The notes beneath the pieces are model-generated. The model did not search any database. It had not been told where the DNA came from and saw only the letters and a program-made list of their open reading frames with translations. Of a stretch of 64,000 nucleotides of DNA, positions 1 to 64,000 are shown one piece after another (positions within the stretch are counted from its first letter, which is position 1; every line of letters starts with the position of its first letter). The DNA comes from Candidatus Marinarcus aquaticus (GTDB lineage Bacteria > Campylobacterota > Campylobacteria > Campylobacterales > Arcobacteraceae), in NCBI RefSeq assembly GCF_004116335.1, contig NZ_PDKN01000002.1, positions 310,001 to 374,000 of the forward strand, given 5' to 3'. A program made the translations under genes and the position numbers.

Positions 1-2238
1 ATCAAATCCTCCTTTAACTACTCTGTATCCATTGAGATTAAAGCCTGAGTTGGTTGCCATTCCTACGACCGATGGAAGTGCCAACAGTGGATTAATAAGA
101 CCCGGAGCAGTATTCACAAAAATGATTAAGTTATTTAGCAATGCCAAGTTTTTGATTTTTGTATCATCAAGTGAAACATGTCCTAAAAGCTTGGTTGTGC
201 TTCCCTTGGCTTGCAAATCAATGCTGCCTTCACTTAGAAGCTCTTTTTTATCCAATAAAGCGTTGATGAACTCATCACTGGCCTTTTTTATATCGATTCG
301 AACATCGTCAGCATTTTTTTCATTGTATAAAAGTGTTGTTTTATTGTGTTGCAAATCAAGTTTTGTTTGTTGTTTATTTAATGTAAGTGTGTAGTTGGAA
401 CCTAAAAGTTTTTGAGTAGGCGTGAGGTAGATATTTGAGTTATGTCCTTTTATAACGGTCAGCAACTTTTCATTAAGCGTTTTTTCTTCATTGCTTGTGT
501 TTTTGTTTTTTTCTTCATTGAGCAAATCCAAACCATTGAGTTGCAAGTCAAGTCGGTTTTTATTTAAAAGCAGTTTAAACTCATTTTGTGGGGAGTGAAG
601 TGTTAAAACACCTTGTTTTACACCTCCTTCAAGTGTCATTTTAGTGAGTTTATTTTGATTGTGCACAGCAATAGGAAAATCAAGCTCTTGAAGTTTTGCA
701 TTGATAGTGATCTCATCTTTTTGCTTTAAAAGCAGATAAAGTTCTCCTTGTTTTATCTTAAGATCTTGCAGGAGTGTTGAGTATGCGTAGAGTTTTTCTA
801 AAGAGTTCAGTGCTACTTTGACACCCTCTTTTTGAACAGCGATGATGGTATCGAAGTTATCTAAGCTTATTAGCGTGTCTTCATGAAAGTCAACGTCTAC
901 CTTGGTCGTACTGTTTTGAAGTTTGATTAAATCCATATCGTTGTGTTGTATGTGTAAATCATGCAGATCAAAGACCCCTTTTGCTTTTGATGCAGTGGTA
1001 TCAATCTCTAAGTTTAAAATACCTTTGGTTAAGTCATCCACTTCTACCTTTGAATCTTTAATAGTCACTTTTGAGTTGTCTAAATAGACATCGGCTTCAT
1101 GTGCAAAAAACTCAAAGTTTTGTAGTCTAAAATGGCTATTGCTGGCTTTAAAGTGCCCTTTGGTTAAAATAGTATCCACATCATTAAAATAGATTTGTAA
1201 AGCAAAATCAGAATCCGTACTGCCATCTGTTTGTATTAAAGGCAGTTTGACTTGATACGCTTGTAATAATTCTAAAATCTCTTCGTTGAGGCGACTTTTA
1301 GTTTTGATGTTGACAACAATATTTGAACCCTCTTTTGAAATACCATGTATGACAACGTTACTGCCATCAATGGGTGTGTTTTTAAAAATGGGGTTTTCTA
1401 AAAAGAATGAGAGATTATCATTTTTAAAGGTCACGTTGACTTGTGAACTTTGTACGGGATCTAAATCGTGTTTGAATGTTATGTTCGCATTTTGTATCGT
1501 TGCTTCACCATCTAAACTCTCAATCACGGGTAAAAAACTCTCTCGGTTGATTTTCCCTTTTAAATACGTAACGTTTAAATTCCCCGTGATATTATCATAC
1601 AGCCACTCTTCAATGGTGTGTTGAAGACGTACAAAGTTTTTGACAAAATGCAGGTTTTTAAAAGGTTTGAGGCTAGAGAGGTCAAAATAGATATAATTAG
1701 CATCTGAACGTGCATCAATAACCGTATCTAAGCCTTCTAAATAGGCATTGCCTTTAAAGATAAAATTATCGGTTTTAAGATTAACATCAAATTCTCCTTC
1801 AAGCATCATGTCGTAATCTTTTAAATACATGGAATAGAGTTTTAAGATAATATTTTTACCTTCAACAAAAGGTTGTGCCGCAATGTTGATGAATTTGGTG
1901 TCCACATAGAAAATATCGTTATCTAAAGTGATGGTAAACTCATTGTTATCCACAATAAGCCGTTCTATATCGACTTTTTGAAAAAGACGCAGTGCCGTTG
2001 GTAAATACCCAATGTGACGTTTTAGATCATTTCTAGAACTGGTTGTTTGTGATTGTTTAGGAAGTCGTATTTTTTCAATCTGTACAATAAGCTTTTTATC
2101 TAGTTTTATATACAATTTTGAAACATTAATCCCAGCAAAGGAAAATCGATCAATATTGATGCCTACAGATAAAATAAAAAAAGCTGCAATTCCCAAAATA
2201 AATATAGATATAGATAAAAATTTGATTGTTTTTAACAT
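1..2238 (-). CDS. DUF3971/AsmA-like envelope protein (C-terminus outside window)
   Basis: The minus-strand frame is open from an ATG at 2238 to the left window edge, so at least 746 codons are present and the C-terminus is missing. The N-terminus has one hydrophobic segment (about residues 5-27). After it comes a long beta-rich, low-cysteine sequence full of alternating hydrophobic residues and Asn/Asp/Lys. That is the pattern of AsmA/YhdP/TamB-type proteins, anchored in the inner membrane and thought to bridge the periplasm for lipid transport. An AGGAA element lies about 11 bases before the start. The first 80 bases overlap the divergent mltG. The family call rests on architecture and the envelope context; the precise subfamily is inferred. 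Confidence 0.72.
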   Translation of the reverse strand, partial: MLKTIKFLSISIFILGIAAFFILSVGINIDRFSFAGINVSKLYIKLDKKLIVQIEKIRLPKQSQTTSSRNDLKRHIGYLPTALRLFQKVDIERLIVDNNEFTITLDNDIFYVDTKFINIAAQPFVEGKNIILKLYSMYLKDYDMMLEGEFDVNLKTDNFIFKGNAYLEGLDTVIDARSDANYIYFDLSSLKPFKNLHFVKNFVRLQHTIEEWLYDNITGNLNVTYLKGKINRESFLPVIESLDGEATIQNANITFKHDLDPVQSSQVNVTFKNDNLSFFLENPIFKNTPIDGSNVVIHGISKEGSNIVVNIKTKSRLNEEILELLQAYQVKLPLIQTDGSTDSDFALQIYFNDVDTILTKGHFKASNSHFRLQNFEFFAHEADVYLDNSKVTIKDSKVEVDDLTKGILNLEIDTTASKAKGVFDLHDLHIQHNDMDLIKLQNSTTKVDVDFHEDTLISLDNFDTIIAVQKEGVKVALNSLEKLYAYSTLLQDLKIKQGELYLLLKQKDEITINAKLQELDFPIAVHNQNKLTKMTLEGGVKQGVLTLHSPQNEFKLLLNKNRLDLQLNGLDLLNEEKNKNTSNEEKTLNEKLLTVIKGHNSNIYLTPTQKLLGSNYTLTLNKQQTKLDLQHNKTTLLYNEKNADDVRIDIKKASDEFINALLDKKELLSEGSIDLQAKGSTTKLLGHVSLDDTKIKNLALLNNLIIFVNTAPGLINPLLALPSVVGMATNSGFNLNGYRVVKGGFD

Positions 2239-3295
2239 TATTGAATTTTTCCTAGTGCTTGTAATAATTGTTTTGTTTTATGTGAGTATACCTTTGCACT
2301 CTACGAAGGTAATATATATTCCCAAGGGCTCAACGAGTGGCATTATATCATATTTAAATAAAAGTGGGTATGAATTAAATGTGCTGGATAAAACCATTAT
2401 TCGATTTTTAGGTTATCCGCAACAAGGCTGGATAGATCTGAAATCACACAAAATGGCCAAAGGGGATTTTTTATACAAACTACTAACTTCTAAAGCAGCA
2501 CTTCAAACGGTGACACTTATTCCTGGAGAGACCTCTTATTTTTTTATTAAAGATGTGGCAAAAACTTTTGGACTTTCAGAAAAATTATTGCGTGAAGCGT
2601 ACAATAAATATGCATTTAAAAATGATGGAAATATTTTAGCTGAGAGTTATCATTTGCCTATTGGTATGAGTGAAGAGAATCTTATTTATTATTTAATCAA
2701 CTATACGAATAATCAATATGAACGAATCAGCCAAAAAATATTTGGAGAGTATAATAAAGAGCAATGGTTTTATTACATTGCCATCGCCTCAGTGATACAA
2801 AAAGAGGCAGCCAATGTTGAAGAGATGCCTTATGTCTCTAGTGTTGTGCATAATCGTTTAAAAAGAGGAATGCCTCTTCAAATGGATGGTACTCTTAATT
2901 ATGGACGATTTTCTCATGACAGAATTACCGCAAGACGATTGAAAGAGGATAAGAGTTCGTACAACACTTATATGAATAAAGGGGTACCAAAACATCCTGT
3001 CAGTGCAGTCTCTTTGGATGCTATTAAAGCAGCAATTTTCCCTGCAAAGAGTGATTACCTCTATTTTGTTCGAGATAAAACAACTGGTAAACATACTTTC
3101 AGTGCAACGTATAAACAGCATGTAAACAGTGTGAACAAAAATATCACTTATATGAGAACCACACCAAAAGTAAAAATTGAACCTAAACAAGAGGAAATCA
3201 AACAGCCTAAAACTCAAGAGACCTCTATTTTTGAGCAAGTCAAAAAAGAACAAGCGCCTTCAACGATTAAGAATTTATGGAAGAGTGTAAATTAG
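2159..3295 (+). CDS. mltG: Endolytic murein transglycosylase MltG (YceG-like)
   Basis: MltG cleaves nascent peptidoglycan glycan strands at the inner membrane and so limits their length. The protein has a short cytoplasmic tail, one membrane segment (about residues 25-45), a LysM-like part beginning at YIPKGS, and the YceG catalytic domain. The expected catalytic Glu lies in the segment AIASVIQKEA (about E216), followed by VVHNRLKRGMPLQMD, which is typical of the family. About 378 residues is normal. The start is uncertain: TTG at 2156 and ATG at 2159 are adjacent, and either makes the 5' end overlap the divergent gene on the other strand. A later start would cut into the membrane segment. 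Confidence 0.9.
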   Translation: MPTDKIKKAAIPKINIDIDKNLIVFNIIEFFLVLVIIVLFYVSIPLHSTKVIYIPKGSTSGIISYLNKSGYELNVLDKTIIRFLGYPQQGWIDLKSHKMAKGDFLYKLLTSKAALQTVTLIPGETSYFFIKDVAKTFGLSEKLLREAYNKYAFKNDGNILAESYHLPIGMSEENLIYYLINYTNNQYERISQKIFGEYNKEQWFYYIAIASVIQKEAANVEEMPYVSSVVHNRLKRGMPLQMDGTLNYGRFSHDRITARRLKEDKSSYNTYMNKGVPKHPVSAVSLDAIKAAIFPAKSDYLYFVRDKTTGKHTFSATYKQHVNSVNKNITYMRTTPKVKIEPKQEEIKQPKTQETSIFEQVKKEQAPSTIKNLWKSVN

Positions 3296-3395
3296 TTTAT
3301 ACACATTCTTGACATCACTTGTGCAAAAATGAAACAAAAAAAATAAAGAGTTTTCTAAACCTTTGAAACTAATTTATCCTTGATTTGTTTAATGA

Positions 3396-3401
3396 TATTA
3401 T
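3396..3401 (+). promoter_or_regulatory. Possible -10 element of icd
   Basis: The 159-base gap between mltG and icd is very AT-rich. It contains TATTAT followed by AC, about 55 bases before the icd start. No good -35 hexamer is seen, as is common for vegetative promoters in this phylum. The assignment is by position only. Confidence 0.35.
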
Positions 3402-3415
3402 ACATCCACATTTAA

Positions 3416-5647
<2,232 letters not shown>

Positions 5648-5667
5648 TCAATCATCCATATTTCTTA

Positions 5668-5698
5668 AAAGGTAAGGCGATTTGCCTTACCTTTTTTT
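5668..5698 (+). terminator. Rho-independent terminator of icd
   Basis: A perfect 10-bp stem (AAGGTAAGGC against GCCTTACCTT) with a 5-base loop is followed directly by a run of T. It lies about 20 bases after the icd stop and separates icd from mdh. Confidence 0.9.
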
Positions 5699-5718
5699 AT
5701 ATCTAAAAAACATTGTAG

Positions 5719-5724
5719 TATAAT
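5719..5724 (+). promoter_or_regulatory. Likely -10 element of mdh
   Basis: A perfect TATAAT lies 27 bases before the mdh ATG and just after the icd terminator. No recognisable -35 hexamer is present at 16-18 bases upstream. Position and perfect match are the only support. Confidence 0.55.
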
Positions 5725-5750
5725 ACGCAAAACATGAAAAAAGGAAAAAG

Positions 5751-6701
5751 ATGAGCACTAAAAAAGTTGCAATCATCGGTGCAGGAAACGTAGGTTCTAC
5801 CTTGGCATATACTTTGGCTTCAAAAGGAATATGCTCCTCTATTGTATTAAAAGATATTAAAGAGAATTTAGTTAAAGCGATGTCTTTAGACATTTCACAA
5901 GCAGCAAATGCTGCAAAATCTTCAACCGTTGTAACTACTGCAAGCACAGGAGCTTGCTTACGAGGTTGTGATGTAATTGTTATTACTGCTGGGCTTCCAA
6001 GAATGCCAGGAATGAGTCGTAATGACCTGCTTTTAACTAATGCAAAGATTATGAGAGAGGTGATTGAAGAGATTAAAATCAATGCTCCTCAATCCATTGT
6101 CATTGTGGTTTCAAACCCTTTAGATGCGATGGTATATACAGCACTTAAAGTATCAGGTTTCCCAAGAAATCAAATTGTTGGAATGGCTGGGATTTTAGAC
6201 AGTGCAAGAATGTCTCACTTTATTTTAGAAAAACTGGGATATGGTGCAGGACAAATTGAATCATCAGTGATGGGTGGTCATGGCGATGATATGGTCCCTC
6301 TTCCAAACTTTTCAACCGTTGCAGGAATGGCACTGACTGAAGTAATGACACAAGATGATATTGATGAAATTGTTGAAAAAACCAAAAATGGTGGAGCACA
6401 AATTGTGAAATATCTTGAGAAAGGTTCTGCCTATTATGCTCCTGCTCATGCGACTTCATTGATGGTGGAAGCCATTTTAAATGATAAAAAAGAGGTCTAT
6501 CCTTGTGCTGCACTGCTTGAAGGTGAGTATGGATATGAAGATATTGTTAGTGGCGTTCCTGTGATGTTAGGAAAAAATGGGGTTGAGAAAGTGATTGAGC
6601 TTAAACTCACCAGTGAACAAAGAACACTTTTTGCAAAGTCAGTTGGATCTGTACAAGAGCTTGTTGATGCATTGTATGAAAATAAATTTTTTGAAAGTTG
6701 A
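5751..6701 (+). CDS. mdh: Malate dehydrogenase (LDH/MDH superfamily)
   Basis: It interconverts malate and oxaloacetate with NAD in the TCA cycle. The N-terminal nucleotide-binding loop is GAGNVG (residues 10-15), with an acidic residue (D35) after the second strand, which favours NAD. The substrate loop LPRMPGMSRND provides R84 and R90, and the catalytic pair is D150/R153 together with H177 in GGHGDD. R84 at the specificity position points to malate rather than lactate. The length (316) is normal. An AAGGA ribosome site precedes the ATG. The stop codon overlaps the start of the next gene by one base, so the two are probably co-translated. Confidence 0.93.
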   Translation: MSTKKVAIIGAGNVGSTLAYTLASKGICSSIVLKDIKENLVKAMSLDISQAANAAKSSTVVTTASTGACLRGCDVIVITAGLPRMPGMSRNDLLLTNAKIMREVIEEIKINAPQSIVIVVSNPLDAMVYTALKVSGFPRNQIVGMAGILDSARMSHFILEKLGYGAGQIESSVMGGHGDDMVPLPNFSTVAGMALTEVMTQDDIDEIVEKTKNGGAQIVKYLEKGSAYYAPAHATSLMVEAILNDKKEVYPCAALLEGEYGYEDIVSGVPVMLGKNGVEKVIELKLTSEQRTLFAKSVGSVQELVDALYENKFFES

Positions 6702-6985
6702 TGAATATGAAACAGACATTTGAAGTATTAAACGTAAAGTGTGGTGGTTGTGCCAAGACTTTGATTAAAGGTTTAAATGAAGAGTTTGGTGATGTGGAGG
6801 TGAATTTAGATGTTCATCCTCGTCAAATCAGACTTGAAATGGAAGAGAATCAAATGGAAGATTTAAAATTAAAACTTCGTAAAATGGGTTATCCTCTTAT
6901 AAGTGATGAATTAAGTGGTTTTGAAAAAGCAACAACCACGGCAAAAAGTTTTGTCAGTTGTGCTATAGGAAGAATGAACAGCTAA
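6701..6985 (+). CDS. Small heavy-metal-associated (HMA) domain protein
   Basis: A protein of about 94 residues with a ferredoxin-like HMA fold. The metal-binding loop is VKCGGCAKTL, giving a C-x-x-C pair near residue 15. This resembles copper chaperones and the N-terminal domains of copper ATPases, but the loop is CGGC and lacks the usual preceding Met, so the metal is uncertain. It follows mdh with a one-base stop/start overlap and ends at a terminator. ATG 6707 is an alternative start. No copper ATPase is present in the window, so the partner is unknown. The C-terminal 25 residues lie outside the HMA fold and have a further cysteine. Confidence 0.75.
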   Translation: MNMKQTFEVLNVKCGGCAKTLIKGLNEEFGDVEVNLDVHPRQIRLEMEENQMEDLKLKLRKMGYPLISDELSGFEKATTTAKSFVSCAIGRMNS

Positions 6986-7011
6986 ATAAAAGAGAGTTTC
7001 CTCTCTTTTAT
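6986..7011. terminator. Bidirectional terminator between the HMA gene and sodB
   Basis: An 11-bp perfect stem (ATAAAAGAGAG against CTCTCTTTTAT) with a 4-base loop. A/T runs on both sides let it work for both converging genes. It includes the sodB stop codon. Confidence 0.8.
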
Positions 7012-7586
7012 CCTTCTAAATTTTGTGCTACAAAATTCCAATTAACCAATGCCCAAAAATTCTCTAAATATTTTGGTCGAGCATTTCGTGTATCGATATA
7101 ATAAGCATGTTCCCATACATCACATGTTAACAGAGGCGTTAAACCTTCGGTAATAGGTGTGGCTGCATTAGGTGTTGATATAATGGTTAATTGTCCATGA
7201 TCATCTTTAACTAACCATGCCCATCCTGAACCAAAATGATTCACAGCTGCATTGGTAAAGGCCTCTTTAAATGTTTCAACTGAACCAAATGCTTCCGTTA
7301 AGGCATCTGTAACACTTTGTGGTATTTCAGAACCATTAGGCACCAATCCTTTCCAAAAAAAATCATGATTAAATACTTGTGCAGCATTATTAAATACTCC
7401 ACCATCGGACTCTTTGATAATATCAGTTAAGGAGAGGTTTTCATATTTTGTTCCTTCAATTAAACCATTTAGTTTGGTCACATAGGTTTGATGATGTTTT
7501 CCATAGTGATACTCCAGTGTCTCTTTAGACATATATGGTTCAAGTGCATCTAATTCATACGGTAAGGCCATCAATTCATGTTTCAT
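7008..7586 (-). CDS. sodB: Iron superoxide dismutase
   Basis: This enzyme converts superoxide to hydrogen peroxide and oxygen in the cytoplasm. The four metal ligands can be seen: H27 (in EYHYGKHH), H74 (FNHDFFW), and D156 and H160 (CDVWEHAYY). Q70, just before the second ligand, is the residue typical of the iron rather than the manganese type. The length (192) is standard. The ATG has a good AAGGAG ribosome site. A perfect inverted repeat (7615-7630) sits upstream in the likely promoter/leader and may be an operator. The gene ends in a bidirectional terminator shared with the converging HMA gene. Confidence 0.97.
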
Positions 7587-7614
7587 TGTAATCTCCTTGT
7601 TGTAGTTTGTTTGA

Positions 7615-7630
7615 GTGTCAAATATGACAC
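7615..7630. promoter_or_regulatory. Perfect inverted repeat upstream of sodB (putative operator)
   Basis: GTGTCA-AATA-TGACAC is a perfect 6-4-6 palindrome starting 29 bases before the sodB ATG. A TATAGT-like -10 element on the minus strand lies about 15 bases further upstream, so the palindrome would lie just after the transcription start. The half-site also appears, in the opposite arrangement, in front of nrdD. The regulator is unknown. Confidence 0.5.
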
Positions 7631-7735
7631 AATTTAAATTAATTCACTATAAGAGAGAAAGACTAGTTTTGTTTTTAAGATAACCTTTTCTAAAAATTTT
7701 CTCGTTATAATGGTTTAAAAAGATACGGATAGAAG

Positions 7736-9061
7736 ATGAAAGCAGACATTATACACAGAAACAGAGGAAAATCTTTAGGATTATTGGAGCTTATTGCCAT
7801 TGCATTAGGGGGAATGGTCGGTGGAGGCATCTTTACTGTTTTGGGTATTTCTGTATCGATGATAGGTGCTTTTACACCATTTGCGATTACTTTAGGTGGC
7901 ATGATAGCTGCTTTAGCTGCATACTCTTACATTAAATTGGGTGTTTATTATAAAGATGAAGGTGCAACCTACTCTTTTTTTAAACGAACTTTCCCTCACT
8001 CTTCGTTTGCGGGTTCTTTAATTGGTTGGTGGGTTATTTTTGGTTATATCAGTACCATTGCATTGTATGCATATACGTTCTCTTCATACGCGATTAGTGG
8101 TTTTCCCTTTGCAGATGATCAACTGTTGCGTAAAATGGTTGCTTGTGCTGCAATTACTTTGTTCGTATCCATCAATCTTTGGAGTGTCAAAGGCATGGGA
8201 AAAATAGAGGATTTGATGGTTTATACTAAATTGGTTATTCTTGTAGTAATCTCTTTTTCTTTAATTAATCACTCTCAAACCACTTTACCAAACCTTTTAG
8301 AAAACAATATGGATATTTCTGTGCTTTCTATATTAATTGTTGCTTCTTTAACATTTGTGGCCTATGAAGGCTTTCAATTGGTTATAAATGCGGTCAATGA
8401 GATGGATAATCCTTCTAAAAATATTCCCAGAGCAATTTACAGTGCAATATTTTTAGCGGTTATGATTTATGTTATTATCTCATTGGGTGCTATTTTAGCC
8501 ATCCCTTTTGAAAATATCATTCAAAATAAAGAGTATGCTCTTGCTGCTGGGGCAGAAGAGAGTTTGGGGCATTTTGGTACGCATTTGGTTATCCTTGGTG
8601 CGGTGTTAGCTACATGCAGTGCAATTAATGGCACACTTTTTGGGGCATCAAGACAGATGTCTGTGATTGCTCAAGATGGCTACTTTCCTAAGCAACTTGC
8701 CAAACGAAATCAAAACATTCCGACTTTGGCTGTGATTTGTATGGGTTTATTTGCTGTATTATTGATTGTTTTAGGTGATCTGCAAGTTATATTAGAGTTT
8801 GGAAGTGTGACGTTTTTATTGGTTTCGTTCTTGATGGCATATGCGAATTATAGGATACGAGATAAAACGAATTCTTCTTTATGGATTACTCTGCTTTCAA
8901 TGGTTGCGCTGTTTATGGGAACGTGTATGATTATCTATTATGAAGTGGTGACTCAAATTAAACAACTCTATTTTATTGTAGCCATTTATGTCATTTTAAC
9001 TGTTTTAGCGTATGTGTATGCCAAATTGAGTGTTAAATCGATGCAAAAGCATCGATTATAA
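7736..9061 (+). CDS. APC-family amino acid permease
   Basis: A 441-residue integral membrane protein with about twelve hydrophobic segments. The first transmembrane region contains the APC signature LIAIALGGMVGGGIF, whose unwound Gly-rich stretch binds the substrate amino group in this superfamily. The segment VAYEGFQLVINAVNEMDNP in the sixth helix region and the motif GASRQMSVIAQDGYFP are also typical. It probably imports an amino acid or related cation by proton or sodium coupling; the substrate cannot be read from sequence. The gene converges on the next one, overlapping it by six bases at the stop codons. Confidence 0.88.
   Translation: MKADIIHRNRGKSLGLLELIAIALGGMVGGGIFTVLGISVSMIGAFTPFAITLGGMIAALAAYSYIKLGVYYKDEGATYSFFKRTFPHSSFAGSLIGWWVIFGYISTIALYAYTFSSYAISGFPFADDQLLRKMVACAAITLFVSINLWSVKGMGKIEDLMVYTKLVILVVISFSLINHSQTTLPNLLENNMDISVLSILIVASLTFVAYEGFQLVINAVNEMDNPSKNIPRAIYSAIFLAVMIYVIISLGAILAIPFENIIQNKEYALAAGAEESLGHFGTHLVILGAVLATCSAINGTLFGASRQMSVIAQDGYFPKQLAKRNQNIPTLAVICMGLFAVLLIVLGDLQVILEFGSVTFLLVSFLMAYANYRIRDKTNSSLWITLLSMVALFMGTCMIIYYEVVTQIKQLYFIVAIYVILTVLAYVYAKLSVKSMQKHRL
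9036..9057. terminator. Hairpin at the convergent gene ends
   Basis: A perfect 9-bp stem (AATCGATGC against GCATCGATT) with an AAAA loop lies inside the last codons of the permease and overlaps the stop codon of the opposite gene. No long T run follows, so termination would be weak or helped by other factors. Confidence 0.4.
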
Positions 9062-9646
9062 CATCTCTACAAGTGGTTGAAGTGCCTCTTTTTTCTCTTC
9101 TTTACTCATTGTACCATCTAAAGCACCCTCTTTTACTTCTCCTTCAAGAAGTTTTGTAATGGTACCATCTATATTGATTTTATAGGCACTGAACGCAGTT
9201 TTTGCATTATTTGTAACTCCTAATGCATTGACCATGTTGCCTTCAAAATCATAAATCATAGGTATATTACTGTGTTCATTAAGTTCCTCGAGTTTACCAG
9301 GAATGAACATTTTTTTTACAAACCATGGTGCGCTTGAAATGTTTGCAACCATCACATACGGTAAAGAGATATCAAAAAATCTTGGTAAATCTTTAACAAC
9401 GGCTAAAGAGTCATGATTTCCTACAATTAAGAGCGTCTCTTGATTCTCTTTAAAGAGTTCAGTTTTATTAACAATTTGATCTTTTCCAACCAATTCAAAA
9501 GTGTTTGGAAGACTTGATAAGGTTAAATTTTGTTCTGATAATCCTTGTGAAGCATTCATTTCAGTTGGTTTTTCAGCTGTAATAAAAACCAACACAGCAA
9601 AGGCTGCAACACCTAAAAAAACGAGTTTTATGATATTTTTAATCAC
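9056..9646 (-). CDS. Membrane-anchored thioredoxin-fold-like protein, unknown function
   Basis: The 196-residue protein starts with a hydrophobic segment (about residues 5-23) that would anchor it or act as an uncleaved signal; the rest would be periplasmic. The middle (about 65-165) has alternating strands and helices (TLLIVGNHDSLAVV, ISLPYVMVANIS, IPMIYDFEGNMVNALGV, AYKINIDGTITKLLEG), like a thioredoxin or YtfJ-type fold. No Cys is present at all, so it cannot be a classical thiol oxidoreductase. The start is GTG with an AAAGGA site 8 bases before it. It is probably a single-gene unit. No firm function can be given. Confidence 0.7.
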   Translation of the reverse strand: MIKNIIKLVFLGVAAFAVLVFITAEKPTEMNASQGLSEQNLTLSSLPNTFELVGKDQIVNKTELFKENQETLLIVGNHDSLAVVKDLPRFFDISLPYVMVANISSAPWFVKKMFIPGKLEELNEHSNIPMIYDFEGNMVNALGVTNNAKTAFSAYKINIDGTITKLLEGEVKEGALDGTMSKEEKKEALQPLVEML

Positions 9647-9709
9647 TATAAAATCCTTTATAAAAAAATGTACAGAATTCTATCATGTTAAAATAAACAG
9701 AAGATTAAC

Positions 9710-10873
9710 TTACGCTTGACGCTTTGCCCAACGTATAAAAAGACGATCGGTTGTAATATCTGTTTGTAATTGAGTGCCATTGACCATGTGATCGACAAGT
9801 TGCTGTGCCAAATAAGGGCCTAAAACAAAACCTCGACCACCCAATCCATTGAGTACAAAAAGTTTTTTATATCGAACAAATCGTTCATGTGGTACATGTG
9901 TCCCATTTTTTATGTATGGAAACATATTAAGAGTTTTTTGTGAGTCAATAAGTTCACCGACCATGGGAAAATAATCAACACTTGAAGCGCGGGCTCCTAT
10001 TTTTATATCAAGTAGTTTCACATCATTAAGTTCATGAATATCACGGGCTCTATTTAATAAAAGTTCTGTATCATTTTTAATGCTGTTTTCATCGCAACTT
10101 AAGCGTATAAAGTTTTTCTCTGTGGGAGCTCTTAAACACTCTTTTTGCTCAAGACTATCTTGATTAAATCGATGGTGTGTTGCACCAATGCTGACTTTGT
10201 AAGTATGGCTGTTCTTTAGTTTTTGTGACGTAGAGAGTGAACACTCTTTATGGTAGTTAACATCAATACAACTGTTGGTTTCTATATCAATTCTTTGCCC
10301 CCAAACAGGGCGAATGTTAAAGTATTTTTCCTCTATTAACGATACATCTGCTCCGGTTGTTAACACAAGGTTGGATGCAATCAATTCATGATTAAGAATA
10401 TATTCATCGTTGATGTAACTTATATGTTTAATATCATAATTAGATTTTTTATCACATCTTTTAATGAGTTCTTGACAAAGATTATAAGTAAATACTTGTG
10501 AACCTATAGGAAAAAAACAACCCTCCTCTTTGAGTTCATACTCAAAATCCATATGAGGTAGATACGATTCAAACTTCATTTTATCCTCTTCATCCTTGGG
10601 TATTCGAATAACTCCTTTGTTTATAAGAAACTCGGGAAACTCTTTTTTATAAAAATCAATTGAGAACTTAAGAGCTTGAGTGACCAATGTTTTAAAGGTG
10701 TTGGGTTTACCTAAAAGTGGCGATAAAAATCCACCTGCTGTGCTGCTGGCGTTTTTAGATGTTGAATCAAGTCTATCAACAATCAGAACATTTTGACCAC
10801 TTTTTTTGAGATAATAGGCTGTTGCACACCCTGCAATACCTGCACCCACAACAATATAATCATATTTTTTCAT
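9710..10873 (-). CDS. FAD-dependent oxidoreductase, MnmC C-terminal domain-like
   Basis: A 387-residue DAO-family flavoprotein. The N-terminal FAD-binding motif is VVGAGIAGCATAYYLKKSG, and the C-terminal Gly-rich motif GLGGRGFVLGPYLAQQLVD also contacts FAD. The later segment GARASSVDYFPMVGE matches the form seen in the oxidase half of MnmC, which removes the carboxymethyl group of cmnm5-modified wobble uridine in tRNA. If so, this is the oxidase alone, without the fused methyltransferase domain. The rhodanese-like gene upstream overlaps it by four bases, suggesting a joint sulfur/tRNA modification theme; that part is inference. A generic amino-acid oxidase is the alternative. Confidence 0.7.
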   Translation of the reverse strand: MKKYDYIVVGAGIAGCATAYYLKKSGQNVLIVDRLDSTSKNASSTAGGFLSPLLGKPNTFKTLVTQALKFSIDFYKKEFPEFLINKGVIRIPKDEEDKMKFESYLPHMDFEYELKEEGCFFPIGSQVFTYNLCQELIKRCDKKSNYDIKHISYINDEYILNHELIASNLVLTTGADVSLIEEKYFNIRPVWGQRIDIETNSCIDVNYHKECSLSTSQKLKNSHTYKVSIGATHHRFNQDSLEQKECLRAPTEKNFIRLSCDENSIKNDTELLLNRARDIHELNDVKLLDIKIGARASSVDYFPMVGELIDSQKTLNMFPYIKNGTHVPHERFVRYKKLFVLNGLGGRGFVLGPYLAQQLVDHMVNGTQLQTDITTDRLFIRWAKRQA

Positions 10874-11196
10874 ATATTACTTTCTATTTCATTTTGTAAT
10901 CGATAATTGGGACGCCAATACCCTCTTCCACCTCGAAGACTTACACAATGGTATTCTGGAAACTTTTGTTTGTAGTAGTTGAGTCGCTCTTTGGTTGTTT
11001 TTCCTGTATCACAATAAAAAACAAAGATACTTCCTTTAGGGAACTCTCTCATTTCATAGGGATTATATGTGATGCTTTCAATGTTCTCTAAAGGTTTGAG
11101 GATGGTGTCAATTAAAACCACTTTAATATTGTGTTTTTCCAGCTCTAAACTGTATTTGTATAACTCTTCTTGAGTCCATTCATCTTTCGTAAACAT
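10870..11196 (-). CDS. Rhodanese-like protein
   Basis: A 108-residue single rhodanese-fold domain. The loop FVFYCDTGKTTKERL places a cysteine (C62) at the active-site position, followed by Gly and Thr as in sulfurtransferases (C-x-x-G-x-[ST]). The ending GGRGYWRPNY resembles the usual GG-x-x-W ending of the fold. A longer open frame extends to 11460, but it would run through the divergent receiver gene, so the start at ATG 11196 (MFTKDEW) is preferred. It overlaps the downstream flavoprotein by four bases (ATGA), indicating an operon. The sulfur acceptor is unknown. Confidence 0.75.
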   Translation of the reverse strand: MFTKDEWTQEELYKYSLELEKHNIKVVLIDTILKPLENIESITYNPYEMREFPKGSIFVFYCDTGKTTKERLNYYKQKFPEYHCVSLRGGRGYWRPNYRLQNEIESNI

Positions 11197-11287
11197 AGCA
11201 CATTTATACCATACTTTTCGTAAAATGTTTATTTCTTTTAATCTTTTTTGGGTAAAATAAGATATAAAAATAAGAGAAGGTTTGTTT

Positions 11288-11650
11288 ATGAAAGTATTAG
11301 TAGCCGATGATTCAAAAATGGCACGAAAAATGCTGATTAAAATATTCTCTGACTGCCGTGAAGGGCAAGAAGATGAAATTTTACAAGCACAAAACGGGGA
11401 AGAAGCCGTTAATTTATACAAGGAGAATACTTTTGATGTGGTTTTCTTAGATTTGACCATGCCAATTATGGATGGCTTTCATGCACTTAAATTGATTAAA
11501 GAGTTTGATTCCAATGCAAAAGTGATTGTAGTTTCTGCTGATATCCAACAAGGTTCAATGAGCCAAGTACGAGAAGATGGTGCGATTGATTTTGTGAAAA
11601 AACCAATCAGTGATGTAAAAATGAAACAAATATTAGAAAAAATCAAATAA
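11288..11650 (+). CDS. Single-domain response regulator (CheY-like)
   Basis: A 120-residue stand-alone receiver. The acidic pair is D7/D8, the phosphoacceptor is D55 (VVFLDLTMPIMDG), the switch Ser is S83 and the conserved Lys is K105 (FVKKPI), so all catalytic positions are intact. There is no output domain; it must act by binding another protein, such as the flagellar motor or the adjacent kinase. AAGAGAAGG lies 7 bases before the ATG at 11288; a TTG six bases earlier is less likely. It heads a three-gene operon with a CheC-type phosphatase and a histidine kinase. Confidence 0.92.
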   Translation: MKVLVADDSKMARKMLIKIFSDCREGQEDEILQAQNGEEAVNLYKENTFDVVFLDLTMPIMDGFHALKLIKEFDSNAKVIVVSADIQQGSMSQVREDGAIDFVKKPISDVKMKQILEKIK

Positions 11651-11662
11651 AAGAAACAGAAC

Positions 11663-12280
11663 ATGCAATCAGAAATTTTAAGTGAAGACCAACAAGACTG
11701 TTTACAAGAGTTAATTAATATTGCCTATGGTTCAGGAACAGCAGCAATTTCTGAGATTTTAGATGCATTTGCAACACTCTCTATCCCAAAGATTAATATC
11801 ATTGAAACCAAATATCTTAAAGAGCATTTAGAAAATCAAGTACAAGTGGGGATGCCACAATATCTTGCAACACAACTGATTAATGGAAAATTTTCAAGTG
11901 AGAATCTTTTTATTATTGATGAAGATTCAAGTAAAAATCTTGCGCATGAATTTGGCTTAGAAGATGAAGAATTGGACGATCAAAATGAGATCAGTGATGT
12001 GATTTTAGAGATTACCAATATTCTCTCCTCTTCAACCATCAGCAAATTTGCTGAAGAGATGGAAATAGAGGTCTCTTTTTCACCACCATCAGTGAAACTG
12101 TTAAACTCTTTAGATGAGATGGACAGTAATTTCATTGATAAATATCAACAAGTGATTATTATCTCAACGATTTTACAGTTTGAAAACCAAAATATTCGTG
12201 GAGAATTGTTGATTTTAACGACCGATGATACAATTGAATTCATCAAAGAACTTCTGGATAAAATTTTAGACGAGTTGTAA
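11663..12280 (+). CDS. CheC-family CheY-P phosphatase
   Basis: A 205-residue protein with the duplicated CheC fold. Each half contains a full active-site signature D-x3-E-x2-N-x22-P: D12/E16/N19/P42 in the first half, and D112/E116/N119/P142 in the second. CheC/CheX/FliY enzymes dephosphorylate response-regulator aspartates. With both sites intact, phosphatase activity is expected, as in two-site CheC proteins. Its likely substrate is the single-domain receiver encoded 12 bases upstream. The stop overlaps the histidine kinase start (TAATG), so the three are coupled. No CheD gene is seen nearby. Confidence 0.85.
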   Translation: MQSEILSEDQQDCLQELINIAYGSGTAAISEILDAFATLSIPKINIIETKYLKEHLENQVQVGMPQYLATQLINGKFSSENLFIIDEDSSKNLAHEFGLEDEELDDQNEISDVILEITNILSSSTISKFAEEMEIEVSFSPPSVKLLNSLDEMDSNFIDKYQQVIIISTILQFENQNIRGELLILTTDDTIEFIKELLDKILDEL

Positions 12281-13824
12281 TGGATTATTTAGATAAGACC
12301 AGTTTGATATGTGATACAGTTGATAACGGAATTATACTTCTAAATGAAGATTTAGAAGTGCTATTTTGGAATCGTTGGTTGGAGACTCGTACTAACATCT
12401 CTCTTGACGAGATTCTCAATAAAAATATTTTAGACATTTTTCCTGATATTAATAAAAATAAGCTCAAACGGAAGATTAAAGCAGCTTTAACACTCAACTC
12501 TCCTACTTTTTACACCACTGAAGTAAATGAATCTTTTTTTAATATTGAGTATAAAAATAAGATCACTGATCGTGTTTTTTATAACATGCAACAAAATGTT
12601 ACGGTCACCCCTTATGATGTACAAAAAAAGCTTGTAATCATCTACGTATACGACAGTACAATGCTTCGAGAAACCAATTTTAAACTCTCCCGAGCCAAAC
12701 AAAATCTTGAAGTGGAACATCAAAAAGTTTTACAAATCAAAGGACAACTTGAAGAGTCCATTGAGGAGTTTGAGTTTCTTTTGAATGCCACTATGGAAGC
12801 GATTGTTATTTTTAATGAAAACAATCAATCGGTGAATATCAATGATGTTGGGGTTGAGCTGTTTGGACTAAACTCAAAAGAAGAAGGCTTACAAAAAGAT
12901 ATCGTTTATTTCTTTGAAAGTGCAAGTTTAAATTTAAACAATGCAGCTGCAACCTTTGAAGCAACGATGCGTTTGAAAAACGGTTCTACTTTTCCTGCGT
13001 TGGTAAAGTTAAAAGAGGCCGATTTTAAAGAACGGCACTATAAAATTCTAACCATTGTTGATTTAACGGAGTTAAAGTATCGTGACCGACTCATTTCTGA
13101 ACAAGCCAAAATGGCTGCCATGGGAGAGATGATAGGAAACATTGCGCATCAATGGCGTCAACCTTTAAGTGCGATTACTACTGCAGCAAGTGGCGCAAAA
13201 TTGCAAAAAGAGTTTAATATGCTCACCGATGAGTTGTTTAATGAGTGTTTAGATGGTATTGTAAGAAACTCCATGCACCTTTCTCAGACAATCAATGACT
13301 TCAGAGACTTTATTTCAGGAGATAAAGATATTGTAGAGTTTGATTTAGAAGAGAATATACGAAAAAATATATCTATTGTAGAAAGTATGCTTAAACATCA
13401 TAAAGTTGAAGTGCATATTGAGGCTAAATCTTCTTTGAAAATTCATAACTATAAAAATGAGCTAACACAAGCCTTTTTAAATCTGATTGACAATGCAAAA
13501 GATGCTTTGATACAACATAATATCAAAGAGAAATATATTTTTATAAAAATTTATCAAGAGGGTTCTAATGCCATTATAAAAGTGACGGATAATGCCAAAG
13601 GAATTCCAACAAATATTATGAAAAAGGTGTTTGAACCTTACTTTACGACCAAACACCAAAGTCAAGGAACGGGCTTGGGACTTTATATGACGCATCAAAT
13701 TATAGAGAAGAGCATGCAAGGCAGTATTGAAGTTCAAAACACAACGTTTGATTATCATGAACACACCTTCACAGGTGCCACTTTTACTATCACTCTGCCA
13801 ATCATGACTAAAGAGCTCTATTAA
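12280..13824 (+). CDS. Soluble PAS-PAS sensor histidine kinase
   Basis: 514 residues without a membrane segment. Two PAS-like domains (about 8-130 and 165-275) are separated by a coiled-coil helix. They are followed by a dimerisation domain whose H-box is NIAHQWRQPL with phospho-His at H290, then a HATPase_c domain with N-box (LIDNAKDAL), G1 (DNAKGIP) and G2 (GTGLGLYM). It is cytoplasmic and probably senses a small ligand or redox state through PAS. Being the third gene of an operon with a receiver and a CheC phosphatase, it likely phosphorylates that receiver. The start ATG overlaps the previous stop. Confidence 0.9.
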   Translation: MDYLDKTSLICDTVDNGIILLNEDLEVLFWNRWLETRTNISLDEILNKNILDIFPDINKNKLKRKIKAALTLNSPTFYTTEVNESFFNIEYKNKITDRVFYNMQQNVTVTPYDVQKKLVIIYVYDSTMLRETNFKLSRAKQNLEVEHQKVLQIKGQLEESIEEFEFLLNATMEAIVIFNENNQSVNINDVGVELFGLNSKEEGLQKDIVYFFESASLNLNNAAATFEATMRLKNGSTFPALVKLKEADFKERHYKILTIVDLTELKYRDRLISEQAKMAAMGEMIGNIAHQWRQPLSAITTAASGAKLQKEFNMLTDELFNECLDGIVRNSMHLSQTINDFRDFISGDKDIVEFDLEENIRKNISIVESMLKHHKVEVHIEAKSSLKIHNYKNELTQAFLNLIDNAKDALIQHNIKEKYIFIKIYQEGSNAIIKVTDNAKGIPTNIMKKVFEPYFTTKHQSQGTGLGLYMTHQIIEKSMQGSIEVQNTTFDYHEHTFTGATFTITLPIMTKELY

Positions 13825-13848
13825 AGTTGATTGACATCGACTCAACTT
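13824..13848. promoter_or_regulatory. HAIR-like inverted repeat, putative HspR operator of cbpA-hspR
   Basis: The window has TAAAGTTGA (13822-13830) and its exact reverse complement TCAACTTTA (13842-13850). Read in the HAIR frame (CTTGAGT-N7-ACTCAAG, known for HspR), the site is GTTGATT-N7-ACTCAAC, with 5 of 7 and 6 of 7 matches. It covers the -35 hexamer of the cbpA promoter, and the hspR gene is the second gene of the operon. Autorepression is inferred from this arrangement and from known HspR systems. Confidence 0.72.
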
Positions 13849-13859
13849 TATGTTATAAT
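13831..13859 (+). promoter_or_regulatory. Consensus vegetative promoter of cbpA-hspR
   Basis: TTGACA at 13831-13836, a 17-base spacer, and TATAAT at 13854-13859 match the sigma-70 consensus perfectly. The start of cbpA is 40 bases downstream. Such a strong promoter suits a gene normally held down by a repressor. Confidence 0.85.
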
Positions 13860-13898
13860 GTGACTTTAAAAACGAATATTTTATTTTAGGATTAGTTT

Positions 13899-14777
13899 AT
13901 GGCAAAAAGTTTATATAAGACGCTTGAAGTCAGTGAAAGCGCAACACCGGATGAGATTAAAAAAGCATATCGAAAATTAGCAAGAAAGTATCATCCTGAT
14001 GTCAATAAAGAGAAAGATGCTGAGGATAAATTTAAAGAGATCAATGCAGCATATGAAGTTTTAAGTGACCCTGAGAAGAAACAACAGTATGACCAATTTG
14101 GTGATCAAATGTTTGGTGGTCAAAACTTCCATGATTTTGCACGAAATCAAGGAAGCCATGTCGATTTAGATGAAATTCTTCGACAAATGTTTGGCGGTGG
14201 GGCTGGATTTGGTGGTGCCTCTTTTGGAGGAAACCCTTTTGGTGGAGGTTTTGGAGGTTCTGGCTTTGGAGCTCCTGATTTAGACATTTCAGCACAAATC
14301 ACCATACCGTTTGATGTGGCCGTCTTAGGTGGAAAACAACACATCTCTTTAAACAATGACAGTTTTGATATTAAAATCCCTGAAGGGGTTGAAGATGGTC
14401 AAAAAATCAGAGCCAAAGGGAAAGGTAAGAGTTATCAAGGTCAACGAGGAGATTTGATTATCAAAGTCAATGTGGCACAAAGTCCTGAGTATGAAAGAGA
14501 TGGTTCTACTTTAATAAAGAGCTTTGATATTCCTTTAAAAACTGCTTTGTTTGGAGATAAAGTACAAATTAAGACCATTCATAAAGAGTTGACGCTTAAA
14601 GTACCTGCAAACACTAAACAGAATCAAAAATTCAGAGTCAAAGAGTTGGGGGTTTTAAATCGTAAAACAGGTACCAAAGGGGATTTATACCTTAAAGCCA
14701 ATATTGTGTTACCAAAAATCGAAGATTTAGATGAAGAGCTTGTGCAACAACTGCAAGAGAAGTTACCAGGAGCATAA
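13899..14777 (+). CDS. cbpA: CbpA-type DnaJ-family co-chaperone
   Basis: A 292-residue J-domain protein. The J domain (about 4-68) holds the HPD motif (KYHPDVN) that stimulates DnaK ATPase. A Gly/Phe-rich linker (about 90-130) and the DnaJ C-terminal substrate-binding domains follow. The zinc-finger repeats of true DnaJ are absent, which makes this a class-B/CbpA protein; the zinc-containing DnaJ is encoded separately in the window (59727-60854). It is followed at once by hspR, the same order as in the Helicobacter heat-shock operon. It is controlled by a consensus promoter with a HAIR-like site and so is likely induced by heat. Confidence 0.92.
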   Translation: MAKSLYKTLEVSESATPDEIKKAYRKLARKYHPDVNKEKDAEDKFKEINAAYEVLSDPEKKQQYDQFGDQMFGGQNFHDFARNQGSHVDLDEILRQMFGGGAGFGGASFGGNPFGGGFGGSGFGAPDLDISAQITIPFDVAVLGGKQHISLNNDSFDIKIPEGVEDGQKIRAKGKGKSYQGQRGDLIIKVNVAQSPEYERDGSTLIKSFDIPLKTALFGDKVQIKTIHKELTLKVPANTKQNQKFRVKELGVLNRKTGTKGDLYLKANIVLPKIEDLDEELVQQLQEKLPGA

Positions 14778-14778
14778 G

Positions 14779-15159
14779 ATGGAAACAAAAGCGTACACTG
14801 AACCGGTTTATTTGATTTCAGCTGTAGCTGAGATTTTAAGTATTCATCCTCAAACTCTGCGACAATATGAACGAGAAGGTTTAATCAAACCCTCTCGAAC
14901 AAATGGTAAGATTCGTTTATATTCCCAAAAAGACATTGATCATATCAAAACCGTGTTGACACTCACACGTGAAATGGGTATTAACTTAGCTGGTGTGGAT
15001 TTGATTTTACAGCTCAATGAGCGCATTGAGAAGCTTGAAAGTGAGATTGAAGGCTACAAGGGTAAAATTAAAGATTTAAATCGTTTTGGCGTGGTACCAA
15101 GTTCAAAAGCGTTGGTGATTAAAAAAAGTTCTTATGATGTGGTGATTATTAAAGAGTAG
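14779..15159 (+). CDS. hspR: MerR-type heat-shock regulator HspR
   Basis: 126 residues: an N-terminal MerR winged HTH (YLISAVAEILSIHPQTLRQYEREG..., with R and Y in the typical positions), then a coiled-coil dimer helix (about 80-105) and a C-terminal tail rich in Lys. HspR represses chaperone operons by binding HAIR sequences, with DnaK or another chaperone as co-regulator. The start is ATG 14779 with AGGAG inside the cbpA end; a longer frame beginning at 14731 would overlap cbpA heavily and lacks such a site. Its own operon has a HAIR-like site, so negative autoregulation is expected. Confidence 0.93.
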   Translation: METKAYTEPVYLISAVAEILSIHPQTLRQYEREGLIKPSRTNGKIRLYSQKDIDHIKTVLTLTREMGINLAGVDLILQLNERIEKLESEIEGYKGKIKDLNRFGVVPSSKALVIKKSSYDVVIIKE

Positions 15160-15181
15160 AGTATGGACTCTGACTCTTTTT
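15151..15181. terminator. Bidirectional terminator between hspR and ftsZ
   Basis: A 12-bp stem with a one-base bulge (AAAGAGT plus AGAGT against ACTCT-g-ACTCTTT), a 4-base loop and a T run. It includes the hspR stop and reaches the ftsZ stop on the other strand. Confidence 0.75.
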
Positions 15182-16316
15182 ATTTAAGGTTGTACTTGAT
15201 CTCGTAGTGTCGCATCAATGGCGGTGTGTCGAGGTTGTTTTCGTTATTGTGTACAATATTCTCACTCTTTTCACTTTCATCACTCTCTTCTTCTTTTGAT
15301 AAGTGGTTCTGAGAAGCAAATCCTGTTGCTACAATCGTGATTTTAACTTCATCTTTTTCCAGTGTTGGGTCAGAAGTGGTACCAAAGATTACTTCGGCGT
15401 TAGAATCAATCGTATCATGGATGGTTTCCATAACGTTGTTGATGGCCAAGAGTGATACTTGTGGATGAATGTTAAAGTGGATCAACATCCCTTTTGCACC
15501 ACTTAATGACATCTTATCAAGCAGTGGAGAGTCAATGGCATGTTCTAGTGCTCTGTTGGCTGCATTTTCTCCTTTGGCTTTACCAATACCCATAAGTGCC
15601 ATACCTTTATGTTGCATGATGGTTTTAACATCAGCAAAGTCGGTATTAATATCAGAATTACCTGGATTTAAAATGACTTCACTCATACCATTAACGGCTT
15701 GAAATAGAATGTTGTCAATGATTTTAAAGGCATCTTTCATACCAATATTTTCATCAATGATTTCAAGTAATCGATCGTTTGGAATGACAATGATAGAGTC
15801 ACTCACTTTTTTAAGCTCTTCAAGTCCTAAGTTTGCGAGTCCTGCTCTTTTTTTCCCTTCCCATGCAAATGGTTTGGTTACAACTGAAACAGTGAGTGCG
15901 CCAATCTCTTTAGCTGCTTTTGCAATGATGGCAGCAGCACCTGTTCCTGTACCCCCACCAAGACCAGCAGCAATAAAGACAATATCCGATTTACCAATGG
16001 CACTTTTAATGTCTTCATAGCTCTCAATGGCTGCATCGCGCCCTACCTCAGGCTTCATTCCTGCACCCAATCCTTTGGTGAGTTTAAGTCCCAATTGGAT
16101 CTTTTTAGGTGCTTTAGAGATATGTAAAACTTGCAAGTCTGTATTGGCTGCAATGAGGTCGATCTTATGACTGCCTTCGTTGATCATATGGTCAACCATA
16201 TTACAACCACCACCTCCTACTCCAATGACAGAGATTTTTGCAACATTGTCAGAAAGTACTTGGTTGGGCATTTGCACAGTTATATCCTTCGCGTCAAATA
16301 AATTATCATTACTCAT
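15180..16316 (-). CDS. ftsZ: Cell division protein FtsZ
   Basis: The tubulin-like GTPase that forms the cytokinetic ring. The GTP-binding signature GGGTGTGAA lies in AAGLGGGTGTGAAAI, after the N-terminal VGGGGCNMVDHMI loop. The T7 catalytic loop is NTDFADVKTIM, with the aspartate that triggers GTP hydrolysis. A short acidic linker is followed by a C-terminal tail ending PPLMRHYEIKYNLK, the region that normally binds FtsA. 378 residues is normal. The ATG at 16316 overlaps the ftsA stop by one base (TAATG), so translation is coupled. It is the last gene of the arsC-recD2-ppiD-ftsA-ftsZ string. Confidence 0.98.
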   Translation of the reverse strand: MSNDNLFDAKDITVQMPNQVLSDNVAKISVIGVGGGGCNMVDHMINEGSHKIDLIAANTDLQVLHISKAPKKIQLGLKLTKGLGAGMKPEVGRDAAIESYEDIKSAIGKSDIVFIAAGLGGGTGTGAAAIIAKAAKEIGALTVSVVTKPFAWEGKKRAGLANLGLEELKKVSDSIIVIPNDRLLEIIDENIGMKDAFKIIDNILFQAVNGMSEVILNPGNSDINTDFADVKTIMQHKGMALMGIGKAKGENAANRALEHAIDSPLLDKMSLSGAKGMLIHFNIHPQVSLLAINNVMETIHDTIDSNAEVIFGTTSDPTLEKDEVKITIVATGFASQNHLSKEEESDESEKSENIVHNNENNLDTPPLMRHYEIKYNLK

Positions 16317-17683
16317 TAGAACCACTCCGCCACTTTGTTCCAGAATTTTGAAACACCTTTGGCTTTATCTTTTTTAGAAATTGTTGGTAATGCATCTGTT
16401 TGTTCTTCTTGTGAAGACACCGTTTGTGTTGGAGCCTGTTTTGCTTGTTCTTGTGCAGCTTTAGGCTGTTGAATCTCTTTTTTATATCGAAGTTGTTTGT
16501 TTGAGTCTAACTCATAGCTTGGATTGGGATCAAGTCCATAAAGAAGCAGTCCTACAATCGTTGACATGGTCGGGTCATCAAAACTCATGTAACCGTTTCG
16601 AATATTGACGGGATTGGAAATTTTTACAGGCATGTTATCAAAAATAAGTTCGGCAAGCTCTTTAATGCCTGGCAGTTGACTCATACCACCGGTGATGACA
16701 ATTCCTGCACCCAATGAGTCTGAGATACCGCTTTTTTTAATCCGCTCTTTAGCTAAGACTAAAATCTCTTCAACTCGTGCATGAATGATGGTTTGTACAG
16801 AGTCTAAAGGCATCTCTTTTGTGTTTTGTTCATCTCCAATGATGGGGATTTTAATCTTTTTAATGGTGCTTTCATCTTCATGTCCAGAAGCACTTCCACT
16901 GTGTAAGTTGGCATACTTCATCTTAATGGTTTCAGCTGCATTGGGTGGTGTTCTTAGCATAATAGAGAGGTCATTAGTGATATTCATAGACCCAACTGGC
17001 AAGAAGTCATTGTATACAATTGATTTGCCTTTAAAACAGACGATATCAGTCGTGCTTCCTCCGATATCTAAAATTGCAGCTCCAAATCGTTTTTGTTCTT
17101 CGTTTAATACAGCAATGGCAGAAGCATAACCGCTTAATACAAAGTTTTTAATCTCTAGATTTGAGCTTTTTAAAGCCGATTTGATGTTGGTCAGTGCAGT
17201 CTTTTTCGCTGTTACAATATAGACTGCAACTTCAAGTCGGGCTCCATTCATATTCAGTGGATTATCAATGAGTTGAGAGTCATCCACTTTATAATAAATA
17301 GGCAGTACATGCACCACATCATACTCAGGTACAATGGTGGCGTTATACAGTGCCATTTGTAAAACTTGATTGATTTCAGTTTGAGTGATTTGTCCATTTG
17401 GCACGTTCACACTTCCTGAACTTCTTACCCCTTTGGTGTATGCAGCAGAAATAGAGACATAAGTGGAGTCTATTTTACTTGCAGTACCTTCATCAACACT
17501 TTTAACAGCTTCTTTAATGGCTTCTGATGCTACTTCGATGTTGGTGATTAACCCTTTATTGATCCCTTCACTCTCTTCAACTTTAGCACCTAAAATATTT
17601 ATTTTATTGTTTAAATCATTTTGAGCTATTACTGCTGTTATACTAGACGAACCAATATCTATAGCTAAAATAGTATCACTCAA
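16316..17683 (-). CDS. ftsA: Cell division protein FtsA
   Basis: An actin-like ATPase that tethers FtsZ to the membrane. The phosphate-1 loop is LAIDIGSSSITAVI at the N-terminus, phosphate-2 is AILDIGGSTTDIV, and the adenosine motif is GIVITGGMSQLPGI. The C-terminus ends in a short amphipathic segment (VSKFWNKVAEWF) fitting the membrane-targeting helix. It has 455 residues, with a low-complexity Gln/Lys-rich linker near 390-440 that varies among relatives. The start codon is TTG, placed directly after the ppiD TAA, with AAAGGA about 8 bases before it. TTG may hold down FtsA relative to FtsZ. Confidence 0.96.
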   Translation of the reverse strand: MSDTILAIDIGSSSITAVIAQNDLNNKINILGAKVEESEGINKGLITNIEVASEAIKEAVKSVDEGTASKIDSTYVSISAAYTKGVRSSGSVNVPNGQITQTEINQVLQMALYNATIVPEYDVVHVLPIYYKVDDSQLIDNPLNMNGARLEVAVYIVTAKKTALTNIKSALKSSNLEIKNFVLSGYASAIAVLNEEQKRFGAAILDIGGSTTDIVCFKGKSIVYNDFLPVGSMNITNDLSIMLRTPPNAAETIKMKYANLHSGSASGHEDESTIKKIKIPIIGDEQNTKEMPLDSVQTIIHARVEEILVLAKERIKKSGISDSLGAGIVITGGMSQLPGIKELAELIFDNMPVKISNPVNIRNGYMSFDDPTMSTIVGLLLYGLDPNPSYELDSNKQLRYKKEIQQPKAAQEQAKQAPTQTVSSQEEQTDALPTISKKDKAKGVSKFWNKVAEWF

Positions 17684-19156
17684 TTATTTATCCTTTGATT
17701 CATCATTGACTGATGATTGAATTTCATATCTGTTCTCTAAATTACTGATTAAATTCGACATTAACTCACTGTTTTGTAAGTTTGATAAAGTAGATTCAAC
17801 CACCTCTTTTTTACTCGTATCAATCTCATTGAGTCGTGATTTATTGATTTTATATAACACAATTTTATTGTTTAATGTGATTGAACCTTTTACACTGTTG
17901 GCATTGAAAAGTTGATTTAAAAAGTCTGCTGCTTCATTTTGAGAAAGACCTGGCAGTTTATTCACCGATGTTCGGTTAACATAGCCAACATTTGAACCTT
18001 TGAAGTTTTCAAGCATTGCTTTTGCTTTTTGTGCAATTTGAATCTGTCGCTCTTGTGCAATGTATGCCTCTTTGGCTGCAGGTTTTGCCTCATTGTAGCT
18101 TAAAGGTTGTGGGTCGTTTTTACTGTTGACTTTTACAACGATGTATTCATTGTTGTATAAAAATGGTTTTAATACCTCTCCTGCAGGAGTTGTTTGAATC
18201 TCTTTGATATTTTCTACTGGATAGAGTAACTCATTTTCATATACCATTGAGGTTGCATCAAACTGTGCTTTTGCTTTTTTAAGGTCCAAATAGGTTTTTA
18301 GTGCCTCTTTTTTTGTCTCTTTGATTAAAATAGCATTGATGATGTCTGCTTTTGCCTCTTCAAGTGTTTTTATTTTTCCATCTTCATGTGTGAAGTCGGT
18401 TTTGAATTTTGAGTAGTATGTTGAAATCTCTTCATCTGAGATATCTTGTTTGATTAAAGGAATTACTTTTGTCTCTAATTCATAAGCAGTATCAGACATG
18501 TAGTTGTTTTTATTGGTTTCCCAATATTGCTTAAGTGCATCCTCTTTGACATCGATTTTGATTTCATTGGCATCAAGTACAGTCATGTTGATGTTATCTT
18601 CAATGAAAAGCAGTTTTCCAATGTTTTCAATCTCTTTGTCATTGGCTTGAACATTTAAAATTGACTCGATTTTATTTAAAAGAAGATTTCTTTTTAAAGA
18701 GTTTTCAAATTCAACAGGATTGGTTCTGTTTTGTGCGAGCACTTGTACGTAGGTATTTTTGTCAAATTTTCCATCTTTTTGGAATGCTTTATATTTGACA
18801 ACCTCTTTTGCGATGTCTTCATCAGTTACATCCAACCCAAGTTCATCTGCATATGAAAGAATAAGATTTTTTTGAATCACCAAGTTATATGCAGCATCAG
18901 AAAGATTAAACTGTTTTGCCATCTCTTGGTTAAACTGTCCACCTAACATTCGAGCATATTGCTCATAAAGGTTGCTGTACTCTCTTTGATATTCATCTAA
19001 AGAGATCTCTCGATCACCTACAACTGCAACTACACCTGATTTTTTACCGTAATCGTACGACCCCCATCCTACAAAACCTGCACCAATAAACGCAATCGTA
19101 CTGATCCAAATTGTAATTACTAACCATTTCTTGTGTCTTTGCATCCATGTAATCAT
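17684..19156 (-). CDS. ppiD: PpiD-like periplasmic chaperone / peptidyl-prolyl isomerase
   Basis: 490 residues with an N-terminal membrane anchor (about 10-32, WLVITIWISTIAFIGAGFVGW) and a SurA-N/PpiD-type chaperone domain (VVAVVGDREISLDEYQREY...). The parvulin domain expected around 225-370 is poorly conserved; I do not see a clear parvulin signature, so isomerase activity is doubtful. These proteins assist folding of outer-membrane and secreted proteins as they leave the translocon. It lies directly before ftsA without a gap, an order also known in Campylobacter. The 54-base gap to the preceding recD2 shows no terminator. Confidence 0.88.
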   Translation of the reverse strand: MITWMQRHKKWLVITIWISTIAFIGAGFVGWGSYDYGKKSGVVAVVGDREISLDEYQREYSNLYEQYARMLGGQFNQEMAKQFNLSDAAYNLVIQKNLILSYADELGLDVTDEDIAKEVVKYKAFQKDGKFDKNTYVQVLAQNRTNPVEFENSLKRNLLLNKIESILNVQANDKEIENIGKLLFIEDNINMTVLDANEIKIDVKEDALKQYWETNKNNYMSDTAYELETKVIPLIKQDISDEEISTYYSKFKTDFTHEDGKIKTLEEAKADIINAILIKETKKEALKTYLDLKKAKAQFDATSMVYENELLYPVENIKEIQTTPAGEVLKPFLYNNEYIVVKVNSKNDPQPLSYNEAKPAAKEAYIAQERQIQIAQKAKAMLENFKGSNVGYVNRTSVNKLPGLSQNEAADFLNQLFNANSVKGSITLNNKIVLYKINKSRLNEIDTSKKEVVESTLSNLQNSELMSNLISNLENRYEIQSSVNDESKDK

Positions 19157-19210
19157 AAAATATTGTCCTATAAATTTTTTGATTTATATTACAAAAAAGT
19201 AGCTTTTATA

Positions 19211-21505
19211 TTAGTTAAAATGCTCTTTGAGAATGTCATTAATCACTGATTCTCGTTTTGTGGTCTCTATTCTTTTACATGCACTCTTAAAAGCATCCTC
19301 TTCTCCTACGATATGACACATTTTTTTAGCTCGTGTGATGGCGGTGTAAAGAAGTTTTGTATTGTGCATGATATAATGAGAAAAAGTCATGGGAATAAGT
19401 GCATTTTCATACTCCATTCCTTGGGTTTTATGAATGGTCAAACAGTATGCTAAACTCAAATGAGAATCGAGCATATCAAAGTCATAAAAAACGACCATGT
19501 CATCATTGGGGTACAATACAATGCATTTTTCTTCATCAAAATCAAGTTTGATGATAAGCCCCAATTGTCCATTGAAAACACGTTTTTCAACAAAATCACT
19601 CGAACTTGTTTTATACATATGCATGGTTTGAGCTTTCATGTTTTCATTTTTAATGTGTATGACTTTATCCATGAGTTTATACTCATATAAACGTGTCTGT
19701 TTTGAGGTTTCACGACTTGAATTAAAGAGACGTTGCAGTTGAATATTGAGGTTCTCCACTCCTAAAACACCACCTTTCATGGGGGTGATAATTTGAAAGA
19801 GTGTTAACGCTTTATTGATTTTTTTCTCTTTAATCAATGCATATAATTCTTTGATATAACCACTTGCAATATGCAAAATAGAGTTTAAAATGCGCTCCGT
19901 GTTTTCATTTCGTAATTGTGCAAAATTTTGTTGGGTTTGAGAATTTTTTGCTGCATAATAGTTGTTTATAGAGATGTCATAAAATTTAAAATCCTCATAC
20001 TCATCTTGATATTGAGGAATTTCACCTTGTCGTATCTCATTGGCAATAACGGCAATGGCTTGATGCTCATTTTGTCGATAAATTTTTGTGAGTTTGCATA
20101 CGGGTGCGAGTTCATATTTGATGCAATCATGCAAAATATTTCCTGCGCCAATAGCAGGAAGCTGACCATCATCTCCAACGACGATAAAGATAGAATCTGG
20201 ATGAATCTTGGAGATGACTTGATAAAAAGTCACACTGTTGACCATGGAAGCTTCATCAAGTAAGATGACTTTATAAGGGAAATACTCTTTATCTTTGTGT
20301 TGTACCAGCAAAGATTGTATGGTAGCACTGTTGTACCCAGTCGTATCAGATATTCGCTGTGAAGCAATCCCACTTAGAGCAATGGTCATGATATCATCAT
20401 AACGTACAATCTCTTCAAGCAGTTCTAAAATGGCTCGACTTGAGGTGGACTTTCCTGTACCGGCATAACCAATTAAAAAGAGTGTATTACTGCCTTCATT
20501 GATGATTTCAACAGCGTGCTTTTGTTCACTGCTGAGTTCAAATCCCAGACTCTTCTCTTTTTTTTCAATGTACTCTTTAAAGTTGGATACAATTTTTTTA
20601 TTGGGCAACTCTTTAGCTCTGTTTTGAAAGAATTCTAAGATTCTGCTTTCTGCATAAAAAAGCATACGCGGAGCAAAACGGTTTTCTGAAGTTTGCGATA
20701 TCTCCTCTTGGGCAAGCATGGTGTGGAGGCAAGACTCATATAACACCTCTTCATTGTGAAAGTTTAAAGCTTCATCCAACAGTCTGTAAAGATGCTCTTT
20801 TGAAATTGAAGAGTTCCCGTTGTTGTCACAATACTCTCGCAGTGTAAAGTTCATGCATGCCATAATTCGAAATTGACTTTTTGCATCAAGTCCCAGTGAA
20901 AGTGCAATTTCATCCGCTTTTTTAAAACCAATACCTTTGACTTGTATGAGAATATATGGATTTTGTTTCAGACGTTCTATGAGGTTTTCTACTTCACTGA
21001 AGTGCGCATAGATTTTAGTAATAAGATTGCTGGTAACTCTGTATTTTGAAAGAAATGAACCCAGTTCTCTTAAGTGTTTAAATTTTTGCCAAGATTGTAA
21101 AATGGTTTGAAGTTTTTTCTCTTTGATGCCTTTAAAATTGAGCAGTTCACTGGGTTTGTTATTGAGTATTTCAACAAGCTCTTCTTCTGTATATTTTTCA
21201 AGCATCTCATGTGCCATTTTTTTACTGACACCTTTGACAATTTTGGTTAAAAAGAAAAAGAGTTCAGCCTCTTTGAGCTCAAGTGTTTCAAACTCAAATT
21301 GTACGCCATATTTTTTATGTGTAATCCAGTTTCCTGTTAAAACAATCTCTTCTCCTACAATCTTTTCAATGCTGGTATCAAAGTATTGTCCACAAATTTT
21401 TTGATTGTTTTCTAAAACAGCAATACAGTATTTGGTCTCTTCATTACAGTAAAGTACTTTTTTAAGTACACCAGAGAGTTTATAGGTTTTATGCTCGTCT
21501 TGCAT
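19211..21505 (-). CDS. recD2: RecD2-like ATP-dependent DNA helicase
   Basis: 764 residues of the RecD2 type, which unwinds DNA 5' to 3' without RecBC. The N-terminal part (1-230) has an OB-like segment and helix-hairpin-helix motifs (SELLNFKGIKEKKLQ and IQVKGIGFKKADEIA). The helicase core begins with Walker A LIGYAGTGKSTSSRAI, then Walker B ILLDEASMV, and ends with the motif SLAYCLTIHKTQGMEY and a LLYTAITRAKK segment. It sits between a small unknown gene (one-base overlap, TAATG) and ppiD. No recB or recC is in the window, which fits the stand-alone RecD2 assignment. Confidence 0.9.
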   Translation of the reverse strand: MQDEHKTYKLSGVLKKVLYCNEETKYCIAVLENNQKICGQYFDTSIEKIVGEEIVLTGNWITHKKYGVQFEFETLELKEAELFFFLTKIVKGVSKKMAHEMLEKYTEEELVEILNNKPSELLNFKGIKEKKLQTILQSWQKFKHLRELGSFLSKYRVTSNLITKIYAHFSEVENLIERLKQNPYILIQVKGIGFKKADEIALSLGLDAKSQFRIMACMNFTLREYCDNNGNSSISKEHLYRLLDEALNFHNEEVLYESCLHTMLAQEEISQTSENRFAPRMLFYAESRILEFFQNRAKELPNKKIVSNFKEYIEKKEKSLGFELSSEQKHAVEIINEGSNTLFLIGYAGTGKSTSSRAILELLEEIVRYDDIMTIALSGIASQRISDTTGYNSATIQSLLVQHKDKEYFPYKVILLDEASMVNSVTFYQVISKIHPDSIFIVVGDDGQLPAIGAGNILHDCIKYELAPVCKLTKIYRQNEHQAIAVIANEIRQGEIPQYQDEYEDFKFYDISINNYYAAKNSQTQQNFAQLRNENTERILNSILHIASGYIKELYALIKEKKINKALTLFQIITPMKGGVLGVENLNIQLQRLFNSSRETSKQTRLYEYKLMDKVIHIKNENMKAQTMHMYKTSSSDFVEKRVFNGQLGLIIKLDFDEEKCIVLYPNDDMVVFYDFDMLDSHLSLAYCLTIHKTQGMEYENALIPMTFSHYIMHNTKLLYTAITRAKKMCHIVGEEDAFKSACKRIETTKRESVINDILKEHFN

Positions 21506-21858
21506 TAATATCCATCATAAAAGTTTTGATTTTTGTGTTTGTCTTTTTTATAGCTGGTTCGATTCTTCTCTTTTTGAAGCAAGTTGGCCTCTTTTAAAAG
21601 CATCTCTTTTTCATTTTCAAAGCTTTCAGAGTGGTGTTCGATGCTTCTTAAGACCAAATCAATGTAGTTTTTAAGAGCGACTAAATAAGGGGAGTTCAAA
21701 TCAACACTTTGCGCTTTTTTCATCTCTTCGTAGTTTTTTAGTGTACGCTCTTTATAGAGTTCAAAATCAAAATTGTCAAGTTTTAAAAGTGACATATTAC
21801 GTTTAAAGAATTTCTCTAATACTCGGATATATTTGATTCGTTTTGATTTCTCGTGCAT
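21505..21858 (-). CDS. Small charged helical protein, unknown function
   Basis: 117 residues, strongly charged and mostly alpha-helical, with many Lys and Glu and no membrane segment or cysteine. I do not recognise the family. The ATG follows the arsC stop directly (TAG-ATG), and the stop overlaps the recD2 start by one base, so it is clearly part of the operon. Its tight coupling to recD2 could suggest a partner of the helicase, but this is only context. Confidence 0.75.
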   Translation of the reverse strand: MHEKSKRIKYIRVLEKFFKRNMSLLKLDNFDFELYKERTLKNYEEMKKAQSVDLNSPYLVALKNYIDLVLRSIEHHSESFENEKEMLLKEANLLQKEKNRTSYKKDKHKNQNFYDGY

Positions 21859-22209
21859 CTATTTAATGAGTTCCTTAACGTTTTCTAGCGGTCGTCCAAT
21901 CACTGCTTTATCGCCTTTGATAACAATAGGACGTTCAATAAGTTTAGGGTGAGCTACCATGGCATCAAGGATTTTGTCTTCATCATGTTCATTTTTTAAA
22001 TTCAGTTCTTTATAAATATCTTCACCGGTTCTTAAAAGTTCACTGGGTTTAATGCCTAAAAGTTTAATAATATGGCTTAACTCCTGTTTATTTGGAGTTG
22101 CTTCTAAATATGGAATAACTTTAAAATCACACTTATTATCTTCAAGCAGTTGTAGTGCATTTCTGGATTTTGAACAGCGTGGATTGTGCAAAATAGTGAG
22201 TTGACTCAT
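21859..22209 (-). CDS. arsC: ArsC/Spx-family arsenate reductase-like protein
   Basis: 116 residues with the glutaredoxin-like ArsC fold. The active-site Cys is C12 in LHNPRCSKSRNAL, and the arginines of RPIVIKGDKAVIGRP match those that bind the oxyanion in glutaredoxin-dependent arsenate reductase. Such proteins reduce arsenate to arsenite, but many YffB/ArsC relatives have other or unknown roles. There is no arsenite pump or ArsR gene next to it, so a function in arsenic resistance is not supported by context. It leads a minus-strand string that continues to recD2, ppiD and ftsAZ. Confidence 0.82.
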   Translation of the reverse strand: MSQLTILHNPRCSKSRNALQLLEDNKCDFKVIPYLEATPNKQELSHIIKLLGIKPSELLRTGEDIYKELNLKNEHDEDKILDAMVAHPKLIERPIVIKGDKAVIGRPLENVKELIK

Positions 22210-22283
22210 AACTCTCCTTGTGTGATTATTTTATTTAGATTATAGCTGATTAATGGTTATAACAATATTTATCTAGACTCTGC

Positions 22284-22289
22284 TATAAT
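22284..22289 (+). promoter_or_regulatory. Likely -10 element of the receiver-PilZ gene
   Basis: A perfect TATAAT lies 28 bases upstream of the ATG in the divergent 107-base gap with arsC. No clear -35 is seen. Confidence 0.5.
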
Positions 22290-22316
22290 TATTATATATA
22301 CAAAAGCGGAGAAACC

Positions 22317-23435
22317 ATGCAAAGAGTTGCGGAGTTAAAAAAACTTGCCAGAAATTTAACTGCACTTATTGTTGAAACACAGAGTGAAACAATAGATTTT
22401 TTTAAAGAGAATTTTAAAAATATTTTTAAAGAGTTGATTTTTGAAAAAGATGGCTTACGCGCTTTAGAAAGTTACAAAAAACACCAACCTGATATTGTTA
22501 TTACAGAGTATGAAGTTGAAGAAATGAACAGTTTGGCACTGATTAAAAATATTAAAAAAGTGAATCGAAATGCACAAATTATTGTTGTATCAACGAAAAA
22601 AGATGCCACTACTGTATTAAAAATGGTGCATACAGGTATCGTTGATTTTCTTCCAAAACCAATTGATAAACTGTTGTTACATAATGCATTGGTGCGAGGA
22701 ATGGCAATGACTACTCCAATCAATGCATTGAGTGAAAAGGTATCGTCTGAGTCACCTATTGAGTCATTAAAAGCACTCGAAGAGAACAACAATGAAATTC
22801 AACTGATCAGTGATTATAAGGGTATTCCCATTATTCACAAAGGAACCATTGTTTATATTCATAAAGATTATGTTGAAATTCAAACGCGAAAAATACAAAC
22901 CAAAGCAATTGAGTTTAATGGAAAAACCATCATTGAATCAGAGTATCTTTCAGGTGATATTGAAGGAAAACTTTTAAGCATTGACAATAAAAATGGTCAA
23001 GTTGCTTTAAGTGGTCTGAAATTTATTGAGTATACGCCTAAAAGAAGAAAATATGCACGTATTGTACCCTCTTCTGATATGAAACTCATGGCATATAAAA
23101 AAGGTGGCGCTAAAATTGATATTACACTGGTGTCTATCTCGATTAATAACTTGACGTTTAAGATCAAACATTTGCCTGATTTTTTCAAAGAAGATACCCT
23201 TATTGATTTGAAATTGGCTTTTGAAATACCTGAATCAGACTTGGCTTATTATGTTGATAAACTCTGTATCTCTAACTTTCAAGGTAAAATTTTAAAAATT
23301 ACACCAATGGAGGATTATTATATTATTGGCATTACTTTTGAAATACCTAAAATCAATGAAGATGTCTTTAAAAAATATCTTTATACAAGAGAACTGCAAC
23401 TTATCGAAGAGTTTAAGAAGTTTGCACGCGGTTAA
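22317..23435 (+). CDS. Receiver-PilZ protein with a degenerate receiver
   Basis: 372 residues: an N-terminal receiver-like domain (about 14-125), a middle region, and a C-terminal PilZ-like domain (about 235-350). In the receiver the phosphoacceptor Asp is replaced by Glu (E64 in DIVITEYEV), and the acidic pair is reduced to E20-T21; S92 and K114 remain. It probably cannot be phosphorylated normally and may sit in a constitutive state. The PilZ part has RRKYARI, matching RxxxR of c-di-GMP binders, but the second motif (D/NxSxxG) is poor in LVSISINNLTF. AGCGGAGAA precedes the ATG. It stands alone; the partner is not known. Confidence 0.85.
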   Translation: MQRVAELKKLARNLTALIVETQSETIDFFKENFKNIFKELIFEKDGLRALESYKKHQPDIVITEYEVEEMNSLALIKNIKKVNRNAQIIVVSTKKDATTVLKMVHTGIVDFLPKPIDKLLLHNALVRGMAMTTPINALSEKVSSESPIESLKALEENNNEIQLISDYKGIPIIHKGTIVYIHKDYVEIQTRKIQTKAIEFNGKTIIESEYLSGDIEGKLLSIDNKNGQVALSGLKFIEYTPKRRKYARIVPSSDMKLMAYKKGGAKIDITLVSISINNLTFKIKHLPDFFKEDTLIDLKLAFEIPESDLAYYVDKLCISNFQGKILKITPMEDYYIIGITFEIPKINEDVFKKYLYTRELQLIEEFKKFARG

Positions 23436-23741
23436 TTAGCGGTTGTTATCCATATAATCTAAGTACATGGATGCAATAGTATAGCTGTTGAGCTCTTTGA
23501 CATTATCTTTTATTTCATCTTCTATTTTGATGCATGTCTCTTTGTTACTTTGTGTGGGATCAATTAAATACAGTTGCATACAAATGATGGCCGCATCGGT
23601 TAAGTAGCTGTTTTCATAATGCAAACGATTAATCATTTCAAGCTCTTCAACCACACGATTAGAGAGGTAGTGAAAAAGTAAAGTGACCACAAAAAAGAGT
23701 GTGGTCAATGTATAAAGAACTCTTTTAAAAAATTTTTTCAT
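23436..23741 (-). CDS. Small single-pass membrane protein, unknown function
   Basis: 101 residues with one hydrophobic segment (about 8-27) after a basic N-terminus, then a mostly helical, acidic domain that would lie in the periplasm and holds two cysteines (in AIICMQLY and KETCIKI) that could form a disulfide. It is placed between the receiver-PilZ gene, whose stop abuts its own in convergent orientation, and glyS on the same strand. I do not recognise the family. Confidence 0.6.
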   Translation of the reverse strand: MKKFFKRVLYTLTTLFFVVTLLFHYLSNRVVEELEMINRLHYENSYLTDAAIICMQLYLIDPTQSNKETCIKIEDEIKDNVKELNSYTIASMYLDYMDNNR

Positions 23742-23796
23742 GATTTATTATAATCAATTTAATCTTTAAGAAAAAATAGTTTAAAGAGTTAATTTG

Positions 23797-25812
23797 TTAA
23801 ACCGTGATTTCTTTAATATCTGCAATGGTTTTAAACGCTTGATACACAAGACCAATCAGATGTTTTCTGTTGGCTTTGATATTTGGGTTTTCATGATTTA
23901 CAAACACGCTATCAAAGAATGCATCGAGTTGTGGTTTCAGTGCAAAAAGTGCTTCTAACTCTTCATCATAGCTTAAGTAAGATTTCTGTGTTACTTCACT
24001 GTATTTTACATATAAAACCTCTTCAGCTTCGTCTTCAAAGAGTTCAGGATTGATTTCTAACTTATGGTTGGTATCAATATCTTTGATGATATTTGCCACT
24101 CGTTTAAACGTTGCACTGTACTCTTTAAAATCACTGCTTAATACCACAGGGTTTAATGCACACAATTTTTGACTGATCTTGAAAATATTGGTTTCTCCAC
24201 TTCCTAGCACTGCTTTAAGTACTGAAGGGTTGACATCAAAGATTTTAAAGAGTCGTTCATTAAAAAACTCTAAGAGTTGCTCTTGGTTCAAGTTTGGATA
24301 GTTTACGCTCAGTTCACTCACCACTGCTGCAAAATCTAAGTTCAGTTTATGTTCAATGGCTATTTTAACAATACCAGCTGCCGCACGTCTGAGACCAAAT
24401 GGGTCTTTTGAACCTGTTGGAATTTTACCCACACTAAACAGTCCCATAAGATTGTCAATTTTGTATGAAAGTGCAATGATGCTTGAAAAGAGGTTTGATG
24501 GAAGTTCAGAGTCTTCTCCATCAGGAAGGTACTGCTCTTTTAATGCAGTATAAACCAGCTCATCTTCATTGGCTGCTTTGGCATAGTAGTAGCCCATCAG
24601 TCCTTGAAGTTCTGTAAACTCGTATACCATCTCTGATAAAAGGTCAGCTTTAGAGAGCATCACCGCTTTTGTAAGTAGTTCAGTGTTGCTCTCTTTTAAA
24701 ACGGATGCTAAATGTGAAGCAATTTTTGCTTCACGTTCACACTTGTCATACATGGAACCCAACCCTTCAACGAAAACTAATGTTTTGAGTCCTTCATTGT
24801 TCAATCCATTGTTAAGGTCATTTCTGTAGAAGAACATACCATCGGCAAGTCGTGGTCGAAGCACTTTTTCATTTCCTGCAATAATGTTACTGAAATCATC
24901 TGTTTTGGCATTTGAAACCACGATAAAGGCATTGGTCAGTTTATTGTTTTTGTACACTGCAAAATATCGTTGGTGCTCTTTCATTGAGGTTACAATGACT
25001 TCTTCTGGTAACTCCAAGAAAGGTTCATCAAATTGTCCTAAAAGTGCTGTTGGGTACTCTGTAATTGCCACAACCTCTTCTAAAAGCTCTTCATCAATCT
25101 CTATGGTGATGCCTTGTTCTTTTTCTAAAGTTTTCATTTGCTCTAAGATGATTTTTCTTCGCTCATCAGGATAGAGAATAACTCCATGTTTATCAAGTTT
25201 GCAGAAGTAATCCCCTGCAAAATCAAAGGTAAATGGCTCGTATGAAACCATTCTGTGTGCAAACGAGGCTTTTTGTGATTTTACATCAAAAAGTTCTGCA
25301 TCTATGAGCTCTTCCCCATGAAGAACGCATAAACTTCGAATTGGTCGAATAAAGCTCTCTGTATTGCTTGCCCAACGCATTGATTTACCAAAATCCAATG
25401 ATTTAATAAACAGATTCACCATATCATGTAAAAGTTCTTTTACAGCCGTTCCTTTCACCTCTTGTTTGAAGTAAAGAACTTCCCCTTTTGGAGTATCTTT
25501 TGTGCTTAACTCTTCAACGCTTACGCCGCACTTTTTAGCAAAACCAATGGCAGCATTTGTGGGTTGCCCCTCTTTGTAAGCAATGGCAACAGGTGCACCA
25601 AATTGCTCAACAACTGAGTCTTCTTGCGCTGTTGCAAACTCTCTGTGCCACAGTACTAAACGTCTAGGAGTATAAAAGAAATCAAACTCACATACTAAAT
25701 TGAATTGCTCTAAAATGGCAAGCCATTTTTTTTCAATATGGGGTAACTCGTTTAAAAATGGAATGGCTGGTAACTCTTCTACTCCAATTTCAATCAGCAG
25801 TGGTTTAGTCAT
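23797..25812 (-). CDS. glyS: Glycyl-tRNA synthetase beta subunit
   Basis: 671 residues, the beta chain of the bacterial heterotetrameric (alpha2beta2) glycyl-tRNA synthetase, which binds the tRNA. The N-terminus LLIEIGVEELPAIPF and the segments FYTPRRLVL and SMRWASNTESFIRPIR are strongly characteristic, and the HD-like part includes KADLLSEMVYEFTELQGLMG. The C-terminal anticodon-binding region is present. The alpha subunit (glyQ) is not in the window, so the two subunits are encoded apart, as is common in this phylum. The start overlaps the end of a small membrane gene by eight bases. Confidence 0.97.
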   Translation of the reverse strand: MTKPLLIEIGVEELPAIPFLNELPHIEKKWLAILEQFNLVCEFDFFYTPRRLVLWHREFATAQEDSVVEQFGAPVAIAYKEGQPTNAAIGFAKKCGVSVEELSTKDTPKGEVLYFKQEVKGTAVKELLHDMVNLFIKSLDFGKSMRWASNTESFIRPIRSLCVLHGEELIDAELFDVKSQKASFAHRMVSYEPFTFDFAGDYFCKLDKHGVILYPDERRKIILEQMKTLEKEQGITIEIDEELLEEVVAITEYPTALLGQFDEPFLELPEEVIVTSMKEHQRYFAVYKNNKLTNAFIVVSNAKTDDFSNIIAGNEKVLRPRLADGMFFYRNDLNNGLNNEGLKTLVFVEGLGSMYDKCEREAKIASHLASVLKESNTELLTKAVMLSKADLLSEMVYEFTELQGLMGYYYAKAANEDELVYTALKEQYLPDGEDSELPSNLFSSIIALSYKIDNLMGLFSVGKIPTGSKDPFGLRRAAAGIVKIAIEHKLNLDFAAVVSELSVNYPNLNQEQLLEFFNERLFKIFDVNPSVLKAVLGSGETNIFKISQKLCALNPVVLSSDFKEYSATFKRVANIIKDIDTNHKLEINPELFEDEAEEVLYVKYSEVTQKSYLSYDEELEALFALKPQLDAFFDSVFVNHENPNIKANRKHLIGLVYQAFKTIADIKEITV

Positions 25813-25957
25813 TGTGTGAATCCTTCTCTTTTCGTTTTTCTATTTCGTCAAGTTTGTCTTTGTGTTTTTGAATTTGTTGCTTATTAAAGCCAATAATGAA
25901 CATGGCCACAAAAAATACAAAGAGTATTAATACAATTGCATCTAAAATTTCTTTCAT
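25805..25957 (-). CDS. Small single-pass membrane protein in front of glyS
   Basis: A 50-residue frame not long enough for usual gene callers. One hydrophobic segment (about residues 6-24, ending AMFIIGFN) is followed by a highly charged tail of Lys, Asp and Glu. GGA lies 7 bases before the ATG, and the stop overlaps the glyS start by eight bases in another frame, so the two are probably coupled. It may be conserved in Arcobacter-like genomes; I could not test that. No function is known to me. Confidence 0.62.
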   Translation of the reverse strand: MKEILDAIVLILFVFFVAMFIIGFNKQQIQKHKDKLDEIEKRKEKDSHND

Positions 25958-26027
25958 TTTATTCCAATTAATTGCTTTTTTAAGGAAGTGATATTATCTA
26001 AAACTCCCTTATTTTCAGCTAATATCT

Positions 26028-26396
26028 CTAGAGTATTGATGAATATACCACTCCGTCAATCTCTGCTTTGGCTATTTTTTCAAGCTCATTGTTTGAATCA
26101 ATGATGCAAAGAACTTTGGCATCATACATGTAGTTTTCAGCAATGAGTTGAATCTGTTTTGCTGTTTGAAATGAAGCAATGATATAACGTGCTTTTAAAG
26201 CATTGGCGTAAATTCCTTCTTTGACTTCATTGATTTGCACTGCATACGGCACACTGTTTTGAGCACAATACTGCATCAAAGCTTTATTGTAGGGAAAAAG
26301 AACTGTGCTGTTTGCTGGTGTGTTTGCAACATCTTGAACACAATTTACTTTGTGCAAAGCTTCATACGGAACAATCTCATCACCTAAAATAATCAT
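26028..26396 (-). CDS. Conserved-looking hypothetical protein of the ribA-rsmG operon
   Basis: 122 residues, alpha/beta pattern (STVLFPYNKALMQYC, YAVQINEVKEG, ARYIIASFQTAKQIQLIA, AKVLCIIDSNNEL), no membrane segment. The ATG at 26396 overlaps the stop of the preceding gene (ATGA), so a longer frame to 26417 is not needed. It is the last gene of the operon ribA-rsmG-PP0621-like-this gene. I do not recognise a named family and assign no function. Confidence 0.72.
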   Translation of the reverse strand: MIILGDEIVPYEALHKVNCVQDVANTPANSTVLFPYNKALMQYCAQNSVPYAVQINEVKEGIYANALKARYIIASFQTAKQIQLIAENYMYDAKVLCIIDSNNELEKIAKAEIDGVVYSSIL

Positions 26397-26611
26397 TTCA
26401 GACACTCCTTTGAGCAAAAGTATCGTCCATTGCTTAAAATGGCTTCATCTTTTGAAACAAATGTTTTACATGTTGGACACTCTACCATGATATCTTCAAG
26501 TTCGCTTTTACTCTTTTCATTCTGTTTTATCTGAGTCTCTCTTCCTTTTTTGAAAAAGATAAGATAGATTAAAAATAGGATAAAAATAAAAGCTAAAATC
26601 TTGAAAATCAT
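26393..26611 (-). CDS. PP0621-like small membrane protein with zinc-ribbon
   Basis: 72 residues. The N-terminal 20 residues form a membrane segment (ILAFIFILFLIYLIFF). The C-terminal part holds two cysteine pairs, VECPTCKTF and FCSKECL, that would bind one zinc. This layout resembles the PP0621 family of small proteins of unknown role. It overlaps rsmG by four bases before and the next gene by four after, which supports that it is a real, translated gene. Confidence 0.75.
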   Translation of the reverse strand: MIFKILAFIFILFLIYLIFFKKGRETQIKQNEKSKSELEDIMVECPTCKTFVSKDEAILSNGRYFCSKECLK

Positions 26612-27201
26612 TGTTGTCCTTGTATATGTAAATAGTTTCGTTCGTGCACGTTGATTATTTTATAGTTATTCAACTTAGCCTCTTGTAACTCCTCTTTGAG
26701 CATGCTGCCTTTATAGAAGAGGTAGCTGGTGTGTTCATCACTGATGTTTTTCGTCAGTTGAAGCAGTAAAGAGGTGTTTGTTACGGCCCTTGAAGTGATT
26801 AATTCAAAAGGTTCTTGGTTTTCAACCTCTTCTACTCTTGCACATATCACTTCAAGGTTTTCAAGTTTTAAAGCATTTTTGACAAAACTTAAAAAAGCGC
26901 ATCGTTTGCTGCGTGATTCAATCAATGCGCCTTTGATATGAGGTTGTGCAATGGCAATAAGAAGCCCCGGATACCCAGCACCTGTACCAATATCTGCAAA
27001 TGAAGTGAAGTTGTTGATAAACTGTAAGGGATAGAGTGAGTCTATGATGTTCTTCTCTATTTGGTCTGTTTCAAGCTCAGCTGTGAAGTTATGAACTTTT
27101 CCCCATTGTTGAAGCAGTGCCACGAACTTTTCACAACGCTCATAAAACTGCTCATCCAAATTGAGGTTAAGGGGTTCAAAATTACTTCTATTTAACTGCA
27201 T
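26608..27201 (-). CDS. rsmG: 16S rRNA (guanine-527-N7) methyltransferase RsmG
   Basis: 197 residues. The SAM-binding motif is FADIGTGAGYPGLLIAIAQP, preceded by the family stretch HNFTAE and followed by LIESRSKRCAFLSFVKNAL. It methylates G527 in the decoding region of 16S rRNA. The start shares one base with the ribA stop (27201), so it is co-translated with ribA; the same ribA-rsmG order is known to me from Campylobacter. Loss of RsmG gives low-level streptomycin resistance in other bacteria. Confidence 0.95.
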   Translation of the reverse strand: MQLNRSNFEPLNLNLDEQFYERCEKFVALLQQWGKVHNFTAELETDQIEKNIIDSLYPLQFINNFTSFADIGTGAGYPGLLIAIAQPHIKGALIESRSKRCAFLSFVKNALKLENLEVICARVEEVENQEPFELITSRAVTNTSLLLQLTKNISDEHTSYLFYKGSMLKEELQEAKLNNYKIINVHERNYLHIQGQQ

Positions 27202-27776
27202 TAAAACATGTGCCCCATCTGCTCTTTTTTGGTATTGATATACTCTTTATTGTACTTGTTTGATTTGGTAATTGCAGGTATTCGTTCTTTTATATCAACT
27301 CCAAGTGATTCAACGTACGCCAGTTTTTTCGGGTTATTGGTGATAAGTTTGATTTTTTTAATACCCAAATCTTTAAAGATGTGTTCAACGATACGATAAT
27401 CTCGCTCATCCTCGTTAAAACCCAACTCAACATTGGCTTGAATGGTGTCTCGACCTTGATCTTGAAGTGCATACGCATTGACTTTATTAAGCAGACCAAT
27501 ATTCCGCCCTTCTTGTCGATGATAAATCACCAAACCACCCTCTTGTGCAATGAACTTTAACGCCAAATCCAACTGGTTTTGGCAGTCACATTTTAAGCTT
27601 CCAAGGGTGTCACCGGTTAAACACTCTGAATGAATTCGTACATAGGGTATATCTAAATCTTGAAAATTTTCACTCATAATGGCAAGGTGCTCTTGGTCCT
27701 CATCTTTGTAGGCTTTTATCTTAAACTTTCCGTATTTTGTAGGTAAATTCGCTATATTTGATTGTATTATATTCAT
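27201..27776 (-). CDS. ribA: GTP cyclohydrolase II
   Basis: 191 residues. It opens GTP to the pyrimidine precursor of riboflavin, the first committed step. The zinc ligands appear in CLTGDTLGSLKCDC, the catalytic region includes YHRQEGRNIGLLNKVNAYALQD, and the later segment NNPKKL contacts the substrate. It is the single-function form without the DHBP synthase domain. It is divergent from hemB with a 58-base gap that must hold both promoters, and it leads a four-gene operon ending at 26028. Confidence 0.96.
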   Translation of the reverse strand: MNIIQSNIANLPTKYGKFKIKAYKDEDQEHLAIMSENFQDLDIPYVRIHSECLTGDTLGSLKCDCQNQLDLALKFIAQEGGLVIYHRQEGRNIGLLNKVNAYALQDQGRDTIQANVELGFNEDERDYRIVEHIFKDLGIKKIKLITNNPKKLAYVESLGVDIKERIPAITKSNKYNKEYINTKKEQMGHMF

Positions 27777-27834
27777 TTATCTTTAAACCTTAAATTGTTA
27801 GAATTCGAGATTATATCCAATAAAGGTAAATAGA

Positions 27835-28809
27835 ATGTTTAAAAGATTTAGAAGATTAAGAATTAATGAAACTTTAAGAGATTTAGTTCGAGAAACGACC
27901 TTAACACCCAATGACTTCATCTATCCTCTGTTCGTAAGAGAAGGTGAAAAGATTAAAACTGAAGTGTCATCAATGCCAGGTGTTTTTCAAATGAGTATTG
28001 ATGAGATTTTAAAAGAGTGTGAAGCGATTCAAAAGGTGGGGTTAAACTCAATCATTCTGTTTGGAATTCCAGATGTTAAAGATTCAGTGGGAAGTGAGTG
28101 TTTGTGTGAAGAGAGTATTATTGCTCGAACGATTAAAGCCATAAAAGCACAATTCCCAACCATGTTTGTGGCAACCGATCTTTGTTTTTGTGAGTACACT
28201 GACCATGGACACTGTGGTATTTTAGACCCAAAAACACAAACCGTTGATAATGATAAAACTTTAGAAATTTCAGCTCAACAAGCATTGGTTCATGCTCGTG
28301 CAGGTGCGGATATGATTGCTCCAAGTGGAATGATGGATGGCATCATTGAGACTTTAAGAACTGCTTTGGATGATAATGGATTTGAAAATCTTCCTATTAT
28401 GGCTTACTCTACTAAATTTGCAAGTGCATATTATGGGCCATTTCGAGATGTGGCTGAGAGTACACCAAGCTTTGGGGACAGAAGAAGTTATCAAATGGAC
28501 CCAGCCAATCGTCTTGAAGCGATTGAAGAGTCACTTGAAGATGAACGACAAGGTGCTGATATATTGATGGTGAAACCAGCACTTTCATACTTAGATCTCA
28601 TCAGAGATATTCGAAATGAAACCAGACTTCCATTGGCTGTTTATAACGTAAGTGGTGAGTATGCCATATTAAAACATGCAGGGAATGCTGGTTTAGTTGA
28701 TTATGACCGTGTGATGATGGAAACTCTTTTAAGTTTCAAACGCGCTGGGGCTGATATTATTATTACTTATCATGCAAAAGAAGCGTGTATTTTATTGAAC
28801 CAAAAATAA
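27835..28809 (+). CDS. hemB: Delta-aminolevulinic acid dehydratase (porphobilinogen synthase)
   Basis: 324 residues. It condenses two 5-aminolevulinate molecules to porphobilinogen in haem synthesis. The cysteine triad [14 protein letters not shown] (C117, C119, C127) is that of the zinc-dependent class. The Schiff-base lysines lie in [14 protein letters not shown] and [18 protein letters not shown] precedes the ATG. It is followed 13 bases later by a histidine kinase gene, which is likely read through. Confidence 0.97.
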
Positions 28810-28822
28810 AAAAGCTGTTTAT

Positions 28823-30031
28823 ATGGTGCCAAATCGATATCAAGAAGCAATAGAACACTCGAATATTGTCTCAAAAACTGATATTGATGGCATTATCACC
28901 TTTGTCAATGAGGAATTCTGCAATCTTTTAGGCTACACCAAAGAGGAACTTATTGGTAAAAACCACAACATTGTACGACACCCTGAAGTGCCCTCTTCTA
29001 ACTTTGAAGAGCTTTGGCGTGTGATTAAACAAGAGAAACAAACTTATAAATCTACGGTTAAAAATTTAACAAAAGATGGTCGCACGGTCTATTTGAATAC
29101 CACTATTACTCCTATCTTTAATGAAAAAGAAGCCATAGAAGAGTTTATTGCTATTCGTTATGATGTGACGCAAGAAGTGGAGTTAAAAAAGAATCTAGAG
29201 CAAAAAGATGCCCAACTTCAACAACTCAATTTAACACTTGAAGAGCGTGTTAAAGAGCAAACACAACAACTGCACGAACTCAATAAAACGTTAGAACAAC
29301 GAGTCAAACAAGAAATTGAGAAAAATGAAGAGAAACAAAAATTGCTTTTTTGGCAATCACGTATGGCTTCATTGGGGCAAATGTTGGCCAATATTGCACA
29401 CCAATGGCGACAACCCCTTACAGAGCTTAACTTAACATTTTTTAATATTAAAAAAGCGATGAACGATAAAAACATTAAAAGTGTTGAAGCGTACTACAGC
29501 GAGGGTAAAAAAATCATCAAATCGATGTCTCAAACCATTGATGACTTTTCTAACTTTTTTGACCCACATAAGGATGTCGAACCATTTTTATTAAATGAGG
29601 CCATCTCACAAGCTTTAGAGATACTTTCAAAAATGATTACACGAGAGAATATAAACGTATCATGTGAGTATGAAGAGATTGAGGTTTTAGGGGTTAAAAA
29701 TGAACTGGAACAAGTCATTATTAATCTTATTCAAAACAGTACAGATATGTTTAAACTTCACCAAATACAAACGCCTCGTATTGTGATTAAAACTTACATA
29801 AAAAAAAGCTTTGCTTTGATTGAATTTTTGGACAATGCTGGAGGTATTGCGCCTCAAAATATAGATAAAATTTTTGAACCCTATTTTACAACCAAACATA
29901 AAAGCAGTGGCACAGGATTAGGGCTTTTTATGTCAAAGCTTATAATTGAAAAGAGTCTTAATGGCACCCTAAAAGTATCCAATAAAGATGCAGGTGCCCT
30001 CTTTACTGTAACCATACCTTTACATATTTAA
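28823..30031 (+). CDS. Soluble PAS sensor histidine kinase
   Basis: 402 residues, no membrane segment. An Aer-like PAS domain (about 10-115) has the signature KNHNIVRHPEVP shared by several proteins in this window. A long coiled coil (about 125-180, heptads with Glu/Gln/Leu) leads to the H-box NIAHQWRQPL with H193, then HATPase_c with DNAGGIAPQ and GTGLGLFM. The Aer-like PAS suggests a bound flavin and redox/oxygen sensing, which is inference. The response regulator 8 bases downstream is its natural partner. The ATG at 28823 lacks a good ribosome site, so the exact start is unsure (GTG 28826 is possible). Confidence 0.87.
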   Translation: MVPNRYQEAIEHSNIVSKTDIDGIITFVNEEFCNLLGYTKEELIGKNHNIVRHPEVPSSNFEELWRVIKQEKQTYKSTVKNLTKDGRTVYLNTTITPIFNEKEAIEEFIAIRYDVTQEVELKKNLEQKDAQLQQLNLTLEERVKEQTQQLHELNKTLEQRVKQEIEKNEEKQKLLFWQSRMASLGQMLANIAHQWRQPLTELNLTFFNIKKAMNDKNIKSVEAYYSEGKKIIKSMSQTIDDFSNFFDPHKDVEPFLLNEAISQALEILSKMITRENINVSCEYEEIEVLGVKNELEQVIINLIQNSTDMFKLHQIQTPRIVIKTYIKKSFALIEFLDNAGGIAPQNIDKIFEPYFTTKHKSSGTGLGLFMSKLIIEKSLNGTLKVSNKDAGALFTVTIPLHI

Positions 30032-30039
30032 GGATAACG

Positions 30040-30729
30040 ATGATTAACCGACAACAACTTAAAGACTTAAAACTTCTTATTGTTGAAGATGAAAAAAAAC
30101 TCTCTACTTTTTTAAAAGATGCCATTTGTGAATATTTTGCGAGCGTTACTTTAGCAAGTAACGGTGAAGAGGGGATCAATAAGTTTAATAAAATACACCC
30201 TGATGTTATTATAACAGATATTATGATGCCAAAAATGGATGGTTTACAGATGGCAAAATCTATCAAAGAGATTAATAAAGAGGCACATATTATTGTTTTA
30301 AGTGCTTTCAGTGAAAAAGAAAAACTTCTTAAATCCATTGATGTGGGGATAAATAAATACTTTATTAAACCGTTTGATCCCGATGAACTTTTACATCACA
30401 TTGATAAAATTGCTTTAAAGTTACATAACCGACGTTATATGAATATCAATAAAGAGTTTATGTTTGATAAAAACAGTAAAAATTTGTATCAAAAAGAGCA
30501 GCTTGTCAAACTCACTCCACGAGAGCGAGAGTTTTTTGCACTGTTGGTTCAAAATGCTAATATGATTGTAGGTATTGAGTTGATTAAACGTACCCTTTGG
30601 CCTAAAGAGCAAGAGATCTCACCTGAACGATTACGAACTTTTATTAAAAGAGTACGCATTAAAACATCAAAAAATCTTATAGACAATATCTCTGGACAAG
30701 GTTATACTTTATCGAAAGACAATATTTAA
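30040..30729 (+). CDS. OmpR/PhoB-like response regulator
   Basis: 229 residues: a receiver (D17-E-D acidic cluster, phosphoacceptor D60 in VIITDIMMPKMDG, K in FIKPFD) and a winged-helix output domain with the sequence KLTPREREFFALLVQN and, in the recognition part, ERLRTFIKRVRIK. It is encoded right after the PAS kinase (AAGGATAACG before the ATG). Targets are unknown; the converging nrdG/nrdD operon overlaps its last 21 bases, and anaerobic genes lie nearby. Confidence 0.9.
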   Translation: MINRQQLKDLKLLIVEDEKKLSTFLKDAICEYFASVTLASNGEEGINKFNKIHPDVIITDIMMPKMDGLQMAKSIKEINKEAHIIVLSAFSEKEKLLKSIDVGINKYFIKPFDPDELLHHIDKIALKLHNRRYMNINKEFMFDKNSKNLYQKEQLVKLTPREREFFALLVQNANMIVGIELIKRTLWPKEQEISPERLRTFIKRVRIKTSKNLIDNISGQGYTLSKDNI

Positions 30730-31371
30730 ATCTTGACTGAGCCTACTTGTGTCAAATGGGTGAATGGGCTCCTTGATATTACTTAAATGAGTGGGAGTCA
30801 AAAGAAAATTTTGTACAAAATAGCTGTTTTTATAACCCAATGCTACTAATGTGTTAATAATTTCATTGATGTCATTAACATTGAGTAAATCACTGTGCAA
30901 GGTGGTACGAACTTCATGCGCAATACCACAACCAATTACAAAACGCAAACTCTCTTCAAAACGCTCATACTCTTTATTTTTTGTGATGTTGTAAAATTTT
31001 GATTTAGGGGCTTTAAAATCTAAAGCAACATAATCCAACAAGTCATGTAAAATGAGCTGCTTTAAAGCATTGGTATGTAAACCATTGGTATCTAATTTGA
31101 TTTTAAATCCCATCGATTTTATAATAGTACAAAGTTCAAAAAGATTATGTTCCAACGCTTCTCCACCACTTAGAACCACACCATCAAGCAATCCTTGTCT
31201 TCGGTTAAGAAATTCAAATATATCTTCATAGCTGTAAAGTGAGGATTCTGGGCAGAGTACAATATCTCTGTTGTAACAGTACACACATCGCATATTGCAC
31301 CCTGAAAACCACAAAACAGATGCTAAGTGGTCAGGGTAATCCGTAGTGGTAAATGGTGTTATATCATGCAC
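30709..31371 (-). CDS. nrdG: Anaerobic ribonucleotide reductase activase NrdG (radical SAM)
   Basis: About 220 residues. The radical-SAM cluster motif is SGCNMRCVYCYN (C-x3-C-x2-C), followed by the SAM-binding GGEAL segment. It makes the glycyl radical on the anaerobic ribonucleotide reductase. The family normally begins near DITPFTT-DYPDH, which supports GTG 31371 as start; an in-frame GTG at 31413 would give a 50-base overlap with the small gene. With GTG 31371 the overlap is 8 bases (GTGCATGA), like the other junction in this operon. Its last 21 bases overlap the converging response regulator. Confidence 0.92.
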   Translation of the reverse strand: MHDITPFTTTDYPDHLASVLWFSGCNMRCVYCYNRDIVLCPESSLYSYEDIFEFLNRRQGLLDGVVLSGGEALEHNLFELCTIIKSMGFKIKLDTNGLHTNALKQLILHDLLDYVALDFKAPKSKFYNITKNKEYERFEESLRFVIGCGIAHEVRTTLHSDLLNVNDINEIINTLVALGYKNSYFVQNFLLTPTHLSNIKEPIHPFDTSRLSQDLNIVFR

Positions 31372-31531
31372 TCTTTTTTGGTTCAATAAACTCTTTTCTT
31401 TGTTGGTGTTCACCTTTTTTTCCTATATTAAAACTCTCTACTGGTCTGTGATAACCCATAACACGAGTATATACTACGCATTTTCTTCTTTGTTCTTGCA
31501 TTGTTCTAAGCAAGTTCTCATTATTTAGCAT
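31364..31531 (-). CDS. Stand-alone glycyl-radical domain of class III ribonucleotide reductase
   Basis: A 55-residue frame missed by usual length cutoffs. It carries YTRVMGYHRPVESFNIGKK followed by GEHQQRKEF, which matches the C-terminal glycyl-radical loop of one-piece NrdD proteins (form RV-x-GY-x-RPV, then N-x-GK-x2-E-x3-R); the Gly in VMGY is the expected radical site. AAGGAG lies 8 bases before the ATG at 31531. It overlaps the nrdD stop by 7 bases and nrdG by about 8. The reading frame of nrdD cannot enter this one without a shift, and a stop lies in this frame 15 bases before the ATG, so it is probably a separate polypeptide. It would complete the reductase, activated by NrdG. Confidence 0.85.
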   Translation of the reverse strand: MLNNENLLRTMQEQRRKCVVYTRVMGYHRPVESFNIGKKGEHQQRKEFIEPKKSA

Positions 31532-33636
31532 GCTTCTTTCTCCTTTTCATTAAGTTTTTCAAGTAATATTGCATCACATTTTGGGCAAAATTCATGCTCT
31601 CCATGGATATATCCATGCACTTCACATACAGAAAAAAGTGGAGTGATAGTGATGTATGGAAGCTTGAAATTAGTGATGATATTTTGCACCAATTTTCGAC
31701 ACGCCTCAGCTGAGCTGATTCTCTCTTTCATGTACATGTGTAAAACGGTTCCTCCTGTATATTTGCATTGTAATTCATCTTGTAAAGTTAAAGCTTCAAA
31801 AGGATCATCCGTCAAATCAACGGGAAGTTGAGAAGAATTGGTATAGTAGATGTTTTTACCACTGCCTGCTTGTATGATATTCTCATATCTTTTTTTATCT
31901 TCTTTTGCAAAACGGTACGTTGTACCTTCTGCAGGAGTGGCTTCTAAGTTGTACAGATTACCTGTTGCTTCTTGGTATTTCACCATTTGTAAACGCATAA
32001 AATCAAGAATTTCAATGGCCAACTCTCTTCCATACTCTTTGGATATGTCATGTTTATCATTGGTAAAGTTACGAATCATCTCATTGATGCCATTGACACC
32101 AATGGTTGAAAAGTGGTTGTTGAAACTCTTTAAATAGCGTTGTGTATAAGGGAAAAGTCCTCTCTCATAAAGATCATTGACAAAAACACGTTTCTTTTCC
32201 AAAGTAGAGTGTGCTAAGTCCATGAGCTCTTTTAATCGAGCCAGTAATGCTTTTTTGTCCTCTTTATATAAGTACCCCAATCTGGCCATATTAATTGTAA
32301 CCACGCCTAAACTCCCCGTCATCTCTGCACTTCCAAACAGCCCTCCTCCTCTTTTTAAGAGTTCTCGTAAATCCAATTGTAATCGGCAACACATGCTTCG
32401 TACATGCCCAGGTTTATACGCTTCTTCGTTGATAATACGCTCACCCTTATTGTTGGTGGTGTATTGGCTACCAATGAAGTTTTGAAAGTAAGAACTTCCA
32501 ATTTTAGCTGTGTTTTCAAATAGAATATCGGTGTTTTCACCATGCCAGTCAAAATCTTCAGTGATATTTACCGTTGGAATAGGAAATGTAAAAGGCTGAC
32601 CGGTTTTATCTCCTTCGGTCATTACTTCATAATAGGCTCTGTTTATGAGATTCATCTCTTTTTGAAAGTGTTTATAACAAAGCTTCTCTAAAGAGTCACA
32701 CCCTTTGTGTAAAGCTTGCTCTTCTAAGTGAGAATTATTGATGTCTTTAAACAAATGCACGTCATTTCGTGTGGGAATTTGCTTTTTTAAATCTTCAGGC
32801 ACGGTCCAGTCAATAGTGATATTGGTAAATGGACTTTGCCCCCAACGAGCAGGAACATTAAGATTATAGACAAAACTTTTAATTGCTTTTTTAACCTCTT
32901 TGTATCCCAGTTGGTCTTTAAAAACATACGGAGCCAAGTATGTGTCAAAACTGCTGAAAGCTTGTGCCCCTGCCCATTCACTTTGTAATATCCCTAAGAA
33001 GTTTGCCATTTGACCTAAAGCTTCTCTGAAGTGATTGGGTGCTTGGCTCTCTACTCTTCCTCGAACACCATTAAAACCTTCATTTAAAAGTAGCCTTAAG
33101 CTCCAGCCTGCACAATAACCACTTAAACAATCCAAGTCATGAATATGATAATCTGCATTACGATGAGCATACCCCTCTTCTTTTGAATAAATCTTGTCCA
33201 ACCAGTAGTTTGCAATGACTTTTCCTGCGGTGTTATTGATTAATCCTGCATGGGAGTACCCTGTATTTGAGTTTGCATTTATGCGCCAGTCACTTCCATT
33301 GATGTACTCCTCAATGGTTTGTGTGGAATTAATGTAAGTTGTGTCATCATTGAGTCCTAAAACGTGCTCACGTTGCATTTTATGTATGTTTCTGTAAAGC
33401 ATAAAGGATTTCATGACATCAAAATAACGTCCCTTATAAAGCTCTTTTTCTATAATATCTTGAATATCCTCAACGGCTGCTGCTCGTCTGTTTTTAATTT
33501 TTTCTAATACATTAAAAAATATGTCACTGTCGTATCGAATATGTTCACTTTTAAACGCTTTTTTGATGGCATCTTCAATTTTAAAAGGTTCAAAAAGTTC
33601 ATAATTTCCATTACGTTTGAGTATTGTTTCTACCAT
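31525..33636 (-). CDS. nrdD: Anaerobic (class III) ribonucleoside-triphosphate reductase, main subunit lacking the glycyl-radical loop
   Basis: About 703 residues. It has an N-terminal ATP-cone (VETILKRNGNYELFEPFKIEDA...) for allosteric control and the ten-stranded barrel with CCRLQLDLRELLKRGGGLFG and VPARWGQSPFTNIT segments. The C-terminal zinc region CEVHGYIHGEHEFCPKCD is present, but the protein ends about 15 residues later at EAC, before the radical loop that one-piece NrdD proteins carry next. The loop is encoded by the next gene. The start is ATG 33636 with AAGGATAATT; the frame is open to 33675, but that extension lacks support. Two palindromes lie upstream (33698-33743). It makes dNTPs without oxygen. 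Confidence 0.93.
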   Translation of the reverse strand: MVETILKRNGNYELFEPFKIEDAIKKAFKSEHIRYDSDIFFNVLEKIKNRRAAAVEDIQDIIEKELYKGRYFDVMKSFMLYRNIHKMQREHVLGLNDDTTYINSTQTIEEYINGSDWRINANSNTGYSHAGLINNTAGKVIANYWLDKIYSKEEGYAHRNADYHIHDLDCLSGYCAGWSLRLLLNEGFNGVRGRVESQAPNHFREALGQMANFLGILQSEWAGAQAFSSFDTYLAPYVFKDQLGYKEVKKAIKSFVYNLNVPARWGQSPFTNITIDWTVPEDLKKQIPTRNDVHLFKDINNSHLEEQALHKGCDSLEKLCYKHFQKEMNLINRAYYEVMTEGDKTGQPFTFPIPTVNITEDFDWHGENTDILFENTAKIGSSYFQNFIGSQYTTNNKGERIINEEAYKPGHVRSMCCRLQLDLRELLKRGGGLFGSAEMTGSLGVVTINMARLGYLYKEDKKALLARLKELMDLAHSTLEKKRVFVNDLYERGLFPYTQRYLKSFNNHFSTIGVNGINEMIRNFTNDKHDISKEYGRELAIEILDFMRLQMVKYQEATGNLYNLEATPAEGTTYRFAKEDKKRYENIIQAGSGKNIYYTNSSQLPVDLTDDPFEALTLQDELQCKYTGGTVLHMYMKERISSAEACRKLVQNIITNFKLPYITITPLFSVCEVHGYIHGEHEFCPKCDAILLEKLNEKEKEAC

Positions 33637-33697
33637 AATTATCCTTTTTACAAATGCCATTTTAAAGCAGTGCAACTTAATAGATAATTATTTTTTT

Positions 33698-33743
33698 TGA
33701 CACAAAAGTGTCATTTTATAGAGTTTGTGACACAAAAGTGCCA
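33698..33743. promoter_or_regulatory. Tandem 16-bp palindromes upstream of nrdD (putative operators)
   Basis: TGACAC-AAAA-GTGTCA (33698-33713, perfect) and TGACAC-AAAA-GTGCCA (33728-33743, one mismatch) are spaced 30 bp apart, close to three helical turns. On the minus strand they flank a TATAAA element that would be the nrdD -10. This is a typical layout for cooperative repression. The arrangement recalls paired NrdR boxes, but the sequence differs from the NrdR consensus (arms 4 rather than 8 apart), so the regulator is unknown. Confidence 0.7.
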
Positions 33744-33756
33744 CAAAATAATTTTA

Positions 33757-34794
33757 TTAGAGTTTTGATTTAATATTGGAGATATTACTTAAAAGCATGC
33801 CCAGATGTTTGGTATGATCTGAAGCTTCTAAAGCAATTTTGAGTGTCATGGTAATAGGTACGGCTAAAAACATGCCAACAATACCCAAAACCCATCCCCA
33901 AAATATCAGGGAGAAGAAAATGACCATGGGTGAAAGTCCCAACTCTTTTCCCATAAATTTTGGTTCAATTACATTGCTGATGGCAATATTGATTATAAGA
34001 TAGATAATAATTAACCAAATGGTGGCTTCATAGTTTCCTGCAACAATGGAAATAACAATTGCGGGCAGTGAAGCAACAATGGAACCAACTACTGGAATAA
34101 AATTAAATAAAAAGGCTACAAATGCCCAAAGAATTGGGTTTTTGATTTCAAAAAAGAGCAATGCTACATAGATAAAAAAACCTGTCAGAAAACTGGTGAA
34201 AGTTTTAACGGTGAAGTATCGTTGTAAATTGTGTGAGAAAAGATTGAAACTGACCAGTTTTTGGTTGTCATTTCTAAAAATGAGTTTGATTTTTTTATGA
34301 AAAAGTTTGGACTCTGAGAGAATAAATGCAACCCCAATTGTAATCAACAATATTTTAGAGAGAATGGCTCCAAGATTTCCTACAAGCTCTGTTGTAAAGT
34401 TAAATAAAGAGTTGAAATTCAGAAGTTTTAAGATTTCTACTTTATTGACTTTGATACCATATTGATCAAGTAAGGATATGCTTGCGAGTGTAAGCTCTTT
34501 GATCTTCTCTTCGTATACAGGCAAGGATTTCATAAAATCAAGAAGTGAAGTATTGACCAAATAAACAATCAAAAATACCGAACCAGTAAAAGTAAGTAAC
34601 AAAATAGAATATGAGATGACGTTGGGAATATTTTTAGCTCTTAAAAAGTTTAAAAATGCCGATAAAATCGAAGAGATAAAAATAGAGAGCAGAAGTATAA
34701 CAACAATTTCACTGGCCACTTTCAAGCCACTGATCACAATCACAAAAAGTGCAAAATAGAAAAGAACCTGATTGATGGTATTTTTGGACTGCAT
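33757..34794 (-). CDS. AI-2E family transporter (PerM-like membrane protein)
   Basis: 345 residues with about eight hydrophobic segments in the pattern of the AI-2E/UPF0118 family: two or three at the N-terminus, a central hydrophilic loop (about 95-140), then the conserved C-terminal helices with FIPVVGSIVASLPAIV and EPKFMGKELGLSPMVIF. Members have been linked to quorum-signal export and to sodium/proton exchange; the substrate here is unknown. AAGGAG precedes the ATG. It is divergent from argF by a 158-base AT-rich gap in which I see no clear operator. nrdD lies 120 bases downstream with its own promoter. Confidence 0.88.
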   Translation of the reverse strand: MQSKNTINQVLFYFALFVIVISGLKVASEIVVILLLSIFISSILSAFLNFLRAKNIPNVISYSILLLTFTGSVFLIVYLVNTSLLDFMKSLPVYEEKIKELTLASISLLDQYGIKVNKVEILKLLNFNSLFNFTTELVGNLGAILSKILLITIGVAFILSESKLFHKKIKLIFRNDNQKLVSFNLFSHNLQRYFTVKTFTSFLTGFFIYVALLFFEIKNPILWAFVAFLFNFIPVVGSIVASLPAIVISIVAGNYEATIWLIIIYLIINIAISNVIEPKFMGKELGLSPMVIFFSLIFWGWVLGIVGMFLAVPITMTLKIALEASDHTKHLGMLLSNISNIKSKL

Positions 34795-34952
34795 AATTCT
34801 CCTTTGAAGTTTTATATATTCTATCGAATTTTCTTTAAAAAAGTTTTGCTTGATTGTCTTAAGATATAAATAAAGGCTTTTTTTGTAAAATAATCTCTTT
34901 TATTAAATTTATACCTCTTTTCACAGTGAAGTGATGGTATTAAGGAACTACA

Positions 34953-35879
34953 ATGAAACACTTTTTAACATTGGCAGATTTTACAAAAGAAGAACTTGAA
35001 GAGATTCTTGCATTATCTATCAAGGTGAAGCAAGAGACCAAACAGAGAATATTTAAAGATTATTTACCCAAACAAGTTCTTGGAATGATATTTGAAAAAA
35101 GCAGTACTCGAACACGTGTAAGTTTTGAAACCGGAATATATCAATTAGGTGGTGTGGGATTGTTTTTATCCTCAAGTGATATTCAATTAGGGCGTGGCGA
35201 GCCTATGAGTGATACCAGTCGTGTGATTTCTCGAATGGTCGATATGGTCATGATTCGAACTTTTGCACACTCCAAGTTAGAAGAGTTTGCACAATATTCA
35301 AAAGTACCTGTAATCAATGGTCTTACAGATGATTTTCACCCTGTTCAACTGATGGCTGATTATATGACCATTATTGAAGAAGGCAAAGATAAAGACCTCG
35401 TTGTGGCATATGTAGGTGATGGGAACAACTTGGCACACTCATGGCTGATGTTGGCTTCAAAACTTGGTTTTGAACTTAGAATAGCTACACCCAAAGGGTA
35501 TGAAGTAAAAGAAGAGATTTTAAATAAAGCCTTAGGATTTGCAAAAGAATCGGGCGCAAAAATCATTGTAAATAATAATCCTAAAGAGGCTGTTAAAAAT
35601 GCAACGGTTGTTACCACAGATACTTGGGTATCAATGGGACAAGAGGATGAAAAAGAGAAGCGTGTGAAAGAGTTTGAGGGGTATATCGTAGATGAAGCGA
35701 TGATGGCACTGGCTCACAAAGATGCAATTTTCTTACACTGTCTTCCTGCTTATAGAGGTTATGAAGTAAGTGAAGCGGTCTTTGAAGGTTCTCAAAGCAA
35801 AGTATTTGAAGAGGCTGAAAACCGTCTTCATGCACAAAAAGGGATAATGGTCTGGTTAAATGAAAAACGAAATGATTGA
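34953..35879 (+). CDS. argF: Ornithine carbamoyltransferase
   Basis: 308 residues. It forms citrulline from ornithine and carbamoyl phosphate in arginine synthesis. The carbamoyl-phosphate loop is [11 protein letters not shown] (STRTR at 51-55), then [11 protein letters not shown] and the ornithine-side motif HCLPAYRG. Its size is standard. AAGGAACTACA precedes the ATG. The end overlaps hemN by eight bases (ATGATTGA). argG, a later arginine gene, is encoded elsewhere in the window (52797-54029), so the pathway genes are scattered. Confidence 0.97.
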
Positions 35880-37239
35880 TTTTAAAAAATTTGAAAAATA
35901 TTCCAAGCCGGGACCAAGATATACCTCTTATCCAACGGCACCGAACTTCTCTGAAGAGTTTAATCAAGAAGATTTAAAACGATATTATGCTTCTCAAAGT
36001 GATGACAGAGCACTCTCTTTATATATACATATACCTTTTTGTCGAAGTGCCTGTTATTTTTGTGGATGTAATGTTATTTTTACGTCAAAAGAGGATAAAA
36101 AAGTTCAATATATTCGTTATTTGAAAAAAGAGCTTCAAATCCTTAAAAAGCATTTGAATACTGCACGGGAAGTAACTCAAATGCACTTTGGTGGGGGAAC
36201 ACCCACTTTCTTAAGTCCCAAGCAACTTAAAGAGGTTATTGATGCCATTAAAGAGGTATTCCCAAATTTCAGCAGTGATGCTGAGATTTCATGTGAAGTA
36301 GACCCACGATTTTTTACCAAAGAGCACATGCAGGTTTTAAAAAATGGTGGCTGTAACCGATTGAGTTTTGGTGTACAAGACTTAAATGAGCAAGTACAAA
36401 AAGAGATTCACCGGATTCAACCTTTTGAAACCACACAAAATGTAATGAATATTGCACGAGAAGCTGGGATAAATTCCGTTAATATTGATTTGATTTATGG
36501 GTTACCGTATCAAACCAAAGAGAGTTTTAAAACCACACTGGAACAAATTATTACACTTAATCCTGATCGATTGGCTGTTTTTAACTATGCACACGTACCT
36601 TGGTTGATGAAAACTATGAGAAAGTTTGATGAAACCACGTTTGCTCCTCCAAGTGAGAAATTGGAAATTTTAAAACTCACCATTGACTTTTTTATAAATC
36701 ATGGATACAACATGGTGGGGATGGACCACTTTGCTAAACCCAAAGATGAACTTTTTAAAGCGATTGAAAAAGGTGAACTTCATAGAAACTTCCAAGGATA
36801 TACAACCAAAGGAGGAGCCGACCTCATTGGTATTGGTGTAACCTCTATTGGAAATGGTGTGGATTATTATGCACAAAACTTTAAAGATTTAAAAACGTAT
36901 GAAGAAGCCATTGATAATGAGGAGTTACCTGTATTTAAAGGATATGAACTCACACAAGATGACCAAATTCGACAATTTGTTATTATGGAGCTTATGAGTA
37001 ACTTCTCATTAAATATTCCAAGAGTAGAAGAGAAGTTTGATATCAACTTCAATGAATACTTTAAAGAAGATCTTCCTTTATTAAATGAGTTTATTGAAGC
37101 CCAATTAGTGACAATAAGCAGTGAAAAAATCAGTGTTTCTCCAACAGGAACGATGCTCATACGTAATATATGTATGCCATTTGATGCTTATTTAAAACAG
37201 ATACCAGAGAATAAACGAAGATTCAGTAAGACGATATAA
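35872..37239 (+). CDS. hemN: Oxygen-independent coproporphyrinogen III oxidase (radical SAM)
   Basis: About 455 residues. It converts coproporphyrinogen III to protoporphyrinogen IX with SAM radicals, without oxygen. The cluster ligands are in [13 protein letters not shown] (C57, C61, C64; the next C66 is also typical for HemN). The N-terminal [13 protein letters not shown] is family-specific and the C-terminal part is the HemN_C domain. ATG 35872 gives an 8-base overlap with argF; an ATG at 35860 in the same frame is possible. It is in an operon with the following Fe-S protein and lgt. Confidence 0.95.
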
Positions 37240-37240
37240 C

Positions 37241-38530
37241 ATGGAAAAATTCAACTATACAAAAATCAGTGATGATTGTGTAAAATGCGGTAAATGTAAA
37301 CCCGTTTGTACTATTTTTAATATCAATCAAGATGAAGCAACCTCTCCTAGAGGATTTATTGACCTTTTAGGGGCATATGAAAGAAATGAACTTGATTTGG
37401 ATATGACTGCCAAAGATATTTTTGAGAGCTGCTTTTTATGTACCAATTGCGTGGAGGCCTGTCCAAATGACTTGCCTACAGATATGGTGATTGAGCAAGT
37501 TCGTGCAGACATAGCTAAGAAGTATGGTATTGCTTGGTATAAAAAGCTTTTCTTCTTCTTATTAAGACACCGAAAAATCATGGACTTGATGTCAAGATTG
37601 GGATACGTGTTTCAAACATGTGGGCTGAAAATCAATGATAAAAACCAAAGTGCAACTCCACGTTTCTCTTTACCCATTGTAAAAAAAGATCGAGCATTGC
37701 CTTATGCGGATGCTGTCTCATTTTTAAATAAATACCCTGAAAACTTACAGTTTGCACCTAAAGAGCAACCAAGCGAGAAGAAAGTTGCTATTTTTATTGG
37801 ATGTATGGGAAACTATGCTTTTACTAAAATTGGGGATTCACTGGTTAAAATTTTAAAGAATTTAGAGATTGATGCCATTATTCCTAAAAAACAGCTGTGT
37901 TGTGGGGCTCCTGCATATTTTACTGGGGACTTTGATACGGTTGATTATTTGGTTAAAGCCAACATCAAATATTTTGAAACTTTTATTGATGATGTGGATG
38001 CGATTATTATTCCTGAAGCAACCTGCAGTGCCATGATTAACATTGACTGGGTACACTTTTTACATGACCAACCCAACTGGAAAAAAAGAGCTGAAAAAAT
38101 AGCGCCTAAAGTTAAAATGGCAACACAATGGCTTGAAAATAATACAAAACTCAAAGAGTTATTGGCTTCAAAAGGTCAAAATGTAACCGATATCGTTACT
38201 TATCATGACCCATGCCATGCTAAAAAAATGCAAGGTATTTATAAAGAGCCACGAAACTTGCTTTCTCAAAACTATAAAATCGATGAGATGAGTGATCCAA
38301 ATCGATGTTGTGGTTTTGGTGGGGTTACTATGCAAACAGAAAAGTATGAGTATGCAAAAGCTGCAGGAGCTCCAAAAGCTGCTATGATTGCACAAACGGG
38401 TGCAAATGTAGTTAGTGCAGAGTGCAGTGCTTGTCGAATGCAAATCACGAACTCTTTACATCAAGCTAAAAATGAGAACGTGGTCTTTAAAAACCCAATT
38501 GAGCTTATTGCTGATATGTTGGATGACTAG
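37241..38530 (+). CDS. CCG-domain (Fe-S)-binding oxidoreductase (HdrCB/GlcF/LutA-like)
   Basis: 429 residues. Two ferredoxin-like clusters at the N-terminus (CVKCGKCKPVC and CFLCTNCVEACP) are followed by two cysteine-rich CCG domains (LCCGAPAYFTGD; YHDPCHAKKM, RCCGFGGVTM, and ECSACRMQ). That is the layout of the Fe-S subunits of glycolate oxidase, lactate utilisation and heterodisulfide reductase. It would pass electrons between a dehydrogenase and a quinone or thiol; no flavoprotein partner is encoded beside it, so the substrate is unknown. It starts one base after the hemN stop, and an electron-transfer role for haem synthesis is only a guess. Confidence 0.85.
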   Translation: MEKFNYTKISDDCVKCGKCKPVCTIFNINQDEATSPRGFIDLLGAYERNELDLDMTAKDIFESCFLCTNCVEACPNDLPTDMVIEQVRADIAKKYGIAWYKKLFFFLLRHRKIMDLMSRLGYVFQTCGLKINDKNQSATPRFSLPIVKKDRALPYADAVSFLNKYPENLQFAPKEQPSEKKVAIFIGCMGNYAFTKIGDSLVKILKNLEIDAIIPKKQLCCGAPAYFTGDFDTVDYLVKANIKYFETFIDDVDAIIIPEATCSAMINIDWVHFLHDQPNWKKRAEKIAPKVKMATQWLENNTKLKELLASKGQNVTDIVTYHDPCHAKKMQGIYKEPRNLLSQNYKIDEMSDPNRCCGFGGVTMQTEKYEYAKAAGAPKAAMIAQTGANVVSAECSACRMQITNSLHQAKNENVVFKNPIELIADMLDD

Positions 38531-38532
38531 TC

Positions 38533-39354
38533 ATGCAGTATTGGCAAGATATTTACGCACATTTTGACCCTGTTGCATTTCACATTGGCTCTATTGCCGT
38601 TCATTGGTATGGAATCATGTACGCTGCAGCACTTCTAAGTGCCATATTTGTTGCTAAATGGATTATAAAAAAAGACAATCTTCCTATTAAATCAGATCTA
38701 TTTGACAGCTATATTTGGTGGGCTGAAATCGGCGTTATTTTAGGGGCACGTTTAGGATATATTCTTTTTTATGACCCACACACAAGCTACTACTTAACGC
38801 ATCCTTGGCAAATCTTTAATCCTTATATTGATGGCATGTATGCAGGTATTTCAGGTATGAGTTACCATGGAGCTTTTATTGGATTTATCATTGCTTCTTA
38901 TTTATTCAGTAAAAGAAAAAAAGTCTCTTTTTGGTTTTTAGCTGATATTGCTGTATTGGGTGTAAGTGCTGGGTACGTTCTTGGTCGTATAGGTAACTTC
39001 TTTAATCAAGAGCTTGTAGGGCGTGTTACAGATGTTACTTGGGCCATTGATGTTAATGGAGTGCTTCGGCACCCTTCACAGCTCTATGAAGCACTTTTAG
39101 AGGGTGTTTTTGTCTTTATTGTTCTGTTTCTTTACAGAAAGAAAAAGAGATTTGATGGAGAGATTGCCATTTTATATGGTATTTTGTACTCTATTACACG
39201 AATCATTGCAGAGTTCTTCAGGGAGCCAGATATCCAACTGGGGTTCTTATATGGAGGATGGTTAACAATGGGAATGTTAATCTCTTTTGCATCACTTGTT
39301 TTAACGCTGGTAGCTTTGATTTATGTGCGAAGAAGAGTAAAGATTAACTCTTAG
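38533..39354 (+). CDS. lgt: Prolipoprotein diacylglyceryl transferase
   Basis: 273 residues with about seven membrane segments. It transfers diacylglycerol to the cysteine of lipoprotein precursors in the inner membrane. The Lgt signature GRIGNFFNQELVGR is present, and HWYGIMY near the N-terminus and the ending region RIIAEFFREPD are also typical. It follows the Fe-S gene by two bases and has no clear ribosome site of its own, so it is likely translated by coupling. Its last 11 bases overlap the converging gene. Confidence 0.95.
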   Translation: MQYWQDIYAHFDPVAFHIGSIAVHWYGIMYAAALLSAIFVAKWIIKKDNLPIKSDLFDSYIWWAEIGVILGARLGYILFYDPHTSYYLTHPWQIFNPYIDGMYAGISGMSYHGAFIGFIIASYLFSKRKKVSFWFLADIAVLGVSAGYVLGRIGNFFNQELVGRVTDVTWAIDVNGVLRHPSQLYEALLEGVFVFIVLFLYRKKKRFDGEIAILYGILYSITRIIAEFFREPDIQLGFLYGGWLTMGMLISFASLVLTLVALIYVRRRVKINS

Positions 39355-40645
39355 GGGTTCTCAGCTCTTCTATCGTTTTTTCATGTACTTCAATCACCTC
39401 TTGTAAGTTGGCAATTTTATTTCTGTATTCATCCACATACGCTTGCAGTGTTGTAATACCATCTTGAGATTTTTTCAGTTTAATTGCTTGAGCATCACTT
39501 TTTTTCTTCAAAAAGACAGCTTGTTCATATGATTTACGACCAGTAGTGAGTGCTTTTTCCATCTTTTCTTGGAAGATTTTCTTCTCTTTATCAGTTGTAT
39601 CTATGAACTCTTTATACTCTTTTTCTAAAAATGCAAGCTGTTTTTTACTTTGATCGGCTTTAATACGTTGTCGTTTGAGCTCTTCTTCAAGCTCTTGCAC
39701 ATATTTAGAGTATTTTTCCTCTTTTTTGATCATCTCTTGTTTGGCTTTTAAAATTACCTCCCTGGCTTTATTATTGATCTCTTCTTGTGCGGTTTTATTG
39801 GTATTGACTTTGTCAAGTTTTTGGGAGACAATAAACTTTTTAAGTTTTTGTTTCTCCTCTTCAATATCTGTGATGATAAAACCACTGCTGAGATATTTTA
39901 CAATTTCGCCGTTTGAGTCAACCATCGGCACAATAATGATTTTTACATAGTACGTTTGTTTGTCTTTGGTCAGGTTTTTAAGCTTACCAAACCAAACTTT
40001 GCCACTTTTAAGGTTTTCCCACATTTTTTTATAAATCGCACTGCTGGTATCTGGGTCTCGAAGAAGTCGATGCGTTTTGCCAATAAGCTCCTCTTTTGTA
40101 AAACCTGTGACATCACAGAATCGTTTATTGACATATGTAATCACCCCATCTAAATCAGTTTCTGAGACGATATTGAGCTTATCTAAGATGTATTTGAACT
40201 GCTCAAGCTCTTTTTGTTGATTTTGGATGAGTCTGTTTTTATGTTCTACACTGATTACTTCAGCAAGAATCTTTAAAAAAGTACCTTCTTGAAAAGGTTT
40301 TAGAACCATATTGGCTACTTTGAGTTTAATGGCTTCCATGAGTATATTGGTGTCTTGTAAAGATGAAGCAATGATAAATGGTGTGTTCCAATCATTATGT
40401 GAGCGAATAAGCTTCATTACTTCAATCCCTTTTGAGTCTATTGAGGTTAAATCAACAATAATCAGATCAAGTATCTCTTTGTGTGTTTTATAGTGTTTAA
40501 AAGCATCATCAGTGATATTTAATGAAGTTACGCTTTGAAAATGTTGTTGCAGTAAAGTTATGGTTTCTTCATTGTCTTCATTGTCTTGAATATACAAAAC
40601 ATCAGATTGATTGAGTATTGAGAAGTCGAGATCAACATTGTTCAT
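39344..40645 (-). CDS. Receiver-PAS-coiled-coil protein without an enzymatic output
   Basis: 433 residues: a receiver (about 14-130, phosphoacceptor D65 in IIVDLTSID, Lys in VLKPFQ; the acidic pair is D21-N22), an Aer-like PAS (about 150-265, with GKTHRLLRDPDTS), and a long C-terminal coiled coil (about 265-430), rich in Lys, Glu and Gln. There is no kinase, GGDEF or DNA-binding domain. It may act as a scaffold or phosphate sink. No kinase gene is next to it. The gene converges with lgt and overlaps its end by 11 bases. Confidence 0.85.
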   Translation of the reverse strand: MNNVDLDFSILNQSDVLYIQDNEDNEETITLLQQHFQSVTSLNITDDAFKHYKTHKEILDLIIVDLTSIDSKGIEVMKLIRSHNDWNTPFIIASSLQDTNILMEAIKLKVANMVLKPFQEGTFLKILAEVISVEHKNRLIQNQQKELEQFKYILDKLNIVSETDLDGVITYVNKRFCDVTGFTKEELIGKTHRLLRDPDTSSAIYKKMWENLKSGKVWFGKLKNLTKDKQTYYVKIIIVPMVDSNGEIVKYLSSGFIITDIEEEKQKLKKFIVSQKLDKVNTNKTAQEEINNKAREVILKAKQEMIKKEEKYSKYVQELEEELKRQRIKADQSKKQLAFLEKEYKEFIDTTDKEKKIFQEKMEKALTTGRKSYEQAVFLKKKSDAQAIKLKKSQDGITTLQAYVDEYRNKIANLQEVIEVHEKTIEELRTPKS

Positions 40646-40650
40646 GTTGT

Positions 40651-40914
40651 TTATTCACTTGTTTTAGTATATCCATGTTCGATTGCCAGTTCATCAATTT
40701 TGTTTTTTAAAAGATCCAATCTCCATCCATGTCTGTTTGCAAAGTTTTCAATTTCAATCTCTCGTTGTTCAGGTGTACAAAACACAAAAATTCGTTTTAA
40801 GAATGGTTTTGGGACTTGAATAGCAATCAATTGAAAGTAGTTCTCTTTACAATTTCTTGAACAGAATGCTTTGCTCATTGCAATCTTTTTCTTACAAAAC
40901 GGGCAGTGCGACAT
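40651..40914 (-). CDS. Small zinc-ribbon protein, unknown function
   Basis: 87 residues. Two pairs of cysteines at the N-terminus (HCPFCKKK and AFCSRNCKENYF) look like a treble-clef or ribbon zinc site. The rest is helical with no membrane segment. The start shares one base with the stop of the preceding small gene, so they form a pair; it ends only 5 bases before the start of the receiver-PAS gene. I do not recognise a named family. Confidence 0.7.
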   Translation of the reverse strand: MSHCPFCKKKIAMSKAFCSRNCKENYFQLIAIQVPKPFLKRIFVFCTPEQREIEIENFANRHGWRLDLLKNKIDELAIEHGYTKTSE

Positions 40915-41108
40915 TATTTTTTACCTTTTACTGTGATTTTATAAAATTTTGCATTGGTGATATCTTGCAGAAATTTTGGATCAACTTCATGAAGTGCAAT
41001 GAGTTCTACTTCTTCATTATCCATCATCCATCCACGTCCGGAGTCAATGATTCGTTCATCTTCGAACATTTTAATAAGCTCCTCTTTTGAAACAACTATC
41101 TCTTCCAC
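40914..41108 (-). CDS. Small acidic protein, unknown function
   Basis: 64 residues, very acidic in the first half (EEIVVSKEELIKMFEDERIID) with a basic end (YKITVKGKK). No membrane segment or metal motif is visible. It lies between a response regulator and the zinc-ribbon gene on the same strand, sharing one base with the latter. Reality is supported mainly by the tight operon spacing. Confidence 0.6.
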   Translation of the reverse strand: MEEIVVSKEELIKMFEDERIIDSGRGWMMDNEEVELIALHEVDPKFLQDITNAKFYKITVKGKK

Positions 41109-41140
41109 AAGCTACCTCTGTATGTTAAATTTTAGCTCTA

Positions 41141-41842
41141 TTATTTTTTTATAGAATCTATGATATATCCTCTATTTGATTTGTTTTTAATGATCTCATA
41201 ATAAGTTTTTTGTCTGATTTTATTGACAATATTTCTCATGGTAAAAATAGACATATCTTTACCTTTCCAAACCACTTCTTTAATCAATTCATAATCGACG
41301 ATTTCACTCTTTTTAGAAATAAGCAGTTTTAAAAATGATTTTTCTAATTTAGTAAATTCAATAAGTGTTCCACCCTCTTTATAGAACTGGTCTCGATACT
41401 CATCAAAATAGATACCATTTTGGAACTCAAGTTTATCAGTACGTTTGGTTTGGTTTAAACACATAATAATAGCCAGACGTAAATCTTTTTGTTTAATAGG
41501 TTTTGATAAAAATGTATATGCATTACAGTTAATGGCCGTTACTATATTTTCGTTGGTGTCTTCAGAAGAGATGATTAATCTTGGTATTGAAATTTTATTA
41601 TTTTCTAAATCTTCACAAAATTCATCAAGATTTTTATCTTCCATCATGGAATCGATCAACAACATATCAAATCGACTCTCTTTTAACAGTTTCAGTGCTT
41701 CAACAGCACTTGAAACCAGTTTTAGCTCTTTAAAATACTCATCAAAGTCTGATTCTACGGCACTTTTTACCTCTAAATCATTACTTAAAAATAACATTTT
41801 TACGTTGTTTAGTTTTCTGATATTCTTTACGGATTTAAGCAT
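41141..41842 (-). CDS. Response regulator with winged-helix output
   Basis: 233 residues: a receiver (phosphoacceptor D64 in LLIDSMMED, Lys in LSKPIKQ; the usual acidic pair is N21-D22) and an OmpR-like winged helix (about 150-233, with LIEFTKLEKSFLKLLI and MRNIVNKIRQK). The start ATG 41842 has AAGAGAG upstream and lies behind a near-consensus promoter; the frame open to 41896 would run through that promoter. The missing first acidic residue may weaken phosphorylation. The kinase partner is unknown. Confidence 0.85.
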   Translation of the reverse strand: MLKSVKNIRKLNNVKMLFLSNDLEVKSAVESDFDEYFKELKLVSSAVEALKLLKESRFDMLLIDSMMEDKNLDEFCEDLENNKISIPRLIISSEDTNENIVTAINCNAYTFLSKPIKQKDLRLAIIMCLNQTKRTDKLEFQNGIYFDEYRDQFYKEGGTLIEFTKLEKSFLKLLISKKSEIVDYELIKEVVWKGKDMSIFTMRNIVNKIRQKTYYEIIKNKSNRGYIIDSIKK

Positions 41843-41874
41843 GTTATACTCTCTTAATATATTATCTTCGCGAT

Positions 41875-41903
41875 ATAGTAGCAAAATAATTCGCATTTGT
41901 CAA
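41875..41903 (-). promoter_or_regulatory. Near-consensus vegetative promoter of the response regulator
   Basis: On the minus strand TTGACA (41903-41898), a 17-base spacer and TACTAT (41880-41875) match the sigma-70 pattern. The gene start is 33 bases downstream. It shows that the response regulator is transcribed apart from polA upstream. Confidence 0.7.
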
Positions 41904-41935
41904 AGGAAAATAATTTTTTATGTGGCAAAAATAAT

Positions 41936-44644
41936 TTATTTCAGTTCTCCCCAACTTTTTGCAATGCTGACACTGACATCCAAAGGTATATTCAGCTCAT
42001 AGACGTGCACCATAATCTCTTTTAATTCTTCAGCAATTTGCTGGGCTTTTGAAGATGTCACTTCAAAAATCAATTCATCATGGATTTGTAATAACATTTT
42101 AACATCGCTGTTATTTTTATACTTATGATAGATTTTATTCATAGAGAGTTTAATTAAATCTGCGGCACTTCCTTGAAATTTTGTATTGACTGCTTCTCTT
42201 AGATACATTGCCTTTTGCATAGGAGCGGCACTTCCAAAGTCAAATATACGTCTTCTTTCAAGCAGTGTTTCAACGAAACCATGCTCTAAAGCATACTCTT
42301 CAACTGATTTTAAGTACTCTTTAACACTGCTGAATGCTTTGAAGTATGAATCAATATAGACTTTTGCCTCTTTTGCTGGTATGCCTAACGTCTCTCCTAG
42401 TTTTTTACTTCCCATTCCATACAATAATCCAAAGTTAATGGATTTTGCAATGTTTCTTTTCTCTTTGGCTTCCTCTTCACCAAAGATTTTAATGGCTGTT
42501 TGCATGTGGATGTCCAAGCCTTTTTGAAAAGCTTCAACCAATGCTTCATCTTGTGAAAAGTGTGCTAACAGACGTAGTTCAATTTGTGAATAGTCAATAC
42601 CGATGAGTCTATTACCCTCTTTAGCAATAAACGCATGTCGTATTTGTCGCCCTGCTTCACTCTTTACAGGAATGTTCTGTAAGTTGGGGTTTTTACTGCT
42701 TAATCGTCCCGTAGCAGTTCCTGTTTGTAAAAATGAGGTATGAATACGGTGCTGCTCATTTTTAAGTCCCAACTCTAAAAGAGGTTCAATGTATGTTGAT
42801 TGAAGTTTGTATGCTTCTCTGTACTCCAATAAAAGAGGAATAATGGCATGTTCATCATAGAGTTTAGTTAAGACTGCTTCATTGGTACTGTAACCGGTTT
42901 TGGTCTTTTTTCCTGTTGGCAAATTGAGGTTTTCAAACAGAATCACACCCAACTGTTTGGTGGAGTTGATATTAAACTCTGTTTCCGCTTGTTCATAGAT
43001 TTTTGTTGTTAATGCTTGCAACTGGAGCTTGTTCTCTTCTTTGATTTTTTCCAAGAGGTTAACATCCACTTTAATTCCATTGCTCTCCATTTCAGACAGC
43101 ACATAAATAAAATCAAACTCCACTTTTTGTGCTACATCAAGAAGATGTTCGCATGATTTATTTTTAAACTCTTTTAAAAGTTCATGGTAAATTTTAAAGG
43201 TAAATAAAGCATCTTCTGCTGCATACTCACACGCTTTTTCAAGTTCTACTGAAGAGAAATTTTCTCCTTTTTTAACAGTGTCTGTAAAAGCCACCATTTT
43301 ATGATGGAAATATTTATCGGCTAAAAAGTCTAAGCCCACTTTTTCTTGTGTGTTTAAAAGCCATGCCAAAATCATGGTATCTGCATAGAGTTTCAACTCA
43401 ATATTAAAGTTGTTTTTAATGATTTGATAATCGTATTTAAAGTTTTGAAGTACCAGTTTATGCGTGTTTAAAATTTCCAATGCCTCTTTAGCTTCTTCCA
43501 AAGTAATTTGATCGGTTACTCCTAAGTAGTTATGTGCTATTGGTACGTAATATGCACTTTTTTCATCAAAAGCAAATGAAAAACCTACAATAGAGGCTTT
43601 TTGTGTATCTAAATCGGTCGTTTCTGTGTCAAAAGCAACAATCGAGTCATCCTCAATACCTCGTACAATATCAAGTAGTTTATGTTTCTCTTGGATAAGT
43701 ACATAATTGTACTGCTCTTTTGATTGCTGTTTGGGAACCGTTGTTTTGTAGTTAAGCCCATTTTGATGGACACGGTCTATGATACGATTCATGTCGTATT
43801 CAAGTAAGATGTCCTCAATTTTTAAAATGGGGTTCTCTTTGGGAAGTTCAAACTCTTGAAGAATATCAATGCTGTGAGAGTCTGTTTTAAGTGTAACAAG
43901 TTGTTTGCTTAAATAGGCCATCTCTTTGCCTTCTTCGAGGAGTTTTTTCCATCTTGGTTTTTCGATGTCCTCTAAATTAGCATAGATATTATCAAGCGTT
44001 TCATAAGTTTGTAGTAAGGCTTCAGCTGTTTTGGCCCCTACTCCTCTTACTCCTGGAATATTATCTGCACTGTCTCCAATCAGCGCTTGGTAATCAGTAA
44101 ACTGCTTAGGTTTAATACCATATTTATTGACACATTTATCTTCATTAATGACATCTTTTTTAATGGGGTCAAAAAGAAAAATAGTATCATCATCAATGAG
44201 TTGGTATAAGTCTTTATCGTGGCTCACAATTCGAACCATAAGGCCCTTTTCTCTCGCATCATGTGCAATAGATGCCACAATATCATCTGCTTCAAATCCT
44301 ACTTTAGCTGCGGTTTTAAAACCCATTTTTTCAATCCATGAAATGGCAATAGGAAGTTGAGTTAAGAGATCTTGCGGCACTTCTTGTCGATGTGCTTTGT
44401 ACTCTTCATAGAGTTCATTTCTAAACGTCTCTCCTGGTGAGTCCAATGCAAATACAATATAATCTGTTTGAAAATCTTTTCCAATATTTGAGATAAAATT
44501 CATAAAACCCGTTAACAGTCCAGTGGGGAAACCTGTTTTTGATTTCAGTGGTGGCAGTGCATAAAAACTTCTGAATAAAAAGCCAAAAGTATCAATGACG
44601 GTGATGGTCTTTTGCTTGTCGTTCATATCATTATTTTGTAACAT
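41936..44644 (-). CDS. polA: DNA polymerase I
   Basis: 902 residues with all three domains: the N-terminal 5' nuclease (about 10-260, with SHDKDLYQL and QALIGDSADNIPGV), the 3'-5' exonuclease (about 310-490), and the polymerase (about 500-902, with ATGRLSSKNPNLQNIP, DYSQIELRLLAH and LQIHDELIFEV). Exonuclease residues are present (FDTETTDL, NFKYDYQ, YAAEDALF), so proofreading is probably active, unlike in some relatives. It fills gaps in repair and replaces primers. The ATG 44644 has AGGGAAAG upstream; MNDKQK at 44626 is an alternative start. Confidence 0.96.
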   Translation of the reverse strand: MLQNNDMNDKQKTITVIDTFGFLFRSFYALPPLKSKTGFPTGLLTGFMNFISNIGKDFQTDYIVFALDSPGETFRNELYEEYKAHRQEVPQDLLTQLPIAISWIEKMGFKTAAKVGFEADDIVASIAHDAREKGLMVRIVSHDKDLYQLIDDDTIFLFDPIKKDVINEDKCVNKYGIKPKQFTDYQALIGDSADNIPGVRGVGAKTAEALLQTYETLDNIYANLEDIEKPRWKKLLEEGKEMAYLSKQLVTLKTDSHSIDILQEFELPKENPILKIEDILLEYDMNRIIDRVHQNGLNYKTTVPKQQSKEQYNYVLIQEKHKLLDIVRGIEDDSIVAFDTETTDLDTQKASIVGFSFAFDEKSAYYVPIAHNYLGVTDQITLEEAKEALEILNTHKLVLQNFKYDYQIIKNNFNIELKLYADTMILAWLLNTQEKVGLDFLADKYFHHKMVAFTDTVKKGENFSSVELEKACEYAAEDALFTFKIYHELLKEFKNKSCEHLLDVAQKVEFDFIYVLSEMESNGIKVDVNLLEKIKEENKLQLQALTTKIYEQAETEFNINSTKQLGVILFENLNLPTGKKTKTGYSTNEAVLTKLYDEHAIIPLLLEYREAYKLQSTYIEPLLELGLKNEQHRIHTSFLQTGTATGRLSSKNPNLQNIPVKSEAGRQIRHAFIAKEGNRLIGIDYSQIELRLLAHFSQDEALVEAFQKGLDIHMQTAIKIFGEEEAKEKRNIAKSINFGLLYGMGSKKLGETLGIPAKEAKVYIDSYFKAFSSVKEYLKSVEEYALEHGFVETLLERRRIFDFGSAAPMQKAMYLREAVNTKFQGSAADLIKLSMNKIYHKYKNNSDVKMLLQIHDELIFEVTSSKAQQIAEELKEIMVHVYELNIPLDVSVSIAKSWGELK

Positions 44645-44712
44645 TTACTTTCCCTTTTTTTAGTATAAATATAATATAATAATTTCACTTAAACGATATG
44701 ACAAGGTGTTGG

Positions 44713-46203
44713 ATGTCCATTGATATAGAAAAGTTAAAGCAAAGTAACAACGAACTTCGAGAGATAGTTAATAACTCTTGGGATGGGATTGGTATCTTTG
44801 ATAAATCAAGTAAGTTTATCTATGTAAATAACGCTTTTTCCCCTATTTTAGGCTATAAAAAAGAGGAACTTCTGCAACACACATTTGAATCATTTATTTT
44901 AGATGAATACAAAGAGGCTTTTAGAAACTTGTTAAAAGCCAATGAACAAAACCAATACAGCAGTGAAGTACAAGTTGTCTGCCAACGTAAAGATAATCAA
45001 AAAGTCTATTTGCAAATTACGGTCTCTTTGATGCTCAATAAAGAGTTTTTTGTCGTAAGTGCCAAAGATATCACCAAACAGATCTCCGATGATGAAATTT
45101 TAGATAAATATGTTCTTTCAAGTCACACCAATTTAGAAGGTGTGATTACAAAAGTGAGTTCAGCATTTGTTGCTTTATCTGGTTATAAAAAAGAGGAACT
45201 CATTGGACAAAACCAAAATGATGTTATTTTTAAAGAGAACTCAAAAGAGATACTCGATAAATACAATGCTGGTCTAAAAAGTAATCAAGAGTGGAGTGGG
45301 AACCTGAAGTGTTGTAAAAAAGATGGGGCTTTTTTTTGGATCAGCGTAAAAATCAAACCTATTTATAACAAATATGGGGATACCACGGGTTATACTTACT
45401 TGATGTTTGATATTACCAATGAGTTAACCTTAACGTCGCAAAAACGAAATCTTTCTAATCAAGTCAGTGTGGCACAAGAAGAGATCAAACAAAAAGATAA
45501 AATTTTAATCCAACAATCTAAATTGGCTATCATGGCCGAAACACTGCAAATGGTTTCGCATGAGTGGAGACAACCCTTGAATATCATCTCTATACAAGCA
45601 CAAAAACTGGAGTTGCAATACAGTATGGATATGTGTCCTAACCCAGATGAGATAGTCAAAGTACTCGAAAATATTAAAAATACCGCCAGTGAGCTCTCTT
45701 CAACCATTGAAGAGTTTCAAAACTATGTGAGTTTAAAAGGGGGTACTAAACAGATCACACCTTCTGAAATCATCACCAAAGCCATTGAACGATTTAAGCA
45801 AGACCAAGAAGCCAACAAAATTGATATTTTCAAAGATATCATGGAAGAAACCCCTGCATTTGAGACCTATCAAAATGAATTGACCACCATTTTAGTGAAT
45901 CTCTTTATCAACTCAAAAGAGGCTATTTTACGTAATGAGGTTAAAAATGGTGTGATTAAAGTGAAGCAATATTTTGTGGATAATTTTATTTTCTTTGAAG
46001 TCAGTGATAATGGCAAAGGAATAAAAGAGGAAATTATTGATAAAATATTTGAACCTTACTTTAGTACCAAAGATTCACAACATGGAGTTGGTTTGGGTCT
46101 TTATACGTGTAAAATGATCATAGAGATGCACTTAGGCGGAACCATTGAGGTTCAAAATCATGCGCAAGGTGCTACCTTTATAATTAAACTTCCAATGAAA
46201 TAA
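44713..46203 (+). CDS. Soluble tandem-PAS sensor histidine kinase
   Basis: About 496 residues without a membrane segment. Two PAS domains (about 10-125 and 140-250) are followed by a coiled helix and an H-box MVSHEWRQPL with H283, then HATPase_c with N-box (LFINSKEAI), DNGKGIKEE and GVGLGLYT. Glu rather than Gln follows the His, unlike the other kinases here. AAGGTG lies 5 bases before ATG 44713; the ATG at 44698 lacks a site. It has no neighbouring response regulator and is divergent from polA, with kdsB 10 bases downstream. Confidence 0.87.
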   Translation: MSIDIEKLKQSNNELREIVNNSWDGIGIFDKSSKFIYVNNAFSPILGYKKEELLQHTFESFILDEYKEAFRNLLKANEQNQYSSEVQVVCQRKDNQKVYLQITVSLMLNKEFFVVSAKDITKQISDDEILDKYVLSSHTNLEGVITKVSSAFVALSGYKKEELIGQNQNDVIFKENSKEILDKYNAGLKSNQEWSGNLKCCKKDGAFFWISVKIKPIYNKYGDTTGYTYLMFDITNELTLTSQKRNLSNQVSVAQEEIKQKDKILIQQSKLAIMAETLQMVSHEWRQPLNIISIQAQKLELQYSMDMCPNPDEIVKVLENIKNTASELSSTIEEFQNYVSLKGGTKQITPSEIITKAIERFKQDQEANKIDIFKDIMEETPAFETYQNELTTILVNLFINSKEAILRNEVKNGVIKVKQYFVDNFIFFEVSDNGKGIKEEIIDKIFEPYFSTKDSQHGVGLGLYTCKMIIEMHLGGTIEVQNHAQGATFIIKLPMK

Positions 46204-46213
46204 AAGGCAAAGA

Positions 46214-46936
46214 ATGATAATTATTCCTGCACGACTCAATTCAAGTCGTTTTGCAAATAAAATTTTAGTAGATATCTTAGGTTTACCGATGGTAATTCGT
46301 ACAGCAAAACAAGTGAGCAGTTTAGATGACGTGGTGATTGCAACAGACTCACAAGAAGTAATTGATTTAGCACAAGCACATGGTGTAAAAGCAGTGATGA
46401 CTTCAAGTGAACATCAAAGCGGAACGGACAGAATCAATGAAGCTGCCAATATTTTGAACTTAAGTGATGATGAAGTGATTGTGAATGTTCAAGGAGATGA
46501 ACCTTTTATAGAACCAGAAGTGGTGGAAGCTGTGATTAATCGAGTTAAAGAGATACAAAGCAATAATGAAGATATTATGATGGTGAGCTGTCATAAAAAA
46601 ATCTCTTCAGAACTTGCTGATGATCCCAATCATGTGAAAGTACTTCTTGATGGCAACAGCAACGCCATTTATTTTTCTCGAAGTAAAATTCCTTATCACC
46701 GCGACCATTATGAAAGTGCTTCTTATTTTGGACATTTGGGTATTTATGGTTTTACAAAAAAGAGTTTGAACAATTTTTGCTCACTTGATATGGCACCCAT
46801 TGAACACATTGAAAAGCTTGAACAACTGCGAGCCATCTACTTTGGAAACAGGGTTGCAATGGTTGAAGTGGAGTCAAAATCTTTTGGTATTGATACCGAA
46901 GAAGATTTAAAAAATGCTCTAAAACTGTTCACATAA
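46214..46936 (+). CDS. kdsB: 3-deoxy-manno-octulosonate cytidylyltransferase
   Basis: 240 residues. It activates Kdo with CTP for lipopolysaccharide core synthesis. The N-terminal IIIPARLNSSRFANKIL is the nucleotide-binding signature, and VQGDEPFIEPE and FSRSKIPYHRD are also typical of KdsB. AAAAGGCAAAG precedes the ATG. It follows the histidine kinase by 10 bases, which suggests read-through rather than a shared function. Confidence 0.95.
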   Translation: MIIIPARLNSSRFANKILVDILGLPMVIRTAKQVSSLDDVVIATDSQEVIDLAQAHGVKAVMTSSEHQSGTDRINEAANILNLSDDEVIVNVQGDEPFIEPEVVEAVINRVKEIQSNNEDIMMVSCHKKISSELADDPNHVKVLLDGNSNAIYFSRSKIPYHRDHYESASYFGHLGIYGFTKKSLNNFCSLDMAPIEHIEKLEQLRAIYFGNRVAMVEVESKSFGIDTEEDLKNALKLFT

Positions 46937-46992
46937 ATCTTATTTTAAATCTCATTCGTGTAAAATGTAACAAAATCTACAAGAGGGTATAA

Positions 46993-48969
46993 ATGCACTA
47001 CAGAGTTCTTTTTTGCAGTGAACAGATTCATCTCAATGAACAATTGATATCTCAACTTCAACAAGAAGTTCATAATATTACGATTCATCAAATTCAAGAG
47101 ATGAAAGACCTTCTTTCTAATCTATCAGAATTTGATGTTTTGTTTGTTTCAAGTAAGCTTTTAAATGAAAAACTCAATCAAGAGCTTCTCAAACTCAACA
47201 TCAATAACACTCCTATTGTCTATATAACTGAAGATTTTAAAAAAGAACCAGTTTTTATACAAACAACAGCTTTGGATTATATTGTCAGTTCATGTGTTGA
47301 AGATGAACTTCTTATGAAAGTTAAAAAGTACAACACACTTTTTAATAAATACGAACAAATTGGAAGTTTTGCAACTTCGGTTATGGATTCAAATATGTTG
47401 CCTTTGTTTTTGGTTAAAAATGAGAAGATTTTTTATGCCAATGCAATGCTTTTAAAGGTGTTAAAATATAAAACACTTGAAGAGTTACAAGCAGCAAACT
47501 TGGATGAAATATTTTGTCATAATTTTCATTATCACTGTCAAGAGAAGAATAATCAATGGTTTCAAAAATCACTGGAAAATGAGAATACCAGAGTCTATAC
47601 GCTCAATAAAAATAAAGAACACACCCATGAGGTTAAAACAAGCTATTTAGAAGAGTTTGATACTTATGTGGTGAACTTAAATGATATTACAAAAGAGATA
47701 GAGCATGAACAAAGAGTTAAGACGATTCTTTACACGGATGCTCTTACACAACAAGAGAACAGAAGTAAACTGATTCATGATTTACGTTATGGAGAAGAAG
47801 AGATCAACTCAATTTGTCTTATTGATATCAACTCTTTTAAAGAAATCAATGACTTTTATGGACATAAAACAGGTGATCAAATACTTATTCAAGTCACTGA
47901 ACTCATTCTTGACAAACTTAAAAACATTAAACACATGAAGCTTTACAAACTTCCCGCTGATATTTACTGTGTTACCAATCTTAAAGCCAACAAAAAAGAG
48001 TTTACAACACTTATAGCTTCACTGATTGAAGCCATAGACAAGCATGTTTTTGTGATTGATCAATATGAGATTGATGTGCGTGTGACTTCAGGGATTTCAT
48101 ACTCTTTAAAAACCAATAAACTTATTACTGCTGATTTGGCGTTGCAAGCAGCCAAGAAAGACCACAAGGATTATTTGGTCTTTTTTGACGAACTGGACAA
48201 TATTGAAGAGTACAAAAACAATATGATTTGGACTAAAAAGCTTAAAACAGCCATTGCAAAAGATAATATCATTGTCTATTATCAGCCATTAATTAATAAT
48301 CAAACAATGAAAGTAGAAAAATATGAGTGTTTGGTGAGAATGATTGATGAAGACTCTATTATCTCTCCTTTTTTCTTTTTAGATATTTCTAAAAAATCGA
48401 ATCAGTATCATAAAATAACACGTTCCGTGATACGAAAATCGTGCAAAGAGTTTGAGAATCTCAACTTTGAGTTCAGTATCAATATCTCTTATGAAGATAT
48501 TGAAGAACCAAGTTTTTTAGGCTTTATTAAAGAGACATTTCAATTGTATGATGTGGCCAACAGAGTCGTTTTTGAAATTTTAGAAGATGAAGGCATTAAA
48601 AACTATAAAACTTTGACGGATTTTATCTTAGAAGTTAAAAAAATGGGGTGCAAAGTAGCCATTGATGACTTTGGAACAGGTTATTCTAACTTTGAACACC
48701 TTCTTAAAATGAACATTGACTATCTTAAAATTGATGCCTCATTGGTGAAAAATATTGTGCATGATGAGAATTCATACAAAGTAACGAAAACCATCATTGA
48801 GTTTGCTAAAAATCTAAATTTAAAAACCATTGCTGAATATGTAGAGAATCATGAAATTTTTGAAGTGGTCCGTGATTTGGGTGCAGATTATTCACAAGGT
48901 TACTATTTTTCAGCACCATTAGAGTCACCTACTTTGTCATGTTTTAAAAATAAGGATAAGAATGATTAA
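46993..48969 (+). CDS. Degenerate GGDEF-EAL protein, likely c-di-GMP phosphodiesterase
   Basis: 658 residues: a receiver-like N-terminus (1-110), PAS (about 124-235), GGDEF fold (243-400) and EAL (412-650). The GGDEF signature is replaced by LPADIY (320-325), so it should not make c-di-GMP. The EAL domain keeps the catalytic residues: E445 in ECLVR, N497, E528, D558/D559 in DDFGTG, K579, E615 and Q635. So it probably degrades c-di-GMP. AGAGGG precedes the ATG. It overlaps the following receiver-GGDEF gene by eight bases. Confidence 0.88.
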   Translation: MHYRVLFCSEQIHLNEQLISQLQQEVHNITIHQIQEMKDLLSNLSEFDVLFVSSKLLNEKLNQELLKLNINNTPIVYITEDFKKEPVFIQTTALDYIVSSCVEDELLMKVKKYNTLFNKYEQIGSFATSVMDSNMLPLFLVKNEKIFYANAMLLKVLKYKTLEELQAANLDEIFCHNFHYHCQEKNNQWFQKSLENENTRVYTLNKNKEHTHEVKTSYLEEFDTYVVNLNDITKEIEHEQRVKTILYTDALTQQENRSKLIHDLRYGEEEINSICLIDINSFKEINDFYGHKTGDQILIQVTELILDKLKNIKHMKLYKLPADIYCVTNLKANKKEFTTLIASLIEAIDKHVFVIDQYEIDVRVTSGISYSLKTNKLITADLALQAAKKDHKDYLVFFDELDNIEEYKNNMIWTKKLKTAIAKDNIIVYYQPLINNQTMKVEKYECLVRMIDEDSIISPFFFLDISKKSNQYHKITRSVIRKSCKEFENLNFEFSINISYEDIEEPSFLGFIKETFQLYDVANRVVFEILEDEGIKNYKTLTDFILEVKKMGCKVAIDDFGTGYSNFEHLLKMNIDYLKIDASLVKNIVHDENSYKVTKTIIEFAKNLNLKTIAEYVENHEIFEVVRDLGADYSQGYYFSAPLESPTLSCFKNKDKND

Positions 48970-50284
48970 TAAAAAGATCTTGACCAATATAAAAGTATTG
49001 TATGTCGAAGATGAAGACGATGTACGAAACTTTACAGCCAAAACTTTAAGTGCCGTTGTAAAAGAGGTGGTTTTGGCTTCAAATGGTCAAGAAGGGGTAG
49101 ATAAGTTTAAACTGCACCCTGATATTGATTTAATTATCACTGATATTAATATGCCCAAGTTGGGTGGTTTGGAGATGTGTGAAGAGATTCAGCACATCAA
49201 TAAAGATATTCCTATTGTCATTACATCCGCACATAACGATCCTGATTTTTTGAAAAAAGCAATTGATATTGGGGTTGATGCTTATGCAATGAAACCAGTA
49301 GACTTATATCAGTTGTTAGAGTGTATGGTTAAAGCCATTGAACCTATTTATCTTAGAAAACAGCTTGAAGAGATCAACAGCTCGTTAGAAAACAAAGTTG
49401 AAGAAGGAATTAAACAAGTTAAACTTATATTGGATTCTCAAGATAATATCGTTGTAGTAACAGATGGTGCCAAAATCAGTCAAGTCAATAAAAAGTTTTT
49501 AGACTTTTTCAAAATAGATTCATTAGATGATTTTTTAAAAAAGAATCAGTGCATTTTTTCATGTTTTAAACAAGAAGATAACTTTTTTTCTTGTCCTAAT
49601 GTAATATTGGATGAGACTTGGATTGATGCACTTAAAAAACTCCCTGAAATTAATCGTGTGGTTAAGATTGATAATTGCCATGGAGAAGAGCGTATTTTTG
49701 CCATTAAAATCCATGAATATGAAGCAGAAAGCATGCATTACGTTATTTCATTTACGGATATTACCGAAATTAAAGAAAAATCCAATTTGTTAGAGTATCA
49801 AGCCAATCATGATCAGCTTACGGGACTTTATAATCGACAAAAATTCCAATCTATTTTTTCAAAAGAGATTAATCGTACACTTCGATATAAAGATGAACTC
49901 TCACTGATTATGCTTGATATAGACTTCTTTAAAATCATCAATGATACTTATGGACATGAAACAGGGGACAGAGTGTTGTGTGATGTTTCAAAAGTGATTC
50001 AAAACAGTATAAGGCAATCTGACAGTGCAGTACGTTGGGGTGGAGAGGAGTTTATTATTTTGCTTCCTGAAACCAATTTAGAAAATGCGATGGCCGTTGC
50101 TTATAAAATAAAAGAGAATTTAGAGTTATTCAGTTTTGAATATATCAATAATCGAGAGGTTACAGCAAGCTTTGGTGTGACTCAACTCAATGCAACAGAT
50201 ACAGATAATACTTTTATAAATCGTGCAGATCAAGCTTTATATGAAGCAAAAAGACAAGGTCGAAACCGAATCATTAAAGCATAA
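48962..50284 (+). CDS. Receiver-PAS-like-GGDEF diguanylate cyclase
   Basis: 440 residues: a receiver (phosphoacceptor D61 in IITDINMP, K in AMKPVD), a PAS-like region with several Cys (about 150-270), and a GGDEF domain (about 285-440). The active site is GGEEF (360-364), and the inhibitory site R-x-x-D (351-354) lies five residues before it, so it should be active and feedback-regulated by c-di-GMP. It would counter the phosphodiesterase encoded just before it, with which it overlaps by eight bases. The cysteines (QCIFSCF, FFSCPNV) could sense redox or bind metal; that is inference. Confidence 0.92.
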   Translation: MINKKILTNIKVLYVEDEDDVRNFTAKTLSAVVKEVVLASNGQEGVDKFKLHPDIDLIITDINMPKLGGLEMCEEIQHINKDIPIVITSAHNDPDFLKKAIDIGVDAYAMKPVDLYQLLECMVKAIEPIYLRKQLEEINSSLENKVEEGIKQVKLILDSQDNIVVVTDGAKISQVNKKFLDFFKIDSLDDFLKKNQCIFSCFKQEDNFFSCPNVILDETWIDALKKLPEINRVVKIDNCHGEERIFAIKIHEYEAESMHYVISFTDITEIKEKSNLLEYQANHDQLTGLYNRQKFQSIFSKEINRTLRYKDELSLIMLDIDFFKIINDTYGHETGDRVLCDVSKVIQNSIRQSDSAVRWGGEEFIILLPETNLENAMAVAYKIKENLELFSFEYINNREVTASFGVTQLNATDTDNTFINRADQALYEAKRQGRNRIIKA

Positions 50285-50292
50285 GAGAGTCT

Positions 50293-51015
50293 TTAGAAAG
50301 TGAAACTCTCTCCTAAATAGTGTTCTCGAACACTTCCATCTGTTTTAATATCTTCTGCATTTCCACTTGCAAGGACATTTCCACTCTTCATTACATAAGC
50401 TCTGTCACAAATTTGAAGTGTTTCACGAACGTTGTGGTCTGTAATTAAAATCCCAATAGCTCTTTTTGCAAGTTGATGAATGATCTCTTGAATATCTTTA
50501 ACAGCAATGGGGTCAACTCCTGCAAAAGGTTCATCTAAAAGAAGAAACTTAGGTTGAGAAATGAGTGCGCGCGCAATTTCAGTTCGACGTCGTTCACCAC
50601 CTGAAAGTGAGATACCTTTACGTTGTCGAATGGGTTCAATATTAAAAACTGCAAGCAACTCTTCCACTCTTTTGTGTTGTTCAATCTTATCATGGGTAAT
50701 CACTTGTGCAGCAAGCATCAAGTTCTCTTCTATGCTTAAATCTTTAAAAATAGAGGACTCTTGTGGCAAGTACCCTATTCCTTTGAGTGCTCGTTTATGA
50801 AGTGGTAAGTTGGTGATGTTCACATCATCAAAATAGACCTCTCCACTGCTTGGTTGAACCAAACCGCATACGGTATAAAAGCTGGTTGTTTTACCTGCTC
50901 CATTGGGGCCTAAAAGTCCTACCACTTCTCCACTTCTCACTTCCAAAGAGATACCGTGTAGAATTTGTGTTTTTTTAATACTTTTTGTAATATTTTTTAT
51001 CTCTAATTTATGCAT
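50293..51015 (-). CDS. lptB: LPS export ABC transporter ATPase LptB
   Basis: 240 residues. The cytoplasmic ATPase that drives LPS extraction with LptFGC. Walker A is GPNGAGKTT (36-44), the signature LSGGERRRTEIARAL has the extra Arg run characteristic of LptB, and Walker B is FLLLDEPFAGVDP. The last codons end at SFTF. It overlaps tsaE by eight bases. The converging receiver-GGDEF gene ends 8 bases away. The lptFG genes are not in the window. Confidence 0.96.
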   Translation of the reverse strand: MHKLEIKNITKSIKKTQILHGISLEVRSGEVVGLLGPNGAGKTTSFYTVCGLVQPSSGEVYFDDVNITNLPLHKRALKGIGYLPQESSIFKDLSIEENLMLAAQVITHDKIEQHKRVEELLAVFNIEPIRQRKGISLSGGERRRTEIARALISQPKFLLLDEPFAGVDPIAVKDIQEIIHQLAKRAIGILITDHNVRETLQICDRAYVMKSGNVLASGNAEDIKTDGSVREHYLGESFTF

Positions 51016-51427
51016 AGATTGTGTATCGCCTTTTATTCTCTAATTTTTCTATTTTGATTTTGATAATATCAAAACCATAACTGGTTAAAAGTTCAACCAA
51101 AGTATCATCACCCCACTCGACAAAATGTATTCCTTTTTTTTCAAACTCTTCTAACAAACCTAATGAGATAAACTCTTCAAGTGTTTTATTATATACATCA
51201 TAGTGATAAATATCCCCATCATAGACATTTTGAAGACAAAATGTAGGGGATGTCACTTCACTTTGTATCTCATTGTATTTTAAATAGTTTTGAACCAGTG
51301 TGGTTTTACCACTGGCCAAATCACCTTGCAGTAAAACAACAACATCTCTGTCTTGTATATTTTTATCTAAAAGTGCAATGATTTTTTCAAGTTCATCTTC
51401 ATGCAGTGTTAACGTATGTTTTGTCAA
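51008..51427 (-). CDS. tsaE: tRNA threonylcarbamoyladenosine synthesis ATPase TsaE
   Basis: 139 residues. The Walker A loop is GDLASGKTTLVQ, and the later FVEWGDD segment is typical of the family. It works with TsaB and TsaD to form t6A37 in tRNA. The start is TTG 51427, two bases after the trpD stop, with AAGG upstream. It overlaps lptB by eight bases. Confidence 0.93.
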   Translation of the reverse strand: MTKHTLTLHEDELEKIIALLDKNIQDRDVVVLLQGDLASGKTTLVQNYLKYNEIQSEVTSPTFCLQNVYDGDIYHYDVYNKTLEEFISLGLLEEFEKKGIHFVEWGDDTLVELLTSYGFDIIKIKIEKLENKRRYTIYA

Positions 51428-51429
51428 AA

Positions 51430-52416
51430 CTAACCTTGTAACTCATTGGAAACAGTAATTATCTCTTCAAGCTTGGCTTTGGCTTGACCACTTCGTATAA
51501 CCTCTTTTGCTAAAGAGATACCATCTTCCGTTGAGTGTACTTTGCCATCAACTAAAAGAGCAAAAGCAGTATTTATAAGCACAATATCGAGTTTTGCACC
51601 TGTAATTTCACCGTATAAAATGGCTCGTGTGATTTCGGCATTCTCTTTTGCATCACCACCTTCTATCTCTTTTTTATCATATAAATCCAATCCATACTCT
51701 CTTGGGTCAATGATAAAATCTCTGGTTTGTTGTCGGTCTAAGAACGTTGCATAAGTAACATCACTGATACTGATTTCATCCATACCATCTTTACTGCTTA
51801 CGACCATTGCTCGTTTAGTTCCAAGAAGGGTTAATGAGGTAATAAGCCGGTGGATGTACTCTGGGGAAAAGACCCCTATGAGTTGTTTATGGACCATTGC
51901 AGGGTTTGCCAATGGTCCTAAGATATTAAAAATTGTTCGATGTGGGATTGCCTTACGTATAGGCATGATATATTTCATGGCAGGGTGATGATTTTGTGCA
52001 AACATAAATGTAAAACCCGTTTTTTCTAAAAGCTTTACTTGGTTTTCAATGCTTAAATCAAGATTGATTCCCAAGGCTTCAAGCATATCAGCACTTCCAC
52101 TTTTACTGGTAATACTTCTGTTCCCATGTTTAGCTACTTTTGCACCACACGCTGTTAACAGTAAAGATACTGTTGATGAGACATTAAAACTGTTACTGTA
52201 ATCTCCTCCTGTGCCACAGTTGTCAATCAGTTCTTCTTTCAATGCATATGGTATAGGCAGTGGAATAAGATGTTCTCTCATTGCGCTTGCTGCTGCTGCG
52301 ATTTGTTCTGCGGTTTCGCCTTGTTCATGAAGTTGTGTCAGATATTTTTTTACATCCTCTTCAGGCAGACGGTTTTCAAAAATATCATCAAATTTTAGTT
52401 TGTCTTTATTAAACAT
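51430..52416 (-). CDS. trpD: Anthranilate phosphoribosyltransferase
   Basis: About 328 residues. It joins anthranilate to PRPP in tryptophan synthesis. The motif DNCGTGGDYSNSFNVSS binds PRPP, and KHGNRSITSKSGSADMLEALG and HPAMKYIMPIRK are also family-specific. Two ATG codons (52419 and 52416) follow AAAGGATA; the exact start is uncertain by one residue. It is found with tsaE and lptB, not with other trp genes; trpB lies at 60.9 kb. Confidence 0.96.
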   Translation of the reverse strand: MFNKDKLKFDDIFENRLPEEDVKKYLTQLHEQGETAEQIAAAASAMREHLIPLPIPYALKEELIDNCGTGGDYSNSFNVSSTVSLLLTACGAKVAKHGNRSITSKSGSADMLEALGINLDLSIENQVKLLEKTGFTFMFAQNHHPAMKYIMPIRKAIPHRTIFNILGPLANPAMVHKQLIGVFSPEYIHRLITSLTLLGTKRAMVVSSKDGMDEISISDVTYATFLDRQQTRDFIIDPREYGLDLYDKKEIEGGDAKENAEITRAILYGEITGAKLDIVLINTAFALLVDGKVHSTEDGISLAKEVIRSGQAKAKLEEIITVSNELQG

Positions 52417-52473
52417 CATTATCCTTTAGATCGTCTGTGTATATGGTCTCATTGTAATAGGTAATCCAAGATG

Positions 52474-52719
52474 TTAAATCTTTACAACGTACTCGTCTTG
52501 TTTGCTTTTAGGTGTTGATTTGGTTGTAGGAATTTGAAGCACTTTAAACATATCTGTATATTCCAGATATTTAACTTCAACAGTGTCTCCTACTTTCACC
52601 TCTTTTGATTTTTTAACACTCAGACCATTGATATAAATAACACCATGTGCCAACATATCTTCTGCGACGGCTCTTCGTTTTGTAATATTTACTGCATTTA
52701 AAAATTTATCAATTCTCAT
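52474..52719 (-). CDS. S4-domain RNA-binding protein (Hsp15-like)
   Basis: 81 residues, made mainly of an S4 RNA-binding fold: MRIDKFLNAVNITKRRAVAEDML, then GVIYINGLSVKKSKEVKVGDTVEV. It is related to Hsp15 and similar proteins that bind rRNA or stalled 50S subunits. A perfect TATAAT ends 7 bases before the ATG, so the transcript may be leaderless. It leads the operon S4 gene-trpD-tsaE-lptB. No ribosome site is seen. Confidence 0.88.
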   Translation of the reverse strand: MRIDKFLNAVNITKRRAVAEDMLAHGVIYINGLSVKKSKEVKVGDTVEVKYLEYTDMFKVLQIPTTKSTPKSKQDEYVVKI

Positions 52720-52726
52720 AAACAAG

Positions 52727-52732
52727 ATTATA
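52727..52732 (-). promoter_or_regulatory. -10 element directly before the S4 gene (possible leaderless start)
   Basis: On the minus strand TATAAT is followed by seven bases and then the ATG (52719). Transcription usually begins about 7 bases after the -10, so the mRNA might begin at the start codon. The -35 region (AGGTTA) is weak. Confidence 0.5.
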
Positions 52733-52796
52733 GCTAATTTTAGATAAAATAACCTCTTAAAAATTTATAGACAATACCAGAAAACATGGAGTTATA

Positions 52797-54029
52797 ATGA
52801 GTAAAAAAGAGGTTAAAAAAGTTGTACTTGCTTACAGTGGTGGGCTTGATACTTCAACAATTTTAAAATGGCTTCAAGATGAATATAATGCTGAAGTTAT
52901 TACATTTACAGCTGATTTAGGACAAGGTGAAGAGGTAGAACCTGCTCGTGCAAAAGCCTTAGCGTGTGGAATTAAACCAGAAAATATTTTTATTTTAGAC
53001 ATTCGTGAAGAGTTTGTAAAAGATTACGTTTTTCCAATGTTCAGAGCCAATGCAATTTATGAGGGTGAGTATCTTTTAGGAACATCAATTGCTCGACCAC
53101 TTATTGCTAAAAAGCAAATTGAAATTGCAAATAAAATGGGTGCAGATGCTGTTTCTCATGGGGCAACTGGAAAAGGAAATGATCAAGTACGATTTGAGCT
53201 TGGATATTTAGGATTACGTCCAGATATCACTGTGATTGCTCCTTGGAGAGAGTGGGACTTAAACTCACGAGAGAAGCTTTTGGCATACGCAAAAGAGCAC
53301 GGTATTGAGATTGATAAAAAACACCTAGATAAAGATGGTAACCCAGCAATCAGTCCTTACTCAATGGATGCGAACCTTTTACACATTTCTTATGAGGGAT
53401 TACACTTAGAAAACCCAAATAATGAGCCAGAAAAGTCAATGTGGTTATGGACCAATTCTCCTGAAGAGGCGCCAGATGAAGCTGAATACATCACTATTGG
53501 ATATAAAAATGGAGACCCTATTTCAATCAACGATGAAGAGCTTTCACCTGCAACGCTTCTTAAAAAACTGAACGATTATGGTAATAAACATGGTATTGGT
53601 CGAGTAGATATTGTTGAAAACCGATATGTAGGTATGAAAGCAAGAGGGTGTTATGAGACACCAGGTGGAACCATCATGCTTAAAGCTCACCGAGCGATTG
53701 AATCTATTTGTTTAGACAGAGAAGCAGCACACCTAAAAGATGAGATGATGCCACGATATGCGAAGTTGATTTACCAAGGGTATTGGTTCTCTCCTGAGAG
53801 AGAAATGCTTCAAGCAGCCATTGATGCAACTCAAAAAAATGTAGAAGGTACAGTTAAAGTAAAACTTTATAAAGGAAATGTAACTGTAGTAGGAAGAGAA
53901 TCTGCAAAATCTCTTTACTCTGAAGCACATTCAACATTTGAAGAAGATGAAGTATATAACCAAAAAGATGCAGAAGGGTTTATTCGATTAAACGCACTTC
54001 GATTTATTATTGCTGGTCAAAAACAATAA
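52797..54029 (+). CDS. argG: Argininosuccinate synthase
   Basis: 410 residues. It joins citrulline and aspartate with ATP in arginine synthesis. The ATP loop is [16 protein letters not shown], followed by THE family segments [28 protein letters not shown] and [11 protein letters not shown]. Its size and motifs are normal. GGAG precedes the ATG. It is divergent from the S4 gene and ends at a strong terminator. Its substrate citrulline comes from the argF product encoded at 35 kb. Confidence 0.97.
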
Positions 54030-54051
54030 CTTCTTGCTGACTTTATTTTAT

Positions 54052-54084
54052 AAAGATATGACCTACTCGGTCATATCTTTTTTT
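54052..54084 (+). terminator. Rho-independent terminator of argG
   Basis: A perfect 12-bp stem (AAAGATATGACC against GGTCATATCTTT) with a 5-base loop and T run, 23 bases after the argG stop. Confidence 0.92.
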
Positions 54085-54140
54085 ATGCAATTTTTCTGCT
54101 ACACTTTTATGATATACTCAACTTTTCAAGGAGAAATATA

Positions 54141-54641
54141 ATGATTATGAAATTTAAACAATTTTACCCTAAAGTTGACTCTACAGCTTGGATTGCACCC
54201 AGTGCAGATTTAATTGGAGACATAAAAATAGGAAAAGACTCTTCAGTATGGTTTGGTTGTGTTCTAAGAGCCGATGTTAATCAAATACGAATTGGTGAAA
54301 ATACCAATATTCAAGATTTATCGATGATTCATACTGATACGCATACCAAAACAGTTTTAGGCAATAATGTCACCATTGGGCATAAAGTGATGCTTCATGG
54401 CTGTGAAGTGCAAGATAATTGTTTGATTGGTATGAGTGCTACTATTTTAGACAATGCTGTTATTGGTGAAGGCAGTATTGTAGGAGCAAACTCTTTAGTA
54501 ACTCAAGGTAAAAAGTTTCCTCCAAGAAGTTTGATTATGGGAAGTCCCGCTAAAGTTGTCAAGGAGTTAACGCAAGAGGATGTGGATGGTTTAATCAAAC
54601 ACGCCGCACACTATGTGGATTATAAAAATGAGTATTGTTAA
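54141..54641 (+). CDS. Gamma-carbonic-anhydrase-like hexapeptide-repeat protein
   Basis: 166 residues folded as a left-handed beta helix. Repeats such as IKIGKDSSVWFGCVLRAD and VTIGHKVMLHGC run through the middle, and three His (in MIHTD, TIGHK and LHGC) match the zinc ligands of gamma-carbonic anhydrases (YrdA/CaiE/PaaY group). Many of these have no proven carbonic anhydrase activity. AAGGAG lies before ATG 54141. It is monocistronic, ending in a hairpin shared with the converging dUTPase gene. Confidence 0.88.
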   Translation: MIMKFKQFYPKVDSTAWIAPSADLIGDIKIGKDSSVWFGCVLRADVNQIRIGENTNIQDLSMIHTDTHTKTVLGNNVTIGHKVMLHGCEVQDNCLIGMSATILDNAVIGEGSIVGANSLVTQGKKFPPRSLIMGSPAKVVKELTQEDVDGLIKHAAHYVDYKNEYC

Positions 54642-54645
54642 AAAA

Positions 54646-54670
54646 AGGTGTTAGCGTAATGCTAACCCTT
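54646..54670. terminator. Hairpin between convergent genes
   Basis: A 6-bp stem (GTTAGC against GCTAAC) with a 5-base loop, with an A run on one side serving as T run for the minus-strand gene. Weak for the plus strand. Confidence 0.5.
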
Positions 54671-55590
54671 TATTGATTGAGAGAATAGGCTTTTTGAAGC
54701 TCATCATAAAGTTCTGAAAAACTGATGCTTTCTATGTTTTCTAAAATAGAAACCATCACAACATTATCCTCTTTACCATTCCACTCTTTGATATACGTTC
54801 CTTCTTTATATCCGTGATCTTGTCGGAATTTGTTTAAGCAGTTTTTACCAATATAGAGTTTTTGTAACCAGTTAAATGATAAGCCTGAGATTTTACAACA
54901 TCTGAAGAATTGATCAATAAATCGCTCAATTCCAGAAAATGATGGCATGTTTCCTGTTTCAATTGCCAACGCAATGTATGAAAGCTTCTCTGCTTCTTTG
55001 ACCATGAGTTTAACATCAATGTTTTCATTGGCTTCATAGATGCAATGCGTATTGACTAAAGATACGGCTCTAGGTACATTGGTCTCTTGAAGAATATAAG
55101 ACATTAAAAAATGCCAAATATCAACCAACTCTACATGAATATTGCTCATGTCAGGATCTGCATTGATGTTTTTCCAGTGTTTCCATGGTGTTGAATCAAT
55201 GAGTTCAGCCACTTCCATATGGATGCATCGAAGCCAGTTGATTTCTTTCCCAAATTTATTGGCACCCAACTCCCAGTTGTTTCCATTGGTTGAATCATTC
55301 AACTCTTTTTGTAATAAAAACATTTCTTCAAGTTTACTTGGAAAACTTGAGGCTTCTTCTAAAAGTGTTGCTAATGGCAAACACTCTTCAACCAAACTGT
55401 CAAGTACATTGTTTGGTACTACTTTATCCCCTTTTAACAGGTGAACAATTAAAGAGACAGTGTATGGAATCTCATCTTTCGCTTCCCATTCAAGTACATC
55501 ATTTGATGTCACACCAATATACTTTGCAAAATCTTCTATGGTTAAAAAACCGAGTGTTTTGACAGTCTCTTTTAAATCTTTATACAACAA
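54670..55590 (-). CDS. dUTP diphosphatase (dimeric, all-alpha) with N-terminal HTH-like extension
   Basis: 306 residues. The all-alpha dimeric dUTPase domain lies at about 85-306. Its metal motif is E126-x2-E129 then E154-x2-D157 (MEVAELIDSTPW, HVELVDIWHF), and the C-terminal signature FRQDHGYKEGTYIKEW is typical. It removes dUTP from the pool. The first 60-70 residues (FLTIEDFAKYIGVTSNDVLEWEAKDEIPY) look like a helix-turn-helix of the XRE type and are not part of standard dUTPases of about 230 residues. The role of that fusion is unknown; it could bind DNA or serve as a sensor. Confidence 0.87.
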   Translation of the reverse strand: MLYKDLKETVKTLGFLTIEDFAKYIGVTSNDVLEWEAKDEIPYTVSLIVHLLKGDKVVPNNVLDSLVEECLPLATLLEEASSFPSKLEEMFLLQKELNDSTNGNNWELGANKFGKEINWLRCIHMEVAELIDSTPWKHWKNINADPDMSNIHVELVDIWHFLMSYILQETNVPRAVSLVNTHCIYEANENIDVKLMVKEAEKLSYIALAIETGNMPSFSGIERFIDQFFRCCKISGLSFNWLQKLYIGKNCLNKFRQDHGYKEGTYIKEWNGKEDNVVMVSILENIESISFSELYDELQKAYSLNQ

Positions 55591-55599
55591 TTTTATCTC

Positions 55600-57078
55600 C
55601 TAACTTCTTGGTAATTCTATTTTAAACAGTGCTCCATTGTTATGGTTTTTAACACTGATTTTTCCAAAGCAATACTGCTCAATGATTTTTTTACTCATGT
55701 ACAGACCTAAGCCTGTACCATTTTTATTCTTTTTGGTTGAAAAATAAGGTTCAAATATTTTATCCTTATATTCATTAGGAATTCCACCTGCATTATCTAA
55801 AATTTCAATAATGCCATTTTTTTCATCAATGGAGTGCGTAATGGTAATCTTTCGTTCACCCAACTCTTTTTCAACCATCGCATCTCGTGCATTTTTTACA
55901 ATATTAATCAATACTTGTACTACCTCATTGACATGTAATGAGAAAGTTGCATCGCCTTTATCAATAACTGTAAATTCAATAGAGTCTACTTTTAACATAT
56001 ACGTTAAAAAGTCTTGTGTACGTTGAATCAAACCTTTGAGGTTTGTGCTCTCTTTTTGTTTATCAGGTTTAAAGAAATCTCTGAAATCATCAATGGTTTT
56101 TGACATATATTGCAACTGCATAGAGACATCATCCACCACTTTTTCAATCACATCATCTGAAAGTTCGCCTTCAATCATTTTTGTTAAAGGCAGTTTTTGA
56201 ACTAAAATAGAGACTGCTTGCAGTGGTTGTCTCCATTGGTGTGCAATCATTGAAATCATCTCACCCATTGCAGCAGACTTGGATTGTTCAACCAAAATGT
56301 GTTGTTGCTCTTCAAGCTCTTTTTTAGCTGTAATATCTTGACGAAGTGCATCATAACCTATGATTTTTCCTTCATTATAGTGAGGCTCTATGGTTGCATG
56401 CACCCAATAATGGGTTCCATCTTTTTTTCTGTTTTTTATTTCACCCTTCCAAGTTTCTCCATTTGAAATGGTTTCCCATAAATCTTCAAAAAGCAAATCG
56501 GACATATCAGGGTGTCGCACAATGTTGTGTTTTTTGCCGATAAGCTCCTCTTTTGCGTAACCACTGATATCACAAAAAGCTTGAGACACAGAGGTGATCA
56601 ATCCTTTTTTATCTGTACTTGACATGATGATATTTTTATCTGTTAAATTCATCAGTCGTGCAAAATTTTGTTCTGATTTAGAGAGTGTATAGCGTTGAAG
56701 TATCCCTGCAAAGTTTTGTTCAAAAAGAAAATTAATCTCTTTGTCCAACTCATGCGAAGCCAAATTGTCTTTATACATTTGAGCAATAAGCGAGTTCTTA
56801 AAGGCACTGCAAAGCAGAAAGAGTTCCTCTGTTTTGATGTTATTAAAACGTAAAAACTCTAAGAGTTTTTCAATGGTTGGGCAGTTACCCAGTTGTTCCT
56901 TTTTTCGTACAACTCCCACATAATAACTTAGAATATGTACAGCAAACTCTTTTACAAAATACTCTTTTGAAATATTGTAACGATCTAAAATCGTCATAAC
57001 GTCTTTGCTGTTCATCCAGTAAGTAATAATTGAAATTTTATTTTTTTCAAAATCATCAACGACGTTTTCAAGTTGCAT
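55600..57078 (-). CDS. Soluble histidine kinase with novel helical sensor domain and Aer-like PAS
   Basis: 492 residues, no membrane segment. The first 135 residues form an all-helical domain I do not recognise, possibly globin-like (as in RsbR N-termini), followed by an Aer-like PAS (about 140-250, GKKHNIVRHPDMS). The H-box is MIAHQWRQPL with H280, then HATPase_c with N-box IVKNARDAM, DNAGGIPNE and GTGLGLYMS. No cognate regulator lies next to it; the dUTPase gene follows 9 bases later on the same strand. Confidence 0.87.
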   Translation of the reverse strand: MQLENVVDDFEKNKISIITYWMNSKDVMTILDRYNISKEYFVKEFAVHILSYYVGVVRKKEQLGNCPTIEKLLEFLRFNNIKTEELFLLCSAFKNSLIAQMYKDNLASHELDKEINFLFEQNFAGILQRYTLSKSEQNFARLMNLTDKNIIMSSTDKKGLITSVSQAFCDISGYAKEELIGKKHNIVRHPDMSDLLFEDLWETISNGETWKGEIKNRKKDGTHYWVHATIEPHYNEGKIIGYDALRQDITAKKELEEQQHILVEQSKSAAMGEMISMIAHQWRQPLQAVSILVQKLPLTKMIEGELSDDVIEKVVDDVSMQLQYMSKTIDDFRDFFKPDKQKESTNLKGLIQRTQDFLTYMLKVDSIEFTVIDKGDATFSLHVNEVVQVLINIVKNARDAMVEKELGERKITITHSIDEKNGIIEILDNAGGIPNEYKDKIFEPYFSTKKNKNGTGLGLYMSKKIIEQYCFGKISVKNHNNGALFKIELPRS

Positions 57079-57105
57079 ACAGACTCTTAGTTTTAATTTG
57101 AAGTT

Positions 57106-57285
57106 CTATTGTACACTTTGTTCTCTTTGTTTTGGGTTATAAAAAGAGCACTCTGCACCACTGTTTTGTTTGACAACGGCACTGGGGATAATTTGTGACT
57201 TAAAACCATACGCTTTACAACCATGTGGGCGATTTTTTTCCCAAGTCACATAATAAAATTGGCATTTTTGACATACGATTCTCAT
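57106..57285 (-). CDS. Small conserved zinc-ribbon-like protein
   Basis: A 59-residue frame. The N-terminus MRIVCQKCQFYYVTWEKN is followed by PHGCKAYGFKS, PSAVVKQNSG, and AECSFYNPK. This matches a widespread family of small proteins with C-x2-C, GC-x-A-x-GFKS and SG-x2-C motifs, whose role is unknown to me. The four cysteines (C5, C8, C23, C46) could bind a metal. It lies just upstream of the histidine kinase gene on the same strand. Confidence 0.8.
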   Translation of the reverse strand: MRIVCQKCQFYYVTWEKNRPHGCKAYGFKSQIIPSAVVKQNSGAECSFYNPKQREQSVQ

Positions 57286-57439
57286 GAGCTTATTTTAGCA
57301 TAATAGTCTATTAAAATGAGTTAAAAATGCCAAAGATAACAAAAATAATAATTTTTTATAGAAAATCGGACAAATTTTATCCCGTCTTTAAGTTTAATTG
57401 AACTACAATTCACAAAAGTACTAATTAAGAGGATATAGA

Positions 57440-58675
57440 ATGTTCGGCGCGATTTCAAACCGTGAATTGCAGATGATTGATGAATATTTTCAACAATACG
57501 TTCGGTTCACTCAATATAAACAAAATAGATTTAACTACACGCACTCAACGGGTAATTCAAAGCTAGATCAACTCTTTGCCAAATGGAATGAACAAATACA
57601 AAAAACCGATGTTTCTATTAAAGAGGATATCAATGTCATTGGTGAAATTGTTTTAACTTCAGATAAGGTTAAACAAGGTATTTTCAAATGTCGTGTCAAA
57701 TCAAGCACGCATAATCCAATGGTTGCGACACTCAAGCAGACGGTTAATGATATGCTTGATGCATTAGAAGAGAAGATGATCCGTCTTGAAGAGACACTTG
57801 TGGCGTATGCGAAAGAGGATTATCGTCCAAAACTGCAAATTGATTCAAAAATAAAAGCACGAATGCTCTCAGTGATGCAATCCATTAATACATTGGGGAA
57901 CGAATTGAGTGAAAGTGCAAGAATGAACCTAGAAAATGGTCGAATTCTTGAATCCAATTCAACACAAATGACGCAATCGATGAACAATCTAGCAACCAAA
58001 GCCAATGAACAAGCGGCTTCATTGGAACAAACGGCCGCTGCTGTTGAAGAGATCACATCTATTACAAGAAACAATGCAAGCAATGCTTCAAAAATGGCAG
58101 AGCTTGGGCAATCTGTACGTCACAGTGTCACAGAAGGTGAACAACTTGCAACAAAAACAGCAAGCTCAATGGATGAAATCAACTCCAAAGTAACAGCCAT
58201 CAATGAAGCCATTAATATCATTGATCAAATTGCATTTCAGACCAATATTTTGTCTTTGAATGCGGCCGTTGAAGCAGCCACTGCAGGTGAAGCAGGAAAA
58301 GGTTTTGCTGTCGTTGCACAAGAGGTCCGAAACTTAGCAACCAGAAGTGCAGAAGCGGCTAAAGAGATTAAAGGCTTAGTTGAAGATGCCAACTTAAAAG
58401 CCAATGAAGGAAAAGTGATCTCTGATGAGATGATTCAAGGGTATGAAGAACTCAATTCACGTATTACTGAAACCATTCAAATCATTCACGATGTTTCATC
58501 TGCTTCAAAAGAGCAAATGCTTGGAATTGAACAAATCAATGATGCCATTACGATGCTTGACAGAGTAACCCAAGAGAATGCCCACGAATCAAACAGTGTA
58601 ACTAAAATTGCACAAGAAGTGGATGCAATGGCTAAAAATTTGGTTACTGATGCAACGAATAAGAAATTTAACTAG
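57440..58675 (+). CDS. Soluble methyl-accepting chemotaxis protein
   Basis: 411 residues without transmembrane helices. The first 140 residues include a HAMP-like helical part ([19 protein letters not shown]). The signalling domain follows, with the conserved hairpin tip [33 protein letters not shown] given here in parts ([16 protein letters not shown] and [18 protein letters not shown]) and methylation helices. AAGAGGA precedes the ATG. The PAS-only protein 8 bases downstream is the natural partner: together they resemble a split Aer/CetA-CetB receptor for energy taxis, but this MCP lacks the membrane anchor of CetA. Confidence 0.9.
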
Positions 58676-58683
58676 GACTTACA

Positions 58684-59070
58684 ATGAGTGAAAAAGAGAC
58701 AATATTAAAAGATGATGCTTTTTTAGTCAGTGAAACCAATGCAAAAGGGATCATTACTTTTGCCAATGATGGATTTTGTGATATTGCGGAATATGAAGTA
58801 GATGAACTCATTGGTAAACCACACAACGTTGTACGACACCCCGATATGCCTAAGGCTGCTTTTAAAGATCTCTGGGATACAGTTAAAAGAGGTGAAGTGT
58901 GGACAGGTTATGTTAAAAATGCCACCAAATCAGGTGGTTATTATTGGGTCTATGCAACCGTATTTCCTTTTGAAAGTTGCGATGGAAGCCAAGGGTATCT
59001 TTCGTGCAGAAGAAAAGCGAGTCGTGAAGAGATTGATTCAGCCATTGAGTTGTATAGAACTTTAGACTAA
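58684..59070 (+). CDS. PAS-only protein, CetB/Aer-N-like
   Basis: 128 residues forming one PAS domain, with the Aer/CetB-type signature GKPHNVVRHPDMP (45-57), FKDLWDTVKRGEVWTGYVKN and GGYYWVYATVFP. In Aer and CetB this domain holds FAD and senses electron-transport or redox state. It would signal through the MCP encoded just before it. It ends at a bidirectional terminator. FAD binding and the taxis role are inferred from the family and context. Confidence 0.9.
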   Translation: MSEKETILKDDAFLVSETNAKGIITFANDGFCDIAEYEVDELIGKPHNVVRHPDMPKAAFKDLWDTVKRGEVWTGYVKNATKSGGYYWVYATVFPFESCDGSQGYLSCRRKASREEIDSAIELYRTLD

Positions 59071-59072
59071 AC

Positions 59073-59093
59073 AGTAGGAGTTATACTCCTACT
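59073..59093. terminator. Bidirectional terminator between PAS gene and recR
   Basis: A perfect 9-bp stem (AGTAGGAGT against ACTCCTACT) with a 3-base loop. It includes the recR stop codon. Confidence 0.75.
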
Positions 59094-59653
59094 TTACTCT
59101 GTATTGCTTTAGCCAGTGATAACATATCTACATTATCTAAACTCACACCGGTGGGCACACCTTGCGCAATTTTAGAGAAAACGATATCATATTTTTGCAG
59201 TTTATCTTCAATATATAAAATAAAGGCATCATTGGATAATGATGGCGTGATGGCAAAAAGTACCTCTTTTGTTCCATTTTTCTCAATAAAATCCAAAAGT
59301 TTTTGTAATCCCATCTCTTCGAGCTCATTTAAGACAAAATACAAACCATTGTACTGTTTAGACTCTTCAATGATAAAAATATCTTTGGCACTTTGTACAA
59401 TGCACAACATCTCTTTTTCGCGTCTGTCATCTAAACAAATTTCACAGATTTCATGTTCACTCATTGAACCACAATCTTTACAACGTTTAATAGCCCCAAT
59501 TGCATTTTCAATACTGTGCGCTATTTTTATGCCACAATAGTTGTCATTCATAATAATATGGTAAGCCAAGCGTTGTGCAGATTTACGCCCAATAGTAGGC
59601 AAACTCTCAAAAGCATCGACCAAGTCGTAAAATTTTTCTAAACCACGTTTCAT
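59081..59653 (-). CDS. recR: Recombination protein RecR
   Basis: 190 residues. The N-terminal helix-hairpin-helix is LPTIGRKSAQRLAYHI, the zinc finger is CKDCGSMSEHEICEIC, and the Toprim domain follows with VQSAKDIFIIEES. RecR with RecO loads RecA at gaps. It is divergent from dnaJ with a 73-base gap that holds both promoters. Its 3' end sits in a bidirectional hairpin shared with the PAS gene. Confidence 0.96.
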   Translation of the reverse strand: MKRGLEKFYDLVDAFESLPTIGRKSAQRLAYHIIMNDNYCGIKIAHSIENAIGAIKRCKDCGSMSEHEICEICLDDRREKEMLCIVQSAKDIFIIEESKQYNGLYFVLNELEEMGLQKLLDFIEKNGTKEVLFAITPSLSNDAFILYIEDKLQKYDIVFSKIAQGVPTGVSLDNVDMLSLAKAIQSKVGV

Positions 59654-59726
59654 GCGCAGATTATATCTTATCTTTATGATTTTTTAGATAAAATCGCAAA
59701 AAATTAAATGCATAAAGGTGATAGAA

Positions 59727-60854
59727 TTGACTGAAATAGACTACTATGAATTATTAGAAGTAAGTAAAAACAGTGACAAAGGAACCATTAAAAAAGCTTA
59801 CCGAAAAATGGCAATGAAATATCATCCTGATAAAAATCCAGACGATAAAGAGGCCGAAGAGAAATTCAAAGCGGTTAATGAAGCGTATCAAGTTTTAAGC
59901 GATGATCAAAAAAGACAAATTTATGACCGATATGGTAAGGCAGGTCTTGAAGGACATGGGCAAAGTGGTGGAGGCTTTGGTGGTTTCGATGACTTAAGTT
60001 CTGTATTTGAAGAGATGTTTGGTGGCGCATTTGGTGGAGGCTTTGGCAGTAACCGAAGACGACAACGAAAAACATATAGTTATAATTTGGATATTGGTAT
60101 CGAGCTTGAAATTGATTTCAATGAAGCCGTATTTGGTATCAATAAAGAGGTAGAATACAGTTATAAAACAGCATGTGAATCTTGTAAAGGAAGTGGAGCT
60201 AAAGACGGTAAACTCTCTAAATGTATGTATTGTGAAGGACAAGGTCAAATTCATACACGACAAGGTTTTATGACGTTTGCTCAAACGTGTCCACACTGTC
60301 AAGGTAGCGGTGAAGCTGCGGCCGAAAAATGTAATAAATGTGCTGGTTTAGGATACAAAGAGGTCAAAGAGAGCTTCAAAGTTGACATTCCTGAAGGTGT
60401 GAATACAGGAAATCGTATTCGAGTATCCAATAAAGGAAATATCGCTCCAGATGGTTCTCGAGGCGATTTATATATTCAAATTCGAGTCAAAGAAGACTCT
60501 CACTTTGTTCGACATGACGATGACATCTATTTAGAAGTACCTCTTTTCTTTACACAAGTTGTTCTTGGCGATACCATTAAAATTCCTGGATTAAAAGGGG
60601 AATTAGAACTGAAAGTTCCAGCAGGTACAAAAGATAAAGAGCAGTTTAAATTCAGAGGTGAAGGTGTTAAATCGGTACAAGGATATGGAAAAGGTGATTT
60701 GATTGTACAAATTGCGATTAAATACCCTACTGATTTAAATGCTGAACAAAAAGAGTTACTTGAAAAACTTCAAGAGAGTTTTGGAATTGAAAGTAAACCT
60801 CACGAATCTGTCTTTGAAGGAATGTTTGACAGAGTTAAAAAATGGTTTTCATAA
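59727..60854 (+). CDS. dnaJ: Chaperone DnaJ (zinc-finger type)
   Basis: About 375 residues. The J domain (residues 3-68, with KYHPDKN) is followed by a Gly/Phe linker, four C-x2-C-x-G-x-G zinc repeats ([36 protein letters not shown]) and the C-terminal substrate-binding domain. The start is taken as TTG 59727 with AAAGGTG 8 bases before it; a GTG at 59718 lies too near that site. No HAIR-like repeat is seen upstream, so, unlike cbpA, it is not obviously under HspR. It is the second J-protein of the window. trpB follows 9 bases later. Confidence 0.96.
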
Positions 60855-60863
60855 AGGTTTAAT

Positions 60864-62066
60864 ATGACAAAAGCATACTTAGAAACAATGCCTGATGAAA
60901 AGGGTTTTTTTGGTCAATTTGGTGGTTCTTTTATCCCTCCACAACTGGAAAAACCTTTTGAAGAAATTCAAGCAGCATATGAGGAGTTAAAAAACTCTCC
61001 TGAGTTTATTGAAGAGCTTAAATATGTGCGAAAGCATTATCAAGGACGCCCTACTCCTATTACGTTTGCACAAAATTTAACACGAGCTTGTGGTGGGGCA
61101 AAAATCTACTTAAAACGAGAAGATTTAAACCACACGGGAGCTCATAAACTCAACCACTGTATGGCGGAAGTGATTTTAGCAAAATATCTTGGAAAGAAAA
61201 AAGTCATTGCTGAAACAGGTGCAGGACAACATGGTGTTGCTTTAGCAACAGCTGCAGCGTACTTTGGTTTGGAGTGTGAAATTCATATGGGGGAAGTTGA
61301 TATCGCTAAAGAGCACCCCAACGTTGTACGTATGAAAATCTTAGGGGCGAAAGTGGTTCCTGCTACGCATGGGCTTAAAACACTCAAAGAGGCAGTTGAT
61401 TCAGCTTTTGAAGCTTATTTGGCTGATACTGAAAATTCAATATATTGTATTGGTTCTGTGGTGGGACCGCACCCATTTCCAATGATGGTTCGAGACTTTC
61501 AAAGTGTGATTGGATTTGAATCCAAAGAGCAGTTTTTAGAACATGAAGATGCCTTACCCAATCATGTGGTTGCATGTGTGGGTGGTGGAAGCAATGCCAT
61601 GGGAATTTTTGCTGGATTTATTGATGATAAAGAGGTGAACCTTTATGGTGTGGAACCAATGGGCATTGGTGAAAATCTTGGGCAACACAGTGCAAGTTTA
61701 ACGCATGGAAGCGAAGGTATCATGCATGGGTTTAACTCAATTATGCTAAAGGATGAAAAGGGTGAACCGGCACCTGTTTATTCAATAGGAAGTGGGATAG
61801 ATTATCCTTCAGTGGGACCTGAACACGCTTATTTAAACAGTATTGGTCGAACAAAAGTAGGATTATGCAATGACAAAGAGGCCATTGATGCGTTTTATAA
61901 GCTATCACAATTAGAAGGTATCATTCCAGCATTAGAATCTGCTCATGCGGTGGCTTATGCGATGAAATTGGCTTCTACTTTACCAAAAGATCAAACCATT
62001 TTAGTCAGTCTGAGTGGTCGCGGAGATAAAGACATTGATTTTATCGTGGAAAATCATCCTCTTTAA
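60864..62066 (+). CDS. trpB: Tryptophan synthase beta chain
   Basis: 400 residues. It joins indole and serine to tryptophan with PLP. The PLP lysine is K95 in HTGAHKLNH, and the phosphate-binding loop is [10 protein letters not shown]. The start region [11 protein letters not shown] is family-typical. AAAGG precedes the ATG. trpA does not follow, so the operon is broken up; trpD is elsewhere in the window. It ends at a bidirectional hairpin. Confidence 0.97.
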
Positions 62067-62069
62067 AAG

Positions 62070-62100
62070 ATAAAAAAGAGTTATACACACTCTTTTTTAT
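62070..62100. terminator. Bidirectional terminator between trpB and the DUF455 gene
   Basis: A perfect 12-bp stem (ATAAAAAAGAGT against ACTCTTTTTTAT) with a 7-base loop and A/T runs inside both arms. It includes the stop codon of the minus-strand gene. Confidence 0.85.
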
Positions 62101-62899
62101 TTGAAAGACGTTTGAGTTCATCGCAGCTGAAACCAGCTTGCTTTCTCGCTTTGAAATTTAAATTCAACACTTTTTGTGTACTTCCTGGATAATACTCTTC
62201 TAAAAGTTTCAAATAGGTCTCTTCTGGGATACACTGTTCAAGTTCGCATGCATATTTAAACCATTTGTCCCCTTTTTGAACATGCGAAATCTCCTCTTCA
62301 AGTATCACTTCTAATGCTTCTAATATTTTTTTATTCATAGCATCAGGATTGGATTTGAGTTTTTCCATAATTTTAGGATTTTGGTCTAACCCATTGGCTT
62401 CTAAGTAGCGCGGCACAATCGCCATACGGCTTAACAGTGTTTGGGTTCGTTTCATGGCCTCAAACAAATTGGTGTGTACCTCAAAATCTCCATACACATA
62501 ACCCAACTCTTTTAAAAGAGTTTCACACATTTTAAAATGTCGGATTTCATCTTCTGCTACTTCCAACCAATCGTCATAATACATTTGAGGTAAACCATTG
62601 AAGCGATATGCAGCATCTAAGGCCAAATCTATTGCACCATACTCAATATGACAGATGGTGTGTAAAAGACTTGCTTTCCCTTCTATGGTATCAAAATATT
62701 TACGTGTTTTTACCTCTTTTGGCAACACCACATTCAGTAAACCATCGTATGAGGGTTTATTTAAAGTAATGGGTGTAAAACTCTTTTCTTTTATTATTTT
62801 ATTCTCTTTGTATGTTTGATAAAATGATTCAAAAAGTTCAAACTTTTTTGTAGGCATTTTTTCTCTTAATATTGTTTCTAATGTTTTAAAATAATCCAC
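62081..62899 (-). CDS. DUF455 ferritin-like protein
   Basis: 272 residues, helical. The metal-type motifs HTICHIEYGAIDLALDAAYRF and EDEIRHFKMCETLLKELG, then EEEISHVQKGDKWFKYAC, fit a ferritin-like di-iron site of four Glu and two His. DUF455 proteins are of unknown function; some related folds are oxygenases or hydroxylases such as MiaE. It stands alone, divergent from the next gene. The role is not known. Confidence 0.85.
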   Translation of the reverse strand: MDYFKTLETILREKMPTKKFELFESFYQTYKENKIIKEKSFTPITLNKPSYDGLLNVVLPKEVKTRKYFDTIEGKASLLHTICHIEYGAIDLALDAAYRFNGLPQMYYDDWLEVAEDEIRHFKMCETLLKELGYVYGDFEVHTNLFEAMKRTQTLLSRMAIVPRYLEANGLDQNPKIMEKLKSNPDAMNKKILEALEVILEEEISHVQKGDKWFKYACELEQCIPEETYLKLLEEYYPGSTQKVLNLNFKARKQAGFSCDELKRLSNKKECV

Positions 62900-62917
62900 T
62901 TGTTACCTCATAATTGA

Positions 62918-62923
62918 TATAAT
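62918..62923 (+). promoter_or_regulatory. Likely -10 element of the MBL-fold gene
   Basis: A perfect TATAAT lies 30 bases before the ATG in the 54-base divergent gap. It overlaps the left arm of a loose TTGATA...TATCAA repeat. Confidence 0.5.
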
Positions 62924-62953
62924 CACAAAATTTTATCAAAAATAAGGTTTAGA

Positions 62954-63547
62954 ATGGATATTAAAGTGCGCCCAATGGGTGATTACCAAACAAATTGTTA
63001 TATTGTCACAATTGATGAAAAAGATATTATTATTGATCCAGGTGTGGGAGCAACCAATTGGGTCAAAGAGAATGTACATTATCCTATTGCAATTTTAAAT
63101 ACACATGGTCATTTTGATCATATTTGGAGTGATCAAGAACTTAAAGAGCTATTAAATGTGAAACTTTATTGTCCTAAAGATGATGCATTTATGCTACAAA
63201 ATAACCCATTTGGTTTTGATGTTCCAAAAACACAAGCGGATATTTTGGTTCAACCAGATGAAAGCTTAATGATAGAGGGTATCAAAGTGACCTTCCATCA
63301 CTTCCCTGGGCACACTCCAGGTTGCAGTGCAATTGAGATAGAAAATAGACTATTTAGTGGGGATTTTATCTTCTCTGGTTCCATTGGAAGAGCCGATTTT
63401 CCTTACTCTGATTCCAGGCAAATGATTGAAAGTATTGAAAAAATACTTAAATGGGACAAAGATATTCAAATATACCCTGGTCACGGGCTTGACACATTTT
63501 TATCAAGAGAAAGAAACTCTTTAAATAACTGGAAAAATTATTTGTAA
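62954..63547 (+). CDS. Metallo-beta-lactamase-fold hydrolase (glyoxalase II-like)
   Basis: 197 residues. The metal-binding motif HGHFDH (in LNTHGHFDHIWSD) and the later HHFPGHTPGC, LFSGDFIF and YPGHG supply the other ligands. It resembles the small YcbL/GloB-like hydrolases that cleave thioesters such as S-lactoylglutathione, but without the C-terminal glyoxalase II domain. The natural substrate is not known. AAGG precedes the ATG. Confidence 0.9.
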   Translation: MDIKVRPMGDYQTNCYIVTIDEKDIIIDPGVGATNWVKENVHYPIAILNTHGHFDHIWSDQELKELLNVKLYCPKDDAFMLQNNPFGFDVPKTQADILVQPDESLMIEGIKVTFHHFPGHTPGCSAIEIENRLFSGDFIFSGSIGRADFPYSDSRQMIESIEKILKWDKDIQIYPGHGLDTFLSRERNSLNNWKNYL

Positions 63548-63602
63548 CAATTAAGGTTCGTTATAGTAAAATCGGTGAAGTATAGAGGCAGGAAGTATAT
63601 AG

Positions 63603-64000
63603 ATGAAAAAAAGAATAATTGTACAATTCTCTACAATGGTAATAATCTTAGCGCTGATTATTACTGCACTCATTGCGTACAATTTAAGACAATCGGGTAT
63701 TAAAACATCCATTAATACTGCAAAATCCATTTCAGAAGTGGTTAAAAACGGTTTAACCTCTCACATGATCAATGGAAACATGGACCAAAGAGACACTTTT
63801 ATTAACTCCATTTCAAACATGTCCAATGTTAAAAAACTTTGGTTTGTACGAGCAAACTCCGTTACTGAGCAGTTTGGACCTGGAAGAGATAACGAAAAAC
63901 TCAGAGATACCATTGATCAAAAAGTGATTAAAACAGGTAAAATGGATTATCAACTCTACGAAAATTTTTCTACCAATGAAACCATCATGCGTGTCACGAT
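63603..64000 (+). CDS. Membrane sensor protein, N-terminal part (continues past window)
   Basis: 132 codons are seen, with no stop before the edge. The N-terminus MKKRIIVQFS and a hydrophobic helix (about 8-26) are followed by a periplasmic-looking segment (about residues 30-130), rich in Asn and Ser, as in Cache-like or other extracellular sensor domains of histidine kinases, MCPs or GGDEF proteins. The output domain is outside the window, so the class is undetermined. Confidence 0.7.
   Translation, partial: MKKRIIVQFSTMVIILALIITALIAYNLRQSGIKTSINTAKSISEVVKNGLTSHMINGNMDQRDTFINSISNMSNVKKLWFVRANSVTEQFGPGRDNEKLRDTIDQKVIKTGKMDYQLYENFSTNETIMRVT

Follow-up and report, generated by a model that had tools for sequence, protein, structure and literature searches.

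The window (the whole stretch of DNA that was analysed, 64,000 nucleotides from Candidatus Marinarcus aquaticus) carries nrdD and nrdG, which encode the class III ribonucleotide reductase (RNR) and its activase, and convergent with them a histidine kinase–response regulator pair. The features discussed below are as follows.

28823-30031, plus strand: PAS histidine kinase, its gene directly preceding that of the regulator; the PAS domain is NifL/Aer-like and no transmembrane domain was seen
30040-30729, plus strand: OmpR/PhoB-type response regulator, receiver plus winged helix (PF00072, PF00486), the proposed regulator of nrdDG
30709-31413, minus strand: nrdG (NrdG2 type), radical-SAM activase of NrdD (TIGR02495 above cut-off)
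31525-33636, minus strand: nrdD, class III (anaerobic) ribonucleoside-triphosphate reductase, 703 aa (PF13597, ATP-cone; NF006126 and TIGR02487 above cut-off)
33659-33666, minus strand: predicted -10 region TTTAAAAT, aligned with TATAAACT of relatives
33676-33680, minus strand: TTAAG, conserved spacer element at module index 34-38, at fixed spacing in two sets of relatives
33699-33714, minus strand: proximal box ATGAC-N6-GTGTC, position and layout shared with relatives; contains the first palindrome
33715-33720, minus strand: TATAAA, aligned with a conserved CATAAA just upstream of the box in relatives
33729-33744, minus strand: distal box GTGGC-N6-GTGTC, the second copy, which lies 30 bp further upstream than the proximal one

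The conserved ATG at 33636 was taken as the start of nrdD in preference to the TTG further upstream with which the longest open reading frame begins. The gene order hemB-kinase-regulator-nrdG-nrdD...argF-hemN is common to the window and Arcobacter records and, with the named relatives of nrdD, places the genome as Arcobacteraceae-like within Campylobacterales. The kinase-regulator pair lies near nrdDG in many relatives, one of which (L022) has an nrdD-nrdG-kinase-regulator run on one strand, and the kinase is in the same locus in 76 of 88 regulator loci, nearly always directly upstream of the regulator. Between nrdD and argF the window has a membrane-protein gene (33757-34794, permease-like as judged by eye); in several Arcobacter relatives nrdD and argF are immediate divergent neighbours.

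The product of 30040-30729 has the receiver residues and C-terminal winged helix of an OmpR/PhoB-type regulator. Its winged helix scored 38.8 bits against the Trans_reg_C model (PF00486; cut-off 26.2). E16, D17, D60 and S/T88 of the receiver were present in 61/61 orthologs, and the receiver lysine is visible in the window's sequence (IKPF). Against NCBIfam the kinase and regulator gave weak generic matches only, far below any equivalog cut-off. The PAS domain of the kinase resembles those of NifL and Aer and, in nearly all of 57 kinases, has an arginine and a tryptophan 13 residues apart (R-x12-W), as do R57 and W70 of Aer, which contact FAD. As judged from these sequence features, the kinase probably reads the cellular redox state through a PAS-bound FAD.

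Two 16-bp palindromes lie in the 120-bp intergenic region 5' of nrdD, with the positions and sequences given in the original prediction. TGACACAAAAGTGTCA (33698-33713) has perfect 6-bp arms, and TGACACAAAAGTGCCA (33728-33743) is a palindrome copy with one change; their starts are 30 bp apart, with a spacer of 14 bp. A TATAAA was correctly noted between them on the nrdD (minus) strand, from 33720 to 33715. The genome search proposed with that prediction confined the exact pattern to the nrdD promoter region: it occurs once in the 2.53-Mb genome, and allowing one mismatch added two places only, the distal element and G000:C1:242388. The latter is inside a coding sequence and was rejected as a further operator. 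That a single intergenic region of 120 bp should hold two such palindromes at a 30-bp distance is far beyond chance.

A conserved direct repeat in the nrdD promoter

We compared up to 300 bp of DNA 5' of nrdD from about 75 relatives and from 46 family genomes, the window's own included. About 80 bp before the nrdD ATG, most relatives carry a direct repeat, RTGAC-N6-GTGAC, with an 11-bp period, and most have a single such box. When the promoters were anchored on the repeat and aligned without gaps (repeat halves at 0 and 11), a module was found downstream of it, with TTAT near 24, TTAAC or TTAAG at 34-38 and the -10 at 48-55. Two sets of relatives, with 25 and 29 non-redundant sequences, share this rigid module. 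The proximal element of the window fits it exactly, with ATGAC from 33714, GTGTC, TTAAG from 33680 and TTTAAAAT from 33666. The -10 of nrdD is therefore probably TTTAAAAT at 33666-33659, downstream of the proximal box. The TATAAA at 33715-33720 had been taken for the -10, but the position of the -10 in the conserved module speaks against this.

A single base, GTGAC to GTGTC, converts the direct repeat into the palindrome. Of 72 distinct relatives, 65 have the A of the direct repeat at this diagnostic base, six the T of the palindrome and one a G. The proximal box of the window is one base off the RTGAC-N6-GTGAC consensus and the distal box two bases off. The sister species (G077) has GTGGC at the diagnostic half-site, so the palindrome is not conserved even within the genus, and just the inner half (ATGTC) of its distal box is recognisable. 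The check in relatives on which the predicted operator hung thus had two sides. The palindromic form did not hold, since relatives have a direct repeat instead; the operator itself did, as a real nrdD regulatory site with a strongly conserved underlying box. The palindromes of the window are most likely, on this alignment, drifted copies of the conserved direct-repeat regulator site.

The linked response regulator and the box

An 11-bp direct repeat is a signature of the OmpR/PhoB family, and the linked response regulator is therefore the candidate to read it. For comparison, ArcA sites are direct repeats, often three to five, with 11 bp from centre to centre (PMC3798270), and PhoP of M. tuberculosis recognizes 7-bp repeats with 4-bp spacers (PMC4832192). 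The relatives' boxes have the same head-to-tail arrangement of about 11 bp.

To follow the regulator across the Arcobacteraceae we relied on a clean gap between orthologs (at least 204 bits) and paralogs (at most 138 bits). An ortholog is present in 33 of 61 genomes, all 33 of which have nrdD. The regulator thus occurs in 33/47 nrdD-plus and 0/14 nrdD-minus genomes (Fisher p 2e-6, shared ancestry ignored). The box, scored in this family count with at most one mismatch, precedes nrdD in 32/33 regulator-plus and 0/13 regulator-minus readable promoters (Fisher p 1e-10, shared ancestry ignored); the sole regulator-plus promoter lacking it has a contig end nearby. Both states are present within genera g11 and g13, and in genomes of g6 and g15 nrdD and the regulator were lost together. 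A small tree of 30 nrdD fragments forced only two label changes, so there are few independent events. Across the order, the box was found in 41/43 genomes with a classic regulator, in 0/19 with a divergent regulator and in 3/13 with no regulator found. The three genomes with a good box and no regulator found are fragmented MAGs, and L008 is a regulator-plus genome without the box.

Some promoters lacking the box have another site. An FNR-type inverted repeat is present at nrdD in 6/13 regulator-minus versus 1/33 regulator-plus promoters of the Arcobacteraceae; in the window's genome, the FNR/Crp-type repeat TTGAY-N4-RTCAA is absent from the 160 bp upstream of nrdD. In several nrdD-plus, regulator-minus genomes a Crp/FNR-type HTH gene lies within about 10 kb of nrdD (nrdD contigs of G070, G085, G096, G102 and G123), as though it had taken the place of the linked regulator. 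Loss of Crp/FNR proteins was rejected as the cause of a swap in control, as HTH_Crp-type matches occur in all 61 family genomes, with seven in that of the window. A review describes Arcobacter butzleri as having no FNR/CRP homologue, in contrast to the 61/61 found here, and the functions of its other regulators as unreported (PMC6682613).

What ties the protein to the box most tellingly is that the two change together. Classic regulators with a GTGAC box begin their recognition helix with (S/T)DER, or SSER in g15. The window's genus alone has SPER or TPER at this place, and it alone has GTGTC or GTGGC instead of GTGAC. In the divergent regulator clade with DSAIR, GTGACATANTTGTTTC is at the box position in Sulfurospirillum-like genomes, and an FNR-type box takes its place in four DAAVR-type genomes (behind L016, L017, L050 and L068). 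As read from these alignments, there were two joint changes of helix and box, one in the window's genus and the other in the Sulfurospirillum-like clade, and such matched changes amount to a natural experiment in protein-DNA specificity. Taken with the box layout, the co-occurrences and the gene linkage, they point, by comparison of genomes, to the box as the probable site of the regulator.

Similar sequences were also seen elsewhere. Throughout the family, ccoN is preceded by a conserved element, AAGTGAC-N5/6-GTGACTTG, at about 28-30 nt from its ATG (L212-L241; L234 in the window's own genome). It is also present in genomes without the response regulator and is a separate element, which may act as DNA or as mRNA. 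GTGAC repeats precede ccoN in many genomes, again including the window's own; ccoN was rejected as a second target because they occur in the regulator-minus G071 and G087 too, with a spacing of 10 or 11 bp, and another factor may therefore read a similar sequence. Regulator-plus genomes have about three times the density of extra box matches, yet these are too few for a claim of a wider regulon. In such genomes, genes that by eye resemble nosZ and feoAB are preceded by box-like repeats (L278, L290, L294 and L332), and these genes are possible further members.

Proposed control of nrdDG and alternative readings

We propose, with a probability of about 0.8, that a redox-sensing two-component system (28823-30031 and 30040-30729) activates nrdDG through the direct-repeat box. 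The kinase would sense redox state via its PAS-bound FAD and, upon oxygen limitation, phosphorylate the regulator. Regulator dimers would then sit head-to-tail on RTGAC-N6-GTGAC, whose halves fall near positions -60 and -49 relative to the transcription start predicted near 33654, and activate nrdD-nrdG transcription, which would allow dNTP synthesis in the absence of oxygen. The box would in this species have been copied 30 bp further upstream, and the second half-site of each copy would have drifted to GTGTC, which produced the palindromes. Physical binding, activation rather than repression and the FAD/redox signal are the parts of this scheme that we infer.

It could be speculated that the regulator instead represses nrdDG aerobically, or exerts both signs via its two boxes. 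OmpR-family regulators can activate or repress, and the duplicated box of this species reaches about -90. On the other hand, the promoter has no good -35 and its box, at about -60/-49, precedes the -10, a layout that is typical of activation and suggests it here. Activation is also suggested by the FNR-type boxes that replace the box where the regulator is missing, as FNR and Dnr activate nrdD in other bacteria (PMC5645315); under simple repression, loss of the regulator would not call for rebuilding the promoter. We therefore consider repression unlikely. Slightly less probable still is that another dimeric regulator (of Crp/FNR, TetR or GntR type) binds TGACAC-N4-GTGTCA as an inverted repeat. 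The proximal site is indeed a perfect palindrome, candidate proteins exist among the seven Crp/FNR-type HTH matches, and a perfect TGACACTAATGTGTCA lies between genes in the sister species, away from nrdD (L304, G077 C7:136225-136241). Across the order, however, conservation does not extend to the inner bases of the palindrome; its half-sites are not spaced like those of FNR (TTGAT-N4-ATCAA) or of Crp, and true FNR-type boxes occur mainly in regulator-minus genomes. A palindromic regulator was rejected because relatives carry the direct repeat.

The original prediction had also likened the elements to paired NrdR boxes in spacing and not in sequence, which agrees with our data: as with NrdR boxes, an RNR operon is preceded by a pair of 16-bp elements offset by about three helical turns, and the 14-bp spacer is within the 14-17 bp that NrdR tolerates between its boxes (PMC12051234), but the sequence differs. 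A variant NrdR could on this spacing bind both boxes. However, most relatives have one box while NrdR binds two, no NrdR was found in the window's genome, and 0/150 genomes of Campylobacterales scored above the model cut-off in a search that was positive in 9/14 control genomes. Of the two regulators suggested at the outset, one other than canonical NrdR is thus upheld, and a variant NrdR is highly improbable.

Returning to activation by the linked two-component system, a broader view is that anaerobic DNA-precursor synthesis in Campylobacterales was ancestrally switched by a near-dedicated, flavin-based redox two-component system, and that this system was lost with nrdD or replaced by FNR-type control several times. 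We hold the odds of this to be about even.

Comparison with known systems

Two-component control of class III RNR is already known, since SrrAB of Staphylococcus aureus, which responds to respiratory status, is required for nrdD transcription (PMC12632269). The system proposed here from comparison resembles SrrAB/ResDE in this type of control. On the other hand, SrrAB is a broad respiration regulator in Firmicutes, while the pair described here has a NifL/Aer-like PAS domain, no transmembrane domain seen and ties to nrdDG by linkage and co-loss. We found no papers on RNR control in Campylobacterales or on this pair, most subscription journals being outside the coverage of the search. The linked kinase-regulator pair, the box and their spread through an order without NrdR appear to be new, and a putative regulator, box, target and likely signal can now be named for the control of nrdDG in this order.

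ArcB is a membrane hybrid kinase, and in this and in half-site sequence the ArcAB system of Escherichia coli differs from the one proposed here. It is similar in responding to redox state, the predicted signal in our case, and in having a regulator that acts on 11-bp-spaced direct repeats (PMC3798270). Control of nrdDG by FNR or Dnr likewise achieves anaerobic activation of class III RNR (PMC5645315), as would the two-component system of the window; it differs in using a Crp-family protein on an inverted repeat, and in Arcobacteraceae its boxes are found mainly where the response regulator is missing.
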